This document shows, piece by piece, positions 1 to 56,797 of a stretch of 56,797 nucleotides of DNA. The notes beneath the pieces are model-generated. The model was not told the DNA's origin, did no database searches, and was given only the letters and a program-made list of their open reading frames with translations. The translations under genes and the position numbers were made by a program. Each line of letters begins with the position of its first letter. Positions within the stretch are counted from its first letter, which is position 1. The DNA is from Chloroflexi bacterium TSY (lineage in GTDB: Bacteria; Chloroflexota; Anaerolineae; Caldilineales; Caldilineaceae): assembly GCA_019217005.1 (NCBI GenBank), contig JAHBNG010000098.1:1-56797 (forward strand), written 5' to 3'.

Positions 1-51
1 ATAGATTTTTGTCTATATATCAAAAGTGTAAACCTAATTTTGAACCACCCC
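1..51. mobile_element. MITE family A, right-end remnant cut by window edge
   Basis: These bases match, almost base for base, the right end of the complete MITE at 10048-10202, ending in the terminal repeat GAACCACCCC. The left part lies outside the window, so its target duplication cannot be tested. The element overlaps the 3' end of the small membrane-protein gene on the minus strand and supplies that gene's last five codons and stop. Confidence 0.85.
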
Positions 52-279
52 AAGTAAAGTATAAATAAATAAGGAAATCGCGGCGGCAAATAAACCACCT
101 CCAATATCACTCTTGATCATGTTGATGCCGATGGCTGTATTGGTCGTAATACTATAGGTTTCTAGGTTGCCAGCAGGCATAAACGACCACAGAAAGCCAT
201 TCACCAACAAAACGATTGCAATTAACCCAATGAATATCCGTAAACCTGTTTCTAATCTGTTCATCTTTAACTTCTCCAA
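34..279 (-). pseudogene. small membrane protein truncated by MITE A
   Basis: An 81-residue reading frame with two predicted membrane segments (about residues 12-34 and 60-78) separated by a short polar loop. I do not recognise the family with confidence; a DUF4345-like small membrane protein is possible. The last residues (GVVQN) and the stop codon come from the terminal repeat of the MITE at 1-51, so the native C-terminus is missing. It lies downstream of an esterase fragment on the same strand. Confidence 0.55.
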
Positions 280-298
280 AGTCTTGCGGCATAAACAC

Positions 299-547
299 CT
301 AATAACCCTGTCTCATTCGTTGGCTTACGGCTGCCTCGGGTGCCATAAACTCTGAACCATGAAAGCCACCAGGATAAACTTGCAGTTCAGTGGGGACGCC
401 AGCTGCTAACATGCGTCGGGCATATTCGATATTCTCATCCCGAAACAAATCCATCGTGCCGACCGTGATGAAGGCTGGTGGCAGATTTGACATAAAAAGA
501 ACAGGCATCAACGGGTAAATTAAGCCACTAATGCCTGTTGAAAGTTT
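299..547 (-). pseudogene. C-terminal fragment of an Aes-type alpha/beta hydrolase
   Basis: The frame reads LPPAFITVGTMDLFRDENI, then a stretch containing ELQVYPGGFHGSE. This is the C-terminal third of the alpha/beta hydrolase-3 (acetyl esterase) family, with the acid-region motif TVGTMDLF and the catalytic histidine in GGFHG. The HGGG and GDSAGG segments of the N-terminal two thirds are absent. Open frame continues to about 547 without a start, so this is a remnant. It is co-oriented with the hydrolase upstream. Confidence 0.7.
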
Positions 548-559
548 CGGATGGAGGTC

Positions 560-1507
560 TTACAGCTCGCTGTGTTTCATGAAGAAGGCATCGACGATCT
601 CCACGACCTGTTCGACATTTTTCGGAACATCGTACAAACCGACATGGCTTGCGCCTTCGATCTCGTGGTACTCCTTATCAGAGGTTACCCTGTCATAAAA
701 CATTTTGGAGCAGATTGCCGTTTCAGCCTGCGATCCAACGATGCAACAGACTGGCTGTATCATCTTGTCAGCATACTGTTCGCCCAGGTTGAGGACGGTA
801 CTTTCGTCTACATTCGACAAAAGTACATTGCTGTAGTTTGGGTAGGTCTCTGTACCTCCGCGCTTCGTACCGTAGTAGTCGTATCCTTCCACTTGTCCAG
901 GAGCCGCATCCGGGTTTTTTGCTAGGTAGTCGGGATCTGTGTAGCCAAAGTAATCAGCCGCAACTGGCTCGCCAGTTTCGAACATTTTTTGGCGTGCAGC
1001 ATTGGCTGTTTTGATCCGCGCCTTATACGCATCCATGTCAGCAAAATTGATCATATCAGTTGCAAGCATGGCGCTTACAGTTGCAAATGTCTTAACTCGC
1101 AGATCAGAGATGATCACTGAAGACATAATGTTACCTCCGCCGCAGAAACCAAGCCCGTTGATTGCTCCAACGAACGGCAGGCTGCCCAGGAACGAAATCG
1201 CGTTGCGCAAATCTTCCCACTTCCGTGGAAAGTCATCGTCATTGCGAAACTTCGGATCATAAGAATCTGATTCACCCTTGCTGTTGTAGTCAAAAGCCAG
1301 GGCAGCGTATCCGCGTTCGGCCATCTTAGGCCCGTAGTTTGCCAGAACCTGATCTTTGACCTGCGGAAATGGAGGGGTCATAACAATCCCTTCGTAGGTC
1401 TTACTTGGATCAAAGTTTGGCGGGAGATACAAGACTCCTACTATATTGATACCCTTGCTTTTGAACGTGACTTTGTTGACACCGGCTGATACTATTGTTG
1501 TAGACAT
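560..1507 (-). CDS. alpha/beta hydrolase, dienelactone-hydrolase-like with Cys nucleophile
   Basis: A 315-residue cytoplasmic alpha/beta hydrolase. The nucleophile elbow reads GLGFCGGG, with Cys122 where esterases carry Ser, as in dienelactone hydrolases. The C-terminal GASHVGLYD supplies the catalytic histidine. There is no signal peptide. Family members hydrolyse lactones or esters; the substrate is unknown. I chose the ATG at 1507 over the upstream in-frame ATG at 1528 because GGAG lies just upstream of it. An IS4-type element ends 40 bases upstream, so the native promoter may be lost or replaced. The gene itself looks intact. Confidence 0.8.
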   Translation of the reverse strand: MSTTIVSAGVNKVTFKSKGINIVGVLYLPPNFDPSKTYEGIVMTPPFPQVKDQVLANYGPKMAERGYAALAFDYNSKGESDSYDPKFRNDDDFPRKWEDLRNAISFLGSLPFVGAINGLGFCGGGNIMSSVIISDLRVKTFATVSAMLATDMINFADMDAYKARIKTANAARQKMFETGEPVAADYFGYTDPDYLAKNPDAAPGQVEGYDYYGTKRGGTETYPNYSNVLLSNVDESTVLNLGEQYADKMIQPVCCIVGSQAETAICSKMFYDRVTSDKEYHEIEGASHVGLYDVPKNVEQVVEIVDAFFMKHSEL

Positions 1508-1546
1508 TGTATTTCTCCGTTTTTCCATTCTTCCGTTCGATCATGA

Positions 1547-3036
1547 ACTTTACTTTCTGGTAAAGGCTTGAGTGACAAAGGGCAAACCGAAAGGGGCGGA
1601 AAAAAGAATCCACCCTGAAAAAACGGGATAAAATGTAAAAATAGTGCTCGGCTAGTTTAAGCAGCGGCATTGAGGCGGCGATGAGCGAGAACGCCTTTAG
1701 GGAAATGGTGTGAAACCGAGGCCTTTTTCCGAAAGTCAGGGTCGAGTTGGTCAGGAGTTGGAAAAAGAGCACTCGAGAGAACACGGCGCAGCCTGCCGGG
1801 AGTGGATTGAGGCTCTCGATCCCAGTAGCCAGTCGGTATGGGAGGAAGAGAAGCGGCTAAATGGGAAAGAAGATTCCCCAGTTCAGGTAAGCGGAAACAA
1901 GCCTCATCGGCATGAACAAATTGACGATGTAAGCCAATCATCTGCTTGGAAGCCAAGGGGGGGATGTTCAACAGGCCAGCGTTCCAGGTAGACAAGATAA
2001 ATGGTTTCAGGCTGCAAAGTCATAACGGTCGCCAAAACCAAAGGTGTGTTGTAGGCCGGATCCTGAATGACGTAAATCGAGTAGGTACGGTTGGCTGTAT
2101 CCACCTTGGTTGTTCTGGGGACGAGATTGTGCCATGCTTGATAGCAAATCAGGCGACCACTATAGAGAAAGCGACCAGACGAGTCCGGAGTTGTAGCCTC
2201 GAGTCGCTTTCCCTTATAGCTGCGAGAGAGCGGACGCACAATATCACCATATTCAGGTGGTCTGCCTTTTTCTTTGCGTTTGGGGAACTCATTGCGGCGC
2301 ACTGTGCAGTTAATGGCTTCCCGCAGGACAAATCGGTCTATGCCGCTTTCTAGCATTTCTCTGATTGTAAACCCGGCATCGACCACCGCCACTTCGTCTG
2401 ACTCCAGTGATTTCTTCGTCTCTGTCAGCAGCTTTTTCCGAAACTCACTTTCCTTTGTTCCAACCGTGCATCTCATGATTGCCTTGAGCAGTGGCACTCG
2501 TTTCCCGCCTATCTCCCCCGAGCTTATCATCACTCCAAAGATGAGCGCGGGCAATGCCCGACGAGCCGTTGAGTTATAGAGTCGGTTCACTTTCCCTTGC
2601 AGCTTCGGTCGCCAGAACCCTGTGATATCTATGCTTTTCACTCGGTATCCTTCTAACTTTTTTGCCTCCCATTCCCCTTTCCACTCCACTTCTTCTTGCC
2701 ACGATGAGAGCAGGCTTGCAATATCCCATGATCCATATCGAAAGCTCCACCAGCTTCTTCGGATCTCCTCATCTTCAAACCCGCTTTCACTCAATCCACT
2801 ATGGATTGCTCCTCGACTTTTCAGAAACGACCCATTCATCATCGCCCACATCAGACGCATTACATTTACGTTTGTTCCCACCGGCGTTACTTGCAATACA
2901 TTCATCAGTACTGCTATAGTTATTTCTGGCGCGGTTAGCATTCCTTCCTCCTTTTTGGGTTCTCTACCTTTAGGATGAACTGCTAACCGCTTTTTGTCAC
3001 ATTTCTCATCTCTTTTCTTTTACCAGAAAGTAAAGT
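1547..3036 (-). mobile_element. IS4-superfamily element, copy 1 (1490 bp)
   Basis: Bounded by inverted repeats ACTTTACTTTCTGGTAAA (left) and TTTACCAGAAAGTAAAGT (right). It is nearly identical to the copy at 26261-27746 in the opposite orientation. The five bases on either side differ (CATGA left, CTAAC right), so there is no target duplication, unlike copy 2. The element sits exactly at the 3' truncation point of a MalT-type regulator. A rearrangement or deletion at one end is therefore more likely than a simple insertion. Confidence 0.9.
1657..2941 (-). pseudogene. IS4-like DDE transposase (YREK type), frameshifted
   Basis: The transposase reads from MLTAPEITIAV at 2941 to an RRLNAAA C-terminus. 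The central DAGFTIREML contains a DDE aspartate. The C-terminal YLERWPVE begins the Y-x2-R-x3-E-x6-K signature of IS4-superfamily enzymes. A run of seven Gs at 1957-1963 (six in copy 2) shifts the frame inside that signature and loses the K; the rest continues in the frame of 1657-1995. Relative to copy 2, 12 bases coding LLAG are also missing. Inactive as read, unless the G run is a sequencing error. Confidence 0.85.
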
Positions 3037-4015
3037 CTAACAGTGCTTGGCTATTACAACCATGCTCTGTAGACAAGTTGGGCATCAGGGCGTCGGCTAA
3101 CGGTGCGCAAACTCGCTCCAAAACTGAGGTTTGTAAAAGAAAATGACGCTGTGCCACAGAGCAGCGATCTAGCACCTCGTCGGTCAAGTAATCCATCACA
3201 AAGCGGTGGCTGCCCGAAAAATGTTCGACAAAGTGCGTTGTGTCATCATACTCACGCAAAGAAAGGCCCGCCATTTTTAAGCCAGCAATCCATCCTTCCG
3301 TGCGTCCTTCCAGCGCCTGCACCTCTAGCGTCGATAGCTCAATCCGCATCACTTGCTCAAAAAACTGTGTTGTTTCCGCAGTTGTAAAGCGTAAATCAGA
3401 AGCACGAATCTCCATCAGCTTGTTACGGCTGCGCCATAAGGCTAACGGGAACGGTGGATCGGCGCGCGTGGTCAGGACGAGTTGCACGTTTGCAGGCGCA
3501 TGCTCGATCCAAAAAATCATGGCCTCATGAATTTTGAGGTTCTCAATAATATGGTAGTCGTCCAGCACAATGACAACCGGTTTGATGAACGCTGCCAGAT
3601 CGTTCAGGAGGGAGGTTAGAACAGTATCAACTTGAGGGGCTTGAGCGTCCTGTAGAAGCGTTGAGGCTGTTTGTCCTAGAGAAGGATCTATGGTCTGAAT
3701 AGCTGCCAAAAAATACGTAAGGAATCGCTCAACATCATTATCATTCTCATTCAGTGAAAGCCAACACGAACGCAAAACGGGCGGCGATTGACTCGATTCT
3801 GAGGAGTTGAGTCTCTTATCGCTATGAGAGAACACAGAATTGGCAAGCCAGCTTGCAGCTAATGTGGTTTTTCCAAATCCTGCTGGTGCAGCAATCAACG
3901 TCAATCGAGAATGGCTTCCTGCACTCAGTTGTTGAATAATAGGCGCACGAATAACCAGATCAGTCTCTTGTATCTGCGGAAGATGAAGCTTGGTTTGTAA
4001 CAGGTGGGGATTCAT
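3037..4015 (-). pseudogene. MalT/LuxR-type regulator, N-terminal ATPase part only
   Basis: The first about 325 residues of a MalT-family (large ATP-binding LuxR, STAND-type) regulator. Walker A is APAGFGKTT, Walker B is VVIVLDDYH, and the winged-helix region EGWIAGLKMAGLSL follows. The reading frame runs into the IS4 element at 3036, so the TPR-like sensor region and the LuxR DNA-binding domain are missing. These proteins normally bind an inducer and ATP and then activate transcription; this product cannot bind DNA. A second, nearly complete paralogue lies upstream at 4230-7152. Confidence 0.85.
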
Positions 4016-4229
4016 GGTCAGTTCGTTTCATTCGCGCAAACACCTTTTCATTCAAACGACCGATCTATTATGACAAATATAAACGTATTCGACAACTTAT
4101 GTGTTAATGCCTGACACTCGTGGTAATGCCCAACAATGTTTCAACCAACGAGACAGGTGTTAAGACGTAATACCGTCTTGGAAAGCTCCATTTTCCACAC
4201 GGGGAACATTTCTTGAGGCACGGCCTAGC

Positions 4230-7152
4230 CTAAGCAAGATTTAGATCGCGGGCGGCAGCGGCAGCCTGTGCCCGTGATTGAACGTTTAGTTTGCCCAAGA
4301 TGCGGGAGACATGAGTCTTGACGGTAGGGATAGTGACGACCAGTTCTGCGGCGATGGCCCGATTGCTGGCCCCGGTCGCCAGCAGGCGCAACACCTCTGC
4401 CTCGCGGGGGGTTAGGGTCTCGCCCGTTTCAGGCACAAATAGCGATTTTGGGGCTGCCTCTTGGCCCAGCATGGTCACGAGCAGGCTCGAAAATGCGGCG
4501 TGGATATTGTGGGTGACGGCGAGTTGAAACAGGGAGATGAGCGCCGGACCAGCCATCATCAGAAGGCCCGGTGTCTCTCGCTGCTGATGATGAGCCAGGA
4601 CGGGGGCTAACTCTTTCAAGGCCTCCTCAGGCTGACCCCAACAATGGTAAAGATAGGCTAGCAAGAGACGGGAACTGCCAAAATTTATAGAGACAGGAAC
4701 GTCCGATTGGAGGTCGCTCGCCTGGCGCAGGGTCTGTTCAGCACTGGGGTAATCCTGATCGGCAATCTCTAATAAGCCTTTCATCATCGCCCGTACCACA
4801 GGTCCAGCAGGCTATTCATATACGAGTTCAGCGGCTTGCTCGGTGGCCTGCATTTGGGTATGAAGCTGGCGCATCAAATCAAGACGATTTTGATTCCAAT
4901 AGGCCAGACCGCAAAGATAGAGCATATGGGCGCGCCAGACGGCATACTGTTCAATCAAGGGGGCGAAATGGTTAATGGCCCGCTCGGCTTTCATCGGTTC
5001 ATTGCGCAGCGCGTAGAGCAGAGCTAGCAAATGACCCAAATCTACCATGAGCCAGGGAAGACCACCCAATTGCTCGCTTGTTTTCCATGCCCGTTCACCG
5101 GCCTGAATGGCCTCGTCTATCTGACCACGCCAGAAATGGATTAGGGTCATGACGCCATCTACATTGGCTCGCAAGGGACTGATCTGATCGGGGGAGCGGC
5201 TTTCGATCAGACTGCATACGCGCGCCAGTAGAGCCATTCCATTGGGTAGGCAAAGAAAAGGAGAGCGAACCTGCATCGCCAAAGTTTGCAGAACAGCAGG
5301 ATCATCGGATGCCTCGGCCAGGGTAAGGGCCTCCGCCAAATTGGTCTCTGCTTGCTCTAAATCGGTGCGATGAAGACCCAACCAGGCTCAGTAGATCCAA
5401 ATTTCAGGTTTTGAGAGAGAATTCTGGCTAAACAGTTGACATAAATACAAATTTGCCGGTCGATATCTAGTTTTTGCGTTAGATTTGGGCGATTTTCAGA
5501 TATGAAATAGGTTGTTTTCTGTAACCGAAATCTGAATAAATGACTCCAAAATCCCTGCAATCTCGACTGAAAATAGCCAAAAACGCCAAATTTGGATCTA
5601 CTGAGGCTAAGGATATATGCAAATGAATGCGACTGCTGGGCGAAATGGGGCAAGTCAAGGCCTGCTGAATCAGCGGGGCAACAGGTTCGAAGTTGCCTTG
5701 GATCTGATGCGCAATGGAGAGTTGTACCATTGTCTCGCCCCGCCCCGTGCTATCACCGTCTGCGCTATCACCGTTTGCTTCAAAGCCGGAGAGGGCTTCT
5801 TGTAGCAGGCGTTGGGCCTCGCTAAATTGTCCTTGTCCCCAGACGCATACGCCCAAGTAATAGTTGAGCCAAGGATGGGTCGTGTGGACGGTCGTTGGCA
5901 ACGTTCGGATCCAACCCTGTAATCTATCCAACAAACCTTGACTGTAGATGCTTTCTGCAATCTGCTCGATGACATGGGCGGCTGCTTCCCACTGCTCTGC
6001 GGCCAAGTAATGGGCAATCACCTGGGTCGGAATAGTATGGGCCTCGGCGGCGCGGCGATGGTACTCACCTAATTGGCCTGGTTGCTCCCGAGCCAATTGC
6101 CGCCGCAAGAATTCGACAAAAAGAGCGTGATAGCGGTAGGTGGGGCCAGAGGCCAACGCCACATCGTCAACAGCGACGACAAAGAGATTACGCCGATATA
6201 CCTCTTCCAGAATAATAGGGGCATCAACTTGGCCGGTAACAGCCTGGCACAATTCGGGCGTTAGTTCAGACAAGATAGACGTTTCCAAAAGAAACTTCCG
6301 CAGAATAGGCGGTTGGTGGTTCAGAACCTCTTCGGCCAATAGATCGAAGACGTGAAGATTCGCCTGCATCTTGCGGGTGATGAGGGTAGTACGTTCGCTG
6401 GAAGTAGGTAACTGTGCTAATGAGGTAGTCAGCAGGCGTAAACCAGCGACCCAGCCTTCGGTGCTGGTTTGGAGCGTCTGCAAATCCTGACGAGAGAGGT
6501 CAAGCTCCAGTTGGCCGTTCAACAACTCGTCCATCTCCTTTAGGGTAAAGCGCAAGTCTGGGGGACCCAATTCTGCCAGTTGGCCGCGGGCACGTAGGCG
6601 GGCCAGGGCGAGAGGTGGATCAATGCGAGTGGTGGCGATTAGGTGCATTTGTCCAGGCAGCCGCTCTAGTAAATAATCAAGGGCCTGAAAGATGGTCGGA
6701 TCGATGATAAGATGTAAGTCATCCAAGATCAAGGCGAACGGGTCGGGTAGGGTTTCTAAAATGTCGTTGATTAACATACTCATCACCCGTTTGGCATCCA
6801 AATTAGGTGTAGCCTGATTACCAAGCAGAGGCTGGATGGATCGGCCACAGACGGGGTTGAGCTGTTGTAAGGCCGCTATAAGGGCCACGAAAAAAATGGT
6901 CGGGTTGTTGTCTTCTTCGTCTAAAGCAAGCCAAATGAACCTCAAATCGGTAGCAGTGTGGGCCAGGCTGGTTGCCAGTGTCGTTTTTCCATAACCGGCC
7001 GGCGCAGAGATTAGCGTCAAGCGATGGGAGGTCACAGCCAGGTGCAATAGGTCCAATAGTCGTTGACGGGGGACGATGTCTTTACGCAGACGCGGACGCT
7101 GTAGTTTGGTTTGTGCTAGCCAATGGTCATGTGGCAGTGATTGACTTTCCAC
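4230..7152 (-). pseudogene. MalT/LuxR-type regulator split by MITE B and a nonsense codon
   Basis: A full-length MalT-type regulator (about 900 codons when joined). The N-terminus holds Walker A APAGYGKTT and Walker B FALILDDLH, followed by EGWVAGLRLLTTSL and TPR-like repeats. The C-terminal LuxR domain starts LTPREAEVLRLLATG and ends with VKTHVSRILGKLNVQSR. Two lesions break it. A 215-bp MITE (5389-5603, duplication AGGCT) splits the frame; removing it joins HLHISLA to WLGLHRTDLEQAE in frame. An in-frame TAG at 4812-4814 lies between ELVYE and PAGPVVRAMM and probably replaced TGG. The nonsense codon is not in a homopolymer, so decay is likely real. Its neighbour at 3037-4015 is a truncated paralogue. 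Confidence 0.9.
5389..5603. mobile_element. MITE family B (215 bp, 5-bp target duplication)
   Basis: A non-coding insertion with terminal inverted repeats CAGTAGATCCAAATTT and AAATTTGGATCTACTG. It is flanked by the direct duplication AGGCT at 5384-5388 and 5604-5608. Removing the element plus one duplication rejoins the MalT-type gene in frame. It is AT-rich inside with no transposase, so it must have been moved in trans. I see no second copy in the window. Its ends differ from those of MITE A, the IS4 copies and the IS1595 element. Confidence 0.85.
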
Positions 7153-7498
7153 TCAACTATCTCCAAAAATAAGAAGTCCCAAATAGGGCCGCTGGCGAAA
7201 TGGTCGTCAAAAATGAAGTCTCGCTCCGCTTCCGCAAAATAACGAACAGGGTCTTCACTGCCTGCAAACTAGCCCGGTGGATAATCAATGCTGAATCCAA
7301 AATAACCGCTACTATATGAGAGCCATCAATTCTGAGACTGATATCCCCATTGACCAATCGCAAATTGGTTACTTTGATGGATGGTACTTAATATGGTCGA
7401 TAACTGAGCTTGGTCAATTGATTGAATGCGGGTTTCGAGCGAATTAATCATATATGTGTTTCAATATATCCTCATAGAGATAGGACAATGGTATCAAG
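7153..7498. other. intergenic, no gene recognised
   Basis: 346 bases between the MalT-type gene start and the LLM oxidoreductase stop. A 68-codon open frame on the minus strand (7157-7363) has no recognisable domain, and I do not call it. The segment should hold the promoter of the regulator, but I see no convincing box. Confidence 0.4.
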
Positions 7499-8427
7499 TT
7501 AACGTAATTCCGGCAACACTTCGCTGATAAGCAACTCAAGCGTCGTCAGGTTGGGAAACCCACCGCAGTCGAGCATGAAGTAATCAACCCCCAAATCAAT
7601 GAAGGGGCGCATCTGTTCGATTACTTGTTGCGGAGTCCCAACGAAATCGAAGTCATCAGGGTCGTTGTCAGGGCTGTAGCGCTCTCTGGCAATGGCCTCG
7701 GCTTCCTGATGGGTGGGTGTGCAGATGCAGCCACCGCCCCAAGTTCGCCTTAGTGTCGCTGAATCACGACCAAGGCTTGTGCAAGCACGTTCGACTTCAC
7801 GAACCATATCTCGGTATCTGGCTATCCCCGTAGACGACACATTCCACCAATCTGCGTACTGGGCTGTCAGGCGTAGCATCTTGGGCTTGAAGGCTCGGCT
7901 CCGACCATGATTGGCGGGATGGGTGCGGGCTGTGGCTCACAGTGGGCTTCACGAACCTGATAATGTTGACCCTCGAAGGTCGCTTGCTCCGCAGTCCACA
8001 GTGCCTTGATGACTTGGAGCGCTTCTAAGAGTTGAGTTACTCGAACAGGAGCAGATGGGAAGTCATAGCCATACGCTTCATACTCTTCCTGATGCCACCC
8101 TGCGCCCATTCCGAGGATAAAGCGCCCGCCGCTCAGAAATTGCAACGTCGCGCCCATCTTGGCGACGAGCGCCGGATTGCGAAAGGACTGGCACAGCACA
8201 GTATGGCCAAATTTGAGTTGCGGATGCAGCGCCATCATATAACTCAGGGTAGTAAATCCTTCGAGTACGTCGGCATCATCAAACTGTAGATGATCGATGA
8301 TCCAAGTCGAGTCAAAATGACCACTGATCAGCGTCAACGCCCGATCGAGGTCTTCAATATACGTCGCTCGCTTCACTTTATTCAATTGGTCGGCAGGTAT
8401 GATGAAGCCAAATTGGATTTCGGGCAT
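7499..8427 (-). pseudogene. LLM-class (luciferase-like, F420-type) oxidoreductase with one frameshift
   Basis: The N-terminal frame (8427 to about 7890) contains IQFGFIIPADQ, the barrel segment GGRFILGMGAGWHQEEYEAYG and IPPIMVGAEP. These are typical of F420-dependent LLM oxidoreductases. The C-terminal frame resumes with KPKMLRLTAQYADWWN and ends in FIDLGVDYFMLDCGGFP. The frames join if one T is added to the short run at 7890-7891 (CCTTC for an expected CCTTTC), giving about 310 residues. This could be a sequencing error or a recent mutation. Such enzymes transfer hydride with F420 or FMN in the cytoplasm; the substrate is unknown. Confidence 0.8.
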
Positions 8428-8645
8428 CGTCTCTGTCCAATCACCATTTGATTGTCAGCGGTAGCTGCAGTGATAGATCCGCTACTTGTTGCTGTCTGCA
8501 ATGGTCAAATTCTAGCGTCAAACGAAATGCTTCCGCGTGCTATTGTCAGCCACATCAATTTGCTGCCCGTCGGGCAAATAAGGCGGCTTGTCGCCCCAAG
8601 TCTCGTGCAGTACAAGAGGTTCGCCCTCTGCCAGTCGTTGCTCTG

Positions 8646-9497
8646 TTAGTCGCTTGCATGTTTCAGCTGTCCCTCTAGAAAGTCATAGGCGCGTTCACGC
8701 ATCTCTGTCGTGAACTGATGCCCACCAGGATAAATCTCAAAATCGAGCTGACCACGATCAAAGGCAGTGTGCGCGTATTGGACTATTTGCTTGATACCCA
8801 TGCTCCACTTGTCTTGGTCTCCGCCCAGGATCAGGAGACTTGCGGGGTCGATCAATCGCACTACCTCCTCAATGTCCCCATGCTGTAGAATCCCAGGAAC
8901 AACAAAGTCGAATTGAACGCCTGGCATGTCGCGGTAGTTGGTCGAGCCACAGCTGCATACGCTGGCCTTGATTCGACGGTCAAACACGGGGGCAAACAAC
9001 GCCATGCGACCGCCATAGGAATGGCCGATGAATCCGATGCTGTTGGGATCAACATCCGGCATCTCCCACAGTATGTTGATCCCTGCCGATAGATCATGCA
9101 GAACCTTGCCCAACAGCGTCTGCCCACGAATCAATCGGATATGTAGTTGGTGTACATGACTGTAGTCAGGAGACTCTTTATCCTCACACTGGTCTTCGAA
9201 GCAAATCGCGTCTGGTGCCAACGTGACATAGCCCCGCTCGGCTAGTTCCTTGGCATACGCCTGATCTGGATCGCCTGCTAAGCCCACGACCTCGCTCTTA
9301 CCCAGGAGTCGATTCCCCCCATGCTGATGGAAGCAGTAAACGGCTGGAAGTGCATCATTGCGGGCGTGGGGCAGACACAAAAACGCCTGAATACGCTCGT
9401 TCGGCTCGACAGAATATTCGATTGTCTGACGCAGGAACAATCCACAGTCTACCTCGTTAACCACAGTCGGTGCTGCAGGAACTTTTTCTGGGAGCAA
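8646..9497 (-). CDS. alpha/beta hydrolase (dienelactone hydrolase / acetyl xylan esterase-like)
   Basis: About 280 residues. The oxyanion region reads YCFHQHGGN, the nucleophile elbow is GHSYGGR (Ser), the acid lies near ILGGDQDKWS and the catalytic histidine is in YPGGHQF. It has no signal peptide. The start is uncertain: the open frame begins with TTG at 9497, directly after an in-frame stop, and no good ribosome-binding site is visible. The gene begins only six bases after the stop of the TIR-domain gene, so the two were probably co-transcribed. A role as effector in a TIR system is not supported by the sequence; a metabolic esterase is equally likely. Confidence 0.75.
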   Translation of the reverse strand: MLPEKVPAAPTVVNEVDCGLFLRQTIEYSVEPNERIQAFLCLPHARNDALPAVYCFHQHGGNRLLGKSEVVGLAGDPDQAYAKELAERGYVTLAPDAICFEDQCEDKESPDYSHVHQLHIRLIRGQTLLGKVLHDLSAGINILWEMPDVDPNSIGFIGHSYGGRMALFAPVFDRRIKASVCSCGSTNYRDMPGVQFDFVVPGILQHGDIEEVVRLIDPASLLILGGDQDKWSMGIKQIVQYAHTAFDRGQLDFEIYPGGHQFTTEMRERAYDFLEGQLKHASD

Positions 9498-9503
9498 CTT
9501 AGA

Positions 9504-10536
9504 TTAACTTAGCGATTTAAGCAGTGCATCTAGCAAAACATCTTGTTCATCAAGCCAGGGTTTTTGCCGAACCAACCGTATCAAATCAATGCTTTGCAAA
9601 TGTTGCACAAAGACCGGGGGTCGCGATTGGTCAAGGGATATAAGAATGATGGGTTTCTTGAGGGCGTAGGCCATCCCAATTTCAAACGAGCAAAAGTGCG
9701 AGGCTAAGGTGGCCTGGGATAGAAGCGCAACAAAACAGCTCTGATTTTGCAAGGCTGCGATGATCGTCCCCTGCCAATCGGTCCCTGGTGGAATTGAGTC
9801 AGCACAGAGAAAAAGATCAGCTTGGAAATAGGTGCGTAGATAATCCATGACGGGCATAATCAGGGCCTCATCCTTGACTGCATGGGAGATAAAAGCCGAT
9901 TTTAACAAAGTCTCAGGAGGGGGCAACGCGGCTGTGGTGATGGCATCTGGATCGGCCAACAGGGTTTGAATATGTTTGAAGGCCTGTAAAGGATCAGTTC
10001 TTGATAGATCGATCACCCGGGCCTGAGAAAATAGCGCAGCCAATAAAGGGGTGGTTCATTTTAGCTGGATAGATAGGTTTACACTTTTAGAAACAGAAAG
10101 AACGTTTATATTCTCTGATTTCGCCGGTTCTCAGAGAGAAAACGGTCTCATATAGATTTTTGTCTATATATCAAAAGTGTAAACCTAATTTTGAACCACC
10201 CCCCAATAAATGGCTAGAACCTCCCAACGAAACCAAGATCCTTTTGTGAGCCTGAATCTGCTGATAAACCTTTATCGGATATTCAAGATCAGTCCCATCA
10301 GCAATCATGACCAGCGTGTTCAGAGCGGGCAAAGGGTCTCCAGGGAGGCAGGTTACGCCCTGGTAGTGTGAGGCTAATTTATGAGCCAAATTCTCAAAAC
10401 GGTATGACGCGCAAAAGCCGATCTCGGCCCAACTGCTGCTATCACTACAGGCCCAATCTTCAGCGATGTGGCTACCGTCACATAGCGGAAATTGTTCAGA
10501 GCGACCACAAACGCACAATTTAAGACGATTTTTCAT
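9504..10536 (-). pseudogene. CDGSH iron-sulfur / TIR fusion protein interrupted by MITE A
   Basis: Two frames (10171-10536 and 9504-10043) are separated by a 155-bp MITE. Removing the element plus one 8-bp duplication joins GGSSHLL to AALFSQARVIDL and gives one frame of 289 residues. Residues 8-23 (CVCGRSEQFPLCDGSH) match the CDGSH signature exactly, with three Cys and one His to bind a 2Fe-2S cluster. A middle alpha/beta region of unknown fold follows (about residues 35-150). The C-terminus is a TIR domain: AFISHAVKDE, then ALLSQATLASHFCSFEIGMA with the likely catalytic Glu, then PIILISLD. TIR domains in bacterial defence proteins often cleave NAD+; coupling to a redox-active cluster is my inference. 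In the present sequence the C-terminal half has no proper start. Confidence 0.85.
10048..10202. mobile_element. MITE family A, complete copy (155 bp)
   Basis: Begins GGGGTGGTTCATTTTAG and ends TAATTTTGAACCACCCC. Its subterminal repeat reads AGGTTTACACTTTT on one side and AAAAGTGTAAACCT on the other. It is flanked by CCAATAAA at 10040-10047 and 10203-10210 (8-bp duplication). It has the same length as the copy at 51751-51905 and matches it in reverse orientation over most of its length. No coding capacity. It splits the CDGSH-TIR gene and adds a short tail and stop to the N-terminal half. Confidence 0.95.
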
Positions 10537-10596
10537 AATAGTCAGAATGTACTATATGTACACCTCAATATGGAGAAGAAGGGATGGGAAATGCTG

Positions 10597-12060
10597 CTAA
10601 CCGATATTCAACTGCTGTAGCAACTTGGGCATCGTCTCACTTTCAGGATTCAATGCCACTGCTCTGTTTAGACTGGACGCAGCAGAGGCTAAATCTCCGC
10701 TTACTAGATAGGCCCGCCCCAGTTCTTCGTGGGCTTCGGCTGACTCGGGGAAGAGCGTCACCCACACGTCCAGCAAAGGCATCACCACATCCGGACGTTG
10801 CGCCCAGATGGCGCTTTGGGTCGCGTGGGGGAAGTGATGTTCGTCAAAGTCATAATTATCGGCAGCCGTTGCCTGCAGGAGACGGTATTCCGCAATGGCC
10901 GCTTCTGGACCGGCTGCCTGCAAGCGCGCACCGACTGGCACAGTAATGGGCGGTCTAGGTGCCGTTGGATCTAGACCCAGCATAAGATCCAGGGCAGCAT
11001 CGGTAATAGCCCACGCGGTGGCGCAGTAGGTATTGGCCATCACCATGACGCCAACCTGTTCTTGGGGCAACAGCACCTTATCGGCAAAGTACCCAGGGTC
11101 GCTACCACCATGATGCACAACAGATCGCTCCCGGTAGGTCCCCCGAAACCAGCCCAGACAAGATGTCTCTGCCCATGTCTCTTCCCCAGTCACGGCCACA
11201 GGGTGCCAGAGTGTCTCATAGGTATCCTCACGCAGGATCCGTTGGCCGTCGAGGGTGCCATGCGTCAGGTTGGCCAACATCCAGCGGCACATGTCGGCCG
11301 GGCTTGAATGGAGTGATGAGTTGGGTGCATGGGCGCGATTGTAGGGGTAAGCATTGGGAAGCGTCATGAGGGGTGCGCCAAAGTGAGGCGTTGTCGCCAG
11401 ATCGGGGGAGACGTCACGAAGCAGAAAGGTACTGTCCTTCATGCCTAGCGGTTCGAATATGTGGCGCTTGACATAGGCTTCAAATGATTGACCCGACACC
11501 TTGGCGATGACGTCGCCCAGCACGCTAAAGGCATCATTGCTATAGGCATAGCGCTCACCAGGTGCGGCAACCATCTCCCGGTCCGCTAGACTACGCACAA
11601 AGCGTTCCAGAGCCTCCTCGTCGTCAGATTCTGCCTGATGCAAGCCATAGTCATCCGAATCGGGCATACCGCTCGTGTGGCTCAGTAGCTGACGCAGCGT
11701 AATTTTCTCAAAGTCCCCACTCTTGAGCTGAAAGTAGGGTAAATAAGTCGTGATAGAGGCATCCAAATCCAGTTGGCCACCTTCCCACAATTGCATAATG
11801 GCGGTGGCGACAAAGGACTTCGAGACCGAGGCCAGATGGAAGAGCGAACGATCCGTCACGGGTTCGCCGGTATCGAGGTTGCGTTTGCCAAAGCCCTGTG
11901 CATAGAGGACTTTTCCACCCTTGACAAGGCCAATCCCCAAGCCAGCGAGGCCATAGCCATCCATCACCTCCTCGATGATGGGTACCAGCTTTTCTTCGAC
12001 CGCGCTAGAGAGACCTTGGTGGGTTAGGTCTTGATCTGGTATGGTATGATTTGATGGCAT
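10597..12060 (-). CDS. beta-lactamase-family serine hydrolase with C-terminal TPR-like region
   Basis: 487 residues from the ATG at 12060; the open frame extends to 12129 but that part looks non-coding. The catalytic SxxK motif is SVSK within LASVSKSFVATA. The second motif is YSN (RYAYSNDAFS) and the third is HHGG. This is the class C / penicillin-binding-protein-like fold of esterases and peptidases. The last about 110 residues, from AAIAEYRLLQA to the end, look like TPR helices (AHEELGRAYLVSGDLASAASS). No signal peptide is visible, so a cytoplasmic esterase or amidase is more likely than drug resistance. A 10-bp inverted repeat (GAATACACCT / AGGTGTATTC, 12102-12111 and 12156-12165) lies just upstream and could be an operator. 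Confidence 0.85.
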   Translation of the reverse strand: MPSNHTIPDQDLTHQGLSSAVEEKLVPIIEEVMDGYGLAGLGIGLVKGGKVLYAQGFGKRNLDTGEPVTDRSLFHLASVSKSFVATAIMQLWEGGQLDLDASITTYLPYFQLKSGDFEKITLRQLLSHTSGMPDSDDYGLHQAESDDEEALERFVRSLADREMVAAPGERYAYSNDAFSVLGDVIAKVSGQSFEAYVKRHIFEPLGMKDSTFLLRDVSPDLATTPHFGAPLMTLPNAYPYNRAHAPNSSLHSSPADMCRWMLANLTHGTLDGQRILREDTYETLWHPVAVTGEETWAETSCLGWFRGTYRERSVVHHGGSDPGYFADKVLLPQEQVGVMVMANTYCATAWAITDAALDLMLGLDPTAPRPPITVPVGARLQAAGPEAAIAEYRLLQATAADNYDFDEHHFPHATQSAIWAQRPDVVMPLLDVWVTLFPESAEAHEELGRAYLVSGDLASAASSLNRAVALNPESETMPKLLQQLNIG

Positions 12061-12253
12061 TAGATAAAGATCCTTGACCAATAAAAAAAGCCGCAGGGTT
12101 GGAATACACCTACGGCTACGTGGCAGCACGAAGTGAAAGCTATGACATCACACCAAGGTGTATTCTCAGAGTTGATGCTTGCAGAGCAAGCGGCAGCGCG
12201 TGGCTTGACTTTATGAATATCATTGAATGCACCTCCTTTGAGGTATCGAACTT

Positions 12254-14149
12254 TCTCGGAAAGTGTAGTCGGATGTCAGACCAGAGAGGTCGAGGCCGAC
12301 CAATCGCGAGTTGTTAAGAATTTACCCCCAACCCCAAGCTGTTTCCGACGTAGTGATAAGTAGAAAGTGTGGGCTCATTGGAACGACCAAACGGAAACAG
12401 AAAGGGGGGTCGGATGTTAACCAGCATCTTCCGTCACAAGCAGTATGTGCGGTTTGTACGCCATCGAGCGGGTCGATATGGTGCGCTGCGCTGCGACCAT
12501 CGCCATTATGCGGTATGGCGCAAGCTGTCAGCGACGAATCTCGATGGTGCGTACCCGTTTTTGGCACCGTTATACGTGCCAGACTGGGGACGACCCGTGC
12601 GCGACCCGGTGTCCATGTTGCGCTCGTGTCTGGCCATGATGCTCTGTGGTCAGACGAGCTTCGATGTGTGTGGGTGGGGCAGATGCGCGATGAGCCCTTC
12701 TACGCCCTCATCAGCGGCTTCGAGCCCAACGACGTGCCTGGCGTGGGCACGTTTTACGACTTTCAAGACCGTCTCCTGCAACGCGAGCGGCAAGCCCGCA
12801 GCCAGGCTCGTCGCCCCTATCAACGGCGAGATGAGCGGGATCAAGCCGCTGCCCACAAGGACAAGAACGATCTGCGCCCCCATGCGGGCATCGTCAATCG
12901 CCTGACCGCGCTCATTCTGGGGCGCCCTTTTGCGCCGCCAGCCGTCGCTGAACTACTGGCAGGTCAGACTGGTATGGCCGCCTTGCCTACTTGGGAGCAG
13001 GTGCTGCAACGGCTCTTCTACGGCTGCTTCGTGGCCCACTCAGTCGAGTTGGGCTTGCTCGACCTGGACCATCTCCATGTGGCTGGCGACGGCGCCAAAC
13101 TGCCCACTTGGGCCAATCCCTACGGCCAGAAGCTGTGTAAGTGCAATAATCGAGGTAAGAAACGCCACGAACGCTGTCGCTGCCATCGCGCCTACAACGA
13201 CCCCCACGCCCTCTGGGGCTGGGACAGCTACCGTCATTGCTGGGTCTATGGGCACACGGCCTATGAACTGACCGCCTATTCGCTCCAGCATCGCTGCCAA
13301 CTACCCTTGGTCATCACTATGGCTGATGGCAATCGTCATGACAGTCCCCTCGGGCTCGCGACGCTCTATCGGGGGCGAGAAATCTTCGGCTTGCCCATCC
13401 AGACTGCCACTTTGGATGCCGCCCACGATGTCATCGGCTATTATCGCCTTGCCACCCTGCGTTGGGACATGGCGCTGGTCATGCCCCTTAACCAACGCAA
13501 CCAGGACCACAGCCGCTTTGCTGGCTCCATACGCCTAGACGGCAGTATCCCTATCTGTCCCGCCGGGCGGCCCATGACACGCTGGGGCTTCTGTCCCGAC
13601 CGCTTGCGCATCAAGTGGCGCTGTCCCTTGGCCGCCGCCACGAAGACGCCCGACGTGATCACCTGTCCGCACTTTGGCCAGGATTGCTCTGGTTCAGCCT
13701 ATGGGCGCGTCGTCTATACCTATCCCAAGGACAACTATCGCTTGCACACCCGCATCCCCAGGGACAGCGACCTTTGGCAACTTCATGCTAACGCTCGCTC
13801 CTGCGCTGAACGCTCAGTCAAGCGCAAGAAGTACGACTTTCATCTCCTCCAGACCCGCACTGCTGGCCGCGACCGATGGTTCTTCCGCTTCGCTCTCGCG
13901 GCCATGTGTCAGCACGTCGACGCCTGGCTACACCATGCCGCCCGACGACTCGCTTAACACTTGACCCCCTGGGCCACTCACACTTCTCCGCGCTCGGCCA
14001 GGACTACGGATGCCGACCCTTGCCTACTTTTCCCTGCCACTCACACTTTTTTGCCGCTATCCGACATTTTTCTTCCTACTCCCTCCCTTACGCACTTTTT
14101 CGACCCTCCTCGCACCATCGACCTCGGGGATGATGTGCACTTTCCGAGA
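12254..14149 (+). mobile_element. IS1182-like insertion sequence
   Basis: A single transposase gene is flanked by imperfect inverted ends. TCTCGGAAAGTG lies at 12254-12265 and CACTTTCCGAGA at 14138-14149, with weaker similarity extending outwards (CGAACT / AGCTCG). The exact ends and any target duplication could not be fixed. The transposase stop is followed by about 190 non-coding bases before the right end. Confidence 0.7.
12414..13957 (+). pseudogene. IS1182/IS5-type DDE transposase with one frameshift
   Basis: The N-terminal part (MLTSIFRHKQYVRFVRHR onward) is in one frame to about 12660. The rest (VGQMRDEPFYALISGFEP to HHAARRLA) is in a second frame. The frames join if two bases are removed from the GTGTGT run at 12664-12671, giving about 513 residues. 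VAGDGAKLPTW carries the likely first catalytic Asp and ATLDAAHD the second. A Cys/His-rich insert (CKCNNRGKKRHERCRCHR) lies between them. It would cut and join IS ends. The slip sits in a dinucleotide repeat, so real frameshift and sequencing error are both possible. Confidence 0.8.
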
Positions 14150-14309
14150 GAGCTCGTATCACGTAGCGTGATTTGGTCGCGGCTGTGGATCAAGTAATGC
14201 TTCTCGTTGAGAATCTGGTTATAGTCTGAGATTCTTGAAACTGCATGTGTCCATCACTTATCGGTCAGCCACGCTCCACAATTTATCCTAAAATCGACCA
14301 CATATGTGA
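13958..14309. other. IS right end and short spacer, no gene
   Basis: Contains the non-coding tail and right inverted end of the IS1182-like element to 14149. About 160 bases follow before the stop of the acetyltransferase gene. I see no further gene or RNA. Confidence 0.5.
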
Positions 14310-15180
14310 TCAACTGGCGCTGGCTCGTTCAACTACTGAGACGCTGAGCGGGGACTTGAGTTGATTCGTCAAAGTAAGTACCTCCTCAATGCTAATTGCG
14401 TATAGAATACATGTGTCGCCCCGGCGGTTTTTCTCCTGCCCAATCGCTCTTGCGAAGTGGGAATACAGACCGTTGGTATTGGTATCCCCCACTCGCGCGT
14501 GGAAGCGCAGTTGCAACAATCGTGCCCCAACGATCGATATCGTATCCCCCACTCGCGCGTGGAAGCGCACATGTAATATCGAGCCGTGCCTCTGCACCAT
14601 TCGTATCCCCCACTCGCGCGTGGAAGCGCAGTACGCATTCCGGCTGGCATTTTTTAATCTCCTGTATCCCCCACTCGCGCGTGGAAGCGCAGCGTAGCGC
14701 CTGCACCGGCTGATGAGCCAATATGTATCCCCCACTCGCGCGTGGAAGCGCAACGATGGTAAGATAGGCATGTGATGTTTTTCTCGTATCCCCCACTCGC
14801 GCGTGGAAGCGCAGTTCGCGTACACCCGACTTTTGCAATGTCTCCGCCAAAGCACAGACACAATCGCGAAATAAACCTGTATGACGATGGCTCTTAGCAA
14901 TGCCTGCAATGTAGACAAAACCAACTTCCTTGTTGGTGTACTGGTGGGATGGTTCGCCAAGAAAGTAGCCGAGCATGCCGATCATCGTTTCATTTGCGAT
15001 TGGGGAGTCGATATAGACACCGACAACGCCGCCCTTGACAAAAAGAAGCCGGGCAATATCCTGAACAACATCTCGTTTGCTAAAGTGAAACTCCTCTCTC
15101 ATCGACCAGAGGAAATCGACAAGGATTGAATCTTCCGATGGGGCACATACTCGGAAAGTAATCGGTCTTTTGCCTTTCAT
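14310..15180 (-). pseudogene. GNAT N-acetyltransferase interrupted by an internal CRISPR-like array
   Basis: The start at 15180 has a purine-rich GAGAG upstream. The N-terminal 122 residues (MKGKRPITFRVCAPSED to TLQKSGVRE) have GNAT character, with an acyl-CoA region around VGFVYIAGIAKSHRHTGLFRD. The frame then enters the repeats at 14813 and stays open through them to 14392, giving a chimaeric 262-residue product. The native C-terminus (TNTNGLYSHFARAIG, then QEKNRRGDTCILYAIS) lies beyond the array in another frame, ending at 14310. Deleting five repeat-spacer units (304 bp) and keeping one repeat puts both parts in one frame of 188 residues, with the repeat coding LRFHARVGDT. So the repeat appears native to the gene. 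The acetyl acceptor is unknown. Confidence 0.8.
14482..14813. CRISPR. orphan CRISPR-like array: six 28-bp repeats, five spacers, inside a GNAT gene
   Basis: Six identical repeats, each beginning GTATCCCCCACTCG and ending GTGGAAGCGCA, lie at 14482-14509, 14542-14569, 14603-14630, 14664-14691, 14725-14752 and 14786-14813. Spacers are 32, 33, 33, 33 and 33 bases and unrelated to one another. Start-to-start spacing is 60, 61, 61, 61 and 61. A 28-29 bp repeat with a 61-bp unit fits type I-E (or I-F) arrays. The repeat starts GT-CCCC and can form a CCAC/GTGG stem. There is no degenerate terminal repeat, no obvious AT-rich leader and no cas gene in the window. Both flanks are coding sequence of one acetyltransferase gene. 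No spacer matches elsewhere in the window that I could see. Confidence 0.85.
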
Positions 15181-15309
15181 AAAGCGACTCTCTTTCTGTT
15201 TTGGCTTGATTGACTTGATACGTCCAGTGTAGCCAGGGGGCGTTAACGATTCATTGCCGAATCATTACCAAAGCGTCATGCAGAGTATCACCCGCACAAT
15301 TGGCAGCTG

Positions 15310-15711
15310 TCGCGCGGAATTACTGTGTTTAGCCCGTTGGTCCAGTTGGGCGTCTCGCCGACGGCAAGTGTCGGCCTGATTGGTATCGGTGGCCTTGGTC
15401 ACCTGGCGCTCAATTTTGCGCGCGCTTGGGGCTGCCACGTAACGGCATTTACATCGACCGAGGCAAAGAAACAGAAGGCCCTGGAATTGGGTGCTCATGA
15501 AGTTCTGAACTCACGAGATGCAGAACCTCTTGCAAGTGTATCCGATCGCTTCGACCTATTGCTTTCCACTGTGAACGTTCCTCTAGACTGGAACGCCTAT
15601 ATGGGGACCCTAAAGCGGCGCGGCCGTTTGCACGGCATAGGTGTGGTTCCGGAGCCGATTAGTATTCCAATGATGTCTATATTGGATAGGAAGTATTTGA
15701 GGTCAGAATGA
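15310..15711 (+). pseudogene. zinc-type alcohol dehydrogenase (YahK/CAD-like), internal fragment
   Basis: The frame reads GITVFSPLVQLGVSPTASVG, then the Rossmann motif GIGGLGHLALNFARAWGC, and later STVNVPLDWNAYMGTLKRRG. This is the NAD(P)-binding half of a cinnamyl/aldehyde-reductase type zinc alcohol dehydrogenase. The N-terminal zinc-binding domain (GHE motif, structural zinc cysteines) is missing. The C-terminus breaks off at 15711, where an IS701-like remnant begins. Dead fragment. Confidence 0.85.
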
Positions 15712-16440
15712 TTGAAAGGATTGCGACGGACAATGAGCCAGACTGAAGGACCGGGCAGGCCATGGCGAGAAGCGACCACGCGACAGATAGCAATTTCGGA
15801 CCAAATCAACCCTTTGCTCCCCTCCTTGAGTGCGTGTAAAGAGAAGGCATCATCGGAGAAAGCAGCCACCAGTGATTGGACAGTGGAGGCGGCCGGCTCG
15901 CTGGGACAAAGTTGGAGAGTGGTCGGTGGGCACCCCTGCCCGAACGTGCGGGGAGACGAGTAGCCGGTCGTGTCCACCAGAGACGAGTATCGGTGGGAAT
16001 CTCGGCAAAGTAGTGGTATGGGGTTTCCGCGGCAATGCGGTCCAGTAAGGCGGTATCTTTGCCAAAGGCTTCATCCATGGTCGCCCAACGAAGGGTGCGT
16101 TCTTCGGTGATGCCGAAGTATTCACGCTGCGGATTGAGGCAGGCGAAACTGGCGGTGCAGATCTCCTTCTTGCGTCCCCATCTGCTCTTGCACCTGGCGT
16201 AGGGCTCCACCTCACGTTGGACTGGGTATGACTCCAGGCGCAAGCCTTGATAGCAGTGTGGGCAATCATTGGGCGAGCGAAGTTTCCAGCGCCAGGGCAG
16301 GCGTGCTTTGGCATTTTTCCAGCTGCGGCGCAGGCGAAGCGTAGAGTTTCCAGGAGACTTTCACGAGCAGGAAGGCAAACAGAATCAGGAGGAGCCGGTC
16401 GAATTCGAGGAGTTGGCTGTTCATAGGCGGTCAGAGTATA
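15712..16440 (-). pseudogene. IS701-like DDE transposase remnant, multiply frameshifted
   Basis: Pieces in at least three minus-strand frames line up as one transposase. They read QREYFGITEERTLRWATMDE, AFGKDTALLDRIAAETPYHY, FAEIPTDTRLWWTRPATRLP, and then in another frame SLVAAFSDDAFSLHALKEGS and GLIWSEIAICRVVASRHGLP. The order WATMDE-F-KD--LLDRIA---YHYFAEIP-DTR-W resembles the IS701 family. No inverted ends were identified. It abuts the alcohol dehydrogenase fragment, so its insertion, or a later deletion, probably destroyed that gene. The upstream boundary near 16440 is approximate. Confidence 0.65.
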
Positions 16441-16576
16441 CTGCTGGTGACTTCAACAATTGTCTGCGGTGCAGACGCCAATCATTACCCTGACCACCTA
16501 TTTTGTCAACTAGTTCATCCTTGATGAATTATTCGATGTTTCCATAGGCAGTACCCATCATTTTTTGAGAAAATAC

Positions 16577-17335
16577 CTACTTGATCGCTACAAAGTCAAA
16601 CTCCAACTTCAACTCATCCCCCACGTTTGCAACGAACGGCACATCTGGTATTAAAATGTCATAATCTGCATAAATAATGCTGGCTGACGCCAATCCACTC
16701 ACCTGCGCATCCGAGTCCGCTGTTACCGTCGTAGCAAAGGTTTCAGAGCGGGTTTGGGCTTTGATTGTGAGGTCACCGGTGACCTGGATATCGAAGGTGT
16801 CACCTACGCCAATGGTGTCGGAAAATCCCTCGATAGTGGTCGGAGTAAAGGTGATAGTTGGATAAGTACCAGATCTAAGCACAAAGCGACGGATAGCCGT
16901 ATCACGGCGATTGCTGTCGGTAACAAAGCTGGCGGCGTCAATGGTAATTACACCGATCTGGGTATTTGCTGGGTTAGCTGGGTCGATCAGGATCTCGCCG
17001 CTAAGGGATGAAGTAACACCAACGACGGTGACAGAGTTGCCGCGCAGTTCTTCATCAATGTAAAAGCGGGCTTCAGACTGATCTGGCACAATGATGAATG
17101 TGGCAGTATTGCTGCTTGCGCTGGCATCATCGCTAGATTTAGCGCCGGTTTCTACAGCTTCTTCGGCAGAAGATTCGGTTGGTTCAACAGCGGCTACTGC
17201 CAAAGCTTCTCCTGCCGGCAGCGCTACGGGCTCCTCAACTATAGATGAAACGGATGAGGCACAAGCCGTAAGAACCAAGGCCACAACAATAGATAATCCG
17301 CCGAAGAGGTATTGCTTGGACAACGTTTGCTTCAT
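16577..17335 (-). CDS. YceI-family lipoprotein
   Basis: 252 residues. A lipoprotein signal ends in VVALVLTAC, followed by a low-complexity Ala/Glu/Ser linker to about residue 75. The YceI domain follows: FIIVPDQSEARFYIDEEL, GVITIDAASFVTDSNRRDTA and FTPTTIEGF. YceI proteins form a lipocalin-like barrel that binds isoprenoid-type lipids outside the cytoplasm. It begins 43 bases downstream of an octaheme cytochrome on the same strand, which suggests co-transcription. A link to quinone or isoprenoid handling for that cytochrome is an inference from position. Confidence 0.9.
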   Translation of the reverse strand: MKQTLSKQYLFGGLSIVVALVLTACASSVSSIVEEPVALPAGEALAVAAVEPTESSAEEAVETGAKSSDDASASSNTATFIIVPDQSEARFYIDEELRGNSVTVVGVTSSLSGEILIDPANPANTQIGVITIDAASFVTDSNRRDTAIRRFVLRSGTYPTITFTPTTIEGFSDTIGVGDTFDIQVTGDLTIKAQTRSETFATTVTADSDAQVSGLASASIIYADYDILIPDVPFVANVGDELKLEFDFVAIK

Positions 17336-17378
17336 AGTATATCCTACGAATGGATGGCTTTAGATCGATATTATATCG

Positions 17379-19487
17379 TTATTTGTACGGCAGTTCATCT
17401 ACAATGTGGCAAGTACCACAGGAGTTTGTATAAGGTATGGGCATGGCATCCCCTGGTGGAACGCCATCGACACCAATATTCGTCTTCATCGGCACGTCGA
17501 ACACGTGGGAGCCGATATGGCCCTGCCAGTATGCATTTAGCTTTTCATGGGCGGCGCTGTCATAGATAGGTGTATCGATCATGCGACCATATGCTCCCGC
17601 ATCACCGCCAGCAACAGAGGTAGCTGGCATATGACAGTCAAGACAAGTTGTGCCTGCGGATCCCTTCATGCGAGAATTCAATTTGTCGTCCATGTGTTCG
17701 TTGATATCAACGGGATGACAATCTTGGCACATTGCAGAAGTTGCATCATAGGGATCAGAGACAAGCCAGCGATCAAACGGTGAATCCCCATGTATGTTGT
17801 GGCAATCATGGCACGTGACAAGAATGCGATCATTGCGATACATCCCAGACTTGAGGAAGTCAGCGTATTGTTGATGCGGGCTTTTAGAGTGGATGTCGTC
17901 CGGCCATATCTCTCGATTGGGTATAGGCCCTTTCTTTGCTGCATCAGTAAAGACATCTATGAGCGTCTTGCGGCTTTCGCCTGGCATCATGATCTCGCCT
18001 TGTTCATTGATAGGTTGGGAATATCCAACTGTCGGTCCACCAACCCCTTGGCGACGATCATGGCACCTGCCACAGAGTACATTAGACCGTTCTGAAGAAA
18101 GGAAGGCGGGCTGCACAATCGCGGGTTCAATTTGCGCCATCCCATCCTGTGCAGTGTTAACATGCTCGGAGCCGGGTCCATGGCAGGTTTCACAGCCAAT
18201 ATTTACCTCATCTGGTGACGGGTCTGTATCAATATTGAAGGAGCCGTTGGGATCATCAACACCCCTAATCAGAAGCTCTCCTGTTTCCTCATCTGTGTAT
18301 CTCTCTAAACCAGTGACGTGGCAACCGGCGCACATTATCTCAATGGTATTTTGATTAATCGGCGGGGCTTGAATGAGATCATCTGACGTGCCGTATTCCT
18401 CGTCCAGACCCGCACCCCACCAATAATGCCATTTGTAGTCCCGCCAAAGACGTCTAGTACGATTTAGGCGATGCTCCTGCCCATCAGGATGAAATTGCAG
18501 TACGGTATAGTGGGCCTTGCGTATACCTAGCTGTTCGGGAACAGATACGATAAATCGTTGGCGGTGGACAGCCCCGCCATATAGCATGTCAATCGGTAGA
18601 TCGACCGGGCTATTCGGATCGTCAAGATTCAATTTGTTTTCTAGGGTGATATAGTATCGATTATCTTGAGCGTTTTGCCATAAATAAATATCAGCATAGA
18701 CCAAATCGATTGGTAATCGCTCATCCTCGGCAACCCTTAGCTTAAATTTATCGTTTCTACGCTTTGAATCTCGATCACCCAACTCAAGTCGGGTTCCCTC
18801 TGTGTAAGTATCGGCCACTGTGAAAACATCAAGGGAATCAAAGTAATTGGGGAAGCGGGAAAAGTCTTGTGATGGGGAGGGTTTATTGGGTACAACCCAA
18901 GCCAGTTTGTGACCAGTCTTCTTCCAACTGCTATGTTCACCATGACATTCAAGGCAGCTTGTGCTGCCTACATATTCGGCATTAGAAGGCGGACGACCCG
19001 ACAACGTGATTGTAATTGATTGGCCGCGCAACTGTTCTTCTGTGGCAGATTCTCTACTATAATCTCCACCTGGTAAATGGGCTAAGTCCCCTTCCGCAGG
19101 CGTAACATGGATAAAGAATTTCCCATTGGGAACTCGAATAATGGTAAATTCACCCTTATCCCCAGTAGTAGCCTGCGGAAACGTTGAGCCATTCGCTCGA
19201 ATCGCATCTTCTAATGGCTCGTCATAAGCTTCGGCTGGGAAAGGTGGATAATAGATGGAGCTTGCCGTAATCGGCGTCATATCGATAGCAGTCGTAGGAA
19301 CCAAATGTACAGTGGCTCCAGGTATGGGTAAGCCACTAGATGTTACAACTTGCCCCTCAAGGGCATTTGCCGACACGCCTTGGGATCTTGCATCTGATAC
19401 AAATAAGCCGCGGGAGAACTCACGCGTAGTGAAGACAAATACCAAGGCAAATAGAGCCACAATAATCCAAAATAATCGTTCGAACAT
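17379..19487 (-). CDS. membrane-anchored octaheme cytochrome c
   Basis: 702 residues starting MFERLFWIIVALFALVFVF, an N-terminal anchor or signal. A Cna/carboxypeptidase-regulatory-like beta domain follows (ALEGQVVTSSGLPIPGATV, about residues 40-150). Eight CxxCH haem motifs come next: CLECH, CAGCH, CETCH, CGRCH, CHDCH, CQDCH, CLDCH and CGTCH. The order and spacing resemble the cytochrome c554 / octaheme oxidoreductase group. GAGGGA lies just before the ATG. It probably acts outside the membrane in electron transfer, possibly to or from nitrogen or sulfur compounds; the sequence alone does not fix the substrate. A YceI lipoprotein gene follows 43 bases downstream. Confidence 0.9.
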   Translation of the reverse strand: MFERLFWIIVALFALVFVFTTREFSRGLFVSDARSQGVSANALEGQVVTSSGLPIPGATVHLVPTTAIDMTPITASSIYYPPFPAEAYDEPLEDAIRANGSTFPQATTGDKGEFTIIRVPNGKFFIHVTPAEGDLAHLPGGDYSRESATEEQLRGQSITITLSGRPPSNAEYVGSTSCLECHGEHSSWKKTGHKLAWVVPNKPSPSQDFSRFPNYFDSLDVFTVADTYTEGTRLELGDRDSKRRNDKFKLRVAEDERLPIDLVYADIYLWQNAQDNRYYITLENKLNLDDPNSPVDLPIDMLYGGAVHRQRFIVSVPEQLGIRKAHYTVLQFHPDGQEHRLNRTRRLWRDYKWHYWWGAGLDEEYGTSDDLIQAPPINQNTIEIMCAGCHVTGLERYTDEETGELLIRGVDDPNGSFNIDTDPSPDEVNIGCETCHGPGSEHVNTAQDGMAQIEPAIVQPAFLSSERSNVLCGRCHDRRQGVGGPTVGYSQPINEQGEIMMPGESRKTLIDVFTDAAKKGPIPNREIWPDDIHSKSPHQQYADFLKSGMYRNDRILVTCHDCHNIHGDSPFDRWLVSDPYDATSAMCQDCHPVDINEHMDDKLNSRMKGSAGTTCLDCHMPATSVAGGDAGAYGRMIDTPIYDSAAHEKLNAYWQGHIGSHVFDVPMKTNIGVDGVPPGDAMPIPYTNSCGTCHIVDELPYK

Positions 19488-20234
19488 TTTCTTCCCTCAG
19501 GTTGCGTTGTGCAGAATATTCTTACAAGTTCAAGAGTATTCTGCATATGTCTTTAGTACAATGGCAAAGGTATTACAAAATATTATCAACTGATTTTATG
19601 GCTATACATATATCCGGTAAATAGCATATCGATCTTATAGAGTACAATTATGAACAATTTTCATTTTTTGTCAACTCTCTTTGCATTCTAGGGTGCATCT
19701 CAGTTTGGGGGCGAGTTTTCAAGCCTGTCATACTGAGTCTTCACGGAGGGGAAACTTGCTTCGATGCGGAAAATGACGCGAACCGACCACTTTTGTTCTA
19801 CAAGAGCAAAGAGTACGTTGTTCGATAAGGGATCAGAATGAGGTGAGTCAATAAACGAGTTCCGCGTTACCGTTCGAGCTGATATAGTGAATTTTCGATA
19901 TCGATCTGAAGCACCGTGTACAAGTTACATATCCGCGGCGCACAATTAGTCAATGGGATCGAAATCTTCATCAGCAAGAAGCCGCATTTATTTGTCTTTG
20001 CTACGTCGGGCTAATAGACGTTCTCGCAAACCAGACGATGGATAGCTTTGTCTGATTTCATTCTCAAGTTCCTGACCCTGGATTGTTTGAGCTGCTAAAT
20101 AGCTGAGGATTCGACTGATGTGGCTTTGCGATCTCTACGTGAAGAGATTAAAACGCACTATCTACAAGCGTGCGCCCGCTTTATTTTGTTCTACACAGAC
20201 GGCATTGAGAAAGGTTGAGGCAATGATCAGCCGA
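19488..20234. other. long intergenic region
   Basis: About 750 bases between the cytochrome start and the stop of the sugar permease. It should contain the cytochrome/YceI promoter. Apart from the possible coding remnant at 19988-20134 I see no gene, no RNA and no clear repeat. Confidence 0.4.
19988..20134 (-). pseudogene. possible C-terminal remnant of an unknown protein
   Basis: A short minus-strand frame contains ISRILSYLAAQTIQGQELEN and then LRERLLARRSKDK before a TAA stop. It reads like the charged helical C-terminus of a real protein. A stop codon lies directly upstream at 20135-20137 and there is no start. I do not recognise the family. It could be chance. Confidence 0.25.
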
Positions 20235-21128
20235 CTATCCCTTAACTGCGCCTGCCGTGAGACCCGAAACAATATACCGCTGCATAAACAGATAGAAAGC
20301 CACCGGCAAAATGGAGAAGGTCAACCCGGCTGCCATGTACTGCTCCACCGGCGTGCGACCGATTGCCTTGAGCGTGGAGAGGCCGACGGACGCGGGCATC
20401 AGTTGCGCCTGGCCAAGTAGAATCCCAGCGTAAAGATATTCGTTCCAGGCAAAAAAGTAGGCAACGACCGCGACCGCCACAAGTCCTGGTAGCGTCAGCG
20501 GCAGGACGATTCGCCAGACAACGCTCAGTTGTGTACAGCCGTCAACAACTGCGGCATCCAACACTTCAGAAGGAACCGTGTCAAAGACGCCCTTCAAGAT
20601 CCAGATGCAGATGGGCAGAATGAACGCGGCATTGATGATGGACAAGGCGGTCAAACTGTTCACCAGATCGAGACGCCGATAGATGCTGAAAATCGGTATC
20701 AAAACCAGGATCTCGGGCAGCATCTGGGTGACGAGCAAAAACAGGCCGAAGAAGTTGCGGCCTCTCCAGCGCAGCCCAGAGAGCGCATAAGCCCCCATTG
20801 CCGAGAGGATCATACAGACCAGCATCGTGATGGACGCGATGATGAACGAGTTTCGCAGCCAGAGCGCCAGCGGGTGGTTGGAAAATAATTCGTTGAACTG
20901 ACGAACCGTAATCTCTTTGGGAAAGAGAGGTGGCGGGAAGCGCAATGAATATTCGTTTGGCTGCAACGTGTTGACCACCATCCAATAGATTGGAAAAATC
21001 GTAATCACCGACACCGCTATGACCACGACGTAAAAACCGACCCGTTCCAATCTGCGCCGGAGCGCTTGCTGCGCTGCCGGTTTGTGGATCGTAGCCGCAC
21101 TGCTCTGTACGCTTGCTGTTTCAGTCAT
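20235..21128 (-). CDS. ABC sugar transporter permease, MalG/UgpE type
   Basis: 297 residues with six membrane segments. The cytoplasmic EAA loop reads EVLDAAVVDGCTQLSVVWRIVLPLTLPG, which contacts the ATPase. The C-terminal MQRYIVSGLTAGAVKG is typical of the MalG branch. It overlaps the preceding MalF-type gene by 8 bases (21121-21128), so translation is probably coupled. With the permease and binding protein upstream it forms an uptake system for a carbohydrate-like solute. No ATPase gene is in the window; a shared MsmK/UgpC-type ATPase elsewhere is likely. Confidence 0.92.
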   Translation of the reverse strand: MTETASVQSSAATIHKPAAQQALRRRLERVGFYVVVIAVSVITIFPIYWMVVNTLQPNEYSLRFPPPLFPKEITVRQFNELFSNHPLALWLRNSFIIASITMLVCMILSAMGAYALSGLRWRGRNFFGLFLLVTQMLPEILVLIPIFSIYRRLDLVNSLTALSIINAAFILPICIWILKGVFDTVPSEVLDAAVVDGCTQLSVVWRIVLPLTLPGLVAVAVVAYFFAWNEYLYAGILLGQAQLMPASVGLSTLKAIGRTPVEQYMAAGLTFSILPVAFYLFMQRYIVSGLTAGAVKG

Positions 21129-22041
21129 ATTCCCGCGTCCTTCTCACCTGCAAGAGAATGAAGAAAAAGGCGATAACCAGCGAGACCACAAATCCCGCCA
21201 CGCCCAATGCCGTGGCGTATGAATAATCATAAAAGCGGAAAGCCGTGTTGTAAATGCGGATCACGATGGTTTCGGTTGCGCCGGACGGTCCGCCACCGGT
21301 CATCAGGAAGATAATCGTAAATTGCTTGAACGAAAATATGCAGGCCAGCACCACCAGCAGTTCCAGCGTGCTGGCAATGCCTGGAATCGTGATATGGCGG
21401 AATAGCTGCCAGAGGGTTGCGCCGTCCACGCGTGCCGCCTCGTAGAGTTCGTCGGGGACCGCTTGCAGCGCAGCCAGAATCACCAGGCTGTAAAACGGAA
21501 ATGCCTTCCACGACGCGATCAAAACCATCCAACCCATGGCCAGCGATGGCACCTGAAGCCACTGTGGATTCTGCGTGACGCCGGGCAGCATGCGGGCAAA
21601 GATATTGATTACCCCGAATTGAGGACTGAGGATCCAGATGAAGATCATGACCACCGGCACCTCCGGCATAGCCCACGGCATCATCATCATGCCACGGGCC
21701 ACTGGTCGGGCGCGAAAGGGCTGGTTGAAGAGCAAGGCCGTCGCCAATCCGGCACTCAGAGCCACAACGATGACGAGAGCTGTAAAGATCAGTGTCGCCT
21801 GCATCACCTTCCAGAAGCCTGGATCGTTGAACATGCGCGCATAGTTGTCCCATCCAACCCAGGTCGGTGCCTTGTTGGATGCCAGCTCAATACGCTGAAA
21901 GCTGCCAATGATCCCCTGCACGATGGGATAGACAATCAACACGCCTTCGTAAAGAACGATCGGCAGTGCGAGTGCAAAGGGTAGAAGATTAAGATGTCGA
22001 CGCGTGCGGGAGCGGCGAGTTGTCTGCGCCAAGTCTGTCAT
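21121..22041 (-). CDS. ABC sugar transporter permease, MalF/UgpA type
   Basis: 306 residues. An N-terminal cytoplasmic basic stretch (RRSRTRRHLN) precedes six membrane segments. The EAA loop is DELYEAARVDGATLWQLFRHI. The family is MalF/UgpA, which pairs with a MalG-type subunit; that gene overlaps its 3' end. The binding-protein gene lies 426 bases upstream on the same strand, separated by a hairpin, as in other maltose-type operons where the binding protein is made in excess. Confidence 0.92.
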   Translation of the reverse strand: MTDLAQTTRRSRTRRHLNLLPFALALPIVLYEGVLIVYPIVQGIIGSFQRIELASNKAPTWVGWDNYARMFNDPGFWKVMQATLIFTALVIVVALSAGLATALLFNQPFRARPVARGMMMMPWAMPEVPVVMIFIWILSPQFGVINIFARMLPGVTQNPQWLQVPSLAMGWMVLIASWKAFPFYSLVILAALQAVPDELYEAARVDGATLWQLFRHITIPGIASTLELLVVLACIFSFKQFTIIFLMTGGGPSGATETIVIRIYNTAFRFYDYSYATALGVAGFVVSLVIAFFFILLQVRRTREYD

Positions 22042-22467
22042 AGGAGACTACTTTTGGTGGGTCTACGCCTATTATGGTGCGGTCGTGTTGAAAACAGTAC
22101 TTTTTCTTGCTCCTCCCAGACGAATCAAACTACGTATGGTGACATTTGTCACCTTGGTCCCTGATTTTGGGTGTTCAAACCCTATACAAGCGAGTCCTTA
22201 GAACACCTCTGAGGGTCTGTTAGCGTCAAAAAGGTTACAACATGACAAATTTGAGGTGCGAACCCTCTACAAACCCTTGAAATTGTCAATTAGGGTGACA
22301 AATGTCACTATTACTGTTTTCAAACAGAACTCACTTTAGTGGATCGAGATAGAGCAATGTGGCGGGTAGCGAGGGGTGAGTTACGCATTACCCGCCCCTC
22401 GCCACATCACTTGTTAAGAACGCTTTGTCGCTAAAGCCATTTTTGTAAAGCGCATGGCATTCATTTG
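22042..22467. other. intercistronic region between binding protein and permease genes
   Basis: 426 bases without a gene. It holds the hairpin at 22361-22396 near the binding-protein end. The remainder next to the permease gene is AT-rich and could carry a secondary promoter, but I see no clear boxes. Confidence 0.5.
22361..22396 (-). terminator. GC-rich hairpin after the binding-protein gene
   Basis: GGCGGGTA (22361-22368) pairs with TACCCGCC (22389-22396). Flanking GAGGGG and CCCCTCGCCACAT segments can extend or compete with the stem. It lies about 70 bases past the binding-protein stop and 320 bases before the permease start. By analogy with malE-malF spacers it may stabilise the upstream message or attenuate read-through. 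There is no clear U tract. Confidence 0.5.
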
Positions 22468-23793
22468 CTACGTGATACGCTCGGCCAGCTCTTCGGCTTG
22501 ACCCTGGGCGATCTCCATGGCCTCTTCGACCGATTTGCTACCATTCAGCACATCGGCAAAGTTGGTGATCACGATCTGACCAAATTCGTTAAAGTTGAAG
22601 ACGAAATCACCCACCACGTCGAAGGGCGTCAGGTAATCCACGCCGTCAAAGCCCGGTTTCAACCAGGGCAGATTGTCCAGATATTCCTGACGTGCAACCG
22701 ACGTTTGGGCAAAGATGACGTCCTGGCAGCCCTCGACCATGCGGCGGTAGTTGTCTGGCTCGTACATGTAGGTTACGAACTCCATGGCCTCGTCTACAAC
22801 AGGCGAGGCTGCGTTGATCATCATGGGATGGATGCGCGCAATTGATTTGTTGCTCTCCCAAGGAACGGGCGCACTGGCGAGCTGTGCATAAAGCTCGGGA
22901 TAATCGGGTTCGAGACTGCCGACTGCTGCGGAAACGTGAAATGCCTGCGCCACGTCGCCAGTACCAAAGAGCCGCCAACCGGTGGGCGTATCTGCGCCTT
23001 GGGGCATGGCAACATCGTACATCTGTTTGAAGAGCGAGAGTCCCTTGAGGATTGGCTCGGAGATTAGCAACGGCGTCTTGCCCTCGGCCCAAACACCCTC
23101 ATAGGGCATACACCAGACTTCGAGCTGGAACCAGAAATCAGAGGGCTCGCTGACCAGATGACTCATAAAGTAGCCATACTTCTGTTCGTCTCGATTGGTG
23201 AGCGCTTCACTAATCTCGATCCACTCTTCGGGCGAGGATGCGGGAGAGACACCAGCCTCTTCGTAGCGCATCTTGTTGTAGAGCAAGCCAAAGGCGACCG
23301 TCACCATATCAAGACCGTAGATATGCCCATCTTTACGCATGGCATCGTGGGCCGAACTGAGATCGGTGACGTTGTTGCGCGTGAGGACATCGTCTAGAGG
23401 AGCCAGCAGATCGGACTGGATTAGCCGTGGGGCCAGTTCGGGCGTCGCCATGATGATGTCGCCATCCAATTCTCCAGATTGGGCACCCACGATGGTCTTG
23501 GTTGTGTACTGGTCAAATGGGATATTCTCGGCCACGACCTCGATTTCATCCTGTACGCCGTTGAACTCTTCGATGAAGTTGTTCCAGGTGATCCCACGGT
23601 TGCCTTCTTCGAACCACCAAGATAAGTAGCGGACGGTTTGCCTGGCTCCTGTATTCACAGCTGCTGCATCGGATCCGGCACCTGGTGCGGCGACAGGCGG
23701 TGCACACGCAGCCAAGGCAGTGCCGACTCCGGCCATAGCTGCTGCCTTGAGGAAACCACGGCGGCTCATGTAGCGCGATTTTTCGCTCATCAT
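22468..23793 (-). CDS. ABC transporter solute-binding protein, sugar family 1, Tat-type lipoprotein
   Basis: About 441 residues. The leader SRRGFLKAAAMAGVGTALAAC is a twin-arginine signal with a lipobox ending in Cys. The mature part (RYLSWWFEEGNRGITWNNFI, VVAENIPFDQYTTK and a C-terminal helix-rich lobe) fits family 1 sugar-binding proteins. It should capture a carbohydrate outside the cell and deliver it to the two permeases downstream. AAAGGAG precedes three nearby in-frame ATGs; the one at 23793 has the best spacing. A D-2-hydroxyacid dehydrogenase gene runs divergently from the same intergenic region. Confidence 0.9.
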   Translation of the reverse strand: MMSEKSRYMSRRGFLKAAAMAGVGTALAACAPPVAAPGAGSDAAAVNTGARQTVRYLSWWFEEGNRGITWNNFIEEFNGVQDEIEVVAENIPFDQYTTKTIVGAQSGELDGDIIMATPELAPRLIQSDLLAPLDDVLTRNNVTDLSSAHDAMRKDGHIYGLDMVTVAFGLLYNKMRYEEAGVSPASSPEEWIEISEALTNRDEQKYGYFMSHLVSEPSDFWFQLEVWCMPYEGVWAEGKTPLLISEPILKGLSLFKQMYDVAMPQGADTPTGWRLFGTGDVAQAFHVSAAVGSLEPDYPELYAQLASAPVPWESNKSIARIHPMMINAASPVVDEAMEFVTYMYEPDNYRRMVEGCQDVIFAQTSVARQEYLDNLPWLKPGFDGVDYLTPFDVVGDFVFNFNEFGQIVITNFADVLNGSKSVEEAMEIAQGQAEELAERIT

Positions 23794-24198
23794 AATCATT
23801 CTCTCCTTTGGCTTTACACGAAAACATCAGCGCTCATCAGAAGGAAGCGTGCAATTCCCTAAAATCTAGCCTGTTCAATCACTTATTTGCACACCTTACA
23901 TCGATGAGCCAACATAATTGGTTCGCTTATAGATGAGAATAATCTTCCTGTCAAAATCAGGTTCAATCCCTCTCATCTATGGCGATGAAGGGTATAGCTT
24001 GAGGAAACCGATCAATATCAATCAGTGCAAAACTCCTGTTGAATTCCTCCTGGGGGAATCAATCTTATTTGAAGTTGTCGTACACGTATGAGTCGTTAAT
24101 AGAAAGAGAAGGTAAAACTATTCTAAGGGCGCATTGACGGATTGTCAAGTCTTAGGATACAATTTCCAGAATCCGCCACGAACAAACCCAAAGGGCAA
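23794..24198. promoter_or_regulatory. divergent control region with hairpin element (23929-23980)
   Basis: About 400 bases between the divergent binding-protein and dehydrogenase genes. ATAGATGAGA (23929-23938) and TCTCATCTAT (23971-23980) form 10-bp arms around a 32-base loop. The segment from TCTCATCTATGGC to GTATAGC recurs almost unchanged at 55358-55387, upstream of another binding-protein gene, and ATGAGAATA is also shared. A common operator, a leader structure or a small dispersed repeat are all possible. Confidence 0.5.
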
Positions 24199-24243
24199 GA
24201 TGAATGAGATGATGCGCCAAATTGGCGCATCATCTCATTCATC
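24199..24243. repeat. 45-bp inverted repeat with 22-bp perfect arms
   Basis: GATGAATGAGATGATGCGCC followed by AA pairs perfectly with 24222-24243 around a single central A. It ends 52 bases before the dehydrogenase ATG. It may be an operator for a dimeric regulator or a leader hairpin. There is no T tract on either side, so a simple terminator is less likely. Confidence 0.7.
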
Positions 24244-24295
24244 CTGTTATCTCAATCATCTTGTCACATTCAGCTTCAATAGGGGGTCGAAACAT

Positions 24296-25258
24296 ATGCA
24301 ACCCAAAGTCGTTATTACCTTCTCTGGATTTGGCGATCTTGATGTTGAAAGAAAGGTTCTAAGTCAAATCGATGCCGAGATCATCCATACGGGCAATTTA
24401 ACATCACCCGAAGCGTTGGCTGCGGTGCAAGAGGCCGATGCGCTCATGGTGGCACTCGATCTGGTTACGGCGGAAATCATTGCGAGCATGAAGCGCTGCC
24501 GCGTGATCAGCCGTGCTGGCACGGGTGTTGACGCCATCGATATTGATGCCGCCACAGCCCACGGGATCTGGGTGGCTTATGTGCCCGATTATTCGATTGA
24601 CGAGGTCTCGGCCCATGCCATTGCCCTACTCATGGCGCTGGCGCGCGGCATCCCCAAGCTGGTGGAGACGACCCGCCATGGCCAGTGGGACTCGTCGGGC
24701 TGGGGACCGATCTATCGCCTGAGCAACCAGACGCTGGGCATTCTGGGCTTTGGTCGTATCGGTCAGGCTACTGCAGCCAAGGGGCGTGGATTGGGTCTAG
24801 ATGTTATTGTCCATGATCCCTATCTGGATCAAGCAGCTGTAGACCGAATCGGGGTACGTGCGGTGGCTCAGGAAACGCTTATTCGTGAGTCGGATTATAT
24901 TTCGCTACACACACCTTTGATCGACGAGACTCATCAGATGGTCAATGCGAACTTTCTCGCAATGATGAAACCCACGGCTTATCTCATCAATGCCGCGCGT
25001 GGCCCACTCATCGATGAGGACGCTCTGTTAGAGGCAGTACGGAACCATCAAATTGCTGGGGCGGGATTGGACGTCTTGGTCGATGAATTGAGCGCTGCTG
25101 ATAATCCGATGCTCCAGGAAGAACGTATCCTGATCACGCCCCACGCTGCTTGGTATTCAGAAGAGGCAAAGATTGATCTGCGGACGCGTTGCGCGGAGGA
25201 AGTCGTGCGGGTTCTCAGTGGTCAACGACCGCGAGCACCCGTGAATGAAGTTGAGTAG
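24296..25258 (+). CDS. D-2-hydroxyacid dehydrogenase (phosphoglycerate-dehydrogenase-like)
   Basis: 320 residues from the ATG at 24296, chosen because AGGGGG lies about nine bases upstream; the open frame extends further 5' but crosses the inverted repeat. The NAD-binding motif is LGFGRIGQATAAKG. Catalytic residues are Arg in INAARGPLIDED, Glu in LDVLVDE and His in ITPHAAWYS. Such enzymes interconvert 2-keto acids and D-2-hydroxy acids with NAD(H). The divergent sugar transporter and the HAD enzyme downstream suggest a sugar-acid or glyoxylate-type catabolic module; the substrate is unknown. Confidence 0.9.
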   Translation: MQPKVVITFSGFGDLDVERKVLSQIDAEIIHTGNLTSPEALAAVQEADALMVALDLVTAEIIASMKRCRVISRAGTGVDAIDIDAATAHGIWVAYVPDYSIDEVSAHAIALLMALARGIPKLVETTRHGQWDSSGWGPIYRLSNQTLGILGFGRIGQATAAKGRGLGLDVIVHDPYLDQAAVDRIGVRAVAQETLIRESDYISLHTPLIDETHQMVNANFLAMMKPTAYLINAARGPLIDEDALLEAVRNHQIAGAGLDVLVDELSAADNPMLQEERILITPHAAWYSEEAKIDLRTRCAEEVVRVLSGQRPRAPVNEVE

Positions 25259-25368
25259 GTTCCGCGTCTCGACATATAAACTTCTCTTGGCGTCAATTCC
25301 AAAAACTCATCGGCAGAGCCAACCTTCCAGCCTTTGGTTTCAAGGCGTTTAAGCTTATCCCGATTCAT
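25222..25368 (-). pseudogene. N-terminal remnant of an HTH-type antitoxin
   Basis: A 48-codon minus-strand frame starts MNRDKLKRLETKGWKVGSAD and continues EFLELTPREV, with AGAGGG six bases before the ATG. This matches the conserved N-terminus of small XRE-type antitoxins (KRLE..GW.VGS..EFL.L.PEE). The frame then degenerates and stops inside the 3' end of the dehydrogenase gene. The helix-turn-helix and any toxin partner are missing. It is a leftover of a lost toxin-antitoxin locus. Confidence 0.5.
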
Positions 25369-25543
25369 GAATCCCTCTTGAATCACTCTGAGTCTATGTC
25401 ATAACGGCGTAAACGCCGTTGGCAGATAGAAATTTTATGATTCAGATGCATAAGGACTCAAATCATATGTCAGATTTGACATATTGGCAAGAGCTATATG
25501 AAGACACGATGTTGTCTTCATATACACAAGGAGTATCTACTCA

Positions 25544-26257
25544 ATGGTTCAGAGTGAGATCAAAGCACTAACCTTTGATGTTTTTGGTACCGTTGTTGAT
25601 TGGTATAACACAATTATAGAGAAAGGAAACGCCTGGGGTGAAGCCAAAGGTATCACAGTCGATTGGGTGCAATTTGCCTTGGATTGGCGAGGCGGCTATG
25701 AACCAGCAATGGGTCGCGTCCGGCGAGGCGAATTGCCTTGGCTCAATATCGATGCCCTACACCGCATGATTTTGGACGAGCTATTGGACAAATATCAGAT
25801 TACGGGGTTGAGCGAAGAAGAAAAGGACCATTGGAATCGAGTCTGGCATCGGTTGGTTCCCTGGCCTGACGTTCTCTCAGGTCTAACCAGGCTAAAAGAG
25901 CGCTATATCATTGCAGCGCTTTCCAACGGCAACATTGCGCTGCTGACCAACATGGCCAAACACAGTGGCTTGCCCTGGGATTGCATTCTCTCCTCAGAAT
26001 TGGCCCGTCATTATAAGCCAGATCCAGAAGTCTACCAGGCGGCCGCCGATCTGTTGGGTTTGCCGTCGAGTCAAGTGTTGATGGTTGCAGCGCACCAGCA
26101 TGATTTGCGCGGCGCACAGGCTGTGGGAATGCAAACGGCATTCATTCCACGTCCGCTGGAGTATGGGCCGAACAATTCCCCTGATCTGACGCCGGATCCT
26201 AGCTTTGATTGGGTGGCAAGTGATTTTAACGAGCTGGCGGATCAATTAGGTGCGTAA
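25544..26257 (+). CDS. haloacid dehalogenase type II (HAD superfamily)
   Basis: 237 residues, with AGGAG ten bases before the ATG. Motif I is LTFDVFGTVVDW with nucleophile Asp12. Motif II is ALSNGN, the lysine motif is HYKPDPEVY, and the acidic C-terminal motif is AAHQHDLRGA. This is the arrangement of L-2-haloacid dehalogenases, many of which act on other small substrates. The TAA stop overlaps the target duplication of the IS4 copy that follows, so the gene is intact. It probably belongs with the dehydrogenase upstream. Confidence 0.9.
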   Translation: MVQSEIKALTFDVFGTVVDWYNTIIEKGNAWGEAKGITVDWVQFALDWRGGYEPAMGRVRRGELPWLNIDALHRMILDELLDKYQITGLSEEEKDHWNRVWHRLVPWPDVLSGLTRLKERYIIAALSNGNIALLTNMAKHSGLPWDCILSSELARHYKPDPEVYQAAADLLGLPSSQVLMVAAHQHDLRGAQAVGMQTAFIPRPLEYGPNNSPDLTPDPSFDWVASDFNELADQLGA

Positions 26258-26260
26258 TCA

Positions 26261-27746
26261 ACTTTACTTTCTGGTAAAAGAAAAGAGATGAGAAATGTGA
26301 CAAAAAGCGGTTAGCAGTTCATCCTAAAGGTAGAGAACCCAAAAAGGAGGAAGGAATGCTAACCGCGCCAGAAATAACTATAGCAGTACTGATGAATGTA
26401 TTGCAAGTAACGCCGATGGGAACAAACGTAAATGTAATGCGTCTGATGTGGGCAATGCTGAATGGGTCGTTTCTGAAAAGTCGAGGAGCAATCCATAGCG
26501 CATTGAAAGAAAGCGGGTTTGAAGATGAGGAGCTCCGGCGAAGCTGGTGGAGCTTTCGATATGGATCATGGGATATCACAAGTCTGCTGGGGTCGTGGCA
26601 AGAAGAAGTGGAAAGGGAATGGGAGGCAAAAGTTAGAAGGGTACCGAGTGAAAAGCATAGATATCACAGGGTTCTGGCGACCGAAGCTGCAAGGGAAAGT
26701 GAACCGACTCTATAACTCAACGGCTCGTCGGGCATTGCCCGCTCATCTTTGGAGTGATGATAAGCTCGGGGGAGATAGGCGGGAAGCGAGTGCCACTGCT
26801 CAAGGCAATCATGAGATGCACGGTTGGAACAAAGGAAAGTGAGTTTCGGAAAAAGCTGCTGACAGAGACGAAGAAATCACTGGAGTCAGACGAAGTGGCG
26901 GTGGTCGATGCCGGGTTTACAATCAGAGAAATGCTAGAAAGCGGCATAGACCGATTTGTCCTGCGGGAAGCCATTAACTGCACAGTGCGCCGCAATGAGT
27001 TCCCCAAACGCAAAGAAAAGGCAGACCACCTGAATATGGTGATATTGTGCGTCCGCTCTCTCGCAGCTATAAGGAAAGCGACTCGAGGCTACAACTCCGG
27101 ACTCGTCTGGTCGCTTTCTCTATAGTGGTCGCCTGATTTGCTATCAAGCATGGCACAATCTCGTCCCCAGAACAACCAAGGTGGATACAGCCAACCGTAC
27201 CTACTCGATTTACGTCATTCAGGATCCGGCCTACAACACACCTTTGGTTTTGGCGACCGTTATGACTTTGCAGCCTGAAACCATTTATCTTGTCTACCTG
27301 GAACGCTGGCCTGTTGAACCTCCCCCCTTGGCTTCCAAGCAGATGATTGGCTTACATCGTCAATTTGTTCATGCCGATGAGGCTTGTTTCCGCTTACCTG
27401 AACTGGGGCTGCTGGCTGGCAATCTTCTTTCCCATTTAGCCGCTTCTCTTCCTCCCATACCGACTGGCTACTGGGATCGAGCCTCAATCCACTCCCGGCA
27501 GGCTGCGCCGTGTTCTCTCGAGTGCTCTTTTCCAACTCCTGACCAACTCGACCCTGACTTTCGGAAAAAGGCCTCGGTTTCACACCATTTCCCTAAAGGC
27601 GTTCTCGCTCATCGCCGCCTCAATGCCGCTGCTTAAACTAGCCGAGCACTATTTTTACATTTTATCCCGTTTTTTCAGGGTGGATTCTTTTTTCCGCCCC
27701 TTTCGGTTTGCCCTTTGTCACTCAAGCCTTTACCAGAAAGTAAAGT
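26261..27746 (+). mobile_element. IS4-superfamily element, copy 2 (1486 bp)
   Basis: Same inverted ends as copy 1 (ACTTTACTTTCTGGTAAA and its complement). It is flanked by AATCA on both sides (26256-26260 and 27747-27751), a clean 5-bp target duplication. Orientation is opposite to copy 1, with about 23 kb between them. The insertion point lies at the stop codon of the HAD gene, so that gene is unharmed. Confidence 0.95.
26356..27636 (+). pseudogene. IS4-like transposase (YREK type) with several frameshifts
   Basis: Same protein as in copy 1, in pieces. MLTAPEITIAV to about 26630 is in one frame. KLEGYRVKSIDITGFWRPK is in a second. GEIGGKRVPLLKAIMRC to about 27015 is in a third, and VDTANRTYSIYVIQDPAYNT to the end follows. 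Here the full signature Y-LE-R-WPV-E-PPPLAS-K is readable. Against copy 1 it lacks two As near 26630, two bases near 26742, one A near 27018 and two bases near 27481. Several of these are homopolymer differences. Inactive as read. Confidence 0.85.
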
Positions 27747-27958
27747 AATCAAGGGTCATGCAGTTTGAATTTAGACGCTTCCAACAAGAATTCTATGTTT
27801 GCTAGCTCTTCCGTCAGACTTTCAAAATACGTTCTGAGTAATATACACTCGTCTGTCTTTCGTTCGAACGCTTGATTCATAGGACTTGGATGCTCTGCCC
27901 GCGAGTATAAATATTCATCAAGATTCTGTCAACCTGTATTAGCAAGGAGCTCTGTGAA

Positions 27959-28789
27959 ATGACCCACCCCTTATTTGACTTAACCGACCGCGTCGCCTTG
28001 GTCTCCGGTGCGGCCAGCGGCATGGGACGACAGATCTCGTTGGCCCTGGCCGAGGTCGGTGCCGATCTGGTATTGGCTGACATCAACGAACAGGGTATGA
28101 AGGCGACTGCATCGGACATCAACGAATTGGGCCGCCGCGCCCTTCCCGTGGTTTGCGATGTATCCAATGTCGAACAGATTCGCGCCATGTACGCCCAGGT
28201 CGATCAAGAGTATGGACGGATCGACATCGTTGCCAATGTAGCCGGTGAAGGGGTGCGCAATCATCCACTTCGTCTTCAGTCAGACGAAGTGCAAAAGGCG
28301 TTGCAAGATCTAGTGGTGGGGCGCTATTTTTCGTGTCAAGAAGCGGGTAAGCGGATGTTGGCCCAAGGCAGAGGCAGCATTATCAACATCGTTTCGATTG
28401 CAGGAATCAGTGCTTTGGGACGGAGTCATATGGCGTACAGCATGGCCATGGGTGGCGTGGCGCAGATGACGCGAGAGTTGAGCACCGAATGGGCCAGCCA
28501 GGGAGTGCGGGTGAATGCGATTGTTTGCGCGCAGATTACCAACCAGGGGTTAGAGGAGCGGATGGCGGTAGATCCCAATCTACGTGATTCGTATCTGCGC
28601 GGTTTACCGATTGGTCGCTTGGGAAAGCCGGAAGAGATCAAAGGTTTAGCGATTTTTCTGGCTTCCGATGCTTCATCCTTTATCACGGGTGCGCTGATTC
28701 CGCTGGATGGAGGCAATCTGGCCAAGAATGCTGGTGGATCGCATCCAGGAATGCCACACGAGACGGTAGATGATACGGCTTCATCATAG
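27959..28789 (+). CDS. SDR oxidoreductase with Met in place of the catalytic Lys
   Basis: 276 residues, with AAGGAG before the ATG. The cofactor motif is SGAASGMG (residues 16-23), then ADINE (acidic residue favouring NAD) and NVAGEG. Catalytic Ser146 (NIVSIAG) and Tyr160 are present, but the YxxxK motif reads YSMAM, so residue 164 is Met where classical SDRs have Lys (ATG against AAG). The tail SSFITGALIPLDGG is normal. The enzyme may be impaired, may bind a cofactor without catalysis, or the base may be an error. The gene precedes a glycosyltransferase gene; no shared pathway is evident. Confidence 0.88.
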   Translation: MTHPLFDLTDRVALVSGAASGMGRQISLALAEVGADLVLADINEQGMKATASDINELGRRALPVVCDVSNVEQIRAMYAQVDQEYGRIDIVANVAGEGVRNHPLRLQSDEVQKALQDLVVGRYFSCQEAGKRMLAQGRGSIINIVSIAGISALGRSHMAYSMAMGGVAQMTRELSTEWASQGVRVNAIVCAQITNQGLEERMAVDPNLRDSYLRGLPIGRLGKPEEIKGLAIFLASDASSFITGALIPLDGGNLAKNAGGSHPGMPHETVDDTASS

Positions 28790-28826
28790 CGAGTTTGCGA
28801 TCGGAATTCCACCCACATTCACCAAG

Positions 28827-29726
28827 ATGAGTACCGTCTCCGTCATTATCATCAGTTATAACACCTGTGACCTGCTCGAATCATGTTTGAAAAATTTATA
28901 CGCACTTGGAGAAGCTGATGAGATTGTTGTCGTAGATAATGCGTCTAGTGACGGATCATCACAGCTTGTGCGTGCGCGGTTTCCCGATACGCGCTTAATT
29001 GAGCTGCCCGAAAACCGTGGTTTAACAGTTGCATCCAATATCGGTCTGAGAGAGGCCCACGGCGACTTTCTACTCTATCTTGGCTCAGATGCTTACCCCA
29101 AAGCCAATGTCATTCACGGACTCAAGCATTATATGCAAGAGAATGCCAACGTTGGCATTGTGACGGCAAAGCTCCTATTGCGCAACGGCGAACTGGATAT
29201 GGATGCGCACCGCGGTTTCCCAACACCGTGGGCATCGTTTACCCACTTCTCGGGTCTCAACAAGCTCTTTCCCACCTCCAAGCTCTTTAACCAATACTTT
29301 CTTGGCTATTTACCGATGGAGGAAGCACATGAAATAGATCTTTGCATTTCGCACTTTATGTTTGTGCGCCGGAGTATCTTTGACGACATAAATGAGTGGG
29401 ATGAAGATTTCTTCTTGTATGGTGAGGATGTTGATCTCTGCTACCGTGCCAAAGAGGCAGGACATAAAATTATGTATCTGCCCCAATTTGAAGTCACGCA
29501 CTATAAAGGCGCAAGCATTGGCATCCGTAGTCAGACCGATGACATTACAAAAGCATCGGCTGAGACAAAGCTGCTGGCGGCTCAACAGTCAACAAGGGCC
29601 ATGCAGCTCTTTTATACCAAGCATATGGCAAAAAATTATCCCGGCTTTTTCAACTTTTTTATGGAGTCGATGATTCGGTTGCTGGGGATGTTGCGTGTAC
29701 GGAGCGTTGGTAGCAGTGTCCGCTAA
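28827..29726 (+). CDS. family 2 glycosyltransferase (WbbL/rhamnosyltransferase-like)
   Basis: 299 residues from MSTVSVIIISYNT; the open frame starts earlier and overlaps the SDR gene, so the internal ATG is preferred. GT-A motifs are VVVDNASSDGS (nucleotide binding), ENRGLTVASNIGL, a DxD-like LGSDAYPK, and EDFFLYGEDVDLCYRAKEAG near the acceptor site. C-terminal amphipathic helices suggest membrane association. It likely transfers a sugar to a lipid-linked or surface glycan. The usual NPD is replaced by GSD. Confidence 0.88.
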   Translation: MSTVSVIIISYNTCDLLESCLKNLYALGEADEIVVVDNASSDGSSQLVRARFPDTRLIELPENRGLTVASNIGLREAHGDFLLYLGSDAYPKANVIHGLKHYMQENANVGIVTAKLLLRNGELDMDAHRGFPTPWASFTHFSGLNKLFPTSKLFNQYFLGYLPMEEAHEIDLCISHFMFVRRSIFDDINEWDEDFFLYGEDVDLCYRAKEAGHKIMYLPQFEVTHYKGASIGIRSQTDDITKASAETKLLAAQQSTRAMQLFYTKHMAKNYPGFFNFFMESMIRLLGMLRVRSVGSSVR

Positions 29727-29792
29727 ACATCGCCACTGATTGAGAACGGCATCTGTCATCGGAAACTTGATTATGAACACTAAGAATTAAAA

Positions 29793-30773
29793 ATGAACCT
29801 AAACAAAACCCAATATCTCGAACTCTACCAAAAACTACTCATCATCCGTAACACCGAAGAACAGCTTGCCCGCTCCTATGCAGCAGGTCTCGTCCACGGT
29901 GCTTGCCACACATACGTCGGCGAAGAAGCCATCGCTACTGGCGTCTGTGCCCACTTGCGACCCGATGACGCTGTCTTTAGCACCCATCGCGGACATGGCC
30001 ATGCACTGGCAAAAGGTGTGCCACCACGGGAAGTGATCGCTGAACTCTTTGGCCGAGCCACTGGTTGTTCGCGAGGGCGAGGCGGGAGCATGCATCTCTT
30101 TGCGCCAGAGGTCGGTCTCATGGGCACGAGTGGCATTGTTGGTCCATCCATTCTGCAAGCTGCGGGGGCTGGTTACTCTTTCAAACTATTGAAAAAGGAC
30201 AATGTTGGCGTGGCCTTCTTTGGCGATGGTGCGGTCAGCAACGGGGCCTTTCACGAGGGCATCAATCTAGCCACCATCTGGGATCTACCAGTCATCTTTG
30301 TCTGCGAGAACAACCTCTATGCCACAGAAGTGCCCTTTGCGGCGGCATCTGGGAATCCAAACGTAGGGGATCGCGGTCCTGCTTACGGCTTACCCAGTGT
30401 GATCGTCGATGGCAATGACGTTCTGGCCGTTTACGAAGCCGCTGGGGAAGCGGTGCGACGTGCGCGCGCTGGTGAAGGGCCAACCCTCATCGAGGGCAAA
30501 ACCTATCGCACCCGTGCCCACGCCGAGGGAATGCCTTTGACAGGTACCTACCGTACCCAAGAAGAGATTGATCAGTGGAAGACGCGGGATCCAATCATCA
30601 CCTACAAACAGCACTTGCTAGATGATGGCATCGCTCCAGCGGAAGACTTTGAAGAGATCGAGGCTGATGTTCAAGCGCTGGTAGCGGATGCAGCGGAATT
30701 TGCCGAAAACAGTCCTTGGCCGGAAGCGGACAGTGCATCGACAAATATTTATGCTCATCTCCCAAATGTGTGA
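29793..30773 (+). CDS. acoA: acetoin/pyruvate dehydrogenase E1 component, alpha subunit
   Basis: 326 residues. The thiamine-diphosphate motif begins GDGAVSNGAFHEG and closes with an EN pair (VCENNLYA). RGRGGSMHLF and the conserved THRGHGH are typical of E1-alpha. With E1-beta (30936) and E2 (33561) it forms a 2-oxo acid or acetoin dehydrogenase complex that oxidatively cleaves the substrate to acyl-CoA. No E3 (lipoamide dehydrogenase) is in the window. Acetoin-type is favoured by subunit size; pyruvate-type is possible, so the symbol is tentative. An inverted repeat separates it from the beta gene. Confidence 0.85.
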   Translation: MNLNKTQYLELYQKLLIIRNTEEQLARSYAAGLVHGACHTYVGEEAIATGVCAHLRPDDAVFSTHRGHGHALAKGVPPREVIAELFGRATGCSRGRGGSMHLFAPEVGLMGTSGIVGPSILQAAGAGYSFKLLKKDNVGVAFFGDGAVSNGAFHEGINLATIWDLPVIFVCENNLYATEVPFAAASGNPNVGDRGPAYGLPSVIVDGNDVLAVYEAAGEAVRRARAGEGPTLIEGKTYRTRAHAEGMPLTGTYRTQEEIDQWKTRDPIITYKQHLLDDGIAPAEDFEEIEADVQALVADAAEFAENSPWPEADSASTNIYAHLPNV

Positions 30774-30808
30774 TACTTGCACAATTGCCTTACAGCCTCA
30801 TCATTTAT

Positions 30809-30856
30809 ACTTCGGACAATTGTCTCTCGACAATAAGCTGTCCCATTGTCCGAAGT
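30809..30856. repeat. inverted repeat between E1-alpha and E1-beta genes
   Basis: ACTTCGGACAAT (30809-30820) and ATTGTCCGAAGT (30845-30856) form perfect 12-bp arms around 24 bases. It lies between two genes that need equal expression, so a full terminator would be surprising. A processing or stabilising hairpin, or an operator for a second promoter, fits better. Confidence 0.65.
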
Positions 30857-30935
30857 TTAAGTGGCGTCTCTATTAGATATCGAATAAAACAATACATTTG
30901 TGGTAGATGAGCTAAAATCAACAGCGAGGGTATCT

Positions 30936-31913
30936 ATGCGTGAGATCACATTTATCGAAGCAACCCGAGAAGCACTGGCAACGGCCATGGCTCAAGATCC
31001 AACCATTTTTGTCGTTGGTGAGGGTATCGGTGAACGGGGCGGAAACTTCAATACAACGCTTGGCCTGTATGACATCTATGGCCCCGAGCGCCTGCGTGAC
31101 ACGCCCATCAGCGAACGTGGTTTTGTCGGTCTCTGTGCGGGTGCAGCGATGACCGGCACCCGTCCGGTGGTCGACTTTATGTTTATCGACTTTATCATGG
31201 ACGCCATGGGGGAATTGGTCAACCAAGTCTCCAAAATGCAGTACATGAGCAGTGGACGACTCACCATGCCGCTGGTCTTACGGGGTTGTATGGGCGTGGG
31301 CGGTTCGGCCGCGACCCATCACTCAGGCAGCTACTTTCCCTTTTTTGTGCATATTCCTGGCTTCCGCGTTGTGACTCCCTCGACGCCCTATGACGCCAAA
31401 GGTCTCTTTGCCACTGCCCTGCAAAGCGATGATCCGGTTCTCTTTTTGGAACATCGGTCGGTGATTTTTAATCGGGGGCATGTTCCAGAAGAAGAGTATA
31501 CAATTCCTTTTGGGCAGGCGCGAATCGTTCAAGAGGGGACAAATGCCACGGTCGTTGCAATTGCGTCAATGGTTGGCAAGACAGAAGCTGTCTGTGAAAA
31601 GCTGGCCCAAGAAGGCATTTCCATTGAGATTATCGATCCGCGAACGTTGGCTCCGCTGGATATAGACACGATTCTGGAATCGGTTCACAAGACGGGACGC
31701 CTGCTCATTGTGGATGAGAACTTTACGCCTTGCGGGATCGGCGCAGAAATCGCATCTCAAGTGGTCGATCTAGGATTCGATGATTTGGATGCACCCATTA
31801 AACGACTCAACGGGGCGCATACGCCCACGCCTTATAGTCCGACGTTAGAAGGGGCAATCGTTTTGTCACCTGAAGCAATTGAGGAAGAGATAAGGAACTT
31901 GCTGTTGGAGTAG
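30936..31913 (+). CDS. acoB: acetoin/pyruvate dehydrogenase E1 component, beta subunit
   Basis: 325 residues from the ATG at 30936, with GAGGG upstream; an earlier in-frame start at 30900 is less likely. It opens MREITFIEATREALATAM and contains VGEGIGERGGNFNTT, DFMFIDFIMDAMGEL and EHRSVIFNRGHVPEEEY. The C-terminal transketolase domain has LIVDENFTPCGIGAEIASQV. It pairs with the alpha subunit to bind thiamine diphosphate. Toxin-antitoxin genes on the other strand separate it from its E2 gene. Confidence 0.88.
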   Translation: MREITFIEATREALATAMAQDPTIFVVGEGIGERGGNFNTTLGLYDIYGPERLRDTPISERGFVGLCAGAAMTGTRPVVDFMFIDFIMDAMGELVNQVSKMQYMSSGRLTMPLVLRGCMGVGGSAATHHSGSYFPFFVHIPGFRVVTPSTPYDAKGLFATALQSDDPVLFLEHRSVIFNRGHVPEEEYTIPFGQARIVQEGTNATVVAIASMVGKTEAVCEKLAQEGISIEIIDPRTLAPLDIDTILESVHKTGRLLIVDENFTPCGIGAEIASQVVDLGFDDLDAPIKRLNGAHTPTPYSPTLEGAIVLSPEAIEEEIRNLLLE

Positions 31914-31976
31914 CCCTACGGAACTCATTGTGTGGTCTTGATCGAAGATCTGGGATACTCACAAACCCAGTCGTGG

Positions 31977-32339
31977 CTACAGCGGAATAAATTGCATCCG
32001 GTCGCGATACTCAGTTGCTTCAGATGCTTGCCAAATCAGCCATAGTTCTTCGATGATCTCCCCGAGAGAAGCTCCGCGCCGAATTAGAAGAATGCCAGGA
32101 ATATGCTTCCCCTGTGCAAAGTGGTCTTGCAGATGTTCAGGCATAGAACGGCGGTTGTCGGTAACGAGAACATAGCCAGTATCTTCCATCCACTCTAGAA
32201 TGATTTCATCTGGCGTACCCAACGGGGGAACATTCTCATCACCGATACGGAGAACTTCAACGGTGTCATCACGCTTGACCAATTCATCACGGATAATGGG
32301 AGACAAATTTTCATCCAGCAGAAACTTCAGATCACTCAT
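31977..32339 (-). CDS. DUF5615 PIN-like toxin
   Basis: 120 residues. The N-terminal KFLLDENLSPIIRDEL and the central GYVLVTDNRRSMP carry the acidic residues of the PIN-like DUF5615 fold, expected to act as an RNase. The gene overlaps the 3' end of the DUF433 gene by 8 bases, the usual order for this pair. Located between E1-beta and E2 genes and transcribed against them, it looks like an acquired module. Confidence 0.85.
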   Translation of the reverse strand: MSDLKFLLDENLSPIIRDELVKRDDTVEVLRIGDENVPPLGTPDEIILEWMEDTGYVLVTDNRRSMPEHLQDHFAQGKHIPGILLIRRGASLGEIIEELWLIWQASEATEYRDRMQFIPL

Positions 32340-32670
32340 GAGCTAACGCAGCTTTTTCCAATTCTTGCTCACGTTTAATACGGCGGAGCCGTTTGACAAC
32401 CGGTGATGGATCGATGTGTTGCTGTCTCCACTGTTCATCAAACCAATCTTCACTCTCTTGGAGATAGTCGTCGACCTTCTCACGGTTGGCAAAATAGTAT
32501 GTGAGCGTGGCAAAAATCTGTTCAAGTGAAAGTTCTGGATACCATTCCGCAATCAATTCAGGATTAACACCAGCCAAATAGTGACCCAGGATCGTTTCGA
32601 TGCCGATCCGAGTCCCTTTGATTCGAATATCATTTTCAGCCAAGAAGTCGAAATAGCTCTCTATGGTCAT
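32332..32670 (-). CDS. DUF433-type antitoxin
   Basis: About 112 residues from MTIESYFDFLAENDIRIKGT; the open frame begins further upstream at 32733 but that extension looks non-coding. The core is IRIKGTRIGIETILGHYLAG followed by ELIAEWYPELSLEQI, the DUF433 winged-helix. The C-terminal basic coil (VVKRLRRIKREQELEKAA) is suited to toxin binding. It should repress its own promoter and neutralise the DUF5615 product. Confidence 0.85.
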   Translation of the reverse strand: MTIESYFDFLAENDIRIKGTRIGIETILGHYLAGVNPELIAEWYPELSLEQIFATLTYYFANREKVDDYLQESEDWFDEQWRQQHIDPSPVVKRLRRIKREQELEKAALAHE

Positions 32671-32788
32671 TTTTACATCGTACAATAGTAGGCCCTTATG
32701 GTCAAATCGATTAATCATATTGGGATATGTCATAATGTGCGGACAAACTCACTAGAATGCGATGTACGGGTGAAGTAGCGCACCGATC

Positions 32789-32868
32789 GTCCAACCAACT
32801 GCTCAACCGTGCATTGCATTCGGGTCGACCCAAATGCGTCGCACGCAGTCGACGCTTCTGGGTTAGAC
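32789..32868. repeat. attC-like imperfect stem-loop
   Basis: An 80-base segment opens with GTCCAAC (fits RYYYAAC) and closes with GTTAGAC (fits GTTRRRY); the two ends pair with one G-T wobble. Inside, ACTGC pairs with GCAGT, and GTGCATTGCATT pairs imperfectly with AATGCGTCGCAC around GGGTCGACCC. This is the layout of an integron attC site. A separate perfect 9-bp pair (TGGGTTAGA 32859-32867, TCTAACCCA 32896-32904) overlaps its end. There is no integrase gene and no second site, so chance palindromy remains possible. Confidence 0.3.
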
Positions 32869-32947
32869 AATCTGGCAGAACTGCGTGCAACGCACTCTAA
32901 CCCATAACGTAAAACGTACCCGAACGAGCATATAGCTGGAGTCCAAC

Positions 32948-33520
32948 TTGACACAGATAGAAAAACCGCAACTTCGAATGGTCTGGCCCAACCATTTCTT
33001 GAACCAGCCTCCAAGTGTATATCTTCCCGAAGGCTATAGCATCCGTACGTTTCGCCCCGTAGATAAAGAGCAATTCTATACACTAATGAGGCTTGTTGGT
33101 TTTCCAATTGATAACGATGAGCAATTCAAACTTGCATACTCAAAACTCATTCCCAACAGATGGTTCATGATTCTGGATGATCTCTTGAATACTATCGTAG
33201 CGACAGCCATGTGTCTCCACAATTACAAAGATTTAGCGCCACCTTGGGGGACAGTTGGTTGGCTCGCTTGTGACCCTGAACACCAGGGCAAAGGTCTAGG
33301 CTACTCGATCTCTGCTGCTGTCACGGGGAGATTTATTGAATCAGGCTACACGAATATTGAATTATATACGGAATATTATCGGCTTCCTGCCTTGAAGACA
33401 TACCTCAAACTTGGTTATACCCCACATTTATATTCAGACGAAGTTTCTGAAATTTGGACTGATGTATGTAAGCAGGTGAATTGGCCTTACACCCCTGATG
33501 AGTGGTTGATTGGAGGATAG
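32948..33520 (+). CDS. GNAT N-acetyltransferase
   Basis: About 190 residues from a TTG at 32948; an ATG ten codons later (MVWPNHF) is the alternative start. The acetyl-CoA motif is LACDPEHQGKGLGYSISAAV. The last strand-helix is ELYTEYYRLPALKTYLKLGY, ending with PYTPDEWLIGG. The substrate is not evident. It lies between the toxin-antitoxin pair and the E2 gene and has no known role in the dehydrogenase complex. It may have entered with the toxin-antitoxin pair. Confidence 0.85.
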   Translation: MTQIEKPQLRMVWPNHFLNQPPSVYLPEGYSIRTFRPVDKEQFYTLMRLVGFPIDNDEQFKLAYSKLIPNRWFMILDDLLNTIVATAMCLHNYKDLAPPWGTVGWLACDPEHQGKGLGYSISAAVTGRFIESGYTNIELYTEYYRLPALKTYLKLGYTPHLYSDEVSEIWTDVCKQVNWPYTPDEWLIGG

Positions 33521-33560
33521 GCGCACAACGACACCCACTTGTCAACACTAGGAGAAATCT

Positions 33561-34943
33561 ATGGCAGTCGAAATCTTACTACCCCGTCTCGGTTGGGACA
33601 TGACCGAAGGCACATTTGGTGAATGGCTCAAACAGGATGGTGACACAATTCAGCCCGGTGACCTGCTCTACACCGTCGAAGGCGACAAAGCTATCCAGGA
33701 AGTCGAGTCGATGGACGCTGGAATCCTTCACATCCGCCCCGATGGCCCTCAAACCGGTGATGTTATCAGCGTTGGCACACTCCTCGCCTATATTGCCCAA
33801 TCAGATGAAGCCGTCACATTTCAAGCTGAACCTGCTATTGCTAAATCGGCGGAACGAGTCGCTGTAGATGAATTGCAAACCACAGATGGTAAAAAACATC
33901 CACGTCCTGAACACGTAATACGCAACAGGCAACAGGCAACACGTTCTGGTAAATCTTCTTCTCCGCGCGCCCGCCGTGTGGCCACCGAACTCAACATCGA
34001 CTGGACCCAACTCAACGGTAGTGGTCGGACCGGACGCATTATTGAGAGAGACGTGCGGGCTGCAGCGGCACTCCAAACTGAAGCTACACCAAGCATACAG
34101 GCAACGCCTGTTGCGGCTCGCATGGCAGCGGAAGCCGGAATCGACCTGGCACAACTCGCCGCCGAGAAACCTGGCCAGCGCATTCAGCGTCAAGACGTGG
34201 AGGCTGCCATTGCCGCCCAAAAAATTGCTGAGCCCCCATCTTCCGTCGAATTCCAAGGAGAGAGGATTCCCAGTTCTCGTGTTCGTCAGCTTATCGCTCA
34301 GAGGATGAGCCACAGCAGCCAGACGACTGCTGCTGTTACGCTGACCACGGAGGCCGATGCAACAGAGCTCGTTGCGCTACGACAGCAGCTAAAATCGACG
34401 CTTGCACCACGGAATCTAGTTGTGCCCTCCTATAACGACCTGCTCATCAAGTTGACAGCGGTTGCGCTTGAAGAACATCAAATGCTCAATGCAATCTGGG
34501 CGGAGGATGAGATTCTGATTCCAGACGCCGTTCACATCGGTCTTGCTGTTGACACGGACGAGGGGTTGCTGGTTCCGGTTGTACGGGACGTGCAGGCCAA
34601 AGGCGTGCGCCAAATCGCCGCTGAAACAGAGTCGCTGATTGAACAAGCTCGGACCGGCAAGATTAGCTCCAGCAACTTACAAGGTGGCACCTTTACCATC
34701 ACCAATCTGGGAGCGTACAACATTGATGCTTTTACACCCATTATCAATCTACCGCAATGTGCAATTTTGGGCGTTGGACGAATTGTGGAGAAGCCAGCTG
34801 TATATAATGGAGAGGTGGTGCCGCGCCAGACGATGACCCTCAGCCTTACTTTTGACCATCGCGTCATTGACGGCGCTCCAGCAGCTCGTGGGTTGGATAA
34901 GTTACGCGAATTTGTAGAAACACCTTTATCGTGGTTGGTGTAA
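33561..34943 (+). CDS. 2-oxo acid dehydrogenase E2 (dihydrolipoamide acyltransferase)
   Basis: 460 residues, with AGGAG before the ATG. The lipoyl domain comes first (EGDKAIQEVES, lipoylated Lys in GDKA). Two peripheral-subunit-binding domains follow: SPRARRVATELNIDWTQLNG and PVAARMAAEAGIDLAQLA. The catalytic acyltransferase domain ends TFDHRVIDGAPAARGLDKLR with the HxxxDG motif. It takes the acyl group from E1 and passes it to CoA. Two binding domains are more than usual for one lipoyl domain. The E1 genes lie upstream, interrupted by three unrelated genes; the E3 gene is absent. Confidence 0.92.
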   Translation: MAVEILLPRLGWDMTEGTFGEWLKQDGDTIQPGDLLYTVEGDKAIQEVESMDAGILHIRPDGPQTGDVISVGTLLAYIAQSDEAVTFQAEPAIAKSAERVAVDELQTTDGKKHPRPEHVIRNRQQATRSGKSSSPRARRVATELNIDWTQLNGSGRTGRIIERDVRAAAALQTEATPSIQATPVAARMAAEAGIDLAQLAAEKPGQRIQRQDVEAAIAAQKIAEPPSSVEFQGERIPSSRVRQLIAQRMSHSSQTTAAVTLTTEADATELVALRQQLKSTLAPRNLVVPSYNDLLIKLTAVALEEHQMLNAIWAEDEILIPDAVHIGLAVDTDEGLLVPVVRDVQAKGVRQIAAETESLIEQARTGKISSSNLQGGTFTITNLGAYNIDAFTPIINLPQCAILGVGRIVEKPAVYNGEVVPRQTMTLSLTFDHRVIDGAPAARGLDKLREFVETPLSWLV

Positions 34944-35415
34944 AAGACATCTTCAATGTCACCCCCTACACCATTTGTGGTATACCACAAATGGTGTAAA
35001 AGCGACTGCGTCTTTCAGAGAAAAATTGAATTTACACAATTTGGGATGCTACCCACGATTTGTGTTCTTTGTGCCCTTTGTCATTACTTGATCAGATTGT
35101 TTGAATGGATCGATGTGCTCCTGTTATAATTTACCCAATCCTCCAAAACCCAGCACATTCCCTGCAAAAGCTTTATATCATGCTATCGGAACAGAGACAA
35201 AACAAACCCATCTTATATGTTGAACCTGTGTGAATCTGCCTTGTCTGGCATATTCCATGCTAGAGATCGGGTGTTCGATCAGTTGAATATGTCATTATCG
35301 GGTGAAACGAAGGCTTGTTCTTCGAGGGTTCAGGACAGGATCAGCGTTTTTGAAGTAACTCATGTTTAACTGATTTAGTTTAGGGTTCCAAACAAACGTG
35401 CAAAGGAGAAAACGA
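34944..35415. other. intergenic region before peptide-transporter operon
   Basis: About 470 bases containing the palindrome at 34967-34998 and the promoter and leader of the binding-protein gene. No further gene, RNA or repeat is recognised. Confidence 0.5.
34967..34998. terminator. perfect 32-bp palindrome after the E2 gene
   Basis: TACACCATTTGTGGTA is followed directly by its reverse complement, 24 bases past the E2 stop. It can form a loopless stem or serve as a dimer binding site. AAAAG follows rather than a T tract, so intrinsic termination is not assured. Confidence 0.6.
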
Positions 35416-37485
35416 ATGTACAGAATCAAGCTCCTGTCTATCCTTACCATAGTCGTATTCCTTCTGGCTGCTTGTGGCGGTGGTGATGCACCCGCCGCTG
35501 AAGAAGCCGCTCCCGAAGCAGCAGAACCGGCTGCTGAAGAAGCCAGTGAATCATCATCAGATGATGCAATGATGGCTGCTGACGGAGAATCCCCCATGCT
35601 AGCCGAGAAGGTGGCGGCAGGTGAACTGCCGCCCGTCGACGAACGTCTGCCCATCGATCCACTCGTGATTGATTTCCCGTGGGCTGGTCCTGGCAAGTAT
35701 GGCGGCACAATGAAGCGCGCGACGACTGATAGTGATATGAACGATACTGGCATGTACATGTATGGTCACTCGGCCACCCACTGGGATGAAGGGGGGACTG
35801 CCGTGAAACCCGGTCTGGCTAAGAGTTGGGAGACCAACGAAGACGCCTCCGAGTGGACTTTTTTCTTCCGTGAAGGAACCAAGTGGTCAGATGGTACACC
35901 TTTCACCGTCGATGACGTTATTTTTTGGTGGGAAGATATGGCGCTCAATCCAGATCATCCTGAAGTGATTCCGGCGTGGGCGCTGGCAGGTGGTGCGCCA
36001 ATGGAAACCGAAAAAGTTGATGACTATACGTTGCGCTTTAAGTTTGCTGGTCCTGCACCCCTGACTGACTTTGAACTTGCCTCGTTCCCCAATGGTGGAC
36101 TTGGACCAGGCTTTGGCCCCTATCCAAAACATTATCTCCAGCAATTCCATCCAGAATATTCAGATGCTGTCGATTATGAAGAGTTCAGCGAGAAACAGTT
36201 CTGGTGGACCAACCCAGAGCGTCCGGTACTCAATGCCTGGATGCCGGTTGAGTTTGAACCGGGTGACCGTATGATCCTTGAGCGTAACCCATACTACTAT
36301 GCTGTCGACACAGCAGGTAATCAGCTGCCGTATATCGATCGCTTCGAAGTCTCGCTGACCGAAAATGTGGAAGCACTTAAGCTCCAAATCATCAACGGTG
36401 ATGTCAACGTCCATGCCTACCCCAATCTCTCCCTGCGTGACTTGGCGCTGCTCAAAGAAAATGAAGAGAAGGGCAACTACCGGGTACTTTTGTGGGACAA
36501 CGGTGCAGGTGGCGCACCCGCCTGGGGCATCAACTGGAACAATCCTGATGATGAAAAACGTGAAGTTGTGCGCACCGTCCAATATCGGAGGGCACTCTCC
36601 CATGCAATGGACCGTGAACGTATCCGCAAAGTTACGTGGCTTGGTATGGGTCAAGAACCAAGCACCGGCACCATGTCGCCCAACGCGGCTCAATTTAACC
36701 GCACGCCAGAGGGTCAGGCAATCTTGGAAGAGTGGCGCAACAGCGCGGTCGAGTTCGATCCAGATCTGGCCATGAGTCTGTTGGATGAGATCAATGTGGT
36801 TGATCAGGATGGCGACGGGTGGCGCGATCTGCCAAGCGGCGCAGCGTTGGAAGTTCGAATCGATTTTCCTTCTGGTGCAGCTGCTTTCCTGGAAGCCGCG
36901 CAGCTGATGGCAGAGGATTGGCAAAATGTCGGCCTTAATGCGTTTGTCAACTCGATTCCGGGCTCGGAGATCGGCGTCATGACCAGAACGGCAACGTACG
37001 ACATCCGTCTGTATGGAGGTGGTGCACCAGATGGTCCCGACCTGCTCATCTATCCAGCTTGGCTTGTTTCTTATGGTAGCGGTGGACGCTGGGCCCCTCT
37101 TTATGGTGCATGGATGGCTGCCGAAGGCACCAACAAAGAGGGAACGGAGCTTGACAAAGAGCCACGCGACCGGACCCCACCGCGTGAAGAGATCCCGGCC
37201 GATGATCCCAACTTCCGCATGTGGGAACTCTACAAACAGGCCATTGTTGAGCCGGACGTGGACAAACGTGACGCCCTTGTCTTCGAGATCATCCGCATCC
37301 ACATTGATGAAGGTCCCTTTTTGCTGGGTGGCATTGCCGATCCGCCCAACATCTTCTTGGCCGGTGGTAACCTAATGAATGTACCCACGAGTGACGACAT
37401 TCCGCTGGGCGGTTGGTATGGGCCTGGCGTTTTGGCAATGCCAGGAGCGATGGCCTATCCCGAAATCTGGTATCTTGACGAGTAG
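35416..37485 (+). CDS. peptide/oligosaccharide ABC transporter solute-binding lipoprotein (family 5)
   Basis: About 689 residues from the ATG at 35416, which has AAAGGAG eight bases upstream. The lipoprotein signal ends FLLAACGGG, followed by an Ala/Glu/Pro-rich linker and the motif MLAEKVAAGELPPVDERLP. The SBP family 5 body includes AKSWETNEDASEWTFFFREG and KWSDGTPFTVDDVIFWWED, and later RRALSHAMDRERIRKVTW. It binds an oligopeptide-like or oligosaccharide substrate for the permeases downstream. A paralogue with the same leader motif starts at 55405. Confidence 0.93.
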   Translation: MYRIKLLSILTIVVFLLAACGGGDAPAAEEAAPEAAEPAAEEASESSSDDAMMAADGESPMLAEKVAAGELPPVDERLPIDPLVIDFPWAGPGKYGGTMKRATTDSDMNDTGMYMYGHSATHWDEGGTAVKPGLAKSWETNEDASEWTFFFREGTKWSDGTPFTVDDVIFWWEDMALNPDHPEVIPAWALAGGAPMETEKVDDYTLRFKFAGPAPLTDFELASFPNGGLGPGFGPYPKHYLQQFHPEYSDAVDYEEFSEKQFWWTNPERPVLNAWMPVEFEPGDRMILERNPYYYAVDTAGNQLPYIDRFEVSLTENVEALKLQIINGDVNVHAYPNLSLRDLALLKENEEKGNYRVLLWDNGAGGAPAWGINWNNPDDEKREVVRTVQYRRALSHAMDRERIRKVTWLGMGQEPSTGTMSPNAAQFNRTPEGQAILEEWRNSAVEFDPDLAMSLLDEINVVDQDGDGWRDLPSGAALEVRIDFPSGAAAFLEAAQLMAEDWQNVGLNAFVNSIPGSEIGVMTRTATYDIRLYGGGAPDGPDLLIYPAWLVSYGSGGRWAPLYGAWMAAEGTNKEGTELDKEPRDRTPPREEIPADDPNFRMWELYKQAIVEPDVDKRDALVFEIIRIHIDEGPFLLGGIADPPNIFLAGGNLMNVPTSDDIPLGGWYGPGVLAMPGAMAYPEIWYLDE

Positions 37486-37494
37486 CGTCTAGTT

Positions 37495-37540
37495 CATGAA
37501 CAATTGTCAATTGTGAATTCACAATTGACAATTGTTCATG
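37495..37540. terminator. perfect 46-bp palindrome after the binding-protein gene
   Basis: CATGAACAATTGTCAATTG continues into a perfect reverse complement centred on GAATTC. It begins ten bases after the binding-protein stop and lies 135 bases before the first permease start. The hairpin could protect the binding-protein message 3' end and lower read-through to the permeases. Confidence 0.7.
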
Positions 37541-37674
37541 GAGGTGGTTGAAATCCCATCTGTTGCATTCACAAATGAGATATTTGCAACGTAGCAGAGG
37601 TCGTGTTTACAGAATCATCATTGTCCAAAGTTAGAATGTTGCAGCCATAAGATTACGATGAGGAGTACTCCACG

Positions 37675-38658
37675 TTGTCTGGATTTATCATCCAACGCTT
37701 TATCTACATGGTTGTCACCATGTTTTTCGTCTCAATTGCGGGCTTTATCATCATTAATCTGCCGCCAGGAAGTTATGTAGATTTCTATCGCGCCGAGTTA
37801 GAAGCCCAGGGGACACCCACAACCGAACGACAGCTCGAAGCGGTCATTAATCGCTATGGTTTAGATAGACCTCTCTACGTTCAATATTGGAAGTGGATCT
37901 CTGGCTTTGTCCAGGGAGATTTTGGTCGATCTTTTCAGTACAATAAAGAAGTCAGCGAACTGATCGGTCAGCGAATTATGCTCACGATGGTCATCGCGCT
38001 CTGTTCACTGCTCTTCACTTGGTTGATGGCCATTCCAATCGGTGTCTATTCCGCTACCCGACAATATTCGCTTGGGGACAATCTCTTTACGTTCATCGGA
38101 CTCATTGGGCTCTCCATCCCCAATTTTCTACTTGCTCTGATTCTCATGGTTGGCGCATCCATGTTCTTTGATCAATCGGTGGTTGGTCTATTATCGCCTG
38201 AGTATGAAGATGCGCCCTGGAGTGGGGAGAAGGTGATCGACCTACTCAAGCATTTGTGGATTCCGGTCATCGTCGTTGGCACTTCCGGCACAGCGGGTCT
38301 CATTCGCATGATGCGGGGCAATATGTTGGATGTCTTAAAGATGGCTTATGTCACAACGGCTCGTTCCAAAGGTGTATCGGAATGGCGCGTCATTTGGGGT
38401 CACGCCATCCGAAATGCCATTCATCCGTTGATCATGGTAATGGGAACAAGCTTGCCGCAGCTCATCTCGGGTGCAACTATCGTCTCCATCGTGTTGAGCC
38501 TGCCAACGACTGGTCCGCTCTATTTTGCCGCCCTTCGTCAGCAGGATATGTATTTGGCGGGGACGTTTCTGGTTTTCTTGGCTGGACTTTTAGTGATTGG
38601 AAACTTCCTAGCTGATATTTTGCTGGTCTGGGTTGACCCGCGTATACGATACGATTAA
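37675..38658 (+). CDS. peptide ABC transporter permease, DppB type
   Basis: 327 residues. The start is TTG, set by GAGGAG nine bases upstream. Six membrane segments are present; the N-terminal IIQRFIYMVVTMFFVSIAGF and the EAA loop YVTTARSKGVSEWRVIWGHA are DppB-typical, and the protein ends LVWVDPRIRYD. It pairs with the DppC-type permease at 39645. Its TAA is followed directly by the GTG of the serine hydrolase gene, so the two are translationally linked. No ATPase genes are present. Confidence 0.92.
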   Translation: MSGFIIQRFIYMVVTMFFVSIAGFIIINLPPGSYVDFYRAELEAQGTPTTERQLEAVINRYGLDRPLYVQYWKWISGFVQGDFGRSFQYNKEVSELIGQRIMLTMVIALCSLLFTWLMAIPIGVYSATRQYSLGDNLFTFIGLIGLSIPNFLLALILMVGASMFFDQSVVGLLSPEYEDAPWSGEKVIDLLKHLWIPVIVVGTSGTAGLIRMMRGNMLDVLKMAYVTTARSKGVSEWRVIWGHAIRNAIHPLIMVMGTSLPQLISGATIVSIVLSLPTTGPLYFAALRQQDMYLAGTFLVFLAGLLVIGNFLADILLVWVDPRIRYD

Positions 38659-39648
38659 GTGGATACCAACGACGAACTCCAACTATCAACACCGACAGCA
38701 GAGGGAATCGATCCCATCATTCTCGATCGGGCTGAAGAGTCGGCGGGGAGCTTACCGAATCTACAGGCATTGCTGATTCTCAGAAACGGATTTCTTATCT
38801 TCGAGAACTATTATAGCGGCGCCAATCTTGAAACGCGTTTTCACCTCCGTTCGATCACGAAAAGCATTGTCTCGCTCCTGATCGGCGTTGCCATCGAGAA
38901 AGGTATTATTCATAGCATAACTGATTCGGTGTTGGACTTTATTCCTGAGTTCAAATCACGTTCTGATGATCCTCGCAAGGAAGATATTACAATCCAACAC
39001 CTGCTGACAATGACTTCGGGGTTTGCTTGGCAAGAAACTGGGGCATGGTTTTTTGATCAGTCACTCACTGCTACCAATGATGCGTTGGAAAGACCGCTTG
39101 CCCATCACCCTGGTGACGTCTACAATTACGATTCTGCATCGGCCGATCTCTTAACCGTTATTCTGACGAGAGCCGCCAAACAGGACGCAAAAAGTTTCCT
39201 CATTCAGTATTTATTTGCTCCGCTTGGCATCACTGATTTTGAATGGGAACAAGATCCATCCGGAATCTATCGTGGAAGCGCTGGACTCATTATGAGACCA
39301 CGAGATCTGGCTAAGATTGGGCAGCTTCTTCTCGACAATGGACAATGGAAAGGACGTCAAATTGTCCTTCAGCGTTGGATCAATGAGTCGACTGCGGATC
39401 ATGTAATCGTCAACGAAGCAGTTCGCTACGGTTATCTCTGGCGTTCCCGACGCATTGACTCAATTGATCATTTTTATGGAATGGGCTATGGTGGACAGTA
39501 TCTACAGGTTTTGCCGAGTTTAAAGATGGTTGTGGTTGTTCATCATGATTGGAATGGCCCAGAAGAAATGGTTGGGCAACAAGCGATGCACTTTTCAAAA
39601 CAGGTATTTGATCCCTTCGTCAAGAAACTGAGCAGGTTAGCTGAATGA
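38659..39648 (+). CDS. beta-lactamase-fold serine hydrolase within the transporter operon
   Basis: 329 residues from GTG, directly abutting the DppB-type stop; its own TGA overlaps the ATG of the DppC-type gene. The SxxK motif is SITK in LRSITKSIVSLLIG, the second motif is YDS (VYNYDSASAD), and GYGGQYLQVLP covers the third-motif region. There is no signal peptide, so it is cytoplasmic. Such proteins hydrolyse esters, amides or D-peptides. Its position between the two permease genes suggests it processes the imported compound. Confidence 0.9.
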   Translation: MDTNDELQLSTPTAEGIDPIILDRAEESAGSLPNLQALLILRNGFLIFENYYSGANLETRFHLRSITKSIVSLLIGVAIEKGIIHSITDSVLDFIPEFKSRSDDPRKEDITIQHLLTMTSGFAWQETGAWFFDQSLTATNDALERPLAHHPGDVYNYDSASADLLTVILTRAAKQDAKSFLIQYLFAPLGITDFEWEQDPSGIYRGSAGLIMRPRDLAKIGQLLLDNGQWKGRQIVLQRWINESTADHVIVNEAVRYGYLWRSRRIDSIDHFYGMGYGGQYLQVLPSLKMVVVVHHDWNGPEEMVGQQAMHFSKQVFDPFVKKLSRLAE

Positions 39649-40775
39649 GTATACAGAGGGTAGGACAAACGTTAAATCTGGATTCAGACAACCAGACGGT
39701 TGGTATTTCGCTCACTCAATTGATGACGCGTCGCTTTTTGCGCAATCGTTTGGCTATTGCGGGGTTAGTTGTTCTCTGTGCAATTTACTTATCCGCCATC
39801 TTCGCAGACTTTCTCTCGCCCACCAAATTTGATGCAGTAGATGAAGATTTTATCTTTGTGGCGCCACAGATCCCTCGTTTTTTTGACCAGGAGGGCAATT
39901 TTCATCCGCGCCCCTTTGTCTATGGGTTAGAGACTGAACTCGATCCAGAGACGTTTCGTTGGGTTCATGAACCAAATCCAGAAATTATCTATCCTATCCA
40001 CTTCCTTGTTAAAGGGTATGAGTACAATCTACTCTGGCTCTTTCCCATGAATCTTCATCTTTTTGGAGTCGAGGAACCAGGCGTCATCTATCTCTTTGGC
40101 AGCGATAGCTTGGGCCGCGATATGCTTTCGCGCATTTTAGCCGGCGCACGAATCTCTCTGACCATCGGTCTCGTTGGCGTTAGTCTAACCGTGCTTTTTG
40201 GTTCTACTTTGGGGACAATTTCGGGATACTATGGTGGTCTCGTAGATATGCTTGTCCAGCGCGTCACAGAGTTCTTGATGTCCTTTCCAGCGATCCCGTT
40301 GTGGGCTGCCTTTGCCGCCGCAATGCCCGCCAACTGGTCTTCCATCCAACGTTTTTTTGCGATTTCTGTGATTCTATCGCTCATTCAATGGACGGGATTG
40401 GCTCGACAGGTACGTGCAAAAGTTCTTTCATTTCGCGAAATGGATTACACAACGGCGGCCATTTCTGCTGGTGCGAAAGACAGGCGCATCATCTTTCGCC
40501 ATCTGTTACCCAATGCCTTTAGTCACATCATTGTCGTTGCCACCTTGGCCATTCCAGGGATGATTCTGGCCGAAAGCGCTCTCAGTTTTTTGGGATTGGG
40601 TATTCAGCCACCGATGACCAGTTGGGGTGTGTTATTGCAGGAAGCCCAGTTCGTAAGCGTGTTGCTGCAACAACCGTGGTTGCTGATTCCCGCATTTTTT
40701 ATCATCCTGGCTGTGTTGAGTTTCAATTTTGTGGGAGACGGGTTGCGGGATGCGGCGGACCCGTTCTCACTTTGA
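39645..40775 (+). CDS. peptide ABC transporter permease, DppC type
   Basis: 376 residues, longer than usual for DppC because of a periplasmic insert between the first two membrane segments (about residues 55-150). The sequence SLGRDMLSRILAGARISLTIG leads into the core; the EAA loop is YTTAAISAGAKDRRIIFRHLLPN. The C-terminal SFNFVGDGLRDAADPFSL is diagnostic. It overlaps the serine hydrolase gene by four bases (ATGA). Forms the membrane channel with the DppB-type subunit. Confidence 0.93.
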   Translation: MSIQRVGQTLNLDSDNQTVGISLTQLMTRRFLRNRLAIAGLVVLCAIYLSAIFADFLSPTKFDAVDEDFIFVAPQIPRFFDQEGNFHPRPFVYGLETELDPETFRWVHEPNPEIIYPIHFLVKGYEYNLLWLFPMNLHLFGVEEPGVIYLFGSDSLGRDMLSRILAGARISLTIGLVGVSLTVLFGSTLGTISGYYGGLVDMLVQRVTEFLMSFPAIPLWAAFAAAMPANWSSIQRFFAISVILSLIQWTGLARQVRAKVLSFREMDYTTAAISAGAKDRRIIFRHLLPNAFSHIIVVATLAIPGMILAESALSFLGLGIQPPMTSWGVLLQEAQFVSVLLQQPWLLIPAFFIILAVLSFNFVGDGLRDAADPFSL

Positions 40776-40971
40776 ACTTGTTGGAGTGTTTCGACAGATT
40801 CCGACAATGGATTGTGATAGGAATGGATTCTGTTCGTTGACGAAGCCGTTCTGTTTATCCCAAAATCAACTTGGAAACCGCGATGGTGAATCTTCCAGGA
40901 AGATGGGTTGACGAAATCTCCATTCCTGTCTCAATCTGTTGTAGTCATTCTATGTGAGGAGATATCAAACC

Positions 40972-41808
40972 ATGACCAACTGGCAAGCCCAAAAGCAACA
41001 GCTAATTGAGGATGGCTATTGCGTCTGTGAGAACATTTTAGATGCAGGGATGTTAGAGCGTGTACGGAAGACAAGCGATCAGCTGCTGGCGGCTCAATCG
41101 CCCGAACACTTTGAGGCGCAAAAGTCGACAGGTAGCATGATCAGTGTCTATGACGATCCTTTCTTTGCAGAACTGGTTGCCTACCAACCAGCGCGAGATG
41201 CATTGACTTTATTGGGCTATCCAAAACCTCGTTGGTCTTCGGGCTTTGTGATTAGTAAGCCTCCAAAATCGCCGGCGCTCTTCTGGCATCAGGATTGGTG
41301 GGGTTGGAATGACCCGATTTCCTATATGGATGTGCCGCAGCAACTCTTCTTGATGTATTACTTGGTCGACACAAAGGTATTCAATGGATGTCTGCGCGTG
41401 TTGAAAGGTTCACACCGCAAGCGTCACTCCATGCATGATCTGCTACCTGAAGCACATGGCGATGCAATTCGACGCGCCACTGACCCTACGCATCCCGTCT
41501 ACCAACCATTGCCAGACGACATTCCTGTGCCCGTGAAGGCAGGAGATCTCGTGATCGGCGATGCACGTCTCTTGCATGGGTCATATGCCAATCAATCGGA
41601 TCAAAGGCGGACCGTGATTACGCTCTGGTATCATCCAGAGTTCGATTCATCACCAGAGCGAATCCAGGCGCATTTAAGCCTCAAACAGTCACGGGTGGCG
41701 CAATGGCCAAAGTCGTCACAGGAGATGGTGCAACCTCTTGTACCGACTTATGAGGGAAATCAAGAACCGTTGGAGTGGAATCGGGAGCCGAGTGATGCGT
41801 TGCAGTAA
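40972..41808 (+). CDS. phytanoyl-CoA dioxygenase (PhyH) family protein
   Basis: 278 residues from MTNWQAQKQQLIEDGYCVCE, with GAGGAG upstream. The iron-binding HxD is in ALFWHQDWWGW and the distal His is in RLLHGSYANQSDQRR, whose Arg binds 2-oxoglutarate. This is the Fe(II)/2-oxoglutarate oxygenase fold. It would hydroxylate a small organic molecule, perhaps the compound taken up by the upstream transporter. The esterase gene follows within 25 bases. Confidence 0.88.
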   Translation: MTNWQAQKQQLIEDGYCVCENILDAGMLERVRKTSDQLLAAQSPEHFEAQKSTGSMISVYDDPFFAELVAYQPARDALTLLGYPKPRWSSGFVISKPPKSPALFWHQDWWGWNDPISYMDVPQQLFLMYYLVDTKVFNGCLRVLKGSHRKRHSMHDLLPEAHGDAIRRATDPTHPVYQPLPDDIPVPVKAGDLVIGDARLLHGSYANQSDQRRTVITLWYHPEFDSSPERIQAHLSLKQSRVAQWPKSSQEMVQPLVPTYEGNQEPLEWNREPSDALQ

Positions 41809-41831
41809 GAGAAAATCAAGATTTATCAACA

Positions 41832-42593
41832 ATGATTACTTCAACAACAACGGTTTATAAACCGACCCGACAAGGCCCGTTGGAGCTTCGTGTCTGTTCA
41901 CCCCAACAGAATAGACAAAAGGAACGTCCGGCCATTGTTTTCTTTTTTGGTGGCGGCTGGCGGATGTTCAATCCAGGTCAGTTCTTACCACAATGTCAGC
42001 ATTATGCAGAGTTGGGTATGGTTGCGATTGCGGCCGACTATCGAGTAGAAGAAAAGCATGGGACGACACCGTTCGAGTCTGTTCAAGATGGCAAGTCGGC
42101 AATTCGCTGGGTGCGTCGGCATGCCTCTGAGTTTAGCGTCGATCCGAATCGAATTGTCGCGTCAGGTGGTTCCGCAGGAGGACATGTGGCAGCGTGTACG
42201 GCATTGATACCTGAGCACAATGATCCTGAAGATGATCGAACCATCAGTGCCCGTCCCAATGCGCTATTACTCTTTAACCCAGCACTGGACCTGACTTACT
42301 TCAAGCGACATCTAGAAAGGCTTGGAGAGCGAGCTAGAGAAATATCACCACAGCAACATGTTGTATCGGGTTTGCCACCCACCGCCATTTTCCATGGTCG
42401 GGCAGACGAGACGGTCCCCTTTGCACAGACAGAGCAGTTCCAAAAGGCAATGCAAGAGTTGGGGAACATATGTCACGTCTACGGGTATGATGCAGAGGGT
42501 CATGGTTTCTTCAACCACGGTCGTACTGCTTACGAATCGGTTCTCAGTGATGCAGATGCAACTTTAGCAAGCTGGGGATATATAGCATTCTGA
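41832..42593 (+). CDS. alpha/beta hydrolase (Aes/BD-FAE-like esterase)
   Basis: 253 residues. The oxyanion motif is FFFGGGWRMF (Phe in place of the usual His of HGGG), the nucleophile is in ASGGSAGGHVA, the acid is Asp in HGRADETVPF, and the His is in DAEGHGFFN. No signal peptide. It likely deacylates a carbohydrate or small ester in the cytoplasm. It is the last gene of the apparent transporter-PhyH-esterase cluster, and a bidirectional hairpin follows. Confidence 0.88.
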   Translation: MITSTTTVYKPTRQGPLELRVCSPQQNRQKERPAIVFFFGGGWRMFNPGQFLPQCQHYAELGMVAIAADYRVEEKHGTTPFESVQDGKSAIRWVRRHASEFSVDPNRIVASGGSAGGHVAACTALIPEHNDPEDDRTISARPNALLLFNPALDLTYFKRHLERLGERAREISPQQHVVSGLPPTAIFHGRADETVPFAQTEQFQKAMQELGNICHVYGYDAEGHGFFNHGRTAYESVLSDADATLASWGYIAF

Positions 42594-42599
42594 AAAAGG

Positions 42600-42649
42600 T
42601 GTTCCAATCAGTCATTCCTTTAGGTTAAATAGAACGACTGATTGGAACA
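42600..42649. terminator. bidirectional terminator hairpin between convergent genes
   Basis: TGTTCCAATCAGTC (42600-42613) pairs with GACTGATTGGAACA (42636-42649) over 14 bp. It lies between the esterase stop and the stop of the convergent reductase gene. Confidence 0.7.
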
Positions 42650-42670
42650 TTCCCCTTGGTGTTTACATAA

Positions 42671-43807
42671 TCAATCAATCCATCGTTTATAATAGAAATC
42701 GCTGCTCTCATCATCATTGATGCGAGCGACCACCTCAAACATCCATTCATCCAGGTGAATATCATGTTGGTCAGTCCGCGGGAATGGATTGTCGTAGCCT
42801 TCCGTCAACGTTTTACCAACATAGTGTAGCGCCATCAAAGCCAATTCTGGGATATCTATGTGACGCACATTGTCCATCTGCATTAGTTTTTCGTTCACCG
42901 ATGTAACAGTCTGTCCGCCCGGAATCAGAGATAAGGCCCGTGTCCGCATCATGGGGTAAAAGATTCCCATCATTTTGCGCGACGTTCCATATGCGTCCAG
43001 GACCGCCTGTTGGATGATCTCTTTTGGCAAATAGAGGCTGGTTGAGTAAGCGCCTTGACGCCCATATTCACGTTGCAAGGGGTCACGGCTAATCTTGTCT
43101 AGACTCCCGCGCCAATCTGCAAAGACGCTCGCTTCCACACCAATGCCATTCTCCTCCAAGACACTGGGAAATTGAACAGCCATCTCCCCCATAACGGTGC
43201 GGGTAATAGCAATTTCCTTCTCACTTAATGGAAGTAGCTGCCATTGAAAGAGACCATTTTCATCGACGTCTTTGATATAAACAGGTGGCATGCCGGGAAG
43301 AAGACCAGACAAGGCAGCGGCTATTGTGTTAAAGTAAACAACTTGATCGGCTTTGACGCTTTTTAATGTTGCAATTAGATTCTCGAGAGGCTTCCCCTCA
43401 AGAGCCATTCCATCATTGCTCCAATGCACTCGCTCGCCCATCCCAGCTTCTTCAGCCTGCGCTTGCATGGCTTTGCCCACTTCGAACTGGAGTGAACGTC
43501 TCAGGTCGCGGGCCAGAATCGTAACACTAGCAGCGGTATTCACTCCCAGGATGGCAGAAGCAAAAGCTCTGCCTAACCCCGATGTTCCGCCAGCTAATAA
43601 AATATGCCGCCCTTCGATCCAGCTTATATCGTAGTGCCCGAACTCGATTGAGCTTTTCTGCGCACTCCAGATTTCAGCCAATGCTGTTTTTGCCTCGCTC
43701 GGAAAAGCGGCAATTTCCTCTTTCGTTGGTCTCAATAGCGGAGGGGTTCCTTCACGGATGGGCAGGCCGGGAAAAGGTTGCCCGAATGGACTAGGACTGT
43801 TGCTCAT
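42671..43807 (-). CDS. SDR-like / FabV-like reductase
   Basis: 378 residues. A cofactor motif HILLAGGTSGLGRAFASAIL (about residues 67-86) is followed by SVTILARD. The middle VVYFNTIAAALSG and the C-terminal YGRQGAYSTSLYLPKEIIQ resemble enoyl reductases of the FabV/TER group, which use Tyr-(x)8-Lys. The match is partial, so a plain SDR is possible. The likely role is NAD(P)H-dependent reduction of an enoyl or keto compound. Convergent with the esterase gene. I am confident of the Rossmann fold and less so of the family. Confidence 0.65.
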   Translation of the reverse strand: MSNSPSPFGQPFPGLPIREGTPPLLRPTKEEIAAFPSEAKTALAEIWSAQKSSIEFGHYDISWIEGRHILLAGGTSGLGRAFASAILGVNTAASVTILARDLRRSLQFEVGKAMQAQAEEAGMGERVHWSNDGMALEGKPLENLIATLKSVKADQVVYFNTIAAALSGLLPGMPPVYIKDVDENGLFQWQLLPLSEKEIAITRTVMGEMAVQFPSVLEENGIGVEASVFADWRGSLDKISRDPLQREYGRQGAYSTSLYLPKEIIQQAVLDAYGTSRKMMGIFYPMMRTRALSLIPGGQTVTSVNEKLMQMDNVRHIDIPELALMALHYVGKTLTEGYDNPFPRTDQHDIHLDEWMFEVVARINDDESSDFYYKRWID

Positions 43808-44248
43808 GGATGATCTGATTAACCTTTCGAGTTGGGCATTGCAGCAAATTGTAGAACGAACAGCTTATTTGTTCAGTTTCACAGACCATTAGACTTTGAC
43901 ATTTGGTCAAATCTCTGGCTGACCGGCTGAAATGCTGACAAGCTACTGTTTCGTGTGGAAAAGCATTGTCTGAACATCTATAGTATAAATGCTCGGTTAC
44001 TATATGAGTATAAACACCGCGATTCTTGAAAGTTTCGGGCATGAGTCATTAAATGGTTCAAGTGGCCCTAATAATGAACTTTTGTGCTTGATAAAATTCT
44101 CATAAAGTTGTCAACCATGTTTGGGGCACAGGTAGGGCACAGGCGTAGGACAGAGACAAGATTGTGTTTGCCGCCATCGATAGCACCATACAGCGATAGA
44201 TTTCGTTTTGGCCCTGAGCATAGAATAAATCGTTGGAAAATCTGTCTC
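43808..44248. other. intergenic, no gene recognised
   Basis: 441 bases between the reductase start and the stop of the stalked surface protein. Short open frames here have no protein-like composition. It likely carries the reductase promoter. Confidence 0.4.
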
Positions 44249-45238
44249 TCACTGACGACGCAGCCACCAAAGCGATCCACCAAACAATCCCGCACCACCG
44301 AATCCCAAAATGCTTACCAAGACGAGGAGGCCACTTCGTGCATTTTGGGTTGCCGTCAGCACGCCGAGCTGTGCTTGTTCAAGTAGGCCATTCTCTCTGT
44401 CTGGTGTGGCAGAAGGCCATGGAGTCCAAGTAGATGTGGGAGTAGGTGTAAAGGTTGGCGTGGGAGTAGGCGTTGCTGTTGACGTGTAGGTTGGTGTTGG
44501 GGTATTGGTGGGTGTAAAGGTTGGCGTTGGCGTAAAAGTTGGTGGAACGGGGGTATTGGTTGGCAATGCTGCCACAACGACTGGTTCGGGGGTATTAGTT
44601 GGTGCGGGAATCGGTGTGACGACAATAGCGGGCGCGCTTTCATCAGGATAGAGAGCAATTGCGTCTACGAAAATCAGATTGTCACCGGTGCTTCGAGGAT
44701 GATTGACCTTAAGGAAGACTGTGATTGTTTCGCCGGCGGCGCGCGCTTTCACATCAATGTTCACATCGGGAGGTGGGTAATTCAAAATGCGTCCATCACC
44801 AAAGTGTTCTGGACCCCACACAACGCTGGGAGCAAATGGATCGGTTCCACCAGTTGGATCAATTCCAAGCTGGCGACCAAAGGTGCTCGGTGAGTTGGGA
44901 GCACCCCAGGCAATACTTGCTCGATATCCAGCTCCAGGTGTGACACTTACTTGCGTATAGATACCAACCTCAAATGTTCCACCATTGCTCCAAATCCGTA
45001 GACTTGGTGGCCCCCAGTAGGTGTCAACGTCCTGCATAAAGGTTGGATCGCCATAGACGATAAACTCCGTCCACCCATTGGGGAGTTGTCGGGGTGGACT
45101 ACCATAAAATGAATCAAAATCGCAGACGGGCTGCGGGATGACATTGGGCGGGTTACATGGTTCTGAGCCAGCGTAGATGGCGGGTGAAAGTATCGAAATG
45201 ATAAATAGAGTAAATGTGATGCACAGGGTTTGCTTCAT
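44249..45238 (-). CDS. secreted, membrane-anchored surface protein with Thr-Pro stalk
   Basis: 329 residues from MKQTLCITFTLFIISILSPA, a classical signal peptide; an earlier in-frame start at 45280 is less likely. A globular beta-type domain follows (about residues 20-200: GWTEFIVYGDPTFMQDVDTY, KARAAGETITVFLKVNHPRS), resembling carbohydrate-binding-like jelly rolls. A PTFTPTPT-type stalk of about 70 residues comes next. A C-terminal membrane segment (LLVLVSILGFGGAGLFGGSL) with a basic end closes it. It should stand on the outer face of the membrane. Such stalks are frequent in Chloroflexota. The ligand is unknown. Confidence 0.75.
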   Translation of the reverse strand: MKQTLCITFTLFIISILSPAIYAGSEPCNPPNVIPQPVCDFDSFYGSPPRQLPNGWTEFIVYGDPTFMQDVDTYWGPPSLRIWSNGGTFEVGIYTQVSVTPGAGYRASIAWGAPNSPSTFGRQLGIDPTGGTDPFAPSVVWGPEHFGDGRILNYPPPDVNIDVKARAAGETITVFLKVNHPRSTGDNLIFVDAIALYPDESAPAIVVTPIPAPTNTPEPVVVAALPTNTPVPPTFTPTPTFTPTNTPTPTYTSTATPTPTPTFTPTPTSTWTPWPSATPDRENGLLEQAQLGVLTATQNARSGLLVLVSILGFGGAGLFGGSLWWLRRQ

Positions 45239-45496
45239 TGACCACAATTGATAATGGTTGGATTTAGGCTTTTCCAACAATTAAAATCCCTAACCTGGCG
45301 TAGCCAGAATCAAAGTTGCAGAGTGGCAGGGTTGCAAGGTGGGTGAACGGACGCTTGTCTTCCTGCAAGAATAGACTCGATTCGCATGAAGGCATGATCC
45401 AACACTTCGGGTGGCTTTTCGACTCTGCAACCCTGCAACTTCTTGCCCAGCGTACAAGTATTTCATTCATAAGATACTATAATGTCTAATGTTCAA

Positions 45497-46474
45497 TTAC
45501 GGTGTAAAAACGCGCAATAAGACACTATCGCTTGTTGCCTTGATCGAAAATTCCCCCATCGCTGCGGGCAACAGCCCCCAATCGACAGCGGTGAGATTAA
45601 CAGGCTCGCCTGACCAAACCACGTTGCAGGCGCCGGAGAGTATACCCCAAATCTCATATGTTGCGCCAGAACAGTTTCCAGCAAATTCATGATCAGCGGG
45701 AAGATAGAGCCGTTCAGCATGAAAGTATTGACAATTGCCGATTCCCTCGCGCCGTAGACCGTTCTCTTCTAATAGTTTGGGTTCGATTGCAGCAGGTTCA
45801 ACCAAAGCAAAATTGAGGACGTCTAACCCTTGTTCTACATGAATTGGACGAGGGCGCCCCCAATCATAGAGTCGATAAGTGGTGTCGCTATTCTGCTGAA
45901 TTTCGGCGACGATAATGCCCGGTCCCAGTGCATGTATCGAACCGGACGGCACAAAGATCACATCTCCTGTCCGGACGGGGAGCCGATGCAGTGTTTCTTC
46001 GACTATCTGTTGTTCCAGCGCGGCGGCGAACGATTCACGTGTCACACCTGATTTAAAGCCATAAATGATTTCGGCGTCTGGCTCTGCATTGACAATGATC
46101 CACATCTCCGTTTTGCCGAGATCATCTTCATGTGCCAAACCATACTCATCATCGGGGTGAACCTGGACCGAGAGCCATCGGTTCGCATCGAGCAATTTGA
46201 TGAGCAACGGGAAACGATTTTGGACCAGTGCGTAGCGATTTCGCGTTCCCACAAGCGATTCACCAAGCTGTTCCTGAACCTCCAGCAATGTCTTTCCCGC
46301 CAGTGCTCCAGCACGTACGATGCTGGAACCATTGATATGACCGGCAATTTCCCAGCTCTCTGCAACGATGCCATCTGGGATGTCTCGCCCTAGTTTTGTC
46401 TGTAGGTTTCGACCACCCCAAACGTAATCTTTAAATACAGGAGTAAACGTTAATGGATAGAGAAAACTTTGCAT
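45497..46474 (-). CDS. manA: mannose-6-phosphate isomerase, class I
   Basis: 325 residues from MQSFLYPLTFTPVFKDYVWG; the upstream in-frame start at 46522 adds a non-conserved extension. Zinc ligands lie in LSVQVHPDDEYG (Gln and His), the Glu of LGKTEMWII and the His of PSGSIHALG, with EIQQNSDTTYRLYDW close by. It interconverts mannose-6-phosphate and fructose-6-phosphate. The short bacterial form lacks the helical insert of fungal enzymes. Downstream of pcrA on the same strand, about 100 bases away. Confidence 0.93.
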   Translation of the reverse strand: MQSFLYPLTFTPVFKDYVWGGRNLQTKLGRDIPDGIVAESWEIAGHINGSSIVRAGALAGKTLLEVQEQLGESLVGTRNRYALVQNRFPLLIKLLDANRWLSVQVHPDDEYGLAHEDDLGKTEMWIIVNAEPDAEIIYGFKSGVTRESFAAALEQQIVEETLHRLPVRTGDVIFVPSGSIHALGPGIIVAEIQQNSDTTYRLYDWGRPRPIHVEQGLDVLNFALVEPAAIEPKLLEENGLRREGIGNCQYFHAERLYLPADHEFAGNCSGATYEIWGILSGACNVVWSGEPVNLTAVDWGLLPAAMGEFSIKATSDSVLLRVFTP

Positions 46475-46572
46475 CAATAAGTCCTGCTGAATTGTCAATT
46501 GTAAATATTGAAATAATAACATGGAACCAATCGGTAAAATTATTTCAAAATTATATCGATTTCTGGGGAATT

Positions 46573-49200
46573 TTATAACTTTTTGAGGTTCGCGATGGAG
46601 GCCATCAATTTCTTGATGCCGACACCAGGGAACGCAACAGTCACTTCTTCATCAGTGCGCGTAACTTCGCTCTCAATCACCGTGCCAACGCCGAATACTT
46701 CATGCTGCACGCTGTCGCGGCGTTTAAATTGCGGCTCATGCGTCGCCGTCTGTTGCGATGGTCGCGTGATTTTGTTGCTTCCTCCCCTCTTATTACCAAG
46801 ACGAGAATCGCCAGAACTGGGGCGGCTGGCTCGACGATTCCCGGACTGTGCTTGACTCGATTGTGAACTGCGGGTGTCACTGTCAGACGAATTTGGCGAC
46901 CAATATGATTGAGTTGAGCCACCATATTGTTCCGAGTTGTCCGCTCGATCCCATGTTGCATCCGCTTCCCGTCTACGCTGTGATCGTCGCGAGGGAGAAA
47001 ACCGACGGGGCGTTTCATCATATCCATCGACATCTTCATATGTCACACCTGCATCAACATCATCGTAACGGCTCGAGCCGCTACTGTTCCCGAACTCATC
47101 GTCCCATGAAGTCGCACGCTGGTAGGCAGAGGCACGTCTGCTGTGTCGATCGACCATACCGCTCAACAGATCAGCAGGGATCTCATCCAAGAAGCGGCTC
47201 GACTCTTGCGTTTCACTGCGCCCCCAAAGACTGCGCCGAAAGGCATGGACCAGGTAGAGTCGCTTCTCTGCACGCGTAATGCCCACATAGACCAGTCGTC
47301 GCTCCTCGGCCATCTCCTCTTGATCCATGCTCTCGATGCTGCGGGCGTGGGGCAAAATACCCTCTTCCAACCCCACCATAAAGACGACAGGATATTCGAG
47401 TCCTTTTGCTGTGTGCAGCGTCATGAGCGTCACTGCGCCTTGCCCGTCTTCAATCTCATCGGAGTCGCTCACCAAACTTACCTCTTCCAGAAAGAGCGAG
47501 AGAGGGGTTTGCTCTGGTTCCAGCTCCAGCATATCATGATAATATTGAGCTGCCACACCACGTAGCTCTTGCAAGTTCGCAAAGCGATCCTCACCTTCAT
47601 CCGAGCCATCCCGCAGATCGGCCACGTAGCCCGATTCATCCAGCAATGTATCAAGTAAATCGGCCACGCTGCTGTAACGATTGTCATTCCGCACCGCGAT
47701 CCACTCTTCGAGCATGGTGACAAAACCAACAAGGGCATTCTTGGCACGCGTCGAGAAGGATGGTGCTTTGTATGCACCCGTCGGCAAGAGCTGACCAGCC
47801 GATTGACTCATACTCTCAGGTCCATGTCGGAGAACAAGCAGCGCCGTGTAAGGGCTTGTGTCAATTTCGCTCGCCCACTCTTTAAGCGCAGCATAGGTTT
47901 TGGCACCGATGCCACGCGTAGGCACGTTGATGATGCGGTCCATGGCCACTGTGTCCGCAGGGTTGTGGACTAAGCGTAAGTACGCCAAGGCATCCTTAAT
48001 CTCTTTGCGTTCATAGAAGCGGGTTGCCCCGATCAATTTGTGCTTGATTTGGCGCATCACAAATGTCTCTTCCAGCGCACGGCTCGGCGCGTTGGTGCGA
48101 TACATGATGGCAAAATCACCCAATCCAAAGGCTCTGCTGCCCACCAGTCGCTCAATCTCATCACAAACCCAGGCCGCCTCTTCCGTTTCATTGTACGCCT
48201 CATAAATAGTAACTTTCAGGCCCTCTCCATTTTCCGTGTGCAGCTTTTTGGGCGTCCGATTGGGATTGTTGGCAATGACTGAGTTGGCGACATCCAAAAT
48301 ATTCTGTGTGCTGCGGTAGTTCTGCTCCAGGAGAATGACTTTGGCCTCTGGATAGTCATTGCGAAAGTTGGCTACGTTGCGGTAATCTGCGCCGCGAAAG
48401 CGATAGACTGATTGATCCTCATCCCCAACAACAAACAGATTTCGTTTCCCCTCAAACTCGTTCGCCAATAGACGAATCAACTCATACTGAGCCGTATTTG
48501 TATCTTGAAACTCATCGACGAGAATATACTGCCATTTCTGTTGATACTTGATGCGCAGCTCCTCACTATCGCGCAAGAGCATCGTTGTCTTCATCAACAG
48601 ATCGTCGAAATCCATCGCATTGTTCACCTGCATGGCCTCTTGATAGCGACCATAAACCCGGCTCGCGATCTCTTCAGGGTAGGAGGCAGGCTGTGCCGTC
48701 TCTGGGGTGTGCAGCTCATTCTTCCAGCGGCTAATAATGGCACGTACTGCATTGGGGCTGTAGCGCTTTTCATCAAGATTCATCTCACGCATCAGACCAC
48801 GGATCAGGGCAAGCTGGTCGGCACTGTCGTAGATGACCCAGTTGCGCTCATACCCAATGGCGCCTGTCTCTATTCGCAAAACACGAGCACAGATACTATG
48901 GAACGTACCAATCGTTAATCCACCCAGACGACGCGGTTGACCCGGCAGGGGATCGCCAAAGCGGTCTTGCAGTAACTCTTCGACCCGTTCCTGCATCTCG
49001 CGGGCAGCTTTATTCGTAAAGGTAACAGCCAAGATATTCCACGGCGCAATGCCAGCTTCTTCAATCAAATAGGCAATACGTCTGGTGAGGACACGCGTCT
49101 TCCCCGATCCCGGACCAGCCAAAACAAGCACCGGACCATTTACGGTCTGAACGGCAGTCTTCTGAGGAGAGTTTAAGTTAGAAAGAATTTCAGTACTCAT
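46573..49200 (-). CDS. pcrA: UvrD/PcrA-type DNA helicase
   Basis: 875 residues from [20 protein letters not shown]. Superfamily 1A motifs are in order: [15 protein letters not shown] (Walker A), [14 protein letters not shown] (Ia), LVDEFQDTN (II), [16 protein letters not shown] (III), LEQNYRST (IV), [18 protein letters not shown] (V) and [13 protein letters not shown] (VI). A disordered Ser/Arg-rich linker follows, then the C-terminal [19 protein letters not shown], the Tudor-like domain that binds RNA polymerase in PcrA. It unwinds DNA in repair and at stalled transcription. Start chosen at 49200, six codons below the first in-frame start. Confidence 0.95.
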
Positions 49201-49277
49201 CAAACCTGGTATCACTTATAATTTATAGCTGCTTCTACATCCGCTTCTCGACCAGTATCACACAACACCCAATACGT

Positions 49278-50372
49278 TCATTCTTCGCCCTTCAACAAAC
49301 GCAAGTAACTATCATAACGCTCGGGCGTGATATGTCCATCTTCCACGGCCTGCAGTATGGCGCACTTTGGCTCATGATCGTGGGTACAGTTCGGGAAACG
49401 ACATTCATTGACAAATGGCTCCATTTCGATAAAGTAGAAGCCTAAATCAGCTGGATCGATATCATAGAGACCCAGCTCTCGGATCCCGGGTGTATCCGCA
49501 ATATAGGTTTCATTGCCAAAAGGCATGGGCACAAGCTGAGCGGTACGAGTCGTGTGTTTACCCTTTTGCATAAAGTCACGTAAAACGCCAACTTCTAACG
49601 TCAATGTAGGATTGAGCGCGTTGATTAAGCTACTCTTGCCAACACCGCTGGGGCCAGTGAGGACTGTGGTATTGTCGATCAGTGCCGCTCTCAATTCTTC
49701 GACTCCTTGTCCTGTCTCTGCGCTCGTATAGATGACTCTATATCCGATTTCTTCATAGAGGCCAAATGTCTCGCGTGCGGCATCGAATCCAGTCAGATCA
49801 ATTTTGTTCGCACAGATCATGGCTGGCAGTTCGTTGAACTCCGCAATCACCAGGAAACGATCCAACATACGTAGGTGGGGTGCTGGCTGTGCTGTAGAAA
49901 AGACAATCAAAACCTGATCGGGATTGGCAAGAATCACATCCTCAGCCAACTGACTTGCACCAGGGCGTTGGCGACTAATCACGCTCGTCCGCTCATCAAC
50001 CCGCTCGATTTTTCCTCGCTCCGGTCCATCCGCCACCAACCAGACCCGATCCCCTACAGCCACAAGTGTATCTTGCGTACGCTCTTGACGAAGACGGCGT
50101 CGTACTTCACATAAACGGGTGTTGTTCGGCGCGTCAGGATCCTTTTTTGGATTCGTGAGTACATCAAAATGATGGCCAAGTGCCCGTATAACCAGACCAG
50201 GTATCAGCTTGCCTGAATCTCGTTTTGGCCGAGATCTTCGGTTTCGCTTGGCGATATACTCAGACTGCTCATAGACGGCATCTTCATATGCTTCGTCATA
50301 GTCTTCATACGCAAGCTTCTCGTCCTCAACATCTTGCTTTTCTTCCCAGGAGCGTTCAATTTGGTGGGTCAA
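49278..50372 (-). CDS. rsgA: ribosome small-subunit-dependent GTPase A
   Basis: 364 residues. An acidic N-terminal extension (about residues 1-55) precedes the OB fold (TLVAVGDRVWLVADGPE). The GTPase is circularly permuted: CANKIDLTGF (G4) comes before LTGPSGVGKSSLINAL (G1), then DTPGIRELGLYDI (G3). The zinc domain is CRFPNCTHDHEPKCAI. It assists late 30S maturation. A short gap separates it from pcrA on the same strand. Confidence 0.95.
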   Translation of the reverse strand: MTHQIERSWEEKQDVEDEKLAYEDYDEAYEDAVYEQSEYIAKRNRRSRPKRDSGKLIPGLVIRALGHHFDVLTNPKKDPDAPNNTRLCEVRRRLRQERTQDTLVAVGDRVWLVADGPERGKIERVDERTSVISRQRPGASQLAEDVILANPDQVLIVFSTAQPAPHLRMLDRFLVIAEFNELPAMICANKIDLTGFDAARETFGLYEEIGYRVIYTSAETGQGVEELRAALIDNTTVLTGPSGVGKSSLINALNPTLTLEVGVLRDFMQKGKHTTRTAQLVPMPFGNETYIADTPGIRELGLYDIDPADLGFYFIEMEPFVNECRFPNCTHDHEPKCAILQAVEDGHITPERYDSYLRLLKGEE

Positions 50373-50595
50373 TGGCAGAATTCCCTTATTTGATTCACGA
50401 TTCTAGATTGTTCGATCACAAAGTGGTGTCGCTTTCAGCGACCGTAATCAAGCCGCTTCGCGACATTTACGAGTTGTTGTCAATCATGCTTGACGACGGC
50501 GGACAAGATTGCATCACCTGCCCGCGAGTCATCCCAAAATATCCGAATGTAGTATACCATAGAGAGCGAAAGAGGAGAATCGTTTCGTATTGTAT

Positions 50596-51051
50596 TTATG
50601 AGCTGGAAAAAAAGTCTACTACCCACAAAATAAACCAATATCTCGATACTTTGCCAAGAAGAACCCAAAAAGCAAACGTAGACACTTTGCGGTTGAGAAT
50701 GCCTGGCACGAAAGTCAAGGGATCACCAACTATGGGCACCCAAGAAAAAAAGAGGATCGGAGCACCCCAGCGTTCATATGCCGTTTGCGCCTGCTGCAAT
50801 CTGGCATTGTCGGTGGTCACATATTTCGCCAGGAGAAACCGGTTGCCCAGCTTGCCGACATAGTAATTGGAAAGTGAACCCAAAAAATTCCCTGTCGTTG
50901 CAAAGAGCAATATCAGCAGTTTATTGAAGCCTAGGGCCGGCATTAACACAACCAGAACCTCTGAGCTAAATGGGAGTATGGTGGCAGCCAAGAAACTGAC
51001 AATCAGCAAGCCCACATATCCAAATTGTTCAATCAACTGTAGCGTATCCAC
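50596..51051 (-). CDS. YqaA/DedA-family membrane protein
   Basis: 151 residues with four hydrophobic segments. GYVGLLIVSFLAATILPFSS opens the DedA/YqaA fold, and FSWVPIVGDPLTFVPGILN is the conserved re-entrant region. It is an integral inner-membrane protein, probably a lipid or small-solute transporter. The gap to rsgA (50373-50595) holds no gene. Confidence 0.85.
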   Translation of the reverse strand: MDTLQLIEQFGYVGLLIVSFLAATILPFSSEVLVVLMPALGFNKLLILLFATTGNFLGSLSNYYVGKLGNRFLLAKYVTTDNARLQQAQTAYERWGAPILFFSWVPIVGDPLTFVPGILNRKVSTFAFWVLLGKVSRYWFILWVVDFFSSS

Positions 51052-51187
51052 AGCGTTTCGTAATAGAAAGACCGTGCTCCGTGGTCGATTATGGCATAAA
51101 TTTTAGCACTACCGAGCCTCACCGTCGCTCATTTCTAAAGAGAAATATTCTAGGTTGTCTGAGGAATTGCGTGGTTTCCAGTTTGTT

Positions 51188-51255
51188 TGTTGGATAGTTT
51201 GTTTGTTGGATAGTTGGCGAACAAACTAACAAACCAACCAACCAACTATCCAACA
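51188..51255. terminator. imperfect hairpin with tandem TTGTTGGATAG units
   Basis: TGTTGGATAGTT (51188-51199) pairs with AACTATCCAACA (51244-51255), and an inner GTTGGATAGTTGG copy can pair with the same right arm. It lies just past the stop of the RDD gene on the minus strand and before the YqaA gene, as expected for a terminator. Confidence 0.55.
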
Positions 51256-51275
51256 TCTACCCACAAAACCATATT

Positions 51276-51956
51276 CTACTCACCTGAACGGACGACCTGG
51301 ACATCGAACCAGCGGTCATAGGGTGTGTTCCCCGTTAAGGCCAAAGCGATGAGCCACCATAATGGGCCGATCAGTGCGATGGCTGCAGGTATCCAAAGCC
51401 ATAACGGAAACTCATTGCTTACGTTATACGCTGATTGCTGGGCCAAAGTATGTCCAAATTCCCACGGAACGAACTTCGTCGCGTTGCGAAGGAGTGCACG
51501 CATGAAAGAGAGTTGTTCCCCTGACCGCTGAGTCACGATCAATCCAACAACGCGTTTGCCAATCGACGCGCTCCATTGGGAACTCTCGCACAAGGCAAAG
51601 TATAGAGTGAACGGCACAGTCATTGTAACAAAGCCAATTGCTTGCCCTATCCACGGTCCTCCAGGTTGCTGCGGGATCCCAGAGTTGACAAAAAGTACGA
51701 TGGCAAAAATCAGCCCCCCCATACCGCCAGCAATAACCAATCCACAGCGAGGGGTGGTTCAGAATTAGGTTTACACTTTTGATACATAGACAAAAATCTA
51801 TATGAGGTCATTTTCTGCCTGAGCATGGCTCAAATTAGAAAATATAAACATCTTTTCTCTTTGCAAAAATGTAAACCTAATTGTCCGCCTAAAATGAACC
51901 ACCCCCACAGCGAAGGCCAAAAGACGGAGGAAGAATGTGGTTTGAACAATCTTCAT
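51276..51956 (-). pseudogene. RDD-family membrane protein split by MITE A
   Basis: The 5' part beyond the MITE reads MKIVQTTFFLRLLAFAV from the ATG at 51956, matching the Arg-Asp signature region of RDD proteins. Removing the MITE plus one duplication continues it as DWLLLAVWGG, then LIFAIVLFVNSGIPQQPGG. The C-terminal half contains ASIGKRVVGLIVTQRSGEQL and NTPYDRWFDVQVV. A run of seven Cs at 51714-51720 must be eight for one frame, giving 172 residues. Three membrane segments. The function of RDD proteins is poorly defined; some act in ion or compatible-solute transport. Confidence 0.85.
51751..51905. mobile_element. MITE family A, complete copy (155 bp)
   Basis: Starts GGGGTGGTTCAGAATTAGG and ends ATGAACCACCCC. 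It is flanked by CACAGCGA at 51743-51750 and 51906-51913 (8-bp duplication). Orientation is opposite to the copy at 10048. Conserved parts are the ends, the AGGTTTACA subterminal repeats and the AGATTTTTGTCTAT segment; the centre has diverged. It splits the RDD gene within its conserved first membrane region. Confidence 0.95.
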
Positions 51957-52484
51957 AAGAGTTCTCTTATTCCTGAGCTTGTCGATGGAAACGGATGGAA
52001 AATATCTTCTTAAAATCTATAGTAAACCATAGTCCCCAAAACAATCAACCTTTTTATGCAAACCTGGTACCGATCTAATGACTGAGCATGGGGACATAGG
52101 AACTTGGAATTTGACATCGACCAATTTCTGAGCTACTATCGAATTTACACCCCTCAAGGAGGCAACCATGAAAATCCTTATCACCGGCACGATCGGCAGC
52201 ATTTTGGCCCCTGAACTTGATGGTGATCACGAAGTGTACGGCGTGGACATACGCCCGTCAGAGTGGGCGAATTCAACCCAGTCCGATCTTTGTGATCCGA
52301 CCGCGCTGCCCCCAATTTTCGAAGGCATGGAGATGGTCATCCATCTGGCCGCCGATCCACGACACGAGGTCGAAATCGGGTGGGATGTGCTGACGAATCC
52401 CAATCTGATTGCCACAGCCCGCATGTACGATGCAGCCCACGACGCTGGCGTACGTCGAGTAATTTTTGCCAGCTCAATGCACGT

Positions 52485-53522
52485 GGCTCATGAATGAAAA
52501 TAGGTGAAATGGGAGTCAATGAGAGAGCGAAGAAAGGAGTCATTGACGAATTTGAGATTGTGAGTCCATTCAAAGATGGCAACATATTGGGCAAGATAAC
52601 GTTTATGAACACCCCGAAAGGGACGCAGAAAATTGCGTAGACCAGTCCAAATGCCTTCCATGGTGTTGCAGTGAACTTCCCGAATGCCGTCGCCATCATC
52701 ATCGCGAGCCCATTCGTACCGGGAGTGACAAACAGTGGCATGAGAGCGACCAGTCTCCGCAATGGGATTGTAGGCGTTGCACTCGTCGGTATAGAGAGTG
52801 GTGCCAGGGAGAGAGCAAGCAACAACTAAAGGAACAATGGTTGCTTGTTGTGTGTTGTCACAGACCGTGAACTGGACTTGGCCAGAGGTTCGTCCCACAA
52901 CGCCCAGAATCGGTGGTCGGTCGTTCTCCATCGTCCCTCGTCCACGGCGCTTGTTGGCTCGAGGTCTGGGCGGGTCATCTGGATCGGGATGGTAATCGCC
53001 TTTCTCTCCTGCATTCTGGTACAGTTCATCGGCTTCAGCTACAGAATCGCGAAAAAGAGGGGGAAGCGGCTGCGGCTTGGAGCAACGCCGTATTCTGGAT
53101 CCGATGGCGACGCTCCAACAACGTACTATAGTTCAGAGACAGTTCCTCTGATAGATGCAGCGTTGGTGTCCCTTGAATGATGCCTCGCATCACTAAGACT
53201 ATCGTCACACAATTGTAATGCGTTCCAGACCAGACTGTATTCGTAAAGGCATCGTATACTTTGCCGCATTCTCGGCATCTGTACTTATTCCCCGGGGCTC
53301 GCTCTCGACTGTGAGGCGCTTGCCCTTCTGGCAATCTATGTCCATCTGGACATTGCATCCCTTCTGGATGCAAGATCTCTAACAATCTCTCATAACAGCC
53401 TTCTTCGCTCATCAGTTCTTGGATCGGATATCGCATTTTCATGGCTCTTTTTCTCTTTTCTTTTTTCTCATTGACCTCTTTCCCTATTTTACATACTTTT
53501 CACCTACTTTCATATATGAGCC
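52485..53522 (-). mobile_element. IS1595-family insertion sequence (1038 bp)
   Basis: Inverted ends GGCTCATGAATGAAAATAGG and the complement of CACCTACTTTCATATATGAG plus CC match over about 20 bases. It is flanked by ATGCACGT at 52477-52484 and 53523-53530 (8-bp duplication, as expected for IS1595). It carries one ISXO2-like transposase gene. Its ends are unlike those of MITE A. Confidence 0.95.
52488..53442 (-). pseudogene. IS1595 (ISXO2-like) transposase with one apparent frameshift
   Basis: The N-terminal zinc ribbon is CPDGHRLPEG...YRCRECGKVYDAFTNTVW. The DDE domain includes VAEADELYQNAGEKG (first Asp), LYTDECNAYNPIAETGRSHA (second Asp) and HCNTMEGIWTGLRNFLRPFR (Glu). The first 127 or so residues are in one frame and the rest in another; they join if one base is changed in the A5/G5 runs at 53052-53063. 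If that is a sequencing error the element is intact and could still move. Confidence 0.85.
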
Positions 53523-53990
53523 ATGCACGTTATGGGCGGTTATGAATTCGACGAGCCTTACCTCTCCATCGTTTCCGGCCGCTTAGATGATCTAGACCCC
53601 GCTGCAATCGATCTTGTCAAAGGTGATGATCCGGCTAGGCCGGACAGTCGCTATGGTGCGACCAAAATCTTTGGCGAGTCCTGGGGCGCTACTACGAGGG
53701 AGGTAACATCGATCGGCCTGACCAGCGCCAATGGAGGTCATTTGTGTCCGTCTCGGCACCTGTCCCCACAATCGCCCCGGCCGTGACTATCGATCGTTGG
53801 TGAGTTGGTTGAGCCATCGCGATGCAGCCAGCTTCTTTCGCGCGTGTGTTGAACGCCCAAACATAAGCTATGAAATCCTTTACGCCGCGTCCAACAATAC
53901 ATGGAAGATCTATGACACGCCTTACGCCCGGGATTTGTTGGATTACACCCGGCCGATAACGTGGATGATCATTGGCGTAAGGAGTAGGGT

Positions 53991-54258
53991 GGTTATTGGT
54001 GGCTGGTGGTTAGGAGTGGATTATGATTCGTCATTATCGGGATTTACAGGATTGGCAGAAGGCAATGAATGTAGCGGTTGCTGCATATGAGCTAACAAAG
54101 TCTTTACTTGAAACACAGCTCGAACTAGCACTCCGCGTTGGATATCTATCCCAAGAAGCGAGCCAGAATGTCCTGAGAGAATTAGATATCTTAGGCAAAC
54201 AGCTTAACGTACTTTCACAACGAGTCAACCAGCCACCAACAACCAATAACTAATCACC
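53991..54258. repeat. inverted GGTTATTGGTGGCTGG-type repeats flanking the IVP gene
   Basis: The left segment 53991-54014 (GGTTATTGGTGGCTGGTGG) is matched in inverted form by 54226-54258 (CAACCAGCCACCAACAACC then AATAACTAATCACC). The pair encloses the small four-helix-bundle gene. Similar TGGT-rich inverted ends often surround IVP genes and suggest a mobile cassette; the mechanism is unknown. Confidence 0.5.
54023..54253 (+). CDS. four-helix-bundle protein (IVP / S23 type) with internal deletion
   Basis: 76 residues: MIRHYRDLQDWQKAMNVAVA matches the first helix of the 23S rRNA intervening-sequence (IVP) family, and LLETQLELALRVGYLSQEAS matches the third. The second helix (usually about 40 residues with IPANIAEG) is missing, so the product is shorter than the usual 115-125. 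It may be non-functional. The gene is enclosed by inverted repeats and overlaps nothing. The family function is unknown; it is not linked to rRNA here. Confidence 0.75.
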   Translation: MIRHYRDLQDWQKAMNVAVAAYELTKSLLETQLELALRVGYLSQEASQNVLRELDILGKQLNVLSQRVNQPPTTNN

Positions 54259-54278
54259 AAATTAAAGGGGGACAAGTC

Positions 54279-55181
54279 ATGACAACAGTTGGATATGGCG
54301 ATTTTCGTTACGAACTGGATGAATCCTGGCCAGAAGTGCCCGAAGGGTGGTCATTGGGCTCGGTGTCCGATATAGCAGTTGATTCGCGGGATCGGGTCTT
54401 TATCTTTAATCGGCACAAGCATCCCGTAGCTGCGTTTGAGGCGGACAGCGGCAAGTTCGTTACCTCGTGGGGCGAGGGTGAATTTAAGGAACCACACGGC
54501 ATGTTTATCGACGCCGATGACTATGTGTGGACAACCGATCGGCAAGATCACGTCGTCATCAAGCACACGCAGCACGGGGAAAATCTGCTCGAATTGGGTC
54601 GCCGGGGCTGGGCCATGATGCCGGTGACGCCATATGGAGAAAGCCTGGACGGTCCGTTCAATATGCCGTCTGGCGTGGCGATTGCCGAAGACGGTGCGAT
54701 CTTTGTCGCCGACGGCTATGGGAATCATCAGGTCCGTCGCTTCTCCCCAGAAGGCGAGCTAGAGCTATCCTGGGGCACGGCTGGCCTGGAGCCGGGACAG
54801 TTCGCCCTGGTACACAATATTAGCATCGACACACAGGGCAGGATTCTGATCTGTGACCGGGAGGCCAGCCGCATTCAATTCTTTGACCGCGAAGGACAAT
54901 TCATTCAGCTTTGGGATGATGTGAACGCGCCAGGCGATACGTACTGCAGCCCCGATAAACTGATCTACGTCGCCGAACAGGGTAAATCATTTGCTAGGGG
55001 TGCGCAACCAGTCGATGTTTCAATCTTTACTGAAGCGGGCGAACTGGTTTGCCGCTTCCGGGGTACCGAGGAAACTACCATGCGTATGCCGCACAGCATC
55101 TGGACCGATTCGCACGACAACATCTTTGTCGGCGAGCTGGGCGACCACGGCAATCATGTGCGCAAGTTTGTCAAGATCTAG
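54279..55181 (+). CDS. NHL-repeat beta-propeller protein
   Basis: 300 residues, with GGGGG about seven bases before the ATG. Repeated NHL units are visible: SVSDIAVDSRDRVFIFNR, EPHGMFIDADDYVWTTDRQD, MPSGVAIAEDGAIFVADGYG, LVHNISIDTQGRILICDREA and MPHSIWTDSHDNIFVGELGD. They build a six-bladed propeller like peptidyl-amidating lyase or SMP-30 type lactonases. There is no signal peptide, so it is probably cytoplasmic. Beside a uronate-dehydrogenase-like gene and a binding protein, a sugar-lactone role is possible but unproven. Confidence 0.85.
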   Translation: MTTVGYGDFRYELDESWPEVPEGWSLGSVSDIAVDSRDRVFIFNRHKHPVAAFEADSGKFVTSWGEGEFKEPHGMFIDADDYVWTTDRQDHVVIKHTQHGENLLELGRRGWAMMPVTPYGESLDGPFNMPSGVAIAEDGAIFVADGYGNHQVRRFSPEGELELSWGTAGLEPGQFALVHNISIDTQGRILICDREASRIQFFDREGQFIQLWDDVNAPGDTYCSPDKLIYVAEQGKSFARGAQPVDVSIFTEAGELVCRFRGTEETTMRMPHSIWTDSHDNIFVGELGDHGNHVRKFVKI

Positions 55182-55283
55182 CAACGCGTTTCCCCTCTGG
55201 GCCAGCCCCCAGATTGTCAGCACCCTACCTACTCGTCACGCGAAGATGGACTGGCATCTTCTTTTCATCTACTTTACTCGTTC

Positions 55284-55387
55284 ATAGATGAGGTCTCATA
55301 AAAATGAGGTCTCATAAAAATGAGAATAGCCTACCTGTGTGAGACGGTCTAAATCTTTCTCATCTATGGCAGTGAAGAGTATAGCAC
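55284..55387. promoter_or_regulatory. hairpin and tandem-repeat leader upstream of binding-protein gene
   Basis: ATAGATGAG (55284-55292) can pair with CTCATCTAT (55359-55367). Between them ATGAGGTCTCATAAAA occurs twice in tandem (from about 55288), each unit itself a small GAG/CTC hairpin. The part from TCTCATCTATGGC to GTATAGC is shared with 23970-23998 upstream of another binding-protein gene. It lies 18-120 bases before the ATG at 55405. Confidence 0.5.
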
Positions 55388-55404
55388 ACAAAGGAGAAAC
55401 AACC

Positions 55405-56797
55405 ATGCAGATCCAGATGTTACGCCGATTTGTACCCGTATTTGCGATGCTCTTACTCGCACTCTGGATAAGTGCCTGCGGCGCGCCTCCAGCCGATTCA
55501 CCAGCGGGATCAGACGATGCTGCCTCCGAGGCTGAGGCGGCGGAAGAGGGGGCAGCGGAAGGAGAGTCCGCGGAAGGACCGCTGATTCACCCTCTGGAAG
55601 GACCAACGCTCGTCCTGGACCCGGCGCAGTTCCCTACGGAGTTCAACGAGGCACCGATGTTGGCGGAGAGGGTCGCGGCAGGGGAGCTGCCGCCGGTGGA
55701 GGAGCGTCTACCGGACCGGGAAGACCTGTTGGTCATCGAGCCTATGAACGAGATCGGCAAGTACGGAGGCACCTGGCGTCGTGGATTCAGCGGGCCCGCC
55801 GACGGCGAGAATATGATGCGTATCAATTCCTCGTCCAGGTTGTTGAATTGGGACTATGGCATGACGGCGATTGTACCCAGTATAATCAAAGACTGGGAGA
55901 TGGAGGATGATTTCAAGAAGTACATCCTCCATCTGCGCAAAGGCGCCAAGTGGTCCGATGGTGAGCCGCTGACGGCCGACGACTTTCTCTTCTGGTACGA
56001 GGACGTTGCCATGAACGAGGATATATGGCCAAGCCCACCGCCTGAATTGGTGGTCGCCGGGGAAGTGGGCGTGATGGAAAAGATCGACGACTTTACCGTT
56101 GCCTACACGTTCGCGTCGCCCTACCCCCCTGTTCGAGGTCATTCTCGCTGGCCATAATGCGGTCGGTGTCGGCCCCGACACCGAGGGTGGATGGGGCGGC
56201 GGCGGATATATGGCCAAGCACTACCTGAGCCAGTTTCTGCCCAAGTACTCGTCCGAGGAGGAAGTGACCCAGAAGGCCAAGGACGCTGGCTTCGAAAGCT
56301 GGGTAGAATTTTGGCATGTCATGGCCTATCTTCCGAAAAACCCAGAGCTACCGACAATGGGCCCCTGGATGACGGTGAAACCCGTCACTGACCCGATCTG
56401 GACTGAGGTGCGCAACCCGTACTACTGGGTCGTGGATACCGAGGGGAACCAGCTTCCCTATATCGATGAGATCGTGGTCAACGTGTCGGAGGACAGAGAG
56501 GTGTTGGCCCTGCGGGGCGTCGCTGGCGAGTATGATTTCCAGTCTCGTCACATAGCTATAGATAGGCTGCCCGTCCTTCTGGAGAACGCGGAGGCAGGCG
56601 GCTACGATGTCAATCTCCGTCCAGCTTTCTTTCACAACCTCGTGATGAATTTCAACCACAGCTACAACGCAGACGCCGAGATACAGAAGTGGATACAGAA
56701 CGTAGATTTCCGCCGTGCTCTGTCCTTGGGGTTTGACCGCGACCAGATCAACGAGGCCGTCTGGCTGGGGCTCGGCGTGCCTGGCTCGGTGATGCCG
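55405..56797 (+). CDS. peptide-type ABC solute-binding lipoprotein, partial, one frameshift
   Basis: Start at 55405 with AAAGGAG upstream. The lipoprotein signal ends LWISACGAPP, followed by an Ala/Glu linker and PMLAERVAAGELPPVEERLP, nearly the same motif as in the binding protein at 35416. KGAKWSDGEPLTADDFLFWY marks SBP family 5. A run of six Cs at 56124-56129 breaks the frame after TFASPYP. With five Cs it continues LFEVILAGHNAVGVGPDTEG and stays open to the window end (RRALSLGFDRDQINEAVWLG). The single homopolymer slip is probably a sequencing error. The 3' end lies outside the window. Confidence 0.88.

What the first reader, a model, noticed from the sequence alone, without database searches (positions are those of the whole stretch)
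14310..15180. CRISPR-like array whose repeat is native coding sequence of a GNAT gene: candidate natural neo-CRISPR locus
Seen: six identical 28-bp repeats and five unique 32-33 bp spacers (unit 61 bp) lie inside one acetyltransferase gene. Deleting exactly five units (304 bp, one base more than a multiple of three) and keeping one repeat joins TLQKSGVRE + LRFHARVGDT + NTNGLYSHFARAIG in one frame of 188 residues, with the repeat coding LRFHARVGDT. Deleting the whole 332-bp array does not restore the frame. So the repeat looks like ancestral gene sequence that was copied with each spacer. Known: Cas1-Cas2 duplicates the repeat at each integration, and off-target integration founding new arrays has been reported experimentally in E. 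coli. Inference: a type I-E-like integrase working in trans took this gene site as a pseudo-repeat and added five spacers in succession, inactivating the gene.
Basis: partly seen in the sequence, partly recalled or inferred. Interest (0 to 1): 0.95.

Follow-up and report, generated by a model that had tools for sequence, protein, structure and literature searches.

The report
CRISPR array born inside a gene
In a Chloroflexota bacterium a 28-base stretch of an acetyltransferase gene appears to have been mistaken for a CRISPR repeat and copied with five captured DNA snippets, founding a new CRISPR array and breaking the gene, which shows how new immune-memory loci can arise.

Summary
In detail: six identical 28-bp repeats and five unique 32-33-nt spacers (332 bp) lie inside one GNAT gene. 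So does the central inference. In 63 of 63 homologues found, the protein runs without a gap through the segment that the repeat encodes. Aligned separately to an uninterrupted relative gene (L047), both flanks place the repeat's start at the same base. Replacing the 28 bp by shuffled or window 28-mers never scored as well (0 of 2000 each). So the repeat is native coding sequence, duplicated with each spacer.

The site's + strand resembles cas-linked type I-E repeats of the same order (19/28 at best; 0 of 112,816 other window 28-mers reach that), and the 61-bp unit matches. Best explanation: type I-E Cas1-Cas2, acting in trans, used the gene site as a pseudo-repeat five times: a natural neo-CRISPR locus.

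Not shown: the host's cas genes and own repeat (genome not held), spacer targets (none found), transcription, immunity. The pseudo-repeat lacks the full stem. Off-target integration is known from E. coli and, as I recall, putatively from two natural genomes; a multi-spacer case with an ancestral coding repeat looks new.

The parts
14392..15180 (-). N-terminal part of the GNAT gene (ATG at 15180; native to 14786), whose frame then runs open through the array to 14392
   Evidence: 49% identity to P0001 over 131 aligned positions; 153 bits to the homologue HMM, match ends in the repeat
14310..14509 (-). repeat plus C-terminal part of the GNAT gene, in another frame relative to the start codon
   Evidence: best domain 60.4 bits to the homologue HMM for the piece searched alone
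14482..14509 (+). repeat 1 (predicted leader-proximal by orientation to type I-E repeats of relatives)
14510..14541 (+). spacer 1, 32 nt, no target found
14542..14569 (+). repeat 2
14570..14602 (+). spacer 2, 33 nt, no target found
14603..14630 (+). repeat 3
14631..14663 (+). spacer 3, 33 nt; the one viral hit of its seed matches only 20 of 33 nt and is taken as chance
14664..14691 (+). repeat 4
14692..14724 (+). spacer 4, 33 nt, no target found
14725..14752 (+). repeat 5
14753..14785 (+). spacer 5, 33 nt, no target found
14786..14813 (+). repeat 6, joined to the N-terminal half of the gene

Best explanation
A natural neo-CRISPR locus. A 28-bp stretch of a chromosomal GNAT acetyltransferase gene resembled, on its antisense strand, the repeat of a type I-E CRISPR-Cas system. 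Cas1-Cas2 acting in trans integrated a 32-33-nt prespacer there and duplicated the 28 bp, as at a normal repeat. The product, repeat-spacer-repeat, was used again until five spacers stood between six identical copies, and the gene was cut in two frames. Shown: the array, the ancestral coding origin of its repeat, a single-copy uninterrupted site in a relative, similarity of the site to cas-linked I-E repeats of the same order, and the same unit length. Inferred: that Cas1-Cas2 did it, that it was type I-E, that it acted in trans in this lineage, and that growth was stepwise. Unknown: whether crRNAs are made.
For: 63 of 63 homologues run ungapped through the repeat-encoded segment and on into the C-terminal part; each of its 10 residues occurs at that column in at least one homologue. 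The one-repeat join scores 218.1 bits, against 196.7 +/- 3.6 (maximum 211.4) for 2000 shuffles of the block and 197.0 +/- 3.6 (maximum 211.8) for 2000 window 28-mers. Empty site: the two flanks, aligned apart to L047, put the repeat's first base at the same locus base; the N-side alignment covers 14 and the C-side alignment 28 of its bases. Site versus six distinct I-E repeats of the order: 14 to 19 of 28 matches; none of 112,816 other window 28-mers reaches 19 against the L010 repeat; none of 112,818 reaches the site's mean over all six. In eleven other loci 1 of 83,686 28-mers reaches the best score and 0 the mean; seven of these loci had been fetched for likeness to the site. 8 of 46 order genomes have type I-E cas1 over cut-off, each with an array of mostly 61-bp unit beside it; L055 has cse1, cse2, cas7, cas5, cas6e, cas1 and cas2.
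Against: No cas gene is named among the 32 window ORFs scanned with Pfam, and the genome is not held, so no integrase is shown in this organism. No spacer target was found, so the spacers are not proven to be foreign DNA. The 20 nt before the array do not resemble six I-E leaders of relatives (3 to 6 of 20 matches). The base after the repeat is G, C, G, G, A for the five spacers, whereas it is G in 42 of 44 copies of L009-L012. Against the L009 repeat the site is not special (14/28; 420 windows as good; its reverse complement scores 15), and within the same gene another place scores higher against L009 (17) and two others tie against L011. The four GNAT-bearing relative genomes searched have no type I-E cas1 over cut-off (0 of 4).
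Confidence: 0.9

Rival explanations
1. An ordinary CRISPR array of this host, with this repeat as its standard repeat, was carried into the GNAT gene by recombination or transposition.
For: Array architecture is ordinary; a truncated gene lies nearby and an unidentified ORF pair looks transposase-like by eye only; the host's own repeat is unknown.
Against: The repeat encodes the ancestral GNAT segment in frame. No match within 3 mismatches in 400 sampled phylum genomes. In 46 order genomes a looser 21-base pattern gave 7 places in 6 genomes, no genome with more than 2 (control pattern: 3 places), and BLAST of the array gave none. 0 exact in viral contigs. It pairs at 4 of 6 stem positions, where six cas-linked repeats pair at 6 of 6.
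Confidence: 0.04
2. Assembly artefact: gene and array were joined in the assembly graph through a shared 28-bp word.
For: Reads are not available, and the window's source is not told.
Against: It would need a real array elsewhere whose repeat equals, by chance, 28 bp of this gene; both junctions agree with the gene. Most final assembly word sizes exceed 28 (recalled).
Confidence: 0.03
3. A repeat-spacer pattern made by another enzyme (casposase, other integrase or slippage), not by Cas1-Cas2.
For: No cas gene among the 32 window ORFs scanned with Pfam and no spacer target found.
Against: Unique inserts of 32-33 nt between exact 28-bp duplications at a 60-61 bp period match the type I-E ruler of relatives. 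Other enzymes known to me do not give this (recalled).
Confidence: 0.03

Closest known systems
Off-target (non-canonical) spacer integration by E. coli Cas1-Cas2; Nivala, Shipman and Church 2018, Nat Microbiol 3:310 (paper not held; citing passages seen in PMC11788318, and PMC9456107; rest recalled)
   Same: Spacer integrated outside the array into the chromosome; as I recall, at sites that resemble the native locus.
   Different: The citing passage speaks of Cas1-Cas2 overexpression. As I recall, putative natural cases were proposed in Yersinia pestis and Sulfolobus islandicus; I could not check how many spacers those hold. Here five spacers stand in a natural gene, with homologues that show the repeat to be ancestral.
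Cas-linked type I-E CRISPR arrays of order relatives (L009-L016, L055-L058)
   Same: 28/29-nt repeat, mostly 61-bp unit; the closest, L010/L055, shares GTAT.CCCCAC.CGCG.
   Different: No leader similarity, incomplete stem, no cas gene seen beside it, repeat encodes protein.
Ectopic spacer acquisition inside existing arrays (Streptococcus thermophilus CRISPR3, PMC7999890; search listing and start of abstract only)
   Same: Spacer inserted away from the usual end.
   Different: There the target is a genuine array repeat; here it is a gene.
Orphan CRISPR arrays without cas genes (for example PMC11687729, passages seen)
   Same: No cas genes seen beside the array.
   Different: That paper reads its orphan as a remnant of a decaying system; here the repeat is gene-derived.

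Membership tests
CRISPR array | Near-identical short direct repeats at regular spacing with unique spacers | tested here: met
CRISPR array | Spacers match foreign DNA | tested here: inconclusive
   No credible targets in IMG/VR by 22-base seeds, in phages or in plasmids
Type I-E array | 28/29-nt repeat and about 61-bp unit | tested here: met
Type I-E array | Repeat with 6-bp palindromic stem | tested here: not met
   4 of 6 pairs against 6 of 6 in six cas-linked repeats
Type I-E array | Adjacent type I-E cas genes | tested here: not met
   No cas family among 32 window ORFs scanned with Pfam; not every ORF of the window was scanned
Type I-E array | Type I-E Cas1-Cas2 in the same genome | not testable with these tools
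   Genome not held; 8 of 46 order genomes have cas1 over cut-off
Neo-CRISPR (off-target integration) locus | Repeat is pre-existing host sequence, single copy in relatives | tested here: met
Neo-CRISPR (off-target integration) locus | Site resembles the native repeat | tested here: met
   Against relatives' repeats only; the host's own repeat is unknown
Neo-CRISPR (off-target integration) locus | Upstream flank resembles the native leader | tested here: not met
   3 to 6 of 20 upstream nt match six relatives' leaders
GNAT acetyltransferase (interrupted gene) | GNAT fold of the family | tested here: met
   Model of homologue P0002, mean pLDDT 88; best PDB matches are GNAT enzymes, E 9.7e-10. 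Pfam gives no hit to the window pieces; 3 of 58 listed homologues carry PF00583

The most novel reading that the evidence does not exclude
The gene-born array is a working CRISPR locus: it is transcribed, its odd repeat is processed, and its five spacers were kept by selection. A protein-coding segment has then become the founder of a new CRISPR repeat lineage, caught soon after birth.
Probability: 0.2. Interest if true: 0.95.

Novelty: new variant of a known kind. Interest (0 to 1): 0.84.

Why it matters
How new CRISPR arrays and repeats arise is an open question. Off-target integration has been seen with overexpressed Cas1-Cas2 (citing passage), but a natural locus with several spacers and a demonstrable pre-integration sequence gives a concrete example. 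It suggests that a pseudo-repeat with imperfect stem and no recognisable leader can be reused. It yields a test (arrays whose repeat is colinear with homologues of the interrupted gene) for finding more such loci, and it would show that CRISPR adaptation can mutate host genes.

Tried and rejected
Exact repeat in viral contigs: none. GNAT family in genome contigs: the 18-row alignment had no usable stretch; the 4-row one matched 126 stretches, none a relative; in viral contigs 20 stretches, none a relative. GNAT profile A3: 0 of 4 genomes, 0 of 46 order genomes, 0 of 400 phylum genomes. The larger profile A6: 5 of 396 class genomes, giving 6 places, one of them weak with a stop; in the genus of G742, 1 of 2, the same place. 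Spacer seeds in viral contigs: 4 of 5 none; spacer 3 hit L046 but only 20 of 33 nt match, and I rejected it. Phage and plasmid BLAST of the array gave four records, all at E of 1 or worse. None of the 5 spacers matches elsewhere in the window with at most 9 mismatches. Leader similarity was tested against six of the eight relatives and not found. Promoter-like sites: 1 against 1.3 expected; terminator-like 3 against 1.7. The stem count printed used a wrong pairing offset; one search corrects it. The alignment used a wrong stretch of L047 and is not used; one search replaces it. The alignment runs window array translation past the repeat and is not used beyond it. In one search the motif was not matched in L050 and L051, so four of six places were compared at DNA level.

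Full report
Observation. The window holds six exact copies of a 28-bp repeat and five unique spacers of 32-33 nt between 14482 and 14813. None of 100 dinucleotide shuffles gives as many matches. The array lies within ORFs 14392-15180 and 14310-14960 of the minus strand. Searched apart, both pieces match the same protein family: the first from near the start to the repeat (153 bits), the second from the repeat toward the C-terminus (60.4 bits). The family has a GNAT fold: the model of homologue P0002 has mean pLDDT 88 and its best PDB matches are GNAT enzymes. Pfam gives no hit to the window pieces.

Is the repeat native? Three searches gave 63 distinct homologues; the third used a profile that already covers the site. 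In all 63 the protein passes without a gap through the ten residues that the repeat encodes and on into the C-terminal part. Each of the ten residues is seen at its column in at least one homologue; the arginine at the second place is shared by 58 of 63 and the alanine by 61 of 63, whereas the last threonine is shared by one. With one repeat kept, the join scores 218.1 bits against the homologue HMM. The same join with the 28-bp block replaced scores 196.7 +/- 3.6 (2000 shuffles, maximum 211.4) and 197.0 +/- 3.6 (2000 window 28-mers, maximum 211.8), and 195.3-204.8 with six I-E repeats of relatives. The N-side flank (70% identity over 294 aligned bases, 14 of them in the repeat) and the C-side flank (62% over 117, 28 of them in the repeat), aligned separately, put the repeat's first base at the same base of L047. 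That block is 17 of 28 identical to the window repeat and 6 to 11 of 28 like the I-E repeats; three other uninterrupted genes compared give 12 to 18 identical to the window repeat and 4 to 16 like the I-E repeats, the 16 being L049 against the L013 repeat. So in some relatives the site is poorly repeat-like and in one it is about as close as the window's to one I-E group; whether the window's lineage drifted toward a repeat before integration cannot be said.

Which integrase? Among eight loci found with the window's PcrA, the four closest (64-73%) are Caldilineaceae and other Chloroflexi MAGs. Of 46 genomes of the order of one of them, 8 have type I-E cas1 over the curated cut-off, each with an array of mostly 61-bp unit beside it. 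The L055 locus has the set cse1, cse2, cas7, cas5, cas6e, cas1 and cas2. Written from the leader side, its repeat is GTATTCCCCACACGCGTGGGGGTGAACCG; the gene site is GTATCCCCCACTCGCGCGTGGAAGCGCA. They agree at 19 of 28 bases and at 14 of the first 16. No other window 28-mer on either strand (112,816) reaches 19. For the other five distinct repeats (L009, L011, L012, L013/14, L015/16) the numbers reaching the site's score are 420, 34, 2, 27 and 5. By the mean over all six, the site beats all 112,818 others; in eleven further loci, seven of them fetched for likeness to the site, 1 of 83,686 28-mers reaches its best score and none its mean. Within the gene itself the site is the best place for four of the six repeats, ties for L011 and is beaten for L009. 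Orientation follows from the L010, L012, L013 and L015 comparisons: the leader-side end is at 14482, so the array reads antisense to the gene. The base after the repeat varies (G, C, G, G, A), as in the 28-nt-repeat group L013-L016 and unlike L009-L012 with G in 42 of 44 copies, so which of the two I-E groups acted is open.

A detail that bears on the missing leader: in L055, L056 and L057 an ORF, identified as cas2 in L055, ends one base before the first repeat; in L058 and L013-L016 the gap is 30 to 47 bases. In three of these relatives the bases that would serve as leader are thus coding sequence. That makes use of a site inside a gene less odd for this kind of integrase (inference), although the actual 20 bases before the neo-array match six relatives' leaders at only 3 to 6 places.

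Against a transposed ordinary array: no genome of 400 in the phylum sample has the repeat within 3 mismatches. A looser 21-base pattern gave 7 places in 6 of 46 order genomes, with 3 for the reversed control. The whole array finds nothing in those 46 (no positive control) and the exact repeat nothing in viral contigs. The repeat forms 4 of 6 canonical stem pairs, against 6 of 6 in six cas-linked repeats.

What stays open. No spacer has a credible target: viral contigs, phages, plasmids, the window. There is no excess of promoter-like sites. The host genome and reads are not available, and the four GNAT-bearing genomes searched have no type I-E cas1 over cut-off. The weak stem suggests poor Cas6e processing, so the array may be a by-product rather than a working memory. 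On the other hand, five spacers at one site mean that it was used repeatedly. Identical repeats and the absence of stops in either gene half suggest a recent origin (inference).

Relation to the literature. Ten searches of the held library were made. In the listings I saw no paper that describes a natural multi-spacer array grown in a coding gene, but the key paper (Nivala et al. 2018) is not held, and from memory it names putative natural off-target events in two organisms. [quoted passage not shown] I therefore call this a new variant of a known kind.

Noticed in passing
window 12311-13957 and 12369-12905 (+): Two overlapping ORFs, transposase-like by eye only, without a Pfam or NCBIfam hit; the longer one also without a PADLOC hit. 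Perhaps a frameshifted insertion sequence next to the array.
   Followed up: partly
window 15325-15711 (+): Fragment of a zinc-binding alcohol dehydrogenase (ADH_zinc_N is the best match, 128 aa): apparently a truncated gene beside the broken GNAT gene.
   Followed up: no
window 9504-10043 (-): TIR-domain protein (TIR_2, E 5e-15) with weak Thoeris ThsB-like PADLOC matches.
   Followed up: no
window 7867-8427 (-): Luciferase-like monooxygenase that matches only positions 2-172 of a 314-position profile; apparently truncated.
   Followed up: no
window 14310-15180 (-): Units of 61 bp shift the frame by one, so the repeat reads as LRFHARVGDT, ALPRASGGY or CASTREWGI; both long minus-strand ORFs stay open through all five spacers.
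   Followed up: no
L055, L056, L057 (type I-E loci of relatives): The first CRISPR repeat starts one base after the stop codon of an ORF (cas2 in L055), so any leader there must overlap coding sequence; in L058 and L013-L016 the gap is 30-47 bases.
   Followed up: partly
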